Part shown: positions 1-27,426 of the stretch, piece by piece
Layout of the letters: every line of letters begins with the position of its first letter
How positions within the stretch are numbered: position 1 is the first letter of the stretch
Virus record (IMG/VR): IMGVR_UViG_3300021960_000404
Span: 1-27,426 of that record
Source: a virus
Length of the DNA: 27,426 bases
Strand: one strand, 5' to 3'
Notes under the pieces: model-generated
What the model was told of the DNA's origin: nothing
The model's input: the letters and a program-made list of their open reading frames with translations, nothing else
Database searches by the model: none
Made by a program: the position numbers and the translations under genes

Positions 1-540
1 GAAGGTAAGAAAGCAAAAGAGAGTTACAATCACGCTTTGGCTGGCCACTTAGATAATCAATTTTTATATCCAAAAAATGTACAAGAGTGGTTTTATAATG
101 AGATACACCCTATCATACAAGCATACAGAAATGGACATTGTAAGTTTCACGGTATAGAAGAATTAAATGTAGATTTAGGAGCAGATGATTTATGGGTTAA
201 TTTTATGGAGGCTGGTGACTTTAATCCTGTACATACACACGGTGGTGATTATTCATTTGTTTTATTTTTAGACATACCAAAACAATTAAAAAAAGAACAA
301 GAAGATTTTAAAGGCACATCATCAAAACCAGGTTCTTTAATGTTTGAATACACACAACAAGCAAGGCCTCGTTGGGCAACTACTGGCACGGCCATTAGAC
401 CAGAAACAGGTGATATGTATATATTTCCTGCTCTATTACAACATTGGGTCTGTCCATTCAAATCTAAAGTAACTAGAATAAGTGTGTCAGGCAATTTAAG
501 AATTTTAAACAAAGATAAATTACCACGTGATTACTTTTAA
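1..540 (+). CDS. 2OG-Fe(II) oxygenase-like protein (5' end missing)
   Basis: The frame is open from base 1, so the true start lies outside the window; a TTG at 37 is only an internal leucine codon. The visible ~179 residues end in a double-stranded beta-helix signature. An H-T-H motif (positions 232-240) is followed by a hydrophobic strand ending in a proline. About 65 residues later comes a G-D-x-Y-I-F-P strand, a histidine (QHW), and a P...TRIS-x-S-G-N ending. This is the pattern of the phage/bacterial 2OG-FeII_Oxy_5 group, iron- and 2-oxoglutarate-dependent oxygenases. The substrate is unknown. The protein at 25143-25667 has the same two blocks. The end overlaps the gp46 start by 14 nt. 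The family call is fairly secure; catalytic activity is inferred. Confidence 0.7.
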   Translation, partial: EGKKAKESYNHALAGHLDNQFLYPKNVQEWFYNEIHPIIQAYRNGHCKFHGIEELNVDLGADDLWVNFMEAGDFNPVHTHGGDYSFVLFLDIPKQLKKEQEDFKGTSSKPGSLMFEYTQQARPRWATTGTAIRPETGDMYIFPALLQHWVCPFKSKVTRISVSGNLRILNKDKLPRDYF

Positions 541-2242
541 GAAGATAAAATATAAAAACTTTCTTTCTACTGGCAATACACCAATAGAAATAAAACTCAA
601 TAGCTCAAACACAACTTTGATTGTAGGCAGTAATGGTAGTGGCAAATCTACACTATTAGACGCCTTGTGTTTTGTGTTATTCAATAGGCCTTTCAGAATA
701 ATTAAAAAAGAACAAATGGTCAACACCATCAATAATGGTGATTGTATGATAGAAGTTGAATTTGATATAGGTACAAAGAACTACAAAATTATAAGAGGTA
801 TCAAACCAAACATTTTTGAGATATATCAAAATGGACAATTGATTAATCAGGAGGCCTCAAACATAGATTATCAAAAATATCTGGAAAATAATATAATGAG
901 ATTAAACTACAGATCGTTTTTACAGGTTGTATTATTAGGTTCTTCATCATACGAACCTTTTATGAAAATGAAACCAAGATATAGACGAGAAGTAGTTGAA
1001 GAAATATTAGACATTAGGGTATTTGGCCTTATGGACCTTATATTGAGACCTCAACAATCAGAATTAAGTAAAAAAGTAATAGATTTAAGACACCAATGTG
1101 ATCTAATAGAACAAAAGTATCATACTGAACAAAAACACTATAATGCTATTTCCCAGTTAAACCTGAACGACCTGGAGGGTAAAAAACAGACTTTAGAGAA
1201 GAATAGTAATGCTTCTTATGAATACCACAGAAAGATAGAACAAATCAATATAGACTTAGAACTATATGAAAGTCAGATAAAAAACAAAGATAACGAAAAG
1301 TTAAAACTCAATAAGTTATCAAAATTAGAAGCTAAGATAGAACAAAACTTAAACACACATCAAAAGAGTTTAGAGTTTTTCCAAGAAAACGATAATTGTC
1401 CTACTTGTACTCAACCTATTAATCCAGAGTTTAGAGGTGAAAAGATGGCCTATGAAAAAAGTAAACTAGAAACCTTAAATGATGGTATGAAAAAATTGAT
1501 AGAAGAAATATCTAAACAAGAAGAACTAATATCTAGTATGGAAAAAATATCAAAAAAGATGTATGAAATGAATGTAGATGTTTCAAAACTACAGACTTCT
1601 ATTGAAGAACTTAATAAGTATTCAAATAACATACACGAAGAAATAAAATCTTTAGAAAACAAACAAACAGATGGTAAAGATATTGAAAGACAACTAGAAC
1701 AGTTAAAGGTTGATTTAGAAAATACCAAAGTTGAAAGAGATAAAATTATAGAACAAAAAGGTTATGTAGATGTATTAAGAGAAATATTAAATGATAAGGG
1801 AGCCAAAGCACAAATTATCAAAAAATATTTACCTATAATGAATACACTTATTAATCAATATCTACAATCTATGGATTTCTTTATATCGTTTCATTTAGAT
1901 GAGGAGTTTAATGAAACAGTTAAATCCAGATTTAGAGATACTTTTAATTATAACAACTTTAGTGAAGGCGAAAAAATGAGAATAGATTTGGCCTTACTAT
2001 TTACTTGGCGACAAATAGCTAAAATGAAAAATAGTGTAAATACAAATTTACTTGTATTAGATGAAATATTTGATTCAAGTTTAGATGGACAAGGAACAGA
2101 TGATTTCTTTAAAATCATTAAAACAATGACCAAAGAAAACATCTTTATTATATCCCATAAAGGAGATATAATGTTTGATAAGTTTACAGATATAGTTAAG
2201 TTTGAAAAATACAAAAATTTTACAAGACTACAACAAACATAG
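527..2242 (+). CDS. 46: Recombination endonuclease subunit gp46 (Rad50/SbcC-like)
   Basis: This 571-residue protein is the SMC-type ATPase that pairs with nuclease gp47 to resect DNA ends for T4 recombination-dependent replication. Walker A (GSNGSGKS) is at residues 34-41. Long charged coiled coils flank a zinc hook, C-P-T-C at residues 291-294. The ABC signature (FSEGEK) and Walker B (LLVLDEIFD) with a following D-loop and switch histidine (ISHKGD) are near the C-terminus. Length is close to T4 gp46 (about 560). The start is GTG at 527, inside the end of the preceding gene, and gives the expected N-terminal strand ahead of Walker A. gp47 is not in the window and should lie upstream. Confidence 0.97.
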   Translation: MITFKKIKYKNFLSTGNTPIEIKLNSSNTTLIVGSNGSGKSTLLDALCFVLFNRPFRIIKKEQMVNTINNGDCMIEVEFDIGTKNYKIIRGIKPNIFEIYQNGQLINQEASNIDYQKYLENNIMRLNYRSFLQVVLLGSSSYEPFMKMKPRYRREVVEEILDIRVFGLMDLILRPQQSELSKKVIDLRHQCDLIEQKYHTEQKHYNAISQLNLNDLEGKKQTLEKNSNASYEYHRKIEQINIDLELYESQIKNKDNEKLKLNKLSKLEAKIEQNLNTHQKSLEFFQENDNCPTCTQPINPEFRGEKMAYEKSKLETLNDGMKKLIEEISKQEELISSMEKISKKMYEMNVDVSKLQTSIEELNKYSNNIHEEIKSLENKQTDGKDIERQLEQLKVDLENTKVERDKIIEQKGYVDVLREILNDKGAKAQIIKKYLPIMNTLINQYLQSMDFFISFHLDEEFNETVKSRFRDTFNYNNFSEGEKMRIDLALLFTWRQIAKMKNSVNTNLLVLDEIFDSSLDGQGTDDFFKIIKTMTKENIFIISHKGDIMFDKFTDIVKFEKYKNFTRLQQT

Positions 2243-2250
2243 GAGATAAA

Positions 2251-2817
2251 ATGAGTGAGAAAAAAGAACTGAAATTAATACCACCAAATGATCCTAGGGT
2301 ATTAACAGCAATTGCTCCTTTTCAGGACGATATGCTAAAAGAAGAAGGATTTAAAGACAGAAAAGAACTGTCTGAGGAAATGTTTTCTTTGATGAGAAAA
2401 TATGGCGGTATTGGATTATCAGCTAATCAGGTAGGTTTACCTTTCAATGTTTTTGTAATGGGAGACCACCCACAGTTAGAAAATGGTTTAAAGATGACTT
2501 GTTTTAATCCTATGATTATTTCAGCTAGTGAGGAAAAAGTAACTATGAAAGAGGGTTGTTTAACTTTTCCTTTTGTGTTTTTATCTATCACTAGACCACG
2601 TAAAGTTGTAGTTAAATACGAAGATGAGAATGGCCAATTACAAGAAGGCCATTTAGATGGTATGATGAGTAGAATATTCCAACACGAATATGACCATATG
2701 TTAGGTAGAGTGTTTACAGAATATGCTAGTAAAATGAAATTAGATATGGCTTATAAAAAAGCCGAAAAACAAATGGACAGAATGAGGTTAATTAGAGATG
2801 CCCAAAGAAAGAGCTAA
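2251..2817 (+). CDS. def: Peptide deformylase
   Basis: This 188-residue metallo-hydrolase removes the formyl group from N-terminal formyl-methionine of nascent proteins. All three family motifs are present: GIGLSANQ (residues 53-60), EGCLTFP (101-107, metal ligand Cys103) and HEYDH (145-149, two metal-ligand histidines and the catalytic Glu). The ATG at 2251 follows gp46 by 8 nt with an AGGAG 5 nt before it. Short deformylases lacking the long bacterial C-terminal tail occur in marine T4-like phages; this one keeps a charged C-terminal helix. It probably processes phage proteins made in bulk and belongs with the translation-directed genes of this window (bS21, RimK-like, tRNAs). Confidence 0.96.
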   Translation: MSEKKELKLIPPNDPRVLTAIAPFQDDMLKEEGFKDRKELSEEMFSLMRKYGGIGLSANQVGLPFNVFVMGDHPQLENGLKMTCFNPMIISASEEKVTMKEGCLTFPFVFLSITRPRKVVVKYEDENGQLQEGHLDGMMSRIFQHEYDHMLGRVFTEYASKMKLDMAYKKAEKQMDRMRLIRDAQRKS

Positions 2818-2968
2818 AATATACGAAAGAAATCCAGATACAGATGTTATCCGTTGGAGATATGTGGATGAGTCACCTGATAAATTTGGATGGCCAAATT
2901 ATGGTAGAATATTGAATGAGAAAAAGAAAAACATACATACACGTAAACCAACACGTAATAAGAAGTAA
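2798..2968 (+). CDS. Small conserved-looking phage protein, 56 aa
   Basis: The ATG at 2798 lies inside the last codons of the deformylase gene. The 56-residue product is highly charged, begins MPKERAKIYERNPDTD and has a central IRWRY segment, a WPNYGR segment and a Lys/Arg-rich tail. The coupling (20-nt overlap with def) and the well-formed sequence suggest it is translated. Function is not recognised. Short proteins with an ERNP-D-T-x-x-I-R-W-R-like core are known to me from marine phages, but I cannot verify this. Its end overlaps the next gene (2916) by 53 nt in another frame, so one of the two could start further in. Confidence 0.6.
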   Translation: MPKERAKIYERNPDTDVIRWRYVDESPDKFGWPNYGRILNEKKKNIHTRKPTRNKK

Positions 2969-3152
2969 TAAGAAAAATGGGACAAATGATCCAGTTATTA
3001 CGGTTAAGCAAGGTAGTAAGAATACTTATTGCCATAAAGTGGCTATTAACGGACCATCCGTTGTGGTTTATGGTGGTAATGATAAGCCTTTATTACCTTG
3101 TGGTGCTCGTGTAGTTATTGAGACCGAGGCCAGCGTTGACATTATAGAATAA
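2916..3152 (+). CDS. Conserved phage hypothetical protein, 78 aa
   Basis: The 78-residue product has a basic N-terminus (HVNQHVIRSNKK), then PVITVKQG, VAINGPSVVVYGG and a C-terminal CGARVVIETEA block. This strand-rich arrangement matches, from memory, a small hypothetical protein common in marine T4-like phages whose core is NQH...PVITVK...INGPS...CGARV.IET. The function is unknown. The ATG at 2916 is the only ATG in frame upstream of the conserved core, although it overlaps the preceding small gene. The last 17 nt contain the -35 of the promoter for the next gene. The protein is probably cytoplasmic: no signal or membrane segment is visible. Confidence 0.75.
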   Translation: MRKRKTYIHVNQHVIRSNKKNGTNDPVITVKQGSKNTYCHKVAINGPSVVVYGGNDKPLLPCGARVVIETEASVDIIE

Positions 3153-3164
3153 GTGTGATATATT
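3136..3164 (+). promoter_or_regulatory. Sigma70-like promoter for the DUF4338 gene
   Basis: TTGACA (3136-3141), a 17-nt spacer and TATATT (3159-3164), with TGTGA directly before the -10. The -10 ends 7 nt before the ATG at 3172, so the expected start site is at or within a base of the start codon. No Shine-Dalgarno is visible, which predicts a leaderless mRNA. The same TGTGATATATT extended -10 occurs at 11402-11411 and 16048-16057. Confidence 0.7.
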
Positions 3165-3171
3165 ATATATT

Positions 3172-4473
3172 ATGGATAATGAAGATCAATTTGTAGAAAA
3201 TCAATATAAAGAATGGTTAGAGAATAACGATATATCTAAAGTGGAAGATATAGATGAAAAACACTTAAAAGAAAGTGTTGAAAAAGATTTAGCCTTTGTA
3301 TCTAAAATGACCGTACAAGAATATACATTGTACGAGAAGTGGATAGAAGTCCACGAAAAATATCCTACAGCCGAAACAAGTAGTTTCTTTGATGATAAAC
3401 CAGCTCTTATAGACCCACAGCAAGAGGCCTTTATTAAATCAGTTAAAAACAATATTTGGATTCCTGAGTCACCAGATGATATAGAAAAATTAGAACCTGT
3501 ATTAGAATTTACAGATGATACCGAATTAAATTATGATGGTAAAAAGAGAAGAAGTGATCTATCAGAAAAGTGGAATACATTAAGAACATTTTTATCCACT
3601 ATGAAAAACAACTCTAATATTGGTCGTCAACTATTCTTTATAGTAAAAGATAAGATTACTGAAAAGTACCTAGGCGTGATATGTATATCAGGCGACTTTA
3701 TGGATTTAACACCACGTGATAAGTCAATAGGTTGGAGTAGAGAAATTAAAACATTTAAGGGTAAGATTAATCATACAGCCATTGGTTCATCTATTGTACC
3801 AACACAGCCATTAGGTTATTCATTTACAGGTGGTAAACTATTAGCGTATTTGTGTTTAAGTGATGATGTACAGAATATATGGAAAGAAAAATATGGCGAT
3901 ACATTAGTAGGTGTAACAACCACTAGTTTATATGGTAAGGCAAAGGCTAATACATTATCTCAGTATGATGGATTAAGATTTTGGAAAAGAATGGGTTTTA
4001 CAACAGGCTCAGTATCGTTTCAACCTAGTAGGCCAGTTAGAAATATGATATGGACTTGGTTAAAGAAAAATCATACAAGAAAGTATTGGGAATGGCACGA
4101 AGCCAAAAGACCAAACGGCCAACCATTAAAAAGAGATCACAAGAATAGATCATTGAACTTTACATATTCAAAATTAGACATACCAAAAGAATACATTAGA
4201 ACTGAACATCAAAGAGGTATCTATTTTACAAGATTATATAAAAATACAGATGAGTTTTTAAGAGGTGAAATAGAACAAAAAGATTTAGTTAAAGAAATTG
4301 ATACAAGTACAGAAGCTTTGGTTAAAGTGTGGAAAGATAAACACGCTAGAAAAAGAGTTAAATCCCTAGTTGAACAAAACAGATACTCAACCGATTCTCA
4401 TTTTTATGATGATTTAATCTATTTAAATTGGGAAGAATGTAAAGAGAAGTTTTTAGGTCAAGTAGGTCGTTAA
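3172..4473 (+). CDS. DUF4338 (DruA-like) domain protein, copy 1
   Basis: This 433-residue protein has an acidic N-terminal ~110 residues and then a domain resembling DUF4338, the domain of the Druantia defence protein DruA. Matching blocks are LFFIVKDK, a core RDKSIGWS (DruA family: RDrWIGWs), SSIVPTQPLGY where the family has an RFLILP-like strand, GGKLLAYL, W..KYGD, TTSLYG and YDGLRFWKRMGFTTG. The C-terminal ~150 residues are basic and helical. A diverged paralogue lies at 20044-21171. The biochemical role of DUF4338 is not established; DNA binding or modification, or counter-defence, are possibilities. It is transcribed from a probable leaderless promoter and its stop codon directly abuts tRNA-Gly. 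The domain name is from remembered motif patterns. Confidence 0.65.
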   Translation: MDNEDQFVENQYKEWLENNDISKVEDIDEKHLKESVEKDLAFVSKMTVQEYTLYEKWIEVHEKYPTAETSSFFDDKPALIDPQQEAFIKSVKNNIWIPESPDDIEKLEPVLEFTDDTELNYDGKKRRSDLSEKWNTLRTFLSTMKNNSNIGRQLFFIVKDKITEKYLGVICISGDFMDLTPRDKSIGWSREIKTFKGKINHTAIGSSIVPTQPLGYSFTGGKLLAYLCLSDDVQNIWKEKYGDTLVGVTTTSLYGKAKANTLSQYDGLRFWKRMGFTTGSVSFQPSRPVRNMIWTWLKKNHTRKYWEWHEAKRPNGQPLKRDHKNRSLNFTYSKLDIPKEYIRTEHQRGIYFTRLYKNTDEFLRGEIEQKDLVKEIDTSTEALVKVWKDKHARKRVKSLVEQNRYSTDSHFYDDLIYLNWEECKEKFLGQVGR

Positions 4474-4548
4474 GCGGGTATAGCTCAGGGGTAGAGCGAT
4501 TCGTTGCCAACGAATAGGTCGCTGGTTCAAATCCAGTTACCCGCTCCA
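4474..4548 (+). tRNA. tRNA-Gly (anticodon GCC)
   Basis: A full cloverleaf with encoded CCA. The acceptor stem is 7 perfect pairs (4474-4480 with 4538-4544), with discriminator T and CCA at 4546-4548. The D stem is GCTC/GAGC. The anticodon stem ATTCG/CGAAT carries loop TTGCCAA, giving anticodon GCC at 4506-4508. The T arm is GCTGG-TTCAAAT-CCAGT with a canonical TTC loop. It starts on the base after the TAA of the preceding gene, so it must be cut from that mRNA by RNase P. Confidence 0.97.
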
Positions 4549-4612
4549 ATACATAAGAACAAAACTAGAACATCTAATATAAAAACAAGTAAAATCAACG
4601 ATATTTAATGGC

Positions 4613-4640
4613 TTGACTTTGGAGACCTATATGATAGGAT
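4613..4640 (+). promoter_or_regulatory. Promoter-like TTGACT-N16-TAGGAT
   Basis: TTGACT (4613-4618), a 16-nt spacer and TAGGAT (4635-4640), in a GGCTTGACTTT context shared with the elements at 4717 and 7087. It lies 6 nt before the ATG of the membrane micropeptide at 4647. The AGGA inside TAGGAT could instead be a Shine-Dalgarno, so the -10 role is less sure than the -35. The rest of 4549-4646 is plain AT-rich sequence. Confidence 0.45.
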
Positions 4641-4646
4641 AACCAT

Positions 4647-4742
4647 ATGAAAGCGGCCATTTTTTTATTATTTTTTCTTTTTTTGTTTATGGCCGCTTTC
4701 TATAGAATTTTTAGGCTTGACTTTTTCAAAACTTTAATATAG
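4647..4742 (+). CDS. Putative 31-aa membrane micropeptide
   Basis: ATG at 4647, stop TAG at 4740-4742. The product starts MKAAIFLLFFLFLFMAAFYR and ends with a short Arg/Lys/Asp-containing tail: one obvious transmembrane helix of about 18 residues with a positive inside-type tail. AGGA sits 7 nt before the ATG. The nucleotide sequence is itself a perfect 12-bp inverted repeat, so the reading frame may be incidental to an RNA hairpin. Two facts favour coding: the uninterrupted hydrophobic frame and a second peptide of the same kind (7057-7158) before CobS. It stops 9 nt before the CobT-like gene. Confidence 0.45.
   Translation: MKAAIFLLFFLFLFMAAFYRIFRLDFFKTLI
4649..4700 (+). repeat. Perfect 12-bp inverted repeat with T-rich loop
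   Basis: GAAAGCGGCCAT (4649-4660) and ATGGCCGCTTTC (4689-4700) are exact reverse complements around a 28-nt loop that is almost all T. The stem is GC-rich against a very AT-rich background. It is not a textbook terminator, because the T run is in the loop and only a short AT stretch follows the stem. It begins where the predicted transcript from the 4613 promoter would start. Confidence 0.85.
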
Positions 4743-4745
4743 GAT
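4717..4745 (+). promoter_or_regulatory. Promoter-like TTGACT-N17-TAGGAT for the CobT-like gene
   Basis: TTGACT (4717-4722), a 17-nt spacer and TAGGAT (4740-4745), ending 6 nt before the ATG at 4752. This is the same TAGGAT-to-ATG distance as at 4647. The mRNA is either leaderless, or AGGA acts as a Shine-Dalgarno for a transcript from further up. The 18 nt at 4707-4724 are repeated exactly at 7077-7094. Confidence 0.5.
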
Positions 4746-4751
4746 ATACAT

Positions 4752-7055
4752 ATGACTACACTAGTAAACATTAACACTAAATCTCAATTAGCAAAACTTA
4801 TTGCTACAGAAAATCTTACAATTCAACATAACAAAGTTAAAACAGCTTCGTTTGATACTCTTAATAGAATATTAACATTACCTATCTTTAAAGTACAAAG
4901 TGGTGATGTTTATGATATGTTAATAGCACACGAATGTTCACACGCTTTATATACACCAGTTGATGGTTGGAAAAAAATACAAGATGATGATGAGTTAAGA
5001 GCTTATGTTAATGTATTAGAAGATACAAGAATAGACAAGTTAATTCAAAAGAAATATCCAGGAGTTGTTAGAAATTATCTTAATGGTTTTGATATAATGG
5101 AAAAACAAAACTTTTTTGGTATTTCAGGTAAAAATATTAATACTGGTTTAATGTTAATTGATAAAATTAATTTGAGATCAAAGTCAATGAATAGATTACC
5201 ATTCAAATTTTCTGAAATAGAAAATGATTGGATTAAAAAAGTTGATGATATTAAAACTTTTAATCAAGTTGTTAAATTAGCTAAAGAAATGTTAGATTGG
5301 CAAAAAAAACAAGTTGAACAAATGAAAAAACTTCCAAACTTTGACAATTTAGAATTAGTTGAAAATTATAACTTAGATGAAGATTTAGATTCAGAAAACA
5401 ATGTTAATACAAAAAACAAAGAAGATTCTGATAACGATACAAATGACGATCAATGGTCATCTTCTTCTAAAGATACAAATGATAATGATGAGGAATCAAA
5501 AGATGAAAATGATGATAAAAACAAAGCAGCTAACGTAGTTAATCCTGACGGTGCTGGTGGTGAACAAGGTGGTGTTGACCCTAAAAAACTTATTGTTATC
5601 ACAGATAACTCTTATGAAAAAAACAAACAATCTCTTTTTGACGAAACTATAAGTTATACCTATGTCAATTTACCAGAGCCTAACTTAAATAAAATAATGA
5701 TTACAAGTAAAGATTGGATTAAAAGATGGAAAGAAATTTCTATGAAAAAAGGAGAATACACTAATTTTAATTTAAGTAAAAGACTAGATTACATCAATTG
5801 GTTAAAAAATGACTTTAAAAAATTTAAAAATGATAATAAGAAAACAGTTATGTATCTTGTTAAAGAATTTGAAATGAAAAAGTCGGCTTCTTCTTATAGA
5901 AGAGCAACACAAAACAAAACAGGAGTTATTGATACTCTTAAATTAAAAGACTATAAATTTAGTGAAGACATCTTTAAAAAGTTAACAGTTTTACCAGACG
6001 CTAAAAACCACGGTATGATAATGTTATTAGATTGGTCTGGTTCTATGTCTGATATTATAAAACAAACAGTTGACCAATTAATGAACCTAGTATGGTTCTG
6101 CCAAAAAATTAATATACCTTTTGAAGTTTATCTATTTACAAGTGAAGCTTACGAAACAGCTAGAAGCAGATATGATGAAAATGGCGAAAGAATAATCACA
6201 GAAGAATCTTGGAATTACAAACACGGTGATGGCCAGTTTGGTGAATTTAATTTAATCAATGTTGCTAGTCACAAAATGAAAAAAATTGATTTAGACGAGT
6301 CTTTAATGTATTTACACCATATGGGACATTACTATAATACAAGATACACTAGAAGTTATTGGGATGCTGATAAAGGTTTTGAGGGTGATAGATTTGATAT
6401 TCCTAAAGAATACTACTTAGGTACAACACCTTTAAATGAATCTTTAGTTGTTATGAATAAATTGGTTCCTATTTTTAAGAAAAAATATAATATTGAAAAA
6501 ATGACTTTTATTACCTTAACAGATGGTGGTTCTGACAATAATTGGGGATTAAGAACTATCAAAAATACAGATAATGGTTTAAAATTAAATTTAGGAAAAG
6601 AATCATCAACACCAATCATCACAATAGGTAAAAAACAATATAAAAACACAAGCAAATCTTATTGGTCTGGTGGTACGGTAACAAATCTTTTATTAAAAGT
6701 TTTACAAGACCAACACAATATTAATACAATAGGTTTTTATGTAATTAAAAGATTAAATAGATTTCATACATTAGATAGATACATTGGTAATTATAAAGAT
6801 TATTCAGACAAAGAAGTTAAGATTGAAAAAATGAAAAAACAATTTTCTAAGGATAAAGTTGCTATTGGTTACCAAGAAGGCTATAACAAATACTTTATAT
6901 TAAATGGTAAAGATATGGATGTTCAAAATACTGACTTATCAGCAGTAAGTGAGGGTATGAAAACTGGTAAGATTAAACAATTATTCAGTAAATCTATGAG
7001 AGGCCGAATCGTTTCCAGAACTCTTTTAAACAAGTTTATTGAGGAGGTTGCTTAA
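4752..7055 (+). CDS. CobT-like VWA protein with HExxH motif
   Basis: 767 residues in three parts. The N-terminal part has a zinc-peptidase-like HECSH at 60-64 inside a hydrophobic helix (MLIAHECSHALY). Residues ~210-265 are a strongly acidic Asp/Asn/Glu/Lys linker. The C-terminal half is a von Willebrand A domain with the MIDAS motif D427-x-S429-x-S431 (LLDWSGSMSD) and a later TLTDGGSD strand. It resembles the CobT subunit of cobaltochelatase, and the next large gene is CobS-like, the cognate MoxR-type AAA+ partner. No CobN is in the window, so cobalt insertion is unproven; a AAA+/VWA chaperone or protease role is equally possible. The HExxH half is the odd part. Two membrane micropeptide genes flank it. 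Confidence 0.75.
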   Translation: MTTLVNINTKSQLAKLIATENLTIQHNKVKTASFDTLNRILTLPIFKVQSGDVYDMLIAHECSHALYTPVDGWKKIQDDDELRAYVNVLEDTRIDKLIQKKYPGVVRNYLNGFDIMEKQNFFGISGKNINTGLMLIDKINLRSKSMNRLPFKFSEIENDWIKKVDDIKTFNQVVKLAKEMLDWQKKQVEQMKKLPNFDNLELVENYNLDEDLDSENNVNTKNKEDSDNDTNDDQWSSSSKDTNDNDEESKDENDDKNKAANVVNPDGAGGEQGGVDPKKLIVITDNSYEKNKQSLFDETISYTYVNLPEPNLNKIMITSKDWIKRWKEISMKKGEYTNFNLSKRLDYINWLKNDFKKFKNDNKKTVMYLVKEFEMKKSASSYRRATQNKTGVIDTLKLKDYKFSEDIFKKLTVLPDAKNHGMIMLLDWSGSMSDIIKQTVDQLMNLVWFCQKINIPFEVYLFTSEAYETARSRYDENGERIITEESWNYKHGDGQFGEFNLINVASHKMKKIDLDESLMYLHHMGHYYNTRYTRSYWDADKGFEGDRFDIPKEYYLGTTPLNESLVVMNKLVPIFKKKYNIEKMTFITLTDGGSDNNWGLRTIKNTDNGLKLNLGKESSTPIITIGKKQYKNTSKSYWSGGTVTNLLLKVLQDQHNINTIGFYVIKRLNRFHTLDRYIGNYKDYSDKEVKIEKMKKQFSKDKVAIGYQEGYNKYFILNGKDMDVQNTDLSAVSEGMKTGKIKQLFSKSMRGRIVSRTLLNKFIEEVA

Positions 7056-7056
7056 A

Positions 7057-7158
7057 ATGATTGATTTTACTATGTTATTTTTAGGCTTGACTTTCACAAC
7101 CAGTATGATATTATTAACCTATAATTATGAAAGGAAAAAACACTATGTTAAACACTAA
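7057..7158 (+). CDS. Putative 33-aa membrane micropeptide
   Basis: ATG at 7057, 1 nt after the CobT-like stop, with a strong GAGGAGG (7041-7047) 9 nt upstream, so the ribosome site supports translation. The product starts MIDFTMLFLGLTFTTSMILL and ends in a basic YERKKHYVKH-type tail: one transmembrane helix with a cytoplasmic positive tail. Its stop at 7156-7158 overlaps the CobS start by 14 nt, suggesting coupling. The promoter for cobS lies inside it. Function is unknown; its position between the two chelatase-like genes suggests a partner or membrane anchor. Confidence 0.6.
   Translation: MIDFTMLFLGLTFTTSMILLTYNYERKKHYVKH
7087..7114 (+). promoter_or_regulatory. Sigma70-like promoter for cobS
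   Basis: TTGACT (7087-7092), a 16-nt spacer and TATTAT (7109-7114), within the micropeptide frame. The expected start is near 7121, leaving a ~24-nt leader with AAAGGA (7130-7135) before the ATG at 7145. The upstream 18 nt (7077-7094) are identical to 4707-4724. Confidence 0.6.
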
Positions 7159-8356
7159 ACAACAAGAGTTTGTTAAACACGCTTTAGAGAAGTTTGGCAA
7201 ATCAAAATTGACCGTTGGTGAGTTAAAAGAAGCTAATAAAAAGTTTGGCTGTAAATATGCTCCACAATGGTTGATTAAAAATAAAGAATACAAAGTTGGT
7301 AAATCTTTATTCAAGTTACCTATTGACGGTGAAGCTAAATCAGTTAAGGTTGAACAGACTAAAACTGAAAACGAAAAAATCTTAGCACCAGTAAATGAAA
7401 CTAAAAAAGAAGCTGCTTATGTAGTTAGCTCTTTAACTGGCAATATTGTTCCTAAAAAGGATCCAGTATTCGTTTCATTTGGTAACTATCCAGATTTAAA
7501 ATCAATTATTAAATCTAATAAATTCTATCCTGTTTTTATTACTGGTTTATCTGGTAACGGTAAAACTATGGGTGTTACCCAAGCTTGTGCCGAAAACAAA
7601 AGAGAATTGATTAGGGTAAATATTACAATTGAAACAGATGAGGACGACCTACTTGGTGGTTATAGACTTAAAGATGGCCAAACTGTATGGCAAAACGGTC
7701 CTGTAATTGAAGCGATGGAAAGAGGCGCTGTTCTTTTACTTGATGAGATTGACTTAGCAAGTAACAAGATTATGTGTTTACAACCAATCTTAGAAGGCTC
7801 TGGTGTCTTTGTTAAAAAGATTAACAAGTATGTTAAACCAGCGGATGGCTTCAACGTGATTGCTACTGCTAACACTAAAGGCCAAGGTTCCGAAGACGGT
7901 AAGTTTATCGGTACCAATGTTCTTAACGAAGCGTTTTTGGAAAGATTTCCAATTACCTTTGAACAAAAATATCCAAGTGTTAGTATTGAAAAAAAGATAC
8001 TTAACAATACATTAAAGTCTTATGGTAAATCAGACGCCAAATTCGTTGACAAGTTAACAACGTGGGCAGATGTGATTAGAAAAACCTACTTTGATGGTGG
8101 TGTTGATGAGATTATCTCCACAAGAAGATTAGTCCACATTACACAAGCGTATTCAATCTTTGATAATAAGATGAAAGCGATTCAAATGTGTACTAATAGA
8201 TTTGATGAAGATACAAAAAATTCGTTTGTTGAATTATATACTAAAGTTGACTCTGGCGCTAGTGTCGAAGACATTTTAGAAGACCAAAGAAAAGCTGAGG
8301 TTGATTCACAAGTGGATGACAATGATAGTGAGTCAGATGACGAAGATGTTATCTAA
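7145..8356 (+). CDS. cobS: CobS-like AAA+ ATPase
   Basis: 403 residues from the ATG at 7145, chosen because AAAGGA lies 9 nt before it; the ATG at 7127 has no ribosome site. The order is an N-terminal helical domain, Walker A GLSGNGKT (134-141), Walker B LLLDEID (197-203), sensor-1 ATAN (240-243) and an acidic C-terminal tail. This is the MoxR/CobS subfamily, and CobS is a well-known gene of marine T4-like phages. In bacteria CobS and CobT form a ring complex that drives cobalt insertion by CobN. Here it pairs with the HExxH-VWA protein upstream. The physiological substrate in infected cells is not settled. Confidence 0.9.
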   Translation: MLNTKQQEFVKHALEKFGKSKLTVGELKEANKKFGCKYAPQWLIKNKEYKVGKSLFKLPIDGEAKSVKVEQTKTENEKILAPVNETKKEAAYVVSSLTGNIVPKKDPVFVSFGNYPDLKSIIKSNKFYPVFITGLSGNGKTMGVTQACAENKRELIRVNITIETDEDDLLGGYRLKDGQTVWQNGPVIEAMERGAVLLLDEIDLASNKIMCLQPILEGSGVFVKKINKYVKPADGFNVIATANTKGQGSEDGKFIGTNVLNEAFLERFPITFEQKYPSVSIEKKILNNTLKSYGKSDAKFVDKLTTWADVIRKTYFDGGVDEIISTRRLVHITQAYSIFDNKMKAIQMCTNRFDEDTKNSFVELYTKVDSGASVEDILEDQRKAEVDSQVDDNDSESDDEDVI

Positions 8357-8370
8357 ACCTATTAAACATA

Positions 8371-8417
8371 GTGTAGTCCTAGGTGGAGGGGTAGTGCCCT
8401 CCACCACCAAACTACAC
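8371..8417 (+). promoter_or_regulatory. Leader hairpin before the bS21 gene
   Basis: The inner stem is GGTGGAGGG (8382-8390) with CCCTCCACC (8397-8405), 9 perfect pairs and a 6-nt loop. The outer stem is GTGTAGT (8371-8377) with ACTACAC (8411-8417), 7 pairs, separated by an asymmetric internal loop. No T run follows, so it is unlikely to be an intrinsic terminator. The CCCTCC strand could alternatively pair with the Shine-Dalgarno AAGGAGAGGAGG (8421-8432), which suggests translational control. Confidence 0.8.
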
Positions 8418-8440
8418 CGAAAGGAGAGGAGGTAAAAAAT

Positions 8441-8650
8441 TTGTCAGTTACAATTCAAGTAAGAAATGGTAATTTAGAACAGGCTATGAGAGTGCTTAAG
8501 AAAAAAGTACAAAAAGATGGCCTTTTAAAAGATTTAAAGATGAAACAATACTATGAAAAACCGTCAGAAAGAAAAAGACGTAAGAAAAAAGAAGGTATTG
8601 CTAACTATAAAAAGAAGATGAAAAAGTTATTGTTGACTAGAGGATATTAG
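8441..8650 (+). CDS. rpsU: Ribosomal protein bS21 homologue
   Basis: 69 residues with the bS21 signature throughout: a VTIQVRNGNLEQAMRVLKKK start, a KDLKMKQYYEKPSERKRRKK centre and a basic C-terminal helix. Length is typical for bS21 (about 70). bS21 sits on the 30S platform beside the anti-Shine-Dalgarno end of 16S rRNA and affects initiation; a phage copy could replace or supplement the host's. The start is TTG at 8441, supported by a very strong 12-nt purine Shine-Dalgarno (8421-8432) 8 nt upstream; no ATG fits. A stable hairpin precedes it. bS21 genes are known in SAR11 and other phages. Confidence 0.95.
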   Translation: MSVTIQVRNGNLEQAMRVLKKKVQKDGLLKDLKMKQYYEKPSERKRRKKKEGIANYKKKMKKLLLTRGY

Positions 8651-8659
8651 AATTTCAAG

Positions 8660-8804
8660 TTTTTACGCCGATTTTGTTTTATATATATTATTGTTAAGGC
8701 TATTCGTAAGTCCTTAACGGCGTAAGAAACCCGATAAGAAATTTATCGGTGTCGCAAAACGGTGACCTTTGGCAGTTTGTACTCCGTGACAAAAGAAACT
8801 GCCA
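8660..8804 (+). ncRNA. Candidate structured RNA upstream of hsp20
   Basis: The gene-free stretch 8651-8927 (277 nt) contains four strong helices. 8660-8670 pairs with 8718-8728 (11 pairs with one G-U, including ACGCCG/CGGCGT). Nested inside is TTAAGG/CCTTAA (8694-8699/8712-8717). Then CCGATAA/TTATCGG (8731-8737/8743-8749, 5-nt loop) and TGGCAGTTT/AAACTGCCA (8770-8778/8796-8804, 9 pairs, 17-nt loop). GC content is higher than the surroundings. No promoter was found directly before it, so it may be processed from bS21 read-through. I do not recognise the family. The remaining 8805-8927 holds weak hairpins and the late promoter. Confidence 0.6.
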
Positions 8805-8852
8805 CTAAGCTGTGACAGAATTATCCAGTTGTAATTTTTGAAACAGCACTTA

Positions 8853-8860
8853 TATAAATA
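8853..8860 (+). promoter_or_regulatory. T4-type late promoter (TATAAATA)
   Basis: Exact match to the T4 late promoter box TATAAATA, which is read by gp55-containing RNA polymerase. Initiation is expected about 10-13 nt downstream, near 8872, giving a ~55-nt leader before hsp20 at 8928. A small hairpin TGACAA/TTGTCA (8865-8870/8884-8889) surrounds that start. Confidence 0.75.
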
Positions 8861-8927
8861 AAAGTGACAATGCCAATAGTGGGTTGTCATTACATAAAAA
8901 GAAACTTTGCTTAACAAGGAGGTTTAT

Positions 8928-9374
8928 ATGACTAACAAAGCACTTTCTATTTTTAACCAATTAAGACCTTTATCGGTAGGATTTGATGATGTATTTGATA
9001 CATTTGAGTCTTTCTTTGATTCAGATTTAAGAATACCAACAATTAACTACCCACCATACAATATAGTTAAGACAGGCAAAAATGCTTACGACATTGAAGT
9101 AGCATTAGCTGGTTTTAATAAAAAAGATATTGATGTTAATGTGGAAGATGGTGTATTAACTATTGAGTCTAAAGCGTCTGATAAAGACGAATCAAAAGAC
9201 GAAGATGGTAATACAATCTATAAAGGCATATCAAAAAGATACTTCAAAAGACAATTTACAATCGCTAATGATGTTGAAATCAAAGGCGCTGAATTAAAAG
9301 ACGGTCTATTGAAAGTATCAATGGAAAAGATAGTCCCAGAGTCTAAAAAACTAAGAACTATTGATATTAAATAA
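8928..9374 (+). CDS. Small heat-shock protein Hsp20
   Basis: 148 residues from the ATG at 8928, chosen for the AAGGAGG at 8916-8922; an upstream ATG at 8907 lacks a ribosome site. The alpha-crystallin domain is clear: YNIVKTGKNAYDIEVALAGF, a DVNVEDGVLTIES strand pair, GISKRYFKRQF, ELKDGLLKVSMEK and a short C-terminal extension containing the IDIK end. These ATP-independent holdases prevent aggregation, and are common in marine T4-like phages, where capsid-assembly assistance has been proposed. The exact late promoter upstream fits a late role. It is followed by an inverted repeat that also carries the next promoter. Confidence 0.95.
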   Translation: MTNKALSIFNQLRPLSVGFDDVFDTFESFFDSDLRIPTINYPPYNIVKTGKNAYDIEVALAGFNKKDIDVNVEDGVLTIESKASDKDESKDEDGNTIYKGISKRYFKRQFTIANDVEIKGAELKDGLLKVSMEKIVPESKKLRTIDIK

Positions 9375-9383
9375 TTAAAATAG

Positions 9384-9417
9384 AGAGGCCAAAGGAGCAT
9401 TGACTTTTTTGGCCTCT
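9384..9417 (+). repeat. Inverted repeat with promoter -35 in its loop (module 1)
   Basis: AGAGGCCAAA (9384-9393) and TTTGGCCTCT (9408-9417) are perfect reverse complements with a 14-nt loop that contains the TTGACT -35. It follows the hsp20 stop by 9 nt and could serve as a transcript 3' end or as an operator. A close copy of the whole arrangement lies at 10521-10566. Confidence 0.8.
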
Positions 9418-9428
9418 TATGATATTAT
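9400..9428 (+). promoter_or_regulatory. Sigma70-like promoter for the ParB-like gene
   Basis: TTGACT (9400-9405), a 17-nt spacer and TATTAT (9423-9428). The expected start is near 9435, 3 nt before a 9-bp hairpin. The leader is about 98 nt with AAGGAG (9520-9525) before the ATG at 9533. Confidence 0.7.
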
Positions 9429-9437
9429 AAGTATATA

Positions 9438-9510
9438 ATCATTAAAATTATTTAATGATATATTAAAACAAAAATTATGGCTTTAGTCTTTGAACTAATA
9501 CTATAATTTT
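9438..9510 (+). promoter_or_regulatory. Two-hairpin 5' leader of the ParB-like gene
   Basis: ATCATTAAA/TTTAATGAT (9438-9446/9451-9459) is a 9-bp stem with a 4-nt loop, expected within about 3 nt of the mRNA 5' end. A second stem pairs AAAATTAT (9471-9478) with ATAATTTT (9503-9510), with an inner TTAGT/ACTAA. Both are AT-only or nearly so. 5'-terminal hairpins of this kind can protect mRNA from decay. Confidence 0.5.
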
Positions 9511-9532
9511 ACAAATGAAAAGGAGATATATT

Positions 9533-10510
9533 ATGTCATATAATATACCAAACATTGAGGACTTTACATATGTTCCTCCAAAAAATCCACTACCAGGCGT
9601 TGAGTGGGTTGAAAGAAAAAAAGTTAAATTAAGTGATATTAACTATGACGCCAATCTTAATAAAATTGCCAGACTCAATGGCGTAAATCCAAGTCACACC
9701 AAAGCATTAGAAGAATCTTATAAAGCAGGTATTGATAAAGAAAAACCTTTGCCTGTATTAGAAGAAACGGCTGGTGTTTTTGAGAAGTATGCTCCTGTTG
9801 ATTATTTTCATAGAGGCAGAGCACACCAAAACTTAGGTTGGAAAGAATATGTCTTTGACATTTACAAATTTGCTGATGAAAAAGCAAGAGTTTCTTTTCA
9901 ATTATTAATGAACGATCACCCACCACAAGGCGTTGCTTCAACAGCTGATATAGAACAAGCTGGTATTAAGTTAATTCAAAAAAACAAATTAGCTAAAAAT
10001 GAGAATGAAGTTAAAAAGTGGGTGAAAATGATCGCTCCTAAAAAACACGCTTCTACCAGAGGTAATATTGTTAAAAAAATATGTCAACAAACCAAGACTA
10101 AACAAGCTTGGATGACTCTTTCTAAAAAAGATTTAGAAAAATTTTATCACAATTACGGACAAGGTAGAACTTTAGGTGGTATGTTTGACATCACAAGAGA
10201 TCAATATGGTTATGATGTACAAACAAAATATGAATCAACTTACGCTATTAGGTCTTTAAAAAGATTAGCTGAAAGTGGTAAGAAATCATATTTTCTACTA
10301 CACACCGATAGTCCTGTTAAAAACAAAGATGGCCACATTATGAGGGCTGATATGTTAAGAAGGCTAGAGGGTATCGAAGCTTCATTAAAATACTTTGTTA
10401 AATGGTACAATAAACACAAAAAAATGCCGTGGGAAATTGTTGGTTTTCTTCCACAGGAAGATGGAGAGGATCCAACTAAAATTGTATCTATTAGCAAATA
10501 CAAGAAGTAA
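9533..10510 (+). CDS. ParB/Srx-like domain protein
   Basis: 325 residues from the ATG at 9533, chosen for AAGGAG 7 nt upstream. The N-terminal ~130 residues look like a ParB/sulfiredoxin-type domain: a KVKLSDI strand, a PLPVLEE strand, then DYFHRGRAHQNLGWKEYVFDIY, where the family has a G-x-H-R-x-x-A-x-x-x-L-G block. The middle and C-terminal parts are helical and basic, consistent with DNA binding. In phages such proteins often accompany DNA methyltransferases, and a D12-class one follows here. The nuclease or NTPase activity of this family cannot be judged from sequence. Alternative: an unrelated DNA-binding protein. It has its own promoter and long leader. Confidence 0.45.
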   Translation: MSYNIPNIEDFTYVPPKNPLPGVEWVERKKVKLSDINYDANLNKIARLNGVNPSHTKALEESYKAGIDKEKPLPVLEETAGVFEKYAPVDYFHRGRAHQNLGWKEYVFDIYKFADEKARVSFQLLMNDHPPQGVASTADIEQAGIKLIQKNKLAKNENEVKKWVKMIAPKKHASTRGNIVKKICQQTKTKQAWMTLSKKDLEKFYHNYGQGRTLGGMFDITRDQYGYDVQTKYESTYAIRSLKRLAESGKKSYFLLHTDSPVKNKDGHIMRADMLRRLEGIEASLKYFVKWYNKHKKMPWEIVGFLPQEDGEDPTKIVSISKYKK

Positions 10511-10520
10511 ATAAAAAAAA

Positions 10521-10557
10521 TAGAGGCCAAGGAAAGGTTGACTTTTTTTGGCCTTTA
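10521..10557 (+). repeat. Inverted repeat with promoter -35 in its loop (module 2)
   Basis: 10521-10530 pairs with 10548-10557 (core AGGCCAA/TTGGCCT, ten pairs including one G-T). The 17-nt loop contains TTGACT. The layout matches the element at 9384-9428: GAGGCCAA, TTGACTTTTTT, GGCCT, then a -10. It follows the ParB-like stop by 10 nt. Confidence 0.75.
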
Positions 10558-10566
10558 GTATATAAT
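10538..10566 (+). promoter_or_regulatory. Near-consensus promoter for the D12 methyltransferase, probably leaderless
   Basis: TTGACT (10538-10543), a 17-nt spacer and a perfect TATAAT (10561-10566). The -10 ends 6 nt before the ATG at 10573, so transcription should begin on or next to the start codon. There is no Shine-Dalgarno-like purine run. This is the cleanest leaderless case in the window. Confidence 0.8.
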
Positions 10567-10572
10567 AAAATT

Positions 10573-11397
10573 ATGTTTAGTTATCTAGGTGGTAAAAAAT
10601 TTCAAGCAAAGTGGATTGCCTCAAACTTTCCAAAACACTCTACTTATGTTGAACCTTTTGGTGGTGCTTATTGGGTTTATTTTGTGGCCAATCATCAAAT
10701 AGATCAAGCTCACACAAATGTATATAATGACTTCAATAAAGATATAGCTAATATATTTTACTGTGCCAGACATAAAGATAGAGAATTTTCAAAATCTTTA
10801 TTATCATATAAACCACAAATTAAAGAAACCTTTAATCAATTTAAATCAGATTTAATACCATTCAATACAGATTTTGATTTAGGTGATGTTGAAAGAGCTA
10901 CAAAATATATTTACTTACAAACACAAAGTTTTAGTGGTGATACTTTAAATGAAAAAACAAAATTTGTTGATTTAAAAGGTAAATATAAATCAAAATATCA
11001 ACACTTCACAGATAAGATTAATGATAAAAAATGGTTATATTTTATTAAAGGTATAACTCATATTCACAACGAATCGTTTGAAACAATTATTGATAAGTAC
11101 GATAATGAAGATACATTATTTTATGTTGATCCACCATACTATAAAATGGAAGACTATTATGTAAAAGACTTTCAAAGAAGCCAACATTTAGACCTGGCCA
11201 ATAAATTAAAACAAATAAAAGGTAAGTTTGTATTATCGTATTATGACTTTCCAGACTTACAAAAATGGTTTCCAAAAGACGAATATACTTGGATTGAAAA
11301 ACAATTTAACAAACAAAATGCTAGTAAAAACAAAGGTGCTGGCAAAGGTAAAGAATTATTAATAATGAATTACAAACCAGCATTGACTTTAGAGTGA
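10573..11397 (+). CDS. dam: DNA adenine N6-methyltransferase, D12/Dam class
   Basis: 274 residues. The N-terminus MFSYLGGK is the S-adenosylmethionine-contacting start of the D12 class. VEPFGGA near residue 30 is motif I, and VDPPYY (catalytic D186-P-P-Y) is motif IV; the target-recognition region lies between. It transfers a methyl group to adenine N6 in a specific site. GATC is typical of T4 Dam but cannot be read from sequence. Likely roles are protection from host restriction or marking phage DNA. A second, unrelated adenine methyltransferase (MT-A70) is at 19440. It has a private, probably leaderless, promoter. The end contains the -35 of the next promoter. Confidence 0.92.
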   Translation: MFSYLGGKKFQAKWIASNFPKHSTYVEPFGGAYWVYFVANHQIDQAHTNVYNDFNKDIANIFYCARHKDREFSKSLLSYKPQIKETFNQFKSDLIPFNTDFDLGDVERATKYIYLQTQSFSGDTLNEKTKFVDLKGKYKSKYQHFTDKINDKKWLYFIKGITHIHNESFETIIDKYDNEDTLFYVDPPYYKMEDYYVKDFQRSQHLDLANKLKQIKGKFVLSYYDFPDLQKWFPKDEYTWIEKQFNKQNASKNKGAGKGKELLIMNYKPALTLE

Positions 11398-11411
11398 GTT
11401 TGTGATATATT
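11383..11411 (+). promoter_or_regulatory. Sigma70-like promoter for tRNA-like element and gp45
   Basis: TTGACT (11383-11388), a 17-nt spacer and TATATT (11406-11411), with the extended TGTGA. The expected start site is about 11418, which coincides with the 5' base of the tRNA-like element at 11419. The operon gp45-44-62-regA-rimK-like follows. Confidence 0.75.
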
Positions 11412-11418
11412 TAATAAT

Positions 11419-11492
11419 GCGGATGTCGTATAAAAGTATTATGATAGGTTTCCAACCTGTAGAAGATTGGGCAGTACAATCCATCCGCTCCA
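11419..11492 (+). tRNA. Degenerate tRNA-Gly-like element (anticodon UCC)
   Basis: Seven perfect acceptor pairs, GCGGATG (11419-11425) with CATCCGC (11482-11488), then T and an encoded CCA (11490-11492). The anticodon stem ATAGG/CCTGT holds the 7-nt loop TTTCCAA with TCC at 11451-11453. The T stem GATTG/CAATC is perfect, but the T loop is GGCAGTA instead of a TTCRANN-type loop. The D stem has only about three pairs and its loop (AAAAGTA) lacks the GG pair. U73 and the anticodon match tRNA-Gly. It may be a divergent functional tRNA, a decaying one, or a tRNA mimic at the 5' end of the gp45 mRNA. Confidence 0.75.
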
Positions 11493-11519
11493 AATTAAAT
11501 TATGAAGGAGTGAATAATT

Positions 11520-12185
11520 ATGAATCTATCGAGTGATACGGTTTCTGTATTAAAAAACTTTTCAGATATTAACCAGAATATATTGGTTAAACCTGGAAAC
11601 AAAGTACAGACAATCTCAACAATGAAAAATATTTTAGCTGAAGCTGAAATATCAGAAAAGTTTGATAGCGAGTTTGCTATCTATGACCTACCAGAATTTT
11701 TAAGAGCTGTAGAGTTATTTGAAAAACCAGAACTAAAGTTTAATGGTGGATCAAATGTACAAATAGCTGATACTAATTCTAAACAAGCAATTAAGTATTT
11801 CTTTGCTGACAAATCTGTTATTGTAGCACCTACAAAAAACATTACAATGCCAGATAAAGAAGTAACTTTTACTTTAAAGAAAGACGCCTTTGCTAAATTA
11901 TTAAAAGGTGTTACCACATTAAATTTACCAGATGTCGCTGTTAAAGGTGACGGTAAAAGTATCAAGTTAGTAGCAACAGATAAGAAAAATAAATCTTCAA
12001 ATGATTATTCTTTAAATGTTGGTGAAACTGATAAAACATTTACAGCTTATTTTAAAGCAGAAAACTTTAAAATGGTAAGTGATGATTATGATGTGGCAAT
12101 TTCAAAACAAAAAATAAGTCATTTCGTAAACAGAAATAAACCAATTCAATATTGGATAGCTTTAGAGCCTGATTCGGAGTTTTAA
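11520..12185 (+). CDS. 45: DNA polymerase sliding clamp gp45
   Basis: 221 residues (T4 gp45 is 228). Blocks that match T4 gp45 are the N-terminal LSSDTVSVLKNFSDINQNIL, FAIYDLPEFL, a central VVAP-like strand (VIVAPTKNI) and the C-terminal IALEPDSEF. gp45 forms the trimeric ring that tethers polymerase gp43 to DNA and, in T4, also activates late transcription with gp33/gp55. GAAGGAG lies 7 nt before the ATG at 11520. The leader contains the tRNA-like element. It is the first coding gene of the gp45-44-62-regA group, and the stop overlaps the next start (TAATG). Confidence 0.96.
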   Translation: MNLSSDTVSVLKNFSDINQNILVKPGNKVQTISTMKNILAEAEISEKFDSEFAIYDLPEFLRAVELFEKPELKFNGGSNVQIADTNSKQAIKYFFADKSVIVAPTKNITMPDKEVTFTLKKDAFAKLLKGVTTLNLPDVAVKGDGKSIKLVATDKKNKSSNDYSLNVGETDKTFTAYFKAENFKMVSDDYDVAISKQKISHFVNRNKPIQYWIALEPDSEF

Positions 12186-12580
12186 TGTCGGAAGATAACA
12201 AAACTCCTATGACACCACAGGAGGAAGATAAGAATGCTGGTGTTGTTAGAACCGAAGACGGTACAGCATATCCACTAGATGGCTACCTCAAAGTTGAAAC
12301 AAGAGAATATCATCAAACCACACATTATCTTAATAGAGAAATTTCTGTAGAAGATATAATAAATGAGTTTGGTGATCTACCTACCTTTGAAAAAGGTTTA
12401 TACTTTGATTGGAGTACCTATCATAATGCTAGTCAGGAAGATAAAGACTTAGCAGACAAGGTACAAACATTTGTAGATGAACACGATTATGACCGTGAAG
12501 AAGATTGTTGGACAATGAATAAAGGCGGTTATGATATTGATACTGAAATTGTAAAAGAATTTACAATGGAAACTAAATAA
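12185..12580 (+). CDS. Acidic hypothetical protein, 131 aa
   Basis: 131 residues, acidic, with no motif I recognise. The N-terminus is a disordered, charged stretch (EDNKTPMTPQEEDKNAGVV). Aromatic-rich segments follow (TREYHQTTHYLNREISVEDI, KGLYFDWSTYHNA, EEDCWTMNKGGYDIDTE). It is coupled to gp45 by a TAATG overlap and sits between the clamp and the clamp loader, so it may act on the replisome, but that is only positional. No signal peptide or membrane segment is visible. Confidence 0.75.
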   Translation: MSEDNKTPMTPQEEDKNAGVVRTEDGTAYPLDGYLKVETREYHQTTHYLNREISVEDIINEFGDLPTFEKGLYFDWSTYHNASQEDKDLADKVQTFVDEHDYDREEDCWTMNKGGYDIDTEIVKEFTMETK

Positions 12581-12602
12581 TGAATAGATTGGAGTTTATA
12601 TT

Positions 12603-13547
12603 ATGTCAGATTTTTTGTGGGTTGAAAAGTACAGGCCAAAACGTATTAGTGAGTGTATTCTTACCGAAGATTTAAAAAATACATTTACTCAATTTTTAAA
12701 ACAAAAAGAAATACCTAATTTATTGTTGTCTGGTACTGCTGGTACTGGTAAAACAACAGTAGCAAGAGCCTTATGTGAAGAATTAGGTGCTGATTACATT
12801 ATCATTAATGGATCAGACGAAGGCCGTCAAATAGATACATTAAGAAACAAAATTAAAAACTTTGCTTCTACAGTATCTCTTACCGAAGAATCAAATCATA
12901 AAGTAGTTATAATAGACGAAGCAGATTATATGAATGCTGATAGTGTTCAACCTGCTTTAAGAAACTTTATTGAAACCTTTTATAATAATTGTAGATTTAT
13001 CTTTACTTGTAATTATGTCAATAAGATAATACCTGCCTTACATAGTCGTTGTACCGTTATTGATTTTAAGATAGTCAATGGTCAAAAAGTAAAGACGGCA
13101 ACGGCCTTTATGAAAAGATTAGAAGGTATACTTAAAGATGAAAAGATAGAATTTGATAAGAAAGTATTATCTGAACTAATCCAAAAGTATTATCCAGACT
13201 TTAGAAGAACCATTAATGAATTACAAAGATATTCAGTAAGAGGTAAAATTGATAGTGGTATATTGTTTAGTCTATCAGAAGCTAATACCAAAGAACTGGT
13301 AGCTTCTTTGAAAGAAAAACGATTTAATGATATGAGAAAATGGGTTGTTCAAAACTTGGATAAAGAAGCCGCTTTTCTTTTTAAAACTATCTATGATGTT
13401 CTTTATACATCACTTGACTCTAAATCTATACCTCAAGCAATATTAATTTTAGCTGGATATCAATATAAATCGGCTTTTGTTGCTGACCAGGAGATAAATA
13501 TGGTTGCTTGTCTGACAGAAATAATGGCGAGTTGTAAATTTAAGTAA
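12603..13547 (+). CDS. 44: Clamp loader large subunit gp44
   Basis: 314 residues (T4 gp44 is 319). AAA+ clamp-loader ATPase: the start DFLWVEKYRPKRI, Walker A GTAGTGKT (44-51), Walker B VVIIDEADYM, a sensor-1 region FTCNYVNKI and the arginine finger motif SRC in HSRCTVIDF. Four gp44 subunits with one gp62 open gp45 and place it on primer-template DNA. GGAG lies 10 nt before the ATG. The neighbours gp45 and gp62 confirm the assignment. The C-terminal domain is shorter in conserved features, as usual for this family. Confidence 0.97.
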   Translation: MSDFLWVEKYRPKRISECILTEDLKNTFTQFLKQKEIPNLLLSGTAGTGKTTVARALCEELGADYIIINGSDEGRQIDTLRNKIKNFASTVSLTEESNHKVVIIDEADYMNADSVQPALRNFIETFYNNCRFIFTCNYVNKIIPALHSRCTVIDFKIVNGQKVKTATAFMKRLEGILKDEKIEFDKKVLSELIQKYYPDFRRTINELQRYSVRGKIDSGILFSLSEANTKELVASLKEKRFNDMRKWVVQNLDKEAAFLFKTIYDVLYTSLDSKSIPQAILILAGYQYKSAFVADQEINMVACLTEIMASCKFK

Positions 13548-13556
13548 GAGAATAGA

Positions 13557-13694
13557 ATGGCTAAACGAACATTTTTTAGAAAAATAATAGTTAAATTAAG
13601 AATGTGGTATGCTGATATACGAGGTCACCACGGTAAACGTTGGAATTACGAACCAGGTGAATGGTATATGGGTAGACACGATAAGAAAAAATAG
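13557..13694 (+). CDS. Small basic protein, 45 aa
   Basis: ATG at 13557, 9 nt after gp44, stop TAG at 13692-13694. The 45-residue product is very basic and aromatic: MAKRTFFRKIIVKLRMWYAD, then an RGHHGKRWNYEPGEWYMGRH-like second half. The amphipathic basic N-terminus could bind nucleic acid or a membrane surface. The ribosome site is weak (AGAGAAT). It sits between gp44 and gp62, which are adjacent in T4, so it is an insertion in the clamp-loader pair. No function is recognised. Confidence 0.6.
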   Translation: MAKRTFFRKIIVKLRMWYADIRGHHGKRWNYEPGEWYMGRHDKKK

Positions 13695-13708
13695 AAACCA
13701 TATTTGTT

Positions 13709-14101
13709 ATGTACGAATTGAAAGATTATCTAAACGCAATTAATTTCACTAAAGAGAACCTACTAGATACAGATGATTTAACGTGGGAAAAGAAGTACCC
13801 ACCATTCATCATTAACAAGTGTTTATCAATGCATTATGATTGTATAGCAGCGGCTAATGAGATGAATGGATATCATTTTTTAGATAAGAAAGTCCAGTTT
13901 AATTTTTTGATAAATAGTATTAGAAAAAAGAAGCGATTTGGTGGTAAATGGTTATCACAGACCAAATTGAAAGATTTAGAGTATGTAAAAGAGTATTATG
14001 GTTATAGTAATGAAAAAGCAAAGCAAGCACTTAACATACTAACTGAGAAACAAATTGAAGATATAAAAGAGGCCTTATTTAAAGGTGGGAGAAAAAAATG
14101 A
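13709..14101 (+). CDS. 62: Clamp loader small subunit gp62
   Basis: 130 residues, shorter than T4 gp62 (187). Family features are the N-terminal LKDYLNAINFTKENLL, PPFIINKCLS and the very conserved block YDCIAAANEMN, HFLDKKVQFNFLINSIRKKKRFG, then KWL. gp62 is the non-ATPase fifth subunit of the gp44/62 loader. It lies in T4 order between gp44 and regA, and its stop overlaps the regA start (ATGA). A poor ribosome site precedes the ATG, so translation may be coupled to the small gene upstream. Confidence 0.93.
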   Translation: MYELKDYLNAINFTKENLLDTDDLTWEKKYPPFIINKCLSMHYDCIAAANEMNGYHFLDKKVQFNFLINSIRKKKRFGGKWLSQTKLKDLEYVKEYYGYSNEKAKQALNILTEKQIEDIKEALFKGGRKK

Positions 14102-14556
14102 GTGAACAAGAGATAAAATGGTCGCCTGAAAGTATGTTAGAAGTAACAATCAAACAACCAGACGATTTTCTAAAAGTAAGAGAAACACTTACAAGAATAG
14201 GTGTAGCTTCCAGAAAAGATAAAACACTTTACCAATCGTGTCATATATTACATAAACAAGGTAAATATTACATAACACATTTTAAAGAATTATTTGCTTT
14301 AGACGGTAAAAAAGCTACATTAGTAGAAAACGATATACAAAGAAGAAATACAATTGCTATTCTTTTACAAGATTGGAATTTGATTGATATAGTTAAACCT
14401 GAAGAAGCTGAAAACAAGGCTCCATTAAGTCAAATCAAAGTATTACCATTTAAAGAGAAAAAAGAATGGACGCTATCAGCAAAATATAATATTGGTAAGA
14501 AAATTGAAAATAAAGAAGAAGTGAAAGATAGCGACAATGGAAATACCGAAGTTTAA
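14098..14556 (+). CDS. regA: Translational repressor RegA
   Basis: 152 residues (T4 RegA is 122). After a short extension, residues ~13-125 match RegA: LEVTIKQPDDFLKVRETLTRIGVA, KDKTLYQSCHILHKQGKYYI-type block, HFKELFALDG, AILLQDWNLIDIV and EWTLSAKYNIGKK. RegA binds around start codons of many early phage mRNAs, including those for clamp-loader genes, and blocks initiation. It has an extra acidic C-terminal tail that overlaps the next gene by 20 nt. GGGAG lies upstream of the ATG. Nearby unstructured AT-rich start regions would suit its binding mode. Confidence 0.95.
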   Translation: MSEQEIKWSPESMLEVTIKQPDDFLKVRETLTRIGVASRKDKTLYQSCHILHKQGKYYITHFKELFALDGKKATLVENDIQRRNTIAILLQDWNLIDIVKPEEAENKAPLSQIKVLPFKEKKEWTLSAKYNIGKKIENKEEVKDSDNGNTEV

Positions 14557-16039
14557 AGATTATATTTCTGAACAAGACATAGAGCGTAAAGATAAACCTA
14601 TTACGGTTGCTATTATTACAAAGTCAGCTCCAAAAGTAAAACAACAAAAACCAGGTTCACCTTTAAAGAAAGAACTTACAGTAGGTCTTATAGAAAAGGC
14701 TTGTAAAAAAAAAGGTTTTGAATGTGTTATCATAAACACTAAACACGCTATCATCACAGCAAAAGACGAAGAAAAAAATACCTTAACTGTTTACAATTAT
14801 GATGGTAAAGATTCCGAACATACATTTATAGGTAAAGATACAGTTTGTATAACAAGAGCAGGTGCTGTTGAAGATGAAGCAGGCCTTTCTTTAATATCAG
14901 CATTTCAAAATTCAAGTGCCTTTATGTTAAACACAAGAGCGGCTATGCTTACTTGTGACAATAAATTAACAACAGCTTTATTATTTGAAAAATTTGGAAT
15001 ACCAATTCCAAGAACAGCCTTTGTATCTAACGAAAAGAATATAGATGACGCTGTTAAAATGGTTGGTAATAATTTTCCAATTATACTTAAAACACTTACA
15101 GGCACACAAGGTATTGGTGTAATTAAAGTTGAAAGTTATGAATCTTTAGTATCTACTATTCAAGCATTATGGAAACACGATGCAGAATTATTAATACAAG
15201 AATATATGCCTACAGCATTTGATGTAAGAACATTTGTGGTAGATAATAAAATATTTGCCTCTACAAAAAGAATACACTCCTCATATGATTTTAGATCAAA
15301 TACTCATAGAGGTGCTGAAGCTAAACCATATAAATTAAGTGAAGAAGAACAAGAACTTGTTTTAAAAGCAAGTAGAGTTTCAAAAGCATATATGGTAGGA
15401 GTTGACCACATTGTTTATAAAGGAAAACCTTATATATTAGAAATCAACGGAAGTCCAGGTTCAGGTGCTGATTACGAGGGTTATCAATATAAAGATTATT
15501 ATTCTGATCCAGAACCATCAGGAAGAATAGATGGTGAAAAATTAATGTATAACGTTATTGATTGGGTTTCTAAAAGAGGCCATTGGGATAGACAAGCTAT
15601 GTTAGAATGTGGTTGGTTAGAAACAATTGACATAGATGAAGTTGGAAAAGTTAGAGCAAAGTTTGATACAGGTAATGGTTCAAAAGCTTGTGCTTTACAC
15701 GCTGATGAAATTATAGAACAAGGCAAAACAATTAAATGGAAATATAACGGTAAAACCTTTTCTAAACCAAGACACGGTACAAGTAAAATTTTTAGAGCAA
15801 ATGCTGATGGTGAAGAGCCATCCGAAACAAGACCAACTGTATTAGTAGATTTAAGTTTTAATGGATTTACATATAAAAATATTGAAGTTGGTTTAGATGC
15901 AAGACCTCGTTCAGGTTCAGATTTGCTTATATGTAGAGATTTAATGCGACAGATGAATGTTAGTGTCAACCCTAATAGAACTTTTGTATTAAGTAAACGA
16001 TTAAGACCAGTTGAAAAAGAAAATAACATTGACAATTAA
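14537..16039 (+). CDS. RimK-like ATP-grasp ligase fused to RimB-like protease
   Basis: 500 residues in three parts. An N-terminal pre-ATP-grasp region is followed by an ATP-grasp core (~130-345) with the nucleotide-binding LKTLTGTQGIGVI loop, QEYMPTAFDVRTFVVD and the metal-binding EINGSPG, as in RimK, which adds glutamates to the C-terminus of ribosomal protein bS6. A C-terminal domain (~365-495) resembles RimB-type retropepsin-like proteases: KFDTGNGSKACALHADEI with D377-T-G, a later VDLSFNG strand and a GSDLLICRDLM strand. RimB trims those glutamates. Ligase and trimming enzyme would thus be joined in one chain. The first 12 residues, MEIPKFKDYISE, resemble a T4 capsid-targeting sequence. 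The substrate in phage infection is unproven. Confidence 0.85.
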   Translation: MEIPKFKDYISEQDIERKDKPITVAIITKSAPKVKQQKPGSPLKKELTVGLIEKACKKKGFECVIINTKHAIITAKDEEKNTLTVYNYDGKDSEHTFIGKDTVCITRAGAVEDEAGLSLISAFQNSSAFMLNTRAAMLTCDNKLTTALLFEKFGIPIPRTAFVSNEKNIDDAVKMVGNNFPIILKTLTGTQGIGVIKVESYESLVSTIQALWKHDAELLIQEYMPTAFDVRTFVVDNKIFASTKRIHSSYDFRSNTHRGAEAKPYKLSEEEQELVLKASRVSKAYMVGVDHIVYKGKPYILEINGSPGSGADYEGYQYKDYYSDPEPSGRIDGEKLMYNVIDWVSKRGHWDRQAMLECGWLETIDIDEVGKVRAKFDTGNGSKACALHADEIIEQGKTIKWKYNGKTFSKPRHGTSKIFRANADGEEPSETRPTVLVDLSFNGFTYKNIEVGLDARPRSGSDLLICRDLMRQMNVSVNPNRTFVLSKRLRPVEKENNIDN

Positions 16040-16045
16040 GTCAAT
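16028..16045 (+). promoter_or_regulatory. Dyad symmetry over a -35 box (possible operator)
   Basis: ATTGAC-N6-GTCAAT is a perfect dyad that overlaps the -35 (16029-16034) and the stop codon of the RimK-like gene. It could be a repressor or activator site, or a weak transcript-end hairpin. Confidence 0.4.
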
Positions 16046-16057
16046 TTGTGATATATT
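16029..16057 (+). promoter_or_regulatory. Sigma70-like promoter for Sm-like protein and ferredoxin
   Basis: TTGACA (16029-16034), a 17-nt spacer and TATATT (16052-16057), with the extended TGTGA. The expected start is near 16064, and the short leader holds AAGGAG 7 nt before the ATG at 16078. tRNA-Ala and gp43 may be on the same transcript. Confidence 0.75.
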
Positions 16058-16077
16058 AATAATGAAGGAGAAATATT

Positions 16078-16398
16078 ATGTCAGACGTGAAAATATTAAG
16101 GCTATCCACAGGAGAAGATGTGATAGCAAAAGTAAAAAATAATCCAGAAACAGATACGGTAGAGTTAAAACAAGCATTTGTTATTATACCTCATCAACAA
16201 GGACCAGGCAAACCTGTACAATTGATGATGACACTTTACAGTCCTTATGGAAAAACAGATACGATAGAAATTAAAAATCAAAATGTAATTTCTATGGTTG
16301 ATCCAAAAGATGAGATATTAAAATCTTATCAACAAAATACAAGTAGTATTATTACTACTCCAGGATTAATTTCAGAAACTAAAATACCAAAGTTGTAA
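16078..16398 (+). CDS. Sm-like phage hypothetical protein, 106 aa
   Basis: 106 residues. The N-terminus, VKILRLSTGEDVIAKV, followed by VELKQAFVIIP and VQLMMTLYSPYG with a late NVISMVDPKDEIL block, is the layout of a small beta-barrel protein widespread in T4-like marine phages and resembling Sm/Hfq folds. Such proteins could bind RNA, but I know of no proven function. It has a good Shine-Dalgarno (AAGGAG) and its own promoter, and lies 1 nt upstream of the ferredoxin start. The C-terminal ~25 residues are Ser/Thr/Pro-rich and probably flexible. Confidence 0.65.
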   Translation: MSDVKILRLSTGEDVIAKVKNNPETDTVELKQAFVIIPHQQGPGKPVQLMMTLYSPYGKTDTIEIKNQNVISMVDPKDEILKSYQQNTSSIITTPGLISETKIPKL

Positions 16399-16399
16399 T

Positions 16400-16723
16400 A
16401 TGATAACTGTTTATTTTGTCCGTGACGGATCAAAAATAGCAGTTGACGTACCAGAGGGTTCAACTTTGATGGAAGCTGCTAGAGATTATTCAAAGACTTC
16501 TATACCAGAAATACCAGCAGATTGCTGTGGAAGTTGTGCTTGTGCGACTTGTCACGTACATATTGATGAAAGATATTTTGAACCTATTCCAAAAGAAACA
16601 GCAGAAATGGAATTATTAGAATATGAACCAGAGTATAAACCAAAACAAAGTAGATTATCTTGTCAGATAACACTAACTAAAAAACACAACGGCTTGATAG
16701 CAACTTTGTTAAAAGACTTATAA
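16400..16723 (+). CDS. 2Fe-2S ferredoxin (adrenodoxin/ISC type)
   Basis: 107 residues. Cluster ligands are Cys42-x5-Cys48-x2-Cys51 and Cys88 (SRLSCQI), within DCCGSCACATCHVHI, the pattern of adrenodoxin/ISC-type ferredoxins; an extra Cys43 and Cys46 sit in the loop. It carries single electrons. Partners could be host reductases or phage oxygenases, and three 2OG-Fe(II) oxygenases are in this window, although those do not normally need a ferredoxin. Ferredoxins are known in marine phages. The ATG at 16400 follows the Sm-like stop directly (TAATATG), without a clear ribosome site. Confidence 0.93.
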   Translation: MITVYFVRDGSKIAVDVPEGSTLMEAARDYSKTSIPEIPADCCGSCACATCHVHIDERYFEPIPKETAEMELLEYEPEYKPKQSRLSCQITLTKKHNGLIATLLKDL

Positions 16724-16732
16724 GTATGAATT

Positions 16733-16808
16733 GGGGGATTAGCTCAGCTGGGAGAGCGCCTGATTTGCATTCAGGAGGTCAGCGGTTCGATCCCGCTATC
16801 CTCCACCA
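16733..16808 (+). tRNA. tRNA-Ala (anticodon UGC)
   Basis: A full cloverleaf with encoded CCA (16806-16808). The acceptor is GGGGGAT with ATCCTCC (one G-T). The D stem is GCTC/GAGC with GGG in the loop. The anticodon stem CCTGA/TCAGG has loop TTTGCAT and TGC at 16766-16768. The T arm has the canonical TTCGATC loop. It reads like an ordinary alphaproteobacterial tRNA-Ala, with GC content far above its surroundings. It lies 9 nt upstream of gp43. Confidence 0.97.
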
Positions 16809-16817
16809 AACTAAATT

Positions 16818-19307
16818 ATGAACTTTTATAAATCAGTAATTGAACACAAAGGTAAACTTCTTATTAGAGGCATACACGGTGGCAAAGACTATAAAGAAAA
16901 AATAGACTTTGGTCCTACTCTATATGCTTTAACACAACAAGAAACTGAATATAAAAATCTACAAGGTCAATATTTAAAACCAATCACATTTAAAAACATA
17001 GACGCTGCTCGTAAGTTTAGACGAGAAGTTGTAACTCAAAATTCTCCTATTTACGGTTTAGAAAGATACCATTATCAATATATTGGTAAAGAGTTTCCTC
17101 AGGAAATTGAATGGGATAAGAACTTCATTAAAATCTTTACACTCGACATTGAAACGGCCTGTGAATCTGGTTTTCCAGATGTAGAAAATCCAATAGAAGA
17201 ATTACTTTGTATTACTGTTAAAAATCAATCTAACAAACAAATTATAACTTGGGGTGTTGGTGATTATAAAACTGATAGAACAGATATAACTTATATCAAA
17301 TGTAAGAATGAAAATCATTTACTATTTGAATTTATGAAGTTTTGGATTAAGAACTATCCAGATGTTATTACAGGTTGGAATACAAAATTCTTTGACTTAC
17401 CTTATTTGATGAATAGAATTAAAATGATTGCTGGTGATAAAGTAGCCAACAAGATGTCGCCTTGGAACTTAATTCATAGAGAGGAAGTTGTTGTTAGAGG
17501 TAGACCTCAAACAGTATATACTTTATATGGTATTACTAATTTAGATTACTTAGATTTATACAAATGGTTTATACCAACAAGGCAAGAGAGTTATAAACTA
17601 GACTTTATTGGTGAACTAGAACTTGGCCGTGGTAAAGACGAAATGCCATATGATACATTTAAAGAATGGTATACAAAAGACTTTCAATCATTTATTGATT
17701 ACAATATACAAGACGTAGAAATCGTTGATGGATTAGAAGACAAATTAGGTTTAATTGACTTATCATTAACTGTTGCTTATGAAAGTAAAGTAAACTATGG
17801 TGATATATTTTCACAAGTTAGAGTATGGGATACTTTGATAGCAAATCATTTAATGAAAAAAAATATTTGTGTACCTCCAAGAGAAGAACATTTAAAAGAA
17901 ACAAAATATGAAGGCGCTTATGTAAAAGAGCCTCAACTTGGTCAACACAAATGGGTGGTGTCGTTTGATATTAACTCACTATATCCTCATATCATAATTC
18001 AATATAATATTTCTCCAGAAAAAATTATTGGTGTGAAGTCATCTGGTGTTTCAGTTAATAAAATGTTAACTCAATCTACACCACTCGCTCATTTAAAAAC
18101 GGAAGGTGCTTGTATAACTCCTAACGGTGCTTTATTTAAAACAGACAATCAAGGTTTCTTGCCTGAAATGATGGAAACAATGTACAATGAACGAGTCATA
18201 TACAAGAAACGAATGTTGAAAGCAAAAAAAGAATATGAAAAAACAAAAGAACATAAACTTGTAAGAGAAATATCTCGTTGTCATAATATTCAATGGGCAA
18301 GAAAGATTGCCTTAAACTCAGCTTATGGTGCTGTAGGTAATCAATACTTTAGATATTATGATGTAAGACAAGCAAGTGCTATTACAACAGCAGGTCAATT
18401 TATTATTCGTTTTATTGAGGAAAAGGTAAATGAATATCTAAACAGAATATTAAAGACACACGATAAGATAGATTATATTGTGGCTTCAGATACAGATTCA
18501 ATTTATGTTACACTTGATAAGTTAGTACAAAAGACTTGTGAGGGTAAAGATAATGAACAGATATGTAATTTCTTAAACAAGGTTGTTGACAGTAGAATAG
18601 AACCATTTTTAGAAAAATGTTTTAATGAATTATCTGATTATACAAATGCTTTTAAAAATTGTATGGTGATGAAACGAGAAGTTATCGCCAACAAAGGCAT
18701 ATGGGTGGCTAAAAAGAGATATATGTTAAATGTGTTAGATGAGGAAGGTGTTAGACTAGCAAATCCTAAATTAAAAATTATGGGTATTGAGGCAGTTAAA
18801 TCATCAACACCACAAGTTTGTAGAGGTAAGATTAAAGAAGCTATTAAGATTATAATGTCTAAAGAACAATCTGATTTACATAAGTTTATTGCTGACTTTA
18901 AAAAAGAATTTTTTAGTATGACTGCTGAACAAATATCTTTTCCTAGGTCTTGTAATAATATGAGAAAATATAAAGATAGTAATAATATCTTTATCAAAGG
19001 TACACCAATACACGTTAAAGGTGCTTTGATTTACAATCATCAACTAAAACAATTTGGTTTAGGCCGTAAATATCCACACATACAAGAAGGTGACAAGATT
19101 AAGTTTTTAAAACTAATTGAGGCTAATCCATTTAAGTTTGATGTAATTAGTTATGTGACCAAACTTCCAAAAGAATTTAAACTACAACAATATATTGATT
19201 ATGAAACACAATTTGAAAAAACATTTTTAGACCCTATGAGATTTATATTACAAGCAATTGGTTGGGAACACGAACAAAAGGCTAGTTTAGAGTCATTTTT
19301 TGGATGA
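16818..19307 (+). CDS. 43: DNA polymerase gp43 (family B)
   Basis: 829 residues (T4 gp43 is 898). Exonuclease motifs: Exo I TLDIETACESG (D110, E112), Exo II GWNTKFFDLPYL and Exo III YNIQDVEIVDGLE. Polymerase motifs: A SFDINSLYPH (D384), B ALNSAYGAVGN and C ASDTDSIYV (D558, D560). Both activities therefore look intact. It copies the phage genome with clamp gp45. The start is ATG at 16818, 9 nt after the tRNA-Ala CCA end, with no Shine-Dalgarno; after tRNA processing the message would have an almost absent leader. The stop overlaps a membrane-peptide gene. Confidence 0.98.
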   Translation: MNFYKSVIEHKGKLLIRGIHGGKDYKEKIDFGPTLYALTQQETEYKNLQGQYLKPITFKNIDAARKFRREVVTQNSPIYGLERYHYQYIGKEFPQEIEWDKNFIKIFTLDIETACESGFPDVENPIEELLCITVKNQSNKQIITWGVGDYKTDRTDITYIKCKNENHLLFEFMKFWIKNYPDVITGWNTKFFDLPYLMNRIKMIAGDKVANKMSPWNLIHREEVVVRGRPQTVYTLYGITNLDYLDLYKWFIPTRQESYKLDFIGELELGRGKDEMPYDTFKEWYTKDFQSFIDYNIQDVEIVDGLEDKLGLIDLSLTVAYESKVNYGDIFSQVRVWDTLIANHLMKKNICVPPREEHLKETKYEGAYVKEPQLGQHKWVVSFDINSLYPHIIIQYNISPEKIIGVKSSGVSVNKMLTQSTPLAHLKTEGACITPNGALFKTDNQGFLPEMMETMYNERVIYKKRMLKAKKEYEKTKEHKLVREISRCHNIQWARKIALNSAYGAVGNQYFRYYDVRQASAITTAGQFIIRFIEEKVNEYLNRILKTHDKIDYIVASDTDSIYVTLDKLVQKTCEGKDNEQICNFLNKVVDSRIEPFLEKCFNELSDYTNAFKNCMVMKREVIANKGIWVAKKRYMLNVLDEEGVRLANPKLKIMGIEAVKSSTPQVCRGKIKEAIKIIMSKEQSDLHKFIADFKKEFFSMTAEQISFPRSCNNMRKYKDSNNIFIKGTPIHVKGALIYNHQLKQFGLGRKYPHIQEGDKIKFLKLIEANPFKFDVISYVTKLPKEFKLQQYIDYETQFEKTFLDPMRFILQAIGWEHEQKASLESFFG

Positions 19308-19453
19308 TGGACATAATAATATTTTACTTAACAATATTCTGGTCATTTAGATTTGGCCAAATTCTAGCAATTAATCCTGCGATTAGAGTATGGCACCTAT
19401 TCGCATTTTACATACTAATTAAATTTGTAATGATGAGTTATGGATATAAGTAA
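19304..19453 (+). CDS. Putative 49-aa membrane protein
   Basis: ATG at 19304 (a second in-frame ATG at 19307) overlaps the gp43 stop; stop TAA at 19451-19453. The product has two hydrophobic segments, DIIIFYLTIFW and HLFAFYILIKFVM, joined by an Arg/Asn-containing loop, i.e. one or two membrane helices. It overlaps the MT-A70 start by 14 nt. The ATGATG/TGA coupling to gp43 and the full occupancy of the 133-nt gap support a real gene. No family is recognised. Confidence 0.55.
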   Translation: MMDIIIFYLTIFWSFRFGQILAINPAIRVWHLFAFYILIKFVMMSYGYK

Positions 19454-19988
19454 TATTAGAAACAAATACAAAGTAATTTATGCAGACCCTCCGTGGTATT
19501 TTAAATCGTATTCGAAAAAAGGAGAAGGAAGAAACGCCACTAGGCATTATTCTTGCCTTAGTTTATCTGACATCATTCTTCTTCCTATTAACTCTATTGC
19601 TGAGAGCGATTCCACCCTTATAATGTGGGTAACCGATCCCTTTCTTCAAAAAGCATTTGAAGTTATAGAGGCTTGGGGTTTCACTTATAAGACAGTTGCT
19701 TTTACTTGGGTTAAACAAAACAAAAACAATCCTAATTATTTTAAAGGTTTAGGTTATTGGACACGTGCTAATCCTGAAATGGCATTGTTAGCAACTAAAG
19801 GTAAACCTAAACGAATCAATAAAGACGTTAATCAATTAGTTGTATCTCCACGTAGAGAACACTCCAGAAAACCAGACCAGATGTACGAACACATTGAACG
19901 ATTATTGGAGGGCCCCTACATTGAACTGTTTGCTAGAAATAAAAGACCAGGTTGGGATAGTTGGGGTAACGAAGTAGGTAAGTTTTGA
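19440..19988 (+). CDS. MT-A70 family adenine N6-methyltransferase
   Basis: 182 residues. The catalytic D16-P-P-W19 occurs in YKVIYADPPWYF near the N-terminus, followed by STLIMWVTDPFLQKAFEVI, VAFTWVK, the GYWTRANPEMALLA-type segment and a C-terminal EHSRKPDQMYEHIERL and PYIELFARNKRPGW block. These are diagnostic for the MT-A70 family. It methylates adenine N6 in DNA (or RNA in eukaryotes). The target is unknown. It is a beta-class circular-permuted fold, unrelated to the D12 enzyme at 10573. The start overlaps the upstream membrane-protein gene. GC content is slightly above its neighbours in the first 200 nt. Confidence 0.95.
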   Translation: MDISNIRNKYKVIYADPPWYFKSYSKKGEGRNATRHYSCLSLSDIILLPINSIAESDSTLIMWVTDPFLQKAFEVIEAWGFTYKTVAFTWVKQNKNNPNYFKGLGYWTRANPEMALLATKGKPKRINKDVNQLVVSPRREHSRKPDQMYEHIERLLEGPYIELFARNKRPGWDSWGNEVGKF

Positions 19989-19996
19989 TTTTAGAC

Positions 19997-20025
19997 TTGA
20001 TTTTATCATTAGGATATGTTATAGT
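19997..20025 (+). promoter_or_regulatory. Sigma70-like promoter for DUF4338 copy 2
   Basis: TTGATT (19997-20002), a 17-nt spacer and TATAGT (20020-20025). The expected start near 20032 leaves a ~12-nt leader to the ATG at 20044 with no Shine-Dalgarno. Confidence 0.6.
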
Positions 20026-20043
20026 AGTATATCTTTTTATAAT

Positions 20044-21171
20044 ATGGATATTAGTGAAATGGAACAAAGAAGAACATTAACAAAAGAACAAGCTTTATAT
20101 TGTGCTGGTATATTCAATGACTATTTTAGTCAGTTTGATAGAATAGATCAGTATATGAGAGATCAAAAGCTTTCTCAATTAGAAACAAACAATTCAGCTG
20201 GTACATTATTTGATGATGGTCCTGAAGAAGATTTATTTAATGATAATGATATGCCACCTGAAAAAATGAACTTTGAAATTAAAGTTATAGTCAATGAAAG
20301 ATTTGATAAACTTTTAAATATGGTTTCTTCTCACACAAATATGTCAAGTGTTCCAGGTAAGAACTTAAAGATAGTTGTTATGGAAACTAACACACAAAAA
20401 ATAGTTGGATTTATTAGACTATCATCACCAGTTATTAATATGAAACCACGTAATGAACTATTAGGTCAAGTACCAGATTTGAAATCATTTAACAAAACTT
20501 CTATTATGGGTTTTGTAATTGTGCCTGTGCAACCTTTTGGTTTTAATTATTTGGGTGGTAAATTATTAGCGGCCGTTTGTTGTTCACACGAAGTAAGAGA
20601 AATGATGAACAGTAAATATGATATGAACTTAGCTCTATTTGAAACGACATCTTTATATGGTAATAGTAAATCATCAAGTCAATATGATGGTATGAAACCA
20701 TTTTTAAGATATAAAGGTTTAACAGATAGTGATTTTATTCCTTTGATACACGGCAAACCTTACCACGACTTATCTAACTTTGTTGAAAACAATGTAGGCA
20801 AATTAGTTAAAGATGACGCTTCAAGTAAAAAGTTAAAACTTACAACAGCCATCATTGGTTTAATTAAAAGAAGTTTAGATGGTACTGATTTAGAGAATTT
20901 TAATACAACTATTAATAACGCTAAAAAATTAACTGAAAGAAAAAGATATTACTCTTGTAATTATGGAATTAAAAACTATATTAATATTGTAAATGGTAAA
21001 GAAACCGAGATTGTTAAAGACGACAATTACGATAAACATTACCTAAATAATATAACGGACTGGTGGAAAAATAAAGCAACCAATCGTTATAATAATCTTA
21101 AAAATGAAAATCGTTTGAGGAGAGAACTTGAAATATGGTCACCAAGTGCACAGATACAAATTATCAGATGA
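20044..21171 (+). CDS. DUF4338 (DruA-like) domain protein, copy 2
   Basis: 375 residues, a diverged paralogue of the protein at 3172. Shared blocks are a LKIVVMETNTQKIVGFIRL strand pair, VPVQPFGFNYLGGKLLAAV (copy 1: VPTQPLGYSFTGGKLLAYL), CSHEVREMMNSKYDM, ETTSLYGNSK and SQYDGMKPFLRYKGLT (copy 1: SQYDGLRFWKRMGFT). It lacks the RDxxIGW block, which reads PRNELLGQV here, so the two copies have diverged at one of the family's most conserved sites. The acidic N-terminus and basic helical C-terminus are kept. Function is unknown. Its end overlaps the next gene by 37 nt. Confidence 0.6.
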   Translation: MDISEMEQRRTLTKEQALYCAGIFNDYFSQFDRIDQYMRDQKLSQLETNNSAGTLFDDGPEEDLFNDNDMPPEKMNFEIKVIVNERFDKLLNMVSSHTNMSSVPGKNLKIVVMETNTQKIVGFIRLSSPVINMKPRNELLGQVPDLKSFNKTSIMGFVIVPVQPFGFNYLGGKLLAAVCCSHEVREMMNSKYDMNLALFETTSLYGNSKSSSQYDGMKPFLRYKGLTDSDFIPLIHGKPYHDLSNFVENNVGKLVKDDASSKKLKLTTAIIGLIKRSLDGTDLENFNTTINNAKKLTERKRYYSCNYGIKNYINIVNGKETEIVKDDNYDKHYLNNITDWWKNKATNRYNNLKNENRLRRELEIWSPSAQIQIIR

Positions 21172-21533
21172 TTACAAAAGAACAGTACAAAGATTTAAAA
21201 GAGTATTGGGATTACCAACGTAAAGTACAATACAATAAAGAGATTGTACACAATATGGCTGAACAGTTTGAAAATAGAGTTTATAATGAATTTGGTATGA
21301 TAGACATAAAAGAAATGAAAGATATGTTATGGACAAGAGTAAAAACTGAAGATTACGAAGAGCCAAGAAAAGGTTGGGTTCCTAAAGACCCTAGTTTAAG
21401 ATTTGATTGGGAAGGATCAGCACATATGCCTGAATTGAAAATTCCTAAACCAAAAGGCAGGCCTGTAGTTTTACGAGCTAAGAGTGGTTGGGAAGATGTT
21501 TTTGATGATGAAGAAGATATTAGTAATAGATAA
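21135..21533 (+). CDS. Hypothetical protein, 132 aa
   Basis: 132 residues from the ATG at 21135, which has GAGGAGAG 10 nt upstream; an ATG at 21168 overlapping the previous stop would remove 11 residues and has no ribosome site. The N-terminal ~75 residues are charged and helical (KEQYKDLKEYWDYQRKVQYN). The C-terminal part is proline-rich (EEPRKGWVPKDPSLRFDWEG, PELKIPKPKGRPVV) and ends in an acidic tail. No family is recognised. It sits between a DUF4338 protein and an oxygenase, coupled to both by overlaps. Confidence 0.75.
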   Translation: MVTKCTDTNYQMITKEQYKDLKEYWDYQRKVQYNKEIVHNMAEQFENRVYNEFGMIDIKEMKDMLWTRVKTEDYEEPRKGWVPKDPSLRFDWEGSAHMPELKIPKPKGRPVVLRAKSGWEDVFDDEEDISNR

Positions 21534-22089
21534 TATAATAAACGAAGTAGAACAATTATACTTAAAGAAATATTTATTTAATGATTGTAATTGGTCATTT
21601 ATTGAAGATGTGTCTTTAGAAAACAATTTACACCAACGAAGGCCAGGCTTTAAAATAATCTTTGATAAAAATAATTTAAATAATGTTTTATATAATGTAG
21701 TTTTAAATACCAGAAAGAAATTAAAATTAAAACCTTTATATAATAAAGACGCTCTTTTAGAGGTCAGATCGTTTTTACAATTACCATTAAATAAAGATTA
21801 CATAGGTAAAGGTGTTGATACACCACATTTAGATAGAACTGAACCACATTTAGTTTTTTTATATTACGTGACAGATAGTGACGGAGAAACCGTAATATAT
21901 AATTACAAAAGTAAAGACAAAAATGATATACCATTCTTTGAAGATATTAAAGAACTAAAAAGAATAAAACCCAAACAAGGTAGAGTTGTGGTATTTGATG
22001 GATTATATTGGCATACAGCTGAACAACCAACTAAAGATGTTAGATGTATTGTCAATTTTAATATAAGTAATGGAAATAATGATATATAG
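21505..22089 (+). CDS. 2OG-Fe(II) oxygenase (prolyl 4-hydroxylase-like)
   Basis: 194 residues from the ATG at 21505; a GTG at 21484 would add 7 poor residues. The jelly-roll signature is visible: TPHLDRTEPHLVFLYYVTD with the iron-ligand H-x-D, a DGETVIYN strand, then GRVVVFDGLYWHTAEQP with the distal His, and VRCIVNFNI where the Arg can bind 2-oxoglutarate. This is the prolyl-4-hydroxylase-like group common in marine T4-like phages. The substrate (protein, nucleic acid or small molecule) is unknown. It overlaps the preceding gene by 29 nt. It is one of three oxygenases here and belongs to a different branch from the other two. Confidence 0.85.
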   Translation: MMKKILVIDNIINEVEQLYLKKYLFNDCNWSFIEDVSLENNLHQRRPGFKIIFDKNNLNNVLYNVVLNTRKKLKLKPLYNKDALLEVRSFLQLPLNKDYIGKGVDTPHLDRTEPHLVFLYYVTDSDGETVIYNYKSKDKNDIPFFEDIKELKRIKPKQGRVVVFDGLYWHTAEQPTKDVRCIVNFNISNGNNDI

Positions 22090-22243
22090 TAATGGTAAAG
22101 TCGCTTTAAGAGAATACTTTAAACCAAAGGAGCTTGACAAAGTTAGACAATTCTGTTATAATGAAAACATAAAATATTATATACTAAAATATAGTGAAAA
22201 GGAGATTATAGAATATGAGCAATTTTCTAAAGGAAATAATTAA
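22079..22243 (+). CDS. Possible 54-aa protein overlapping uvsX start
   Basis: ATG at 22079 inside the end of the oxygenase gene, stop TAA at 22241-22243 inside uvsX (frame +2 relative to it). The 54-residue product is well mixed in composition ([20 protein letters not shown], then [14 protein letters not shown]), not an obvious frame artefact. No strong ribosome site precedes it, and the uvsX promoter runs through it, so the stretch 22090-22214 may instead be only the regulatory region. Unrecognised family. Confidence 0.35.
22134..22162 (+). promoter_or_regulatory. uvsX: Full-consensus promoter for uvsX
   Basis: TTGACA (22134-22139), exactly 17 nt, then TATAAT (22157-22162): a perfect sigma70 consensus. 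The expected start near 22169 gives a ~46-nt leader with AAGGAG (22199-22204) before the ATG at 22215. It is the strongest-looking promoter in the window. Confidence 0.9.
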
Positions 22244-23252
22244 AGAAACAGGTAATGAATACGCTACAATCGTAGCTGATGGAGTTGATAGTGCTGATGT
22301 GACCAGCTTTATTGATACAGGCTCGTATTCTTTTAACGCTTTATTATCTGGTTCAATCTATGGCGGAATGCCAGGAAACAAAATTACAGCAATCGCTGGC
22401 GAAGCGGCTACAGGTAAAACATTTTTTGCCTTAGGTATTTGTAAACATTTTTTAGATATGGATAAAGACGCTGGTGTGATTTACTTTGAATCAGAATCAG
22501 CCATCTCAAAAGAGATGATTGAAAGTCGTAGTGTAGATAGTACAAGAATGGTAATTGTACCAGTTGCGACAGTACAAGAATTTAGAACACAATCAATTAG
22601 AATTATAGACAAGTATTTGGAACAGCCAATAGATAAAAGAAAACCAATAATGTTTGTATTAGATAGTTTAGGAATGTTATCTACAACAAAAGAAATGGAA
22701 GATACGGCTGCTGGTAAAGAAACAAGAGATATGACTAGATCACAAATAGTCAAATCTACATTTAGAGTTTTAACATTGAAACTTGGTAAAGCAAATATAC
22801 CAATGATTATGACTAATCACACATATGACGTTATCGGTTCAATGTTCCCTCAAAAAGAAATGGGTGGCGGTTCAGGTTTGAAATACGCTGCCTCATCAAT
22901 CGTCTATCTCGGTAAAAGAAAAGAAAAAGATGGTACCGAAGTAGTTGGTAATATTATACATTGTAAAAATTATAAATCTCGTTTAACAAAAGAAAATGCT
23001 CAAATTGATGTAAGACTAACATACAAACAAGGACTTGATAAGTATTATGGCTTATTAGAACTTGGTGAGGCTGCTGGTATCTTTAAAAAAGTATCTACAA
23101 GATATGAAATGCCAGACGGCTCAAAAGTATTTGGTAAAAACATCAATGAAGAACCTGAAAAATATTTTACAAAGGATGTATTAGATAAGATTGATGAATA
23201 TGCCAAACGAAAATTCAGCTACGGATCAGACGAAGAAAAAGACGGAAATTAA
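22215..23252 (+). CDS. uvsX: UvsX recombinase (RecA-like)
   Basis: 345 residues (T4 UvsX is 391). Strand-exchange ATPase: Walker A GEAATGKT (62-69), the catalytic-Glu region [11 protein letters not shown], Walker [13 protein letters not shown], and [16 protein letters not shown] near the L2 region followed by [16 protein letters not shown]. It coats single-stranded DNA and drives recombination-dependent replication with gp46/47 and gp41. A strong private promoter and Shine-Dalgarno precede it. The C-terminus overlaps the next gene by 53 nt. Confidence 0.96.
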
Positions 23253-23529
23253 AAGATACGCTTTTGCTCAAAGGCAAGGTGATGATTTCAGTTGTGTAAA
23301 AATAATGGAAGGTGAATACGAAGGTATCATCTATAAGTATAACAACATTAAATTTTCTGAAACTGAAAATGAAAAAGGGCAAATACCATTAAAGTTTACT
23401 TATGACATAATGGCTAATCCTAATAAAAAGGATATAGAGTCAAGTGATTTTAGAAACTATATTGGTGATATATTAATTGAGTGTGTTGAAGAACAATTAC
23501 AGAATGGAACTTTAAAGATTGATGAATAA
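23200..23529 (+). CDS. Hypothetical protein between uvsX and gp41, 109 aa
   Basis: 109 residues from the ATG at 23200; an ATG at 23194 is also in frame. The first ~20 residues are polar and Lys/Thr-rich, overlapping uvsX. The rest is a compact strand-rich domain ([47 protein letters not shown]) with a helical acidic end ([14 protein letters not shown]). I recognise no named family, but a small protein in this slot is common in marine T4-like phages. Its position suggests a recombination or replication accessory. The stop overlaps the gp41 start. Confidence 0.8.
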
Positions 23530-24907
23530 CGAAAGAATTGAAACAACTATATTAAAGAACTTCTTTTATAATGAAGACTTTACCAGAAAGGCCTTGCCTT
23601 TTGTAAAGCCTGATTATTTTACAAATAGAATTGAAAAACTATTATACGAAGAAGTATATAACTTTGTCAATCAATATAAGAACCTACCTACAAAAGAAAC
23701 AATCTTAATAGAGTTTAATCGTAGAAAAGATTTAAACGAGGAAGAAGTTAAATCAGTTAAAGAACTTGTAAACACTTTTACAAACGAAAAATCTGATTTA
23801 CAATGGTTGTTAGATACTACAGAAAGATTTTGTAAAGACAGAGCAGTACATAATGCTGTGTTATCTGGTATCAAAATCTTAGATGGTAAAGATAAACTTA
23901 AACAACCTGAAGCAATACCAGGAATATTAAGTGAGGCCTTAGCCGTTAGTTTTGATAATCATATTGGACACGATTATATAGCTGACGCTGAAAGTAGATT
24001 TGATTGGTACCATACAAAAGAAAAACGTTATCCGTTTGATTTAAGTTTCTTTAATAGAATTACAAAAGGCGGTGTGCCAAGTAAAACATTGAATATTGCT
24101 TTAGCAGGTACAGGTGTTGGTAAATCCTTGTTTATGTGTCACGTTGCTTCAAGTTTTTTAACACAAGGTTTAAATGTATTGTATATTACTTTAGAAATGG
24201 CTGAAGAAAGAATTGCTGAAAGAATTGACGCTAATTTAATGGATGTTACAATGGATGAATTACACGATATACCAAAACAAATGTATGATAATAAGATGAC
24301 TAAGTTAAGAAGTAAAACAACTGGTCAACTAATTATTAAAGAATATCCAACAGCGTCTGCTCACGCAGGACATTTTAAAGCTTTAATTAATGAACTTGCT
24401 TTAAAGAAAAGTTTTAAACCAGATGTTGTATTTGTAGATTATTTAAATATTTGTGCTAGTAGTAGATTTAAAGGTGGTAACATATCATCTTATTTTTACA
24501 TTAAAGCAATTGCCGAGGAGTTAAGAGGCCTAGCTGTTGAACATAATGTACCTATTTTTTCTGCTACACAAACAACCAGAACTGGCTATGTATCAACTGA
24601 CATTGGTTTAGAAGATACATCTGAAAGTTTTGGTTTACCAGCGACAGCCGACTTTATGTTTGCTCTAATGTCTAATGAAGAATTAGAAGCTTTAGGGCAA
24701 ATGAAAGTGAAACAGTTAAAGAACAGATATAATGACCCTAGCGTGAATAGAGCATTTATTGTTGGTGTTGATAGAAGTAAGATGAGATTATATGATGTGG
24801 AAAATACGGCACAAAATATAGTAGATAGTAACCAAACAAAAGAAAAAGAAGGAAATTATCCTACACCTGAACAGGCTTATGATAAGTTTTCTGATTTCAA
24901 AGTATAG
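23522..24907 (+). CDS. 41: Replicative helicase gp41 (DnaB-like)
   Basis: 461 residues (T4 gp41 is 475). An N-terminal helical domain (~1-150) is followed by the RecA-like DnaB core. Walker A is GTGVGKS (196-202, in IALAGTGVGKSLFMCH), with LYITLEMAEERIAERI after it, Walker B DVVFVDYLNICAS and the sensor-type PIFSATQTTRTGY. It unwinds the fork on the lagging strand with the primase gp61, which is not in the window. The ATG at 23522 overlaps the previous stop; an in-frame TTG 3 nt earlier is less likely. The gene order uvsX-x-41 is as in T4-like phages. Confidence 0.96.
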   Translation: MNNERIETTILKNFFYNEDFTRKALPFVKPDYFTNRIEKLLYEEVYNFVNQYKNLPTKETILIEFNRRKDLNEEEVKSVKELVNTFTNEKSDLQWLLDTTERFCKDRAVHNAVLSGIKILDGKDKLKQPEAIPGILSEALAVSFDNHIGHDYIADAESRFDWYHTKEKRYPFDLSFFNRITKGGVPSKTLNIALAGTGVGKSLFMCHVASSFLTQGLNVLYITLEMAEERIAERIDANLMDVTMDELHDIPKQMYDNKMTKLRSKTTGQLIIKEYPTASAHAGHFKALINELALKKSFKPDVVFVDYLNICASSRFKGGNISSYFYIKAIAEELRGLAVEHNVPIFSATQTTRTGYVSTDIGLEDTSESFGLPATADFMFALMSNEELEALGQMKVKQLKNRYNDPSVNRAFIVGVDRSKMRLYDVENTAQNIVDSNQTKEKEGNYPTPEQAYDKFSDFKV

Positions 24908-24915
24908 GAGATACA

Positions 24916-25143
24916 ATGGCAAAATTCGTAGTTTTTAAGAATGCTAATACACCTTTTGAAGGTAGAGATATAGTTATAAATGTTGAAAACATAGTAAGCG
25001 TATATAAAGATTTAACGGCTAAAGATAAAGTAGCTTTATGGTCAAAAGAAAACTTTTGGCACGTTGAAGAAGACTTTAACACCGTTATGGAAAAAATAGG
25101 ACTAGATTATAGAGAACAAATAGAAGAAAAGGAGTTAAACTAA
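24916..25143 (+). CDS. Small hypothetical protein, 75 aa
   Basis: 75 residues. ATG at 24916 with TAGGAGA 7 nt upstream. Pattern: FVVFKNANTPFEGRDIVINV, VENIVSVYKD, KVALWSKENFWHVEEDFNTV, then a charged tail. The order of an ‘I.V..E.I..V’ strand pair, a ‘v.L’ strand and an ‘f.V.E.f..V...i’ helix resembles the small FlbD-like fold, but this is only a shape match. No proven function. It is coupled to the next gene by a TAATG overlap. Confidence 0.75.
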   Translation: MAKFVVFKNANTPFEGRDIVINVENIVSVYKDLTAKDKVALWSKENFWHVEEDFNTVMEKIGLDYREQIEEKELN

Positions 25144-25667
25144 TGATACCAGGTAATTTATTTTCAATACCTATGTGGTCTTTACCTACTTTAAATTTTT
25201 CTAAAAAGAAAGAACAGTTAGAAAAATTAGTAAAGAGCTTTCCTGAAAAAAGACACGGCATACAAACATTTGCTACTAATAGACAATCACAAAGAACAGG
25301 ATTTGCTGAGGCGTTTTCATCTATAATGGGTGAAGAATTACAAATGTTAATTCAAAGGCTTAAAAGGAATGTTCAGATAGAAGACATATGGTCTGTATCT
25401 TATAAGAAAGGTGAATATCATACACCACACGACCACGGATCAACTGGTCTATCTGGAATATTATATTTAAATATGCCGAAAGACGCACCTGTTACACAAT
25501 ATATTCAACCTTGGAATGATTGGACAACTGATAGAACAATATACTATCCAGTACCAGTACAAGAGGGAACAATTGTCATAATACCAAAATTTATTAGACA
25601 CTTTACTGAGCCTAGTAAATCTAAAAAAATCAAAAGGATTATATCCTGGGATATGAAAATTATTTAA
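25143..25667 (+). CDS. 2OG-Fe(II) oxygenase, 2OG-FeII_Oxy_5-like
   Basis: 174 residues. The N-terminus places a short strand (FSIPMWSLPTLNF) before a helical region. Core motifs are YHTPHDHGSTGLSGILYLNM with the H-x-H iron site, then GTIVIIPKFIRHFTEPS with the distal His, and KRIISWDMKII. It has the same arrangement as the partial gene at 1-540 and may be its paralogue. The substrate is unknown. The start overlaps the preceding stop, and the stop overlaps the next start (TAATG), so translation is coupled through three genes. Confidence 0.85.
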   Translation: MIPGNLFSIPMWSLPTLNFSKKKEQLEKLVKSFPEKRHGIQTFATNRQSQRTGFAEAFSSIMGEELQMLIQRLKRNVQIEDIWSVSYKKGEYHTPHDHGSTGLSGILYLNMPKDAPVTQYIQPWNDWTTDRTIYYPVPVQEGTIVIIPKFIRHFTEPSKSKKIKRIISWDMKII

Positions 25668-25930
25668 TGGTAAAAAAGAAAACCCAAAAGGTACGTTTTC
25701 ATAGAGGCGATAGAAGGCCAAATAATTCTCAACCAAAATTATCTTACGAAAAGGTAATGAAGAAGAAGAATAAGAACATTTTTTGGCAAGTTATTGAAAA
25801 ACCTACTAACAAGATTGTCGCCGAGTATTTTTTTGAAGAAGACGCCTTTAATTTAGTTAAATTTCAAAACAAAAACCAGGTATGGGAACCCAATGGTGGA
25901 ATACCTAGTTTTTTGTGGATTAGAGTTTAA
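25667..25930 (+). CDS. Basic hypothetical protein, 87 aa
   Basis: 87 residues, with a strongly basic first half (KKKTQKVRFHRGDRRPNN, KVMKKKNKN) and a more compact second half: FWQVIEKPTNKIVAEYFFEE, then a short helix, and a Trp/Pro-rich C-terminus (VWEPNGGIPSFLWIRV). The second half could be a small strand-helix unit and the first half a nucleic-acid-binding tail. No family is recognised. It is the last gene of the early/middle block before the late promoter at 25935. Confidence 0.7.
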   Translation: MVKKKTQKVRFHRGDRRPNNSQPKLSYEKVMKKKNKNIFWQVIEKPTNKIVAEYFFEEDAFNLVKFQNKNQVWEPNGGIPSFLWIRV

Positions 25931-25934
25931 TTGT

Positions 25935-25942
25935 TATAAATA
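25935..25942 (+). promoter_or_regulatory. T4-type late promoter (TATAAATA)
   Basis: Exact TATAAATA, 4 nt after the preceding stop codon. Transcription should start near 25954 and run into the gene at 26003 and the putative virion gene at 27229, marking the switch from replication to late genes. Confidence 0.8.
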
Positions 25943-26002
25943 TAGGAAACAATTGATTTATATGGAAAAAGTGAATATAGTTATGGAACGAATGAGAGAG
26001 AA

Positions 26003-27229
26003 ATGTTTAGTTTTAAAGGATTTTTTACAAAGGAGAAGAATACACATTTAGAACACCTGGAAGACGATATAATTAATCGTGGTTCCAATGGTGGTCAAAA
26101 TGCTATTAACTTCTTAAAGTCAGTACGAAATATGCTTGCTGGTTCATCTAGCAAGAAAGTTAATATGTCCGTCAAATGGGACGGAGCTCCAGCTATCATT
26201 TGTGGTATCAATCCAGAAAACGGCAAATTCTTTGTCGGCACCAAATCAGTATTTAATGTAAATCCTAAAATCAATTATACAACAAGTGATATTAGAAGAA
26301 ATCATAGTGGTGAATTAGGTAATAAATTAAGCATAGCATTAAGAGAATTATCTAAATTAAATATATCAGGTATATTACAAGGTGATTTTCTATTTTCAAA
26401 ATCAGATTTAAAAGCAGCTAATATAGATGGTGAAAGTATGATAACTTTTACACCTAATACAATTACATATGCTGTACCAGTTAATTCAGATATAGGTAAA
26501 AGAATTTTAAGAGCCAAAATGGGTATAGTATTTCATACATCTTATTCTGGTAAAACAATGAAAGATTTAAGAGCAGGATTTGGTACAGTTTCAGGACGAT
26601 CTGGAATATCTTCCGTATTTTTAGCTGACGCTGCTTATAAAGATTTAAGCGGCTCAGCTAAATTAACATCAGCAGAATTATCACAGTTTGACGCTAGAAT
26701 AAGAATGGCGGAAGGTTCTTTATTAAAAGCAAGTGCTATATTAGATGAAATGAGTAAATCTTCATCTGATAGTTTATCAATAGGTTTTAGATTAAAAGCT
26801 TTCTTTAATCATTTTATTAGAAATACACAAGGCAATATGGCTAAAGTAAAAAGTTTAGTAGAAATGTTTGGAGAGTATTATGAACAATTTTTAAGACAAG
26901 AAATAGAGGCCAGAAAAACTGAAAGTGGTAAAAAGAAATACAAAGACTTATTAAATACTAATATGAGATTTATAGATAGAAATAAACAAGCATTATATTT
27001 CGCTATTGCTTCACACGTTACTTTACAAAATGCTAAAAACTTTTTAGTAAGCAAGTTAAGTGAAATACAAAGTATAGGCCATTTTTTAAGAACACCAAAT
27101 GGTTACAAAGTAACGGCACCAGAAGGATTTGTTGCTGTTGATAGAGCCGCTGGCGCTGTAAAGTTAGTTGATAGATTAGAATTTAGTCGGGCTAATTTCA
27201 CGGCAGAAAAAGATTGGATTAAAGGATAA
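26003..27229 (+). CDS. KxDG nucleotidyltransferase/ligase-like protein (DUF6267-like)
   Basis: 408 residues. A KxDG motif (K58-W-D-G61 in VNMSVKWDGAPAIICG) followed by KFFVGTKSVF is the motif I region of the DNA/RNA ligase and capping nucleotidyltransferase superfamily, in which the Lys forms the AMP/GMP adduct. GILQGDFLFS could be motif III, FTPNTITYAVP motif IIIa and KMGIVFHT motif IV. The C-terminal half is helical. The NTHLEHLEDDIINRG start is, from memory, shared with a marine-phage family annotated DUF6267. The N-terminal MFSFKGFFTKE resembles a capsid-targeting leader. A late promoter precedes it, unlike normal replicative ligases, so a packaged or late repair function is possible. Activity is unproven. 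Confidence 0.6.
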   Translation: MFSFKGFFTKEKNTHLEHLEDDIINRGSNGGQNAINFLKSVRNMLAGSSSKKVNMSVKWDGAPAIICGINPENGKFFVGTKSVFNVNPKINYTTSDIRRNHSGELGNKLSIALRELSKLNISGILQGDFLFSKSDLKAANIDGESMITFTPNTITYAVPVNSDIGKRILRAKMGIVFHTSYSGKTMKDLRAGFGTVSGRSGISSVFLADAAYKDLSGSAKLTSAELSQFDARIRMAEGSLLKASAILDEMSKSSSDSLSIGFRLKAFFNHFIRNTQGNMAKVKSLVEMFGEYYEQFLRQEIEARKTESGKKKYKDLLNTNMRFIDRNKQALYFAIASHVTLQNAKNFLVSKLSEIQSIGHFLRTPNGYKVTAPEGFVAVDRAAGAVKLVDRLEFSRANFTAEKDWIKG

Positions 27230-27426
27230 TGGCAAGTCAAGGATTTTTACACGAACAAGATATACAAGTTAGTAGAGGCCTGATTAGAGGTGCTACTGCA
27301 AGAAATATTTTTGGTTACAATACATCAATTACAACATCATTTATACCAGCTTGGGAGTTTGCTTCAGTATATGCTTATCCAGGTTCAGCGATTACAATGA
27401 CAGTAACATCAGCAAGTGGTAGTGAT
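27229..27426 (+). CDS. Probable virion structural protein (3' end missing)
   Basis: ATG at 27229 overlaps the previous stop (TAATG) and the frame stays open to the window end (66 residues visible). The sequence is Ser/Thr/Gly/Ala-rich with few charges after the start: FLHEQDIQVSRGLIRGATA, FGYNTSITTSFIPAWEF and an AITMTVTSASGSD strand. This resembles beta-rich neck, tail or head-decoration proteins. Placement behind a late promoter supports a structural role. The specific identity cannot be read from the fragment. Confidence 0.5.
   Translation, partial: MASQGFLHEQDIQVSRGLIRGATARNIFGYNTSITTSFIPAWEFASVYAYPGSAITMTVTSASGSD

Follow-up and report, generated by a model that had tools for sequence, protein, structure and literature searches.

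A covarying stem-loop at the predicted start of a promoter transcript in pelagiphage-type contigs, and an overlapping reading frame without coding signal

Stem-loops at the 5' terminus of a transcript are an established means of stabilising mRNA, as set out in the passages of PMC3997798 that cite Emory 1992 and Bouvet & Belasco 1992, and the same review records that RppH of B. subtilis requires at least two unpaired 5' nucleotides and prefers at least three. The leaders of ompA, papA and aprE are 5'-terminal stem-loops of this mRNA-stabilising kind, and the locus described here resembles them in having a stem-loop within about 2 nt or less of the predicted 5' end, upstream of a gene, and a stem whose sequence may change while its pairing stays. 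It differs from them in occurring in pelagiphage-type contigs as a removable cassette with a second promoter, in its long pyrimidine-rich loop and in carrying an AUG at its very 5' end.

The window, that is, the whole stretch of DNA analysed, is an IMG/VR virus record of 27,426 bases from a T4-like pelagic myovirus; the best annotated relative at the hairpin locus is Pelagibacter phage Mosig EXVC030M (Kyanoviridae). The hairpin lies before the gene of a CobT-like 'peptidase' of 767 aa (4752..7055, + strand; phrog_459, E 3.5e-188), after which comes the gene of a CobS-like AAA ATPase (7127-8356; phrog_249). A first-pass annotation had placed a tRNA-Gly upstream and an Sm-like protein at 16078, and both were confirmed, the former at 4474-4548 and the latter at 16078-16398 through a match to the Sm-like structure PDB 3by7 (E 3e-24); this protein is also related to TIP60 chains in PDB. 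Only two tRNAs gave Rfam matches above gathering score, and the hairpin has no Rfam family. This one contig also encodes two proteins of the DruA family (PF14236; 3172-4473 and 20044-21171), which is named after the Druantia defence system.

At 4647..4742 (+ strand), the 31-codon open reading frame (MKAAIFLLFFLFLFMAAFYRIFRLDFFKTLI), the perfect 12-bp inverted repeat and the T-rich loop are present exactly as first described. The 5' arm (GAAAGCGGCCAT) occupies 4649..4660, the 28-nt loop 4661..4688 and the 3' arm (ATGGCCGCTTTC) 4689..4700, all on the + strand, with both arms identified by the perfect repeat, by RNA folding and by covariation. Nowhere else in the window is there a perfect inverted repeat of at least 12 bp with a spacing below 80 nt. 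As RNA, the hairpin folds at −21.9 kcal/mol (z −4.2; 0/200 shuffles equally good), and the T content of its loop (0.86, 24/28) is reached by only 2 of the 27,399 28-nt segments of the window. The overlapping frame is without coding signal in the copies compared, and we judge it incidental.

Flanking the hairpin, and missed in the earlier description, are two sigma-70-like promoters predicted to serve the peptidase gene. P1 (TTGACT-16-TAGGAT, 4613..4640, +) has its −35 at 4613 and its −10 at 4635-4640, ending six nt before the ATG of the frame. P2 (TTGACT-17-TAGGAT, 4717..4745, +) has its −35 at 4717 and its −10 at 4740-4745, again ending six nt before an ATG, here that of the peptidase gene; its −10 doubles as an AGGA Shine-Dalgarno sequence and begins with the TAG stop codon of the overlapping frame. 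A AGTAAAATCAA box (4588..4598, +) precedes the P1 −35 by ~14 nt and is kept at a similar spacing in many relatives as well as at the second hairpin locus described below. Further upstream, an exact AGAACN6AGAAC, a tandem repeat of period 11 (4556..4571, +), recurs in either orientation near the peptidase gene in ~40 loci, and also ahead of the second hairpin locus and at 13971-13986 of the Mosig record, and is probably the site of a phage transcription regulator. This repeat often occurs together with AGTAAAATCAAC upstream of P1-type promoters, and is kept across phages whose proteins are ~50% identical.

Among promoter-like sites in the loci of relatives, the distance from −10 to ATG clusters sharply at 6 nt (41 cases) and is almost never shorter, implying many leaderless mRNAs in pelagimyophages. 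Applied to P1, this geometry predicts a start at 4647, the A of the ATG, such that the RNA would read pppAU and then enter the stem, whose first base is the G of the AUG in hairpin copies.

A separate arrangement of promoter and hairpin is found elsewhere in these phages, in which a strong hairpin holds the −35 TTGAC in its loop. It occurs in the window at 9384-9417 and at about 10519-10552, and in relatives (contig handle and position) at L001 7638, L003 7696, L004 7650, L007 6697, L040 7532, L057 7518, L058 4314, L066 4439, L076 7905 and L078 8216, with 22/170 promoter-like sites so arranged versus 2/2000 random positions. Where measured, these hairpins lie 24-36 nt after the upstream stop codon, and their stems differ and co-vary between lineages; they are terminator-like hairpins nested inside the following promoter. 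A perfect 9-bp hairpin at 9438-9459 (ATCATTAAA/TTTAATGAT) lies a few nt beyond the start predicted for the promoter near 9400 and is possibly another 5'-terminal stem.

We found 12 distinct copies of the P1-associated hairpin in pelagiphage-type contigs, five before the peptidase gene (the window, L001, which is identical in L060, L063 and L077, L003, L137 and L138) and seven before an unrelated 62-aa gene (L182, L183, L184, L186, L192, L194 and L201). The latter were recovered by a pattern scan based on the box upstream of P1, and homologues of the 62-aa gene occur in the isolates HTVC008M, Mosig and HTVC115P. Covariance models R1 and R2 returned no convincing extra copy from relatives' loci or from the whole Mosig, HTVC008M and HTVC115P records. 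Other hairpin pattern scans gave nothing beyond the five peptidase-locus copies or chance matches, a scan of genome contigs gave chance matches only, and blastn and tblastn of the hairpin region against phage records gave no homologous match.

In the alignment of the 12 copies, all 144 stem cells are paired (144/144) and five of the 12 pairs have changed on both sides, whereas slid control alignments are at most 60% paired. Covariation scores 0.283, with shuffles at 0.140 (sd 0.020; 0/500), and for the five peptidase-locus copies alone 0.433, with shuffles at 0.201 ± 0.054 (0/500); the seven stems of the second locus are nearly identical, so that the covariation is carried mainly by five divergent copies. 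The two wobble cells, U-G in L001 and G-U in L182, are permitted pairs in the sense RNA; in the antisense RNA they would be A-C mismatches. The RNA hairpin with a U-rich loop that had been offered as one reading is thus borne out by compensatory change, and selection on pairing in the sense RNA is strongly supported by the comparison, although some of the paired changes could stem from template-switch correction without selection. In all 12 copies the stem begins 8 nt after the P1 −10 hexamer, while the loop varies from 28 to 40 nt; this fixed distance ties the stem to the predicted transcript start, where it would form the extreme 5' end of the P1 transcript, and argues against a DNA operator sensitive to spacing.

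Relatives with a full-length peptidase that is at most 62% identical have a single promoter, immediately ahead of the gene; it is homologous to P1 in the nearest ones (L002, L004-L006 and L122), which identifies the hairpin and P2 as an insert at the P1 start point, a removable and movable cassette. In a tree of the first 330 nt of the gene, L137, which carries the insert, falls among L002 and L122, which do not (support 100/100), indicating that the insert has been gained, lost or exchanged more than once. The L137 insert is flanked by a 17-nt direct repeat, ATAGGATATACATATGA.

Our best explanation, to which we give about an even chance, is a cis-acting RNA whose 12-bp stem and pyrimidine-rich loop make up the 5' terminus of the P1 transcript and protect or insulate that mRNA. 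It builds on what comparison of the copies has established, namely the pairing, the sense-strand wobbles, the position relative to the promoter, the modular distribution and the lack of coding constraint; from these we infer the P1 transcription start, a protective role and distinct tasks for P1 and P2. A transcript beginning pppAU, with the stem immediately after, would have its 5' end shielded from 5'-end-dependent decay (pyrophosphohydrolase, RNase E) and its terminal AUG occluded. As 5'-terminal stem-loops are known to protect mRNA, we propose that the hairpin prolongs the life of the P1 transcript: P1 would yield a durable, leadered mRNA of the downstream gene, and P2 a separate mRNA that is near-leaderless at the peptidase gene. 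The identical −10-to-stem spacing at two unrelated genes supports a 5'-terminal stem, as does the use of the same start point by leaderless genes elsewhere. A purely structural role does not account for the conservation of the AUG or for the open frame of 11 of the 12 copies, although the chance of open frames in the first five copies is only modestly low (~0.37 from loop shuffles, times 1/9 for two length changes that were both multiples of three); and a conserved U-rich loop is superfluous for simple 5' protection.

That loop is conserved in kind. Its T content is 0.49-0.74 in the other copies, at lengths of 28-40 nt, and every copy measured is rich in pyrimidines (Y 0.65-0.89), with UUUYCUUU recurrent; no more than ~0.2% of window segments reach any one of four T or pyrimidine thresholds taken from the peptidase-locus copies. 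A U-rich single-stranded site adjoining a stem, as in Hfq- or Sm-binding RNA, is therefore present, as the first-pass annotation had proposed, and conservation in kind suggests an additional ligand. It is possible, although on balance unlikely, that the element is chiefly a regulatory leader that switches P1 output, with its 5' AUG blocked to ribosomes, its loop bound by a protein (host Hfq or the phage Sm-like protein) or its loop paired with the downstream Shine-Dalgarno sequence. The pyrimidine-rich loops and the presence of an Sm-like protein in the phage agree with such a leader, but the Sm-like gene lies ~11 kb from the hairpin. Loops at the 62-aa locus can pair with AAAGGAG in L183 (−11.0 kcal/mol) and L192 (−10.6 kcal/mol; P ~0.06 each), but in most copies such loop-to-start pairing is no better than in shuffles (L184, P 0.87), and at the peptidase locus it is absent; suggestive in a few copies, it is not significant overall, and we rejected it. 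An Sm site read in GAAUUUUUAGG after the stem was also rejected, as other copies do not keep GAAUUUUUAGG.

It is improbable, in our view, that a leaderless P1 mRNA is translated into a genuine small membrane protein under control of the hairpin, a layout like that of type I toxins. The frame does share with the small membrane peptides of type I toxin-antitoxin systems a length of ~30 codons, a structured mRNA start and, in the window copy, a hydrophobic stretch followed by basic residues; its ATG stands at the exact leaderless position, and the in-frame loops of 28, 31, 37 and 40 nt are all 1 mod 3. Unlike those peptides, however, it has no amino-acid constraint, one frameshifted copy and no protein family match. 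Among copies of equal length, pN/pS is 1.07 for loops of 28 nt and 1.24 for loops of 37 nt, with differences spread over codon positions 1/2/3 as 10/10/12 and 88/65/66, respectively; the adjacent peptidase gene, compared between the window and L003, has 16/8/30. Loop T is even across codon positions (0.69/0.69/0.72), and the hydropathy of the loop peptide is not above that of shuffled loops (P 0.11-0.83 in the five copies tested). The C-termini of the peptide differ between the two loci, the G of its AUG is already the first base of the stem, and in L201 a 38-nt loop shifts the frame while the stem remains perfect. Frame conservation in relatives and the balance of synonymous against compensatory change had been named in advance as the comparisons to make; the former failed in L201, and in the latter the stem changes proved compensatory and the loop had no synonymous excess. 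On pN/pS, codon positions, hydropathy and the frameshift we rejected the micropeptide, for which the evidence in these sequences is weak.

Other phages do have a true coding micropeptide at this site. Between P1 and P2 at their 62-aa locus, a 24-codon block (KTLKQRIKEARRRNYLTLLQIFDI) has a pN/pS of 0.12, demonstrating that our tests detect a micropeptide where one exists. This coding insert (MKTLKQRIKEARRRNYLTLLQIFDI), annotated as a protein in phage Mosig (QOI69143.1), is like the hairpin cassette in starting at the P1 ATG and in having P2 before the same 62-aa gene, but it has no hairpin and is clearly protein-coding; coding micropeptide and hairpin are alternatives at one site. The conserved micropeptide, MK(K)TLKQRIKEARRRNYLTLLQIFDI, overlaps P2 and is found in L187, L189, L191, L196, L199 and Mosig (L204:571-708). 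A third type of insert, with an open reading frame like MKSKDI..KNNGLT and no hairpin, is present at this site in L181, L193, L195 and L200. A more elaborate proposal, which we consider decidedly improbable, is a modular pelagiphage device in which the pyrimidine-rich loop would be targeted by the phage Sm-like protein of the 3by7 type, switching the fate of the P1 mRNA, and in which the cassette would be swapped with the micropeptide.

That the hairpin terminates or attenuates transcription, whether of the tRNA-Gly unit or from P1, is very improbable. Like intrinsic terminators, the hairpin has a G+C-containing stem between transcription units, here with A- and T-rich flanks, and nearby promoters in these phages do bear terminator-like hairpins around their −35. 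In contrast to intrinsic terminators, its loop of 28-40 nt is far too long, there is no U-tract directly after the stem, which is followed by the AT-rich block just before P2 with no conserved T run, and a terminator scan at the hairpin found none; P1, moreover, intervenes between the tRNA and the hairpin, and the suggestion of a transcript-end signal after tRNA-Gly was consequently dropped. Of equally slight probability is a DNA-level feature (operator dyad or cruciform) or a functionless inverted repeat kept by template-switch correction, for although templated correction can create perfect repeats and the site lies between two promoters, the arms change jointly and stand 28-40 nt apart, a latitude unlike that of an operator; relative to the promoter, the stem boundary holds its place in 12/12 copies, and both wobble cells are compatible with the sense RNA only.

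SAR11 is an abundant ocean bacterium, and its phages are among the most abundant biological entities. To our knowledge, hardly anything has been learnt of how pelagimyophages signal gene regulation, and one published study tried without success to predict their middle and late promoters (PMC7029224). The present analysis defines a promoter type and its upstream boxes, describes a start geometry that is near-leaderless and ties a covarying hairpin to the predicted start point; it also rejects a plausible micropeptide against a real one at the same site.

Follow-up and report, generated by a model that had tools for sequence, protein, structure and literature searches.

A conserved plus-strand RNA between rpsU and hsp20 of T4-like pelagiphages, with a constant 5′ hairpin and exchangeable pseudoknots

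The gap between rpsU and hsp20 of a T4-like pelagimyophage holds a previously undescribed, conserved structured RNA without an Rfam match, in which a 5′ hairpin stays constant and the pseudoknots that follow it are swapped between phages. The structure is conserved on the plus strand, present in single copy, and retained where either neighboring gene is no longer beside it. Nucleotides 8660-8804 are probably a free-standing, phage-encoded RNA lying between the cobS-rpsU operon and hsp20, transcribed from its first module (module A), and acting in trans. The window in which it was found, a 27,426-nt (27.4-kb) IMG/VR record, comes from a T4-like myovirus to which, among cultured phages, Mosig and HTVC008M of Pelagibacter are nearest at the rpsU-hsp20 locus; the hosts of this group are SAR11, the most abundant marine bacteria. 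The initial annotation had placed an unrecognised structured RNA in a 277-nt gap of an otherwise gapless genome. The gap (8651-8927) is indeed the biggest in the window, but the genome is not gapless, since the window has others of about 120-200 nt (4549-4751, 9375-9514, and 13548-13708 among them). It consists of three parts: the structured RNA (8660-8804), a probable double promoter (8829-8860), and the hsp20 leader (8865-8927).

Table 1. Features in and around the rpsU-hsp20 gap, in window coordinates; arm-swap z values are without correction for kinship of loci.
Feature	Coordinates	Strand	Evidence or detail
rpsU (phage bS21), upstream neighbor	8441..8650	+	PF01165, E 1.6e-17; phrog_21469
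Outer stem UUUUUACGCCG / CGGCGUAAGAA	8660-8670 / 8718-8728	+	fold; arm-swap z -12, 47 distinct helices
Promoter-like segment	8662..8691	+	TTTACG (8662) with TATATT/TATTAT; TATATATATTAT at 8680-8691; consensus match only
5′ hairpin GUUAAGG-C[UAUUCGUAA]G-U-CCUUAAC	8693..8718	+	one-base bulge, conserved loop; covariation, z -14
Module B hairpin CCGAUAA/UUAUCGG	8731..8749	+	H-type pseudoknot (PK1) in many relatives; stem 1 lost here
PK2 (module C), H-type pseudoknot	8759..8804	+	energies vs shuffles, covariation, arm-swap
PK2 stem 1 ACGG / CCGU	8759-8762 / 8784-8787	+	arm-swap z -8
PK2 stem 2 UGGCAGUUU / AAACUGCCA	8770-8778 / 8796-8804	+	arm-swap z -14
Probable early/late double promoter of hsp20	8829..8860	+	TTGTAA 8829-8834, TATAAATA 8853-8860; consensus only
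hsp20 leader	8865..8927	+	hairpin UGACAAUGCC..GGGUUGUCA 8865-8889; CUUUGCUU/AAGGAGG element over Shine-Dalgarno; arm-swap z -17
hsp20 (ATG 8928), downstream neighbor	8928..9374	+	PF00011, E 2.8e-18; phrog_432

The minimum free energy of the gap is -70.2 kcal/mol, where shuffles average -53.4 (z -3.9; equalled by 0/200 shuffles), the minus strand gives z -3.0, and the core 8660-8808 folded by itself gives z -4.1. All four helices of the initial annotation are present (Table 1): the long-range 11-bp stem, which includes one G-U; the 5′ hairpin; a 7-bp hairpin; and the 9-bp perfect stem, which exists, but as stem 2 of an H-type pseudoknot rather than as a hairpin. Neither the pseudoknots nor the swapping of modules from phage to phage had been noticed. 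Conservation of the helices, on which that annotation had staked its claim, is seen in relatives as compensatory changes in all tested helices across 78 non-redundant loci, and the description of an unrecognised structured RNA has thus held up. When each locus's 5′ arm was paired either with its own 3′ arm or with 3′ arms from other loci (arm-swap), own pairing was better for the hairpin, the outer stem, both stems of PK2, and the hsp20 leader hairpin (Table 1), with 16 to 47 distinct helices per stem. In fixed alignments, 95.8% of cells are paired in PK2 stem 2 (47 double changes; covariation 0.39 vs 0.15 shuffled) and 93.7% in the 5′ hairpin (85 double changes; 0.40 vs 0.14), and pairing in both is lost when the partner is slid along the alignment. 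Because G-U far outnumbers A-C among the non-Watson-Crick cells of the hairpin (25 vs 4) and of the outer stem (28 vs 2), the structure belongs to the plus strand; the 7 G-U and 6 A-C of PK2 stem 2 are uninformative on strand.

Module A spans 8660-8728 in the window. Its outer stem, with the core ACGCC..GGCGU, encloses an AT-rich box and the hairpin, which across relatives takes the form G-G-C-[NRYYCRUAA]-G-W-C-C with one base bulged and the loop conserved. Covariance model R1, trained on pelagiphage sequences, scores the window hairpin at 66.4 bits, the window itself being one of the training sequences. The box TATATATATTAT differs at one position from the T4-type late box TATAAATA, and at the equivalent position Mosig, HTVC008M, and loci L037, L047, and L061 have NATAAATA. 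A module A promoter, late or sigma-70-like, is plausible from these motifs. Mosig encodes annotated late-transcription proteins, and its NATAAATA[AG]T boxes lie mostly 13-40 nt ahead of genes, structural ones included, as expected of T4-type late promoters; the module A box in Mosig (record position 9906) is followed by a hairpin and no ORF. Late-promoter function of the module A box is nevertheless uncertain, because the window lineage has TATATATATTAT, once per genome in its two long (complete-length) records, where the other late boxes read TATAAATA; the sigma-70-like alternative, TTTACG-18-TATTAT, matches at 9/12 positions. Late-promoter prediction for these phages has been tried in print without success (PMC7029224), and a SAR11 phage transcriptome study covers the HTVC022P and HTVC027P groups, not this one (PMC12753301). 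The predicted start would fall at the base of a hairpin in module A and in the hsp20 leader alike. A second late-type box of Mosig, TATAAATAGTAATG, also without an ORF shortly downstream, lies within a long inverted repeat (AGCTAGTGAATGAT..ATCATTCACTAGCT; L328 40213-40435; Mosig 140.2-140.4 kb), possibly another structured RNA or switch.

The two modules behind the hairpin vary. Module B, which reads CCGA..UCGG or GGGNNN..NNNCCC, forms either a hairpin or a pseudoknot, and PK1 stem 1 is clear in many relatives (for example [GAGU]ua[GGGCAGU][ACUC]..[ACUGCCC] and [GGGCA]a[GGGGUG][UGCCC]..[CACCCC]). In the window array one pseudoknot is intact (PK2, with an A-rich loop 3) and the other degenerate. 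On average, the best pseudoknot energy is -19.7 for the loci and -10.9 for shuffled copies; PK2 is better than its own shuffles (p ≤ 0.05) in 61/61 loci, and the PK1 region in 46%. Longer arrays with extra pseudoknots occur in Mosig, L044, L035, L061, and L142, and stems and spacings are unrelated from one pseudoknot to the next within an array. The annotations Mosig_00014 and Mosig_00015 (hypothetical proteins; L082 3365-3613) fall inside the RNA array and are probably not genes. We also observed at least three more structured modules, inserted behind the pseudoknots and ahead of the hsp20 promoter (in L011, L012, L015; L039, L070, L135, L173; and L037, L047, L144, L147, L198), near-alike in otherwise divergent phages, which indicates that the locus exchanges RNA modules. 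The array stems were rejected as an intrinsic terminator: no terminator or T-tract follows the array on the plus strand of the window, and a T-rich stretch does so in only 11/66 loci. The RNA may therefore continue into hsp20.

We were unable to match the array to a known RNA family. Rfam 15 at gathering cut-off, applied to the window and 20 relatives, returned only tRNA, and the glutamine riboswitch elsewhere, and in permissive Rfam searches no family over the array reached its gathering score. A tmRNA was rejected, there being no ARAGORN or Rfam call (alpha_tmRNA 7.7 bits vs a cut-off of 50) and the Mosig tmRNA lying elsewhere; riboswitch and intron readings likewise found no support in the Rfam and ARAGORN searches. 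Glutamine riboswitch aptamers do lie near hsp20 in L147 (3810-3863) and L091 (70-121), as reported for Mosig and Melnitz. Open papers on these phages describe S21, the tmRNA, and the glutamine riboswitch and not the array, and an earlier description elsewhere is possible.

A careful comparison of the loci reveals that the RNA element keeps its own company. A search with hsp20 gave 80 loci, usually ordered cobS-rpsU-gap-hsp20 with gaps of about 210-660 nt, and in a search with rpsU module A lay 28-105 nt past the rpsU stop in 80/80 loci (6 of them, read by eye, with a variant loop containing C). A DNA pattern of promoter-like box plus hairpin loop matched at least 119 stretches, the full-pattern matches, among the matches listed, all being at the rpsU-hsp20 locus; the 78 non-redundant loci were drawn from these. 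R1 gave one match per genome in the five records searched. Specifically, i) where a gene is inserted before hsp20 (L061, L071-L077, Mosig), the RNA element remains beside rpsU; ii) at hsp20 loci without rpsU (L049, L055, L057, L058, L078-080), module A is absent; iii) in HTVC008M and L047, a gene separates rpsU from the RNA element; and iv) in Melnitz, whose S21 gene (35.5 kb) and hsp20 (137.9 kb) are ~40 kb apart on a circular 141.5-kb genome, hsp20 is preceded in order by an apparent intrinsic terminator (AAAAGGGG..CCCCTTTT), TATATAATATGGGTGCAGTTCGTAAGTCGTCC, and the pseudoknot GGG-uuu-UGGUAGUUU-CCC-ucacaaa-AAACUACCA. This rpsU-less site is the sole R1 match in Melnitz, at a weak E of 0.76, and the match in HTVC008M is also weak (E 0.32), so that the element is identified in these two phages by the R1 match together with position and pseudoknot. 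The Melnitz element seems severed from upstream transcription. A strict tie to rpsU was rejected, since Melnitz has the element without rpsU. Module A was absent from the five hsp20 loci examined in cyanophages and other marine T4-like phages, and no genuine copy of its pattern was found in 84,980 bacterial genomes, where it matched only by chance within a coding frame and on a contig of phage origin included in a Porticoccaceae MAG. Since the element is kept when either neighbor is removed, neither rpsU nor hsp20 is needed; this independence, with the apparent Melnitz terminator, favors a free-standing RNA unit.

We infer that transcription would begin from module A, the promoter-like box within the outer stem giving an RNA that starts at or near the bulged hairpin. 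Read-through RNA from rpsU would form the outer stem instead, and the two RNAs would fold differently, as in the T4 gene e switch. A function in trans is the one we favor: the constant 5′ hairpin with its bulged loop would be recognised by a partner, either protein or RNA, and the pseudoknots would be stable domains, open to exchange, that withstand decay or offer targets that vary. Base pairing between the loop and the hsp20 leader was considered and rejected, as only 4 bp could be found by eye. Of the three options offered by the initial annotation, a phage ncRNA is the best fit. A processed 3′ UTR of rpsU agrees less well with the loci, Melnitz having the element without rpsU beside it.

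The main rival, possible though we think it improbable, is a cis-acting element between the two cistrons, namely the rpsU operon's 3′ UTR, in which the outer stem and pseudoknots would block 3′-5′ decay or set the processing point of the rpsU mRNA, and would tell early read-through transcripts from late ones as in T4 gene e. The constant position of module A behind rpsU agrees with this, as does the covariation of an outer stem that can form only in RNA begun upstream and so suggests some function in read-through RNA as well; precedent is found in T4 genes e, soc, and 49, which have inhibitory RNA helices, the late promoters of gene e removing the 5′ strand of the helix (PMC3014915). The outer stem, however, covers no ribosome-binding site, a gene intervenes between rpsU and the element in HTVC008M and L047, and in Melnitz the element stands without rpsU behind an apparent terminator.

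We think it unlikely that the array is an RNA decoy of the pseudoknotted type III antitoxins (ToxIN, CptIN, TenpIN) guarding the phage from abortive infection, although module exchange would then mirror an arms race. The tandem H-type pseudoknots with A-rich loop 3, and array content that varies around a constant hairpin, would suit such a role, for which the pseudo-ToxI of phage PhiTE, a phage noncoding RNA that suppresses ToxIN, is a precedent (PMC3475682). Type III antitoxin arrays, however, repeat one unit beside an adjoining toxin gene (PMC5086642); here the pseudoknots differ in sequence, Pfam and PADLOC found no toxin gene adjoining the array, and no Rfam antitoxin model matches. A modular version, in which a constant hairpin and promoter would carry swappable pseudoknots imitating the antitoxins of different type III systems, has a slightly smaller chance still of being correct; if true, the phage would carry a changing set of decoy antitoxins.

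Equally doubtful is that the array belongs to an extended, structured 5′ leader, which would be transcribed from the upstream box and control hsp20 translation. The interval between array and hsp20 lacks a terminator, and hsp20 is the next gene in most loci, Melnitz included; but hsp20 has promoter-like sequences and a hairpin leader of its own immediately before it, and we rejected the array as its leader because the element is distant from hsp20 where a gene is inserted and absent at rpsU-less hsp20 loci. The initial annotation had rightly held that the element is not simply the hsp20 leader: it finishes upstream of the late promoter-like box TATAAATA, and the leader has a separate hairpin (Table 1). 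In an AT-rich region with inverted repeats one might suspect that the structure arose by chance or that it works as DNA, for instance in replication or packaging, but covariation effectively refutes this: the crossed (a-b-a′-b′) pseudoknot covariation and the G-U bias require a folded plus-strand RNA, and none of the 200 shuffles reaches the fold.

The arrangement of TTGTAA and TATAAATA before hsp20 is repeated in relatives, and a UYGCUUA..AAGGAG motif lies over the Shine-Dalgarno sequence in 77/78 hsp20 leaders. The leader of relatives resembles the ROSE RNA thermometer: ROSE_3 scores 34.1 bits in Melnitz, and ROSE scores are 30.7 in L242 and 26.8 in phage C48C1, all below the gathering cut-off of 43. 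The Rfam ROSE model does not match the window leader, and a simple fold of that leader shows accessibility little altered by temperature. Comparable leaders precede hsp20 in L346 (283-345), L338 (1421-1488), and L339-L341, with similar sequences in cyanophages P-SSM4, S-CREM1, and S-PM2. Elsewhere in the window, the rpsU leader (8375-8420) has a strong GC-rich double hairpin, GUGUAGU..ACUACAC around GGUGGAGGG..CCCUCCACC, shared by a subset of relatives and a candidate bS21 autoregulatory site, and two proteins related to each other, encoded at 3172-4473 and 20044-21171, share DUF4338, a domain of DruA (Druantia defence).

T4 RNA C and RNA D are likewise small phage RNAs of unassigned function in a T4-like phage, but are located in the tRNA region, unlike the array. 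The tmRNA and glutamine riboswitch of Melnitz and Mosig are structured RNAs of the same phages, and the tmRNA too has several pseudoknots; their loci, however, are separate from the array, in which ARAGORN and Rfam find neither. A 2010 review noted that no small trans-acting regulatory RNA from T4 had been functionally characterised and that related genomes might suggest candidates (PMC3014915). The array is such a candidate, in SAR11 phages; the cultured isolates HTVC008M, Mosig, and Melnitz carry it, and the constant hairpin with swapped pseudoknots makes the role of phage noncoding RNAs directly testable.

Tandem H-type pseudoknots like those of the array in relatives are found in the type III antitoxins ToxI, CptI, TenpI, and antiQ and in the phage pseudo-ToxI, from which the array differs in having no direct repeats of one unit and no Rfam match, in carrying an additional conserved bulged hairpin, and in being followed not by a terminator and a ToxN/AbiQ-like endoribonuclease gene but by hsp20 or genes for unrelated proteins. 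The gene 32 mRNA pseudoknot of T4, T2, and RB69, which serves gp32 autoregulation, is also H-type and from T4-like phages; the array, in contrast, lies not upstream of gene 32 but between rpsU and hsp20, and is made of several exchangeable pseudoknots rather than being the leader of the next gene. With T4 genes e, soc, and 49 the array shares a late-type box within a long helix whose formation requires read-through RNA, but its outer stem masks no ribosome-binding site, and what lies downstream is a noncoding structure.

Follow-up and report, generated by a model that had tools for sequence, protein, structure and literature searches.

Three genes of a T4-like ocean phage very probably give rise to leaderless mRNAs, and the layout that points to this recurs in related phages behind two kinds of promoter, those of the sigma70 type and those of the phage late type. 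The window, by which we mean the whole stretch of DNA analysed, is the 27,426-base IMG/VR virus record IMGVR_UViG_3300021960_000404, and the three genes begin with the ATGs at 3172, 4752 and 10573. Strong sigma70-type promoters at 3136, 4717 and 10538 most likely start RNA synthesis at, or within 1-2 nt of, the A of the respective start codon; the mRNAs for the first DruA/DUF4338 protein, the VWA protein and the D12 methyltransferase would then be leaderless, and ribosomes would recognize their 5'-terminal AUG directly to begin translation, with no Shine-Dalgarno (SD) pairing.

The phage belongs to a group of T4-like ocean phages that are kin of SAR11-infecting phages. In the sliding-clamp region it shares 77% identity with Pelagibacter phage Mosig EXVC030M and 72% with HTVC008M, and its gene content resembles theirs, including a 46-type recombination gene, DUF4338, the VWA 'peptidase', CobS, S21 and Hsp20, as well as clamp, clamp loader, RegA-type, gp43, UvsX-type and gp41-type genes. 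The phage-encoded ribosomal protein bS21 (PF01165; 8441-8650, + strand), a protein with a role in translation initiation, has a TTG start after a strong SD. Two DruA paralogues (PF14236, the family of a Druantia defence component) are also phage-encoded, at 3172-4473 and 20044-21171.

The first promoter, TTGACA-N17-TATATT (3136..3164; -35 at 3136, -10 at 3159-3164, extended by a TGN, here TGA), overlaps the 3' end of the preceding ORF (2916-3152) and ends 7 nt before the ATG of the DUF4338/DruA-family gene (3172..4473), whose product matches PF14236 (E=5e-18; DUF4338 is now DruA in Pfam); this and the other promoters, hairpins, tRNAs and promoter-proximal genes located below are on the + strand. 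TTGACT-N17-TAGGAT (4717..4745; -35 at 4717, -10 at 4740-4745) stands 6 nt before the ATG of the VWA/CobT-like 'peptidase' gene (4752..7055), and TTGACT-N17-TATAAT (10538..10566; -35 at 10538, -10 at 10561-10566) stands 6 nt before that of the D12 N6-adenine DNA methyltransferase gene (10573..11397). A further promoter, TTGACT-N16-TAGGAT (4613..4640; -35 at 4613, -10 at 4635-4640), precedes by 6 nt a small membrane-type ORF (4647..4742) that is likewise predicted to be leaderless; this ORF sits between two promoters, its stop TAG forming part of the next -10, TAGGAT, its RNA has a long 5' hairpin (fold z -6.5), and its frame and C-terminus are kept in three relatives (L061, L005 and L063) at ~44% identity. 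The spacings given for these four starts in the first-pass annotation were exact, and upstream of 3172, 4752 and 10573 there is no SD; the start at 4647 has the spacing claimed for it, but belongs to an ORF of just 31 codons with a -35 spacer of 16.

That annotation had taken the distance from -10 to ATG as its criterion, which on its own did not discriminate: in this AT-rich window 68 matches to a -10 lie 5-8 nt before an ATG (614 ATGs) where ~55 are expected, a difference that is not significant, and a survey of such distances yields no significant excess unless a -35 is also required. With the -35 required, by means of a promoter PWM, three long-ORF genes of the window have a promoter at 5-8 nt, against ~0.12 expected (Poisson p ~3e-4); the three sites stand out because a TTGACA or TTGACT -35 is placed 17 nt before the -10. 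The proposal of leaderless or near-leaderless initiation as a regular mode is accordingly well supported, with strong comparative evidence given below, for these three genes and not for all six that had been named.

Promoters of the same type also serve other starts. TTGACA-N17-TATATT in the segment 16029..16078 is followed by an SD leader, with the ATG (16078) 20 nt past the -10, and a promoter at 9383..9428 serves an SD-led gene at 9533. A strong promoter, TTGACT-N17-TATATT at 11383, reads directly into a tRNA (11419-11489; the whole arrangement spans 11383..11489) and has no leaderless ORF behind it; it was dropped as a leaderless case, as it drives the tRNA instead. This tRNA, which scored 37 bits against an Rfam cut-off of 29 and was missed by ARAGORN, has the anticodon loop TTTCCAA and is likely Gly-UCC; a similar arrangement of promoter and tRNA-like sequence is present in Mosig and other relatives. 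Since promoters of one type thus precede leaderless-type starts, SD-led genes and a tRNA, the window phage uses both leaderless-type and SD-led modes.

The layout was then followed in 3.4 Mb of relatives, among them the cultured pelagiphages Mosig and HTVC008M (the latter surveyed outside 50,001-60,000). The relatives are IMG/VR loci encoding homologues of the D12 enzyme, the VWA protein and both DUF4338 proteins, so that these bait families are over-weighted in raw counts; removal of near-duplicates is the sole correction for kinship in the counts given here, and long ORFs were identified by mechanical calling. At 25 of 249 non-redundant TTGAC[AT] promoters a frame of 60 aa or more opened with an ATG 5-8 nt past the -10, compared with 7 of 999 controls in which the -35 word had been permuted (Fisher p=1e-12). 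After clustering, the ATG lay at exactly 6 nt in 17 of 148 clusters (2.9 expected per position), and a gene-centred scan with the PWM, over 464 non-redundant genes, found 7, 5, 4 and 4 promoters at 6, 7, 8 and 9 nt, respectively, over a background that averaged 0.33 per position at 31-99 nt. T4, as a control for TTGAC promoters, contained no such sites and was hence uninformative. An SD-like motif was present at none of 16 genes with a promoter at 5-8 nt, versus 19 of 32 genes with one at 18-60 nt, and the long frames at 5-8 nt started with ATG (25), GTG (0) or TTG (2). The base at -1 was T in 23 of the 25 cases at 5-8 nt and in 50 of 135 elsewhere, which fits a pyrimidine-purine initiator placed, on this prediction, at the A of the AUG. 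Starts with AUG, T at -1 and no SD are together marks of a 5'-terminal AUG.

A parallel arrangement was found at promoters of the gp55 late type, where NATAAATA is followed after 5 nt by ATG. In the relatives, Mosig and HTVC008M, 27 of 283 non-redundant copies of NATAAATA were followed by a long frame whose ATG lay precisely 5 nt on, with 1.43 expected per position, none at 4 nt and two at 6 nt; an SD-like motif accompanied one of the 27. The late motif of T4, TATAAATA, spans -13 to -6 (PMC1524935), and the A of an ATG 5 nt past NATAAATA would therefore be +1. The exact 5-nt spacing was absent from T4 (0/62) and from the 100 kb covered in each of the cyanophages P-SSM2 (0/24) and S-SSM4 (0/12), and frames behind the late motif in T4 begin at least 14 nt on. 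With one mismatch allowed in the late motif, no clear peak was seen across the whole viral set. The layout recurs upstream of a gp3-like gene in 13 distinct upstream contexts; a distant clade of this gene, reached through DUF4338 (L153-L180 range), has a CTAAATA late-type motif and a leader with an AAGGAG-type SD. Predicted late starts equal the annotated ones at HTVC008M gp010, gp014, gp025, gp053 and gp063 and at Mosig_00082 and 00139, and agreement extends to HTVC008M gp094 and Mosig 00122 and 00125 when all predicted starts are considered. Motifs of the TATAAATA type occur in relatives and cultured phages alike; the window holds two copies, neither of them leaderless, and the late sigma factor gp55, annotated in Mosig (00029) and HTVC008M (gp099), is outside the window fragment. 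That two promoter classes of differing geometry would each place an AUG at its own predicted +1 is the strongest single argument for leaderless initiation.

The same spacings bear on the possibility that these RNAs carry a very short leader of 2-8 nt because RNA polymerase initiates slightly upstream of the AUG, by a few bases, or at more than one site. In favour of such a leader, sigma70 start points commonly vary by 1-3 nt, and some genes stand at 9-13 nt; in HTVC008M the distances are 12 nt for DNA polymerase, 11 for primase, 12 for VWA and 11 for CobS. The commonest distance, 6 nt, with its T at -1, together with the narrow 5-nt peak of the late promoters, points instead to the A of AUG as +1, and we consider a short leader unlikely as the general account, while granting it a small share of the probability.

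Leaderless transcription from the D12 promoter would begin within an unusually compact junction, in which terminator-like hairpin, promoter and start codon fall within ~55 bp. The hairpin (10521..10557; arms 10521-10535/10543-10557, loop 10536-10542) folds at -21.7 kcal/mol (z -6.5) and holds the -35 in its loop; in the D12 family the right arm is followed by T-rich or A/T sequence ahead of the -10. Its stem appears in 14 distinct versions, in which several positions have changed on the two sides in a compensatory way; in a comparison of related sequences whose stems had been chosen because they pair, 288 sequence pairs with double changes were counted, against a shuffle mean of 53 and maximum of 114. 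Stems were compared in an explicit register, where 100% pairing arises by construction and the double changes alone are evidence; pair counts from MAFFT alignments were dropped, because differences in loop length shifted the register. The most economical reading is that two elements coincide here, an intrinsic terminator for the preceding gene and the promoter for the following one, the -35 lying in the loop and the right arm and U-run serving as spacer, so that upstream transcripts would end at the hairpin, and -10 and ATG follow directly after it. At the D12 gene the element is present or absent according to gene context. Across promoters, the -35 lay inside a hairpin loop in 24 of 284 cases and in 18 of 614 controls, SD-led genes included; the window's second example, a contrast case, is the promoter of the SD-led gene at 9533 (hairpin arms 9383-9396/9405-9418, -35 at 9400-9405, -10 TATTAT at 9423-9428; fold z -6.8).

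It could be argued that the promoters are weak or irrelevant, and that translation, by coupling or by scanning 70S ribosomes, uses polycistronic RNA from upstream read-through. The genes do lie in co-oriented arrays, SD-like motifs are found at only ~30-40% of starts overall, and gp43 overlaps the upstream stop without an SD in many relatives. Against read-through, the hairpin at 10521-10557 resembles an intrinsic terminator, and -35 and -10 are conserved at the D12 gene while the stem around them changes; we regard this account as quite improbable.

Conservation at orthologues further favours leaderless starts, a layout that in pelagimyophage-like relatives would be used by a minority of genes and kept from one orthologue to the next. 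In most D12 relatives TTGACTTT is retained, followed by a spacer rich in T, a -10 close to TATAAT and an ATG at 5-8 nt, strong comparative support for the proposal that this methyltransferase is made from a leaderless mRNA. D12 relatives in other neighbourhoods have no promoter; those in L004-L010 and L035 have a GTG start after AAAGGTGA-type, purine-rich SD-like sequence, and those in L050-L055 mostly an SD-like sequence. Nearly all VWA relatives, down to ~50% protein identity, have a promoter 6-11 nt from the first ATG (8 nt past the -10 at Mosig_00020), its position held even where the N-terminal residues differ. At the first DUF4338 gene the promoter is kept in close relatives only (L135, L140, L143-L146 and L171).

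Were the real start a downstream, SD-led codon, the 5' AUG would be incidental or a regulatory uORF. Deep VWA relatives (L094, L098, L110-L112, L117 and L131) do show a 5'-proximal ATG, then AAGGA, then a second in-frame ATG; they may have a dual start or upstream AUG, and some may be SD-led from the second ATG. In the window, by contrast, the next in-frame ATGs fall within conserved sequence, and the D12 product matches PF02086 (E=2e-20) from residue 4, with FSYLGGK immediately after the ATG, which makes a downstream start very improbable indeed. Chance, in the sense that -10-like hexamers lie near ATGs everywhere in an AT-rich genome, can account for the -10 matches taken alone, but has virtually no prospect of explaining the sites once -35 and spacing are required, or the late promoters.

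Two further starts had been grouped with these. The first-pass annotation counted both DUF4338 genes as leaderless or near-leaderless, which the comparison bears out for the first; the second (20044) was rejected, because its ATG is not conserved and homology begins near residue 10. Its would-be promoter, TTGATT-N17-TATAGT (19997..20044 including the ATG), has a -10 that ends 18 nt before the ATG and overlaps a conserved small single-TM ORF (19983-20081), which in turn overlaps the beginning of this second DruA/DUF4338 gene and for which relative L188 encodes MELTLSILYVIMIYLFVIFLLYLWNNEKP; in other relatives (L202-L223) the second DUF4338 gene has TTGACA, a -10, a 6-nt gap and then ATGAAAAC. 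The gp43 ATG is indeed 9 nt past the encoded CCA of a tRNA-Ala (tRNA, gap and ATG together span 16733..16818), as had been noted, a layout shared by L017, L018 and L183; elsewhere gp43 has a promoter a few nt upstream (L222, L261, L051 and L054) or overlaps the upstream stop. Its leader would be short only if the transcript were processed at the tRNA 3' end, a case apart from promoter-based leaderlessness.

We assume that the sigma70-type promoters are recognized by the host sigma factor. A bS21-based search of genome contigs found no SAR11, and the host set comprised 60 genomes from one family, presumed to be Pelagibacteraceae, that were located by way of the SAM-V riboswitch. In these 60 genomes the exact-consensus promoter was no commoner than its reversed control, and 7 host promoters lay 5-8 nt before an ATG versus 2 at 25-28 nt, with about as many in the reversed controls, so that enrichment was not clear. 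In this comparison, which covered exact-consensus promoters, the leaderless layout looks like a phage trait. A wider idea, to which we give only a slim chance, is that ribosomes of the infected cell, perhaps altered by the phage bS21, favour leaderless early (sigma70-type) and late (gp55-type) phage RNAs over the mRNA of the host, the phage RNAs then forming a translational regulon.

The findings condense into two rules, TTGACW-N17-TANNNT-N6-ATG and NATAAATA-N5-ATG, each of which jointly marks a promoter, a predicted start site and a start codon; for the two cultured phages they predict 5' ends that are open to test, and they can correct gene starts. These rules matter because pelagiphages are among the most abundant marine viruses and their middle and late promoters had eluded a dedicated genome study: pelagimyophage genomics on the same phage group reported that prediction of middle and late promoters failed, in a text from which the word 'Shine' is absent (PMC7029224). 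By the two rules, this T4-like lineage does not keep to the T4 arrangement of a leader with an SD.

Bacterial leaderless mRNAs, such as lambda cI and those of alphaproteobacteria, share with the genes described here a 5'-terminal AUG, the lack of an SD and the use of AUG over GUG and UUG; all 171 leaderless mRNAs mapped in Sinorhizobium meliloti are AUG-initiated (PMC3616915), and a strong AUG preference characterizes bacterial leaderless translation (review PMC9031893). The difference is that here the mode is proposed for lytic T4-like phages, in several genes of the early type as well as the late type, and is kept at orthologues across a phage group. The late promoters have the motif of those of T4 (TATAAATA, gp55/gp33/gp45), and genes for the late sigma factor are present in both Mosig and HTVC008M; frames in T4 begin well past the motif, often with an SD, whereas in pelagimyophages the ATG is often exactly at the predicted +1. 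Among known elements the hairpin-promoter comes closest to the PeSL of T4-like phages, studied reportedly by Arbiol (2010) and Comeau (2014). PeSLs are cited as composite promoter-terminator motifs (in PMC4503421); like the hairpins at 9383 and 10521 they join a promoter to a stem-loop in an intergenic region, and, as far as a comparison by citation goes, the present elements differ in having the -35 within the loop and, at the D12 gene, the start codon after the -10 without a leader. Leaderless RNAs and composite promoter-terminators are both known; what appears to be new is that a T4-like phage group would routinely employ leaderlessness at its two classes of promoter, and one start rule common to host-type and phage late promoters is unusual for this phage family.

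Follow-up and report, generated by a model that had tools for sequence, protein, structure and literature searches.

A phage tRNA-Gly gene with coupled D-loop and T-loop exchanges upstream of a sliding-clamp gene

Introduction

Directly upstream of the gp45 sliding-clamp gene of IMG/VR record IMGVR_UViG_3300021960_000404 lies a cloverleaf-like element without some of the loop bases that normally close the tRNA elbow. Is this element a working tRNA, the remains of one, or a tRNA-shaped part of the clamp mRNA? The G18·Psi55 contact is treated as near-universal in tRNAs with a normal cloverleaf. We analyzed the element within the window, by which we mean the whole stretch of 27,426 nucleotides, and in its relatives. 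The window represents part of the genome of a marine, Mosig-like SAR11 myophage, with 76.5% identity to Pelagibacter phage Mosig around gp45. The clamp region also encodes a RimK-like ATP-grasp ligase at 14537–16039 (PF08443, 129 bits), annotated in Mosig as a glutathione synthetase.

The element is a tRNA-Gly(UCC) gene

The element, its parts and the features that bear on it are listed below.

10573–11397, plus strand: D12-class adenine DNA methyltransferase (Pfam PF02086); its 3' end overlaps the -35
11383–11388, plus strand: -35 TTGACT (relatives have TTGACT or TTGACA at this place)
11406–11411, plus strand: extended -10 TATATT, preceded by TG
11419–11492, plus strand: tRNA-Gly(UCC) gene with encoded CCA (RF00005, 37.0 bits; family covariance model R1, 90.7 bits; covariation); G1 is 11419
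11432–11438, plus strand: D loop AAAAGTA, with A18 at 11435 and G19 at 11436; A18-G19 is coupled to G55-C56
11451–11453, plus strand: anticodon UCC in the 7-nt loop TTTCCAA, read from the sequence
11470–11476, plus strand: T loop GGCAGTA, with G54, G55 at 11471 and C56 at 11472
11489, plus strand: U73, followed by CCA at 11490–11492
11505–11510, plus strand: AAGGAG, ribosome-binding site of the clamp gene, beginning 12 nt 3' of the CCA (read from the sequence)
11520–12185, plus strand: gp45 sliding clamp (Pfam PF09116 and PF02916), the first gene 3' of the tRNA
4474–4548, plus strand: canonical tRNA-Gly(GCC), comparison gene, with G18-G19 and T loop TTCAAAT

The first-pass annotation had described an intact acceptor stem, T stem, UCC anticodon loop, U73 and CCA, and all of these are present: all seven pairs of the acceptor stem (GCGGATG/CATCCGC) can form, as can all five of the T stem (GATTG/CAATC) and all five of the anticodon stem. 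The T loop indeed contains no TTC. The D loop was rightly said to have no GG, with the refinement that G19 is kept and G18 alone is altered, to A; C56 of the T loop is also kept. The D arm, reported to have about three pairs, has three of four, but this is not an oddity, because GTAT/TTAY is found identically in canonical phage tRNA-Gly genes. As an RF00005 tRNA, the window element is missing the canonical elbow, G18-G19 with T54-Psi55-C56, and has A18, G54 and G55 instead. With G at position 55, the altered tRNA-Gly cannot carry pseudouridine there.

The proposed check with tRNA finders and covariance models gave a divided result. ARAGORN made no call at 11419–11492, and a filtered Rfam scan over the whole window dropped the element; scanned alone, the stretch scored 37.0 bits against RF00005, above the cut-off of 29 (E 9e-7). 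Its fold had a z of -3.0. The score, the fold and the recurrence of the promoter-plus-element arrangement in dozens of phages argue that the element is not a chance match. Elsewhere in the window, a DruA-family protein (3172–4473; PF14236, DUF4338 in Mosig) ends 1 base before the canonical tRNA-Gly(GCC).

Distribution in phages

A pattern scan of IMG/VR for the element family yielded at least 120 contigs. In a separate set of 80 IMG/VR loci picked through the gp45 protein alone, about half carried the family (44 loci and 56 matches by script count, 2 of them false), either immediately 5' of gp45 or with one gene in between. Most of the remaining gp45-anchored loci have a similar promoter that is followed at once by the gp45 ribosome-binding site, with no tRNA directly before the clamp. 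Among 84,980 bacterial and archaeal genomes, a pattern scan returned 8 matches, of which only one, L205, proved on inspection to be a tRNA. It lies on a contig of a MAG, 5' of a gp45-like gene, so the altered glycine form looks phage-bound. Loci L207–L281, 75 chance matches of a T-loop-anchored scan, were left out.

The complete genomes of Mosig and HTVC008M, the two cultured SAR11 myophages examined, each contain one unannotated copy. In Mosig this is a tRNA-Gly(ACC) at 7779–7852. The annotated hypothetical protein Mosig_000011 (MT647606, 7774–7869) overlaps it in the same orientation and is unlikely to be a real gene. The HTVC008M copy (91140–91213), located 5' of the S21 gene, is the sole tRNA gene found in that phage and is called by ARAGORN. 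The single copies rule out a repeated leader present many times per phage, which had been considered for the element.

A second type of altered tRNA-Gly, with anticodon GCC or ACC and T loop AGCGTTA, was observed in L003 (2390), L206 (4001) and L007 (5530); its D loop is AGAAGTA in L003 and L206, and a promoter at +1 is mostly absent. Both types occur together in some phages.

Selection on the stems and on glycine identity

Among 44 divergent members of the glycine family, the covariation score was 0.632, compared with 0.157 after shuffling and no more than 0.108 in slid controls, and 14 of the 22 pairs showed two-sided changes. Bases change freely in the anticodon stem, the T stem and the lower part of the acceptor stem, yet pairing is kept in at least 99% of cells. 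The homologue alignment that had been suggested as a check therefore shows stems that covary beside loops that stay non-canonical, in agreement with the earlier view that simple decay does not account for the element.

The family is invariant at G1-G4/C69-C72, U73, C35, C36, A37, A18, G19, G55 and C56, and A18-G19 occurs in 86/86 unique 71-nt members. Experiments have defined U73, G1-C72, C2-G71, G3-C70, C35 and C36 as the glycine identity set of bacteria (PMC9976931), and all of these are 100% conserved in the 86 unique sequences; because the sequences share descent, the family counts are not independent events, and because some scan patterns fixed GCGG or CCGCTCCA, some of the conservation follows in part from the search itself. 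This bias does not affect the gp45-anchored set, which agrees: all 54 elements of the loci picked by gp45 alone begin with GCG and have U73 and an NCC anticodon.

Coupled exchange of the D and T loops

The elbow bases of the element change as a set. We collected tRNAs by structure alone from all fetched loci, using our own script as the tRNA finder. All 123 unique tRNAs with G55-C56 had A18-G19 (by our reading, 5 of the 123 also have a GG, at positions 15–17 or 19–20), and canonical G18-G19 accompanied U/C55-C56 in 506/507. A stricter set of 644 tRNAs, in which A14 and G53-C61 were the only loop constraints, gave matching D and T loops in 515/515 and 114/115. In this set, noncanonical T loops were joined to the matching D loop in 126/129 tRNAs, compared with at most 49 in 500 shuffles of the D loops among the T loops. 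As one scan had chosen on both loops, the table was redone without tRNAs matching any search pattern, and the coupling persisted (AG with G55C56 in 32/34, GG with U55C56 in 470/470). Positions 19 and 56 are also coupled, as G-C, A-U (9/10) or U-A (2/2), and at 54-58, G/G or A/U replaces U/A. The coupling of 18-19 with 55-56 suggests that A18 and G55 touch in space.

The same altered elbow was found in Gln, Ile, Glu, Thr, Met, Val, Arg, Phe, Trp, Cys, Leu, Ala, Lys, His, Asn, Asp, Pro and Ser tRNAs, which have normal 7-nt anticodon loops and lie beside canonical tRNAs in the same phage. In the strict set, 36 of the 38 non-glycine altered tRNAs resembled the canonical tRNAs of the same isotype more closely than the altered tRNAs of a different one, a likeness that points to repeated, mostly independent conversion in the other isotypes. 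In contigs picked by a canonical tRNA-Gly, 294/301 of the other tRNAs were canonical and none was strictly A18/G55, with a few in looser scans. The swap was also absent from the tRNA-rich cultured phages T5, DSS3_MAL1, RcXuper, iF6, PA5oct and GEC_vB_MG; the 60–109 kb region of KVP40 contained no annotated tRNA. The swap is thus lineage-specific. One phage has a nearly fully re-keyed tRNA set: at 24000–43000 of an 83-kb viral contig (L575, G001), 14 of the 16 tRNAs found, of many isotypes, carry the altered elbow.

These results do not bear out the term "degenerate" that had been applied to the element, as its loop changes are coupled and coherent. The matched swap in many related phage tRNAs, together with the promoter at the gene start, suggests a variant that works, as opposed to a defective gene.

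Our search of the openly accessible literature returned no description of an A18/G55 elbow, and none is mentioned in the tRNA reviews PMC7912444 and PMC7609411. Suppressor tRNAs with altered D/T loops have been selected in vivo in older work, including a 2007 study cited in PMC4191394, and the A18/G55 contact may have been seen before in such selected tRNAs.

Promoter and transcript

The promoter in the window reads TTGACT-17-TATATT, and its -10 ends 7 nt (11412–11418) before G1, as the first-pass annotation had stated. Enough upstream sequence was available for 136 distinct loci with an altered tRNA-Gly. In 69 of them, a -35/-10 pair is present with its -10 ending 7–10 nt before G1 (7 nt in 46, 8 in 12, 9 in 7 and 10 in 4), against 1 of 97 canonical phage tRNA-Gly genes. 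The direct reading of this spacing is that transcription would initiate at or near G1, and the earlier proposal that initiation sets the 5' end fits the position of G1.

In several relatives (L003 at 50–110, L005, L048, L053–L055 and L059), the -35 TTGACT lies inside the loop of a GC-rich, terminator-like hairpin. An example of such an overlapping terminator and gp45 promoter is GGCGAGG-CAGCATTGACTT-CCTCGCC-TTTTT.

We also considered whether the anticodon arm pairs in a conserved way with the start of gp45. An alternative fold is predicted for the window; the duplex energies of native and swapped tRNA/gp45-start pairs were equal (-15.8 and -15.9 kcal/mol), and the candidate was rejected.

The gene that follows the altered tRNA-Gly is gp45 in many loci, peroxiredoxin (PF08534) in others, DUF3310 in one locus and S21 in HTVC008M.

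Decoding features

Within the glycine family, U33 is present in 85/86 and A37 in 86/86 members, and about 95% have 7-nt anticodon loops. The relatives' anticodons are UCC, ACC or GCC. GGU is the main glycine codon of the phage, at 34 per thousand. Anticodon loops of 5–6 nt occur in 7 of the 136 distinct loci and are hard to reconcile with normal decoding. CCA(A) is still present in L121, L127, L132, L137, L169 and L180, which have such short loops.

G51-C63, the strong EF-Tu pair, occurs in 2/76 altered versus 41/56 canonical phage tRNA-Gly (1/61 versus 6/13 when matched for low GC); the T stem in the window has G49-C65 and U51-A63. The inefficient recruitment by elongation factor suggested earlier is therefore possible, as judged from T-stem sequence. 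A staphylococcal set of tRNA-Gly, proposed to stay out of translation, also lacks G51-C63; its T stem is weak for EF-Tu, with A49-U65 and A51-U63, and a role as glycine donor to a non-ribosomal enzyme or as a charging sensor has been proposed for the cell-wall tRNA-Gly of these bacteria (PMC4052509).

Interpretation

The element probably encodes a functional phage tRNA-Gly that is leaderless and has an alternative but compensated elbow, in which the D- and T-loop contacts have been exchanged as a set. A18/G55 would replace G18·Psi55 while G19-C56 is retained, so that the elbow could still close. Charging by the host glycyl-tRNA synthetase would be expected, since none of the six bacterial glycine determinants is missing, and the tRNA would read GGA (UCC, in the window) or GGU (ACC, in relatives). 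RNA polymerase would start at or within a few nucleotides of G1; with the start at G1, the 5' end would come from initiation and RNase P would be unneeded. The tRNA would form the first part of the clamp-operon transcript, from which 3' processing would free it.

Among the other readings, we consider it improbable that the element is a charged tRNA-Gly that does not decode, binding EF-Tu poorly and giving its glycine to a non-ribosomal enzyme or serving as a charging sensor. We retain this reading at that level because the short anticodon loops (7/136 loci, CCA(A) kept), the loss of G51-C63 and the likeness of this loss and of the altered elbow to the staphylococcal set (PMC4052509) are set against the U33, A37 and 7-nt loop kept in about 95%. 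The invariant glycine identity would also suit it, whereas the same elbow in many other isotypes counts against it, and Pfam identified no aminoacyl-tRNA-using transferase among ten proteins (8 from the window, 2 from relatives).

Still less likely is a tRNA-shaped leader that is never cut out and that protects or regulates the clamp mRNA, a reading close to the earlier suggestion of a tRNA mimic. The element would be the first in the transcript, 21–39 nt before the clamp ATG, and relatives likewise have the tRNA-Gly at the head of the gp45 operon, as a leader should. The promoter-tRNA unit, however, also stands 5' of the peroxiredoxin gene in some relatives and S21 follows in HTVC008M; this varied next gene and the absence of excess complementarity between the tRNA and the mRNA start favor a tRNA gene that shares a transcript over a clamp-specific leader. 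Most gp45-anchored loci have a similar promoter and no tRNA directly before the clamp, and a leader would leave the invariant C35, C36 and U73 and the altered elbows in tRNA clusters unexplained. A decaying pseudogene of a T4-type tRNA-Gly, as the rejection by ARAGORN and single loop bases off the consensus might suggest, is scarcely credible. It is in effect refuted by the stem covariation, and the invariant loops and identity bases, the conserved promoter spacing and the perfect D/T coupling count against it too; the unconstrained stem mutations of a pseudogene are absent.

A broader proposal, which we put forward tentatively and regard as rather unlikely, is that some phage lineages repeatedly re-key the elbow through matched sets at 18-55, 19-56 and 54-58 so that host enzymes that read it cannot act. 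TruB, TrmA, RNase P or tRNA-cutting defences would be evaded while ribosomes and synthetases would still accept the tRNA, and the leaderless promoter would remove the need for RNase P. Evasion of elbow-reading host enzymes as such is plausible. Mutation of the anticodon loop is a known way for phage tRNAs to escape host defences (PMC10264068), and if the swap does block host modification or cleavage, it would be a second route.

Comparison with known tRNAs

Returning to the compensated tRNA-Gly, one close counterpart is the canonical T4-type phage tRNA-Gly(UCC), with which it shares the acceptor GCGG/CCGC, the D stem GTAT/TTAY, the anticodon arm and U73. It differs in having A18 not G18, G55 not U55 and usually G54/G58 not U54/A58, in the loss of G51-C63 and, at half of the loci, in having a promoter of its own at G1. 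The staphylococcal non-proteinogenic tRNA-Gly (PMC4052509) likewise has an abnormal 18-19, and its weak 51-63 pair may have a parallel in the phage family; it carries UU or CU at 18-19, whereas the phage gene has AG with a compensating G55, keeps G19-C56 and has a promoter at +1. The leaderless tRNAs of Nanoarchaeum equitans (PMC10100707) have promoters placed for a start at tRNA position 1, an arrangement that the phage gene may share; here, the promoter is of the bacterial sigma-70 type in a phage, an mRNA follows, and only this tRNA type is concerned and not the whole set. Natural active tRNAs without G18-G19 and T-Psi-C are known in tRNA-Pyl and mitochondrial tRNAs (PMC7609411), in which the contact is lost or reshaped and tRNA-Pyl has a small D loop; in the phage tRNAs, in contrast, the loop sizes are normal, the pair is exchanged and G19-C56 is kept.

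Natural tRNAs whose positions 18 and 55 vary only as a pair show which alternative contact evolution accepts, and the altered tRNAs provide ready-made pairs for testing the roles of the elbow contact and of Psi55. The unannotated copies in Mosig and HTVC008M indicate that tRNA annotation overlooks such genes.

A compensated elbow change also occurs in a classical laboratory phage, in T5 tRNA-Ile1 (AY543070, 28210–28286; L590, 13211–13287, minus strand), which has G18-A19 with U55-U56 and T loop TTTAAAT, the A19-U56 form; the change is at 19-56, not 18-55. The record notes that this tRNA functions as a suppressor. Two further phage tRNAs, called Pyl by ARAGORN in L429 (1399–1473, anticodon CUA) and by annotation in DSS3_MAL1 (L592, 8126–8199), are possibly suppressor tRNAs.
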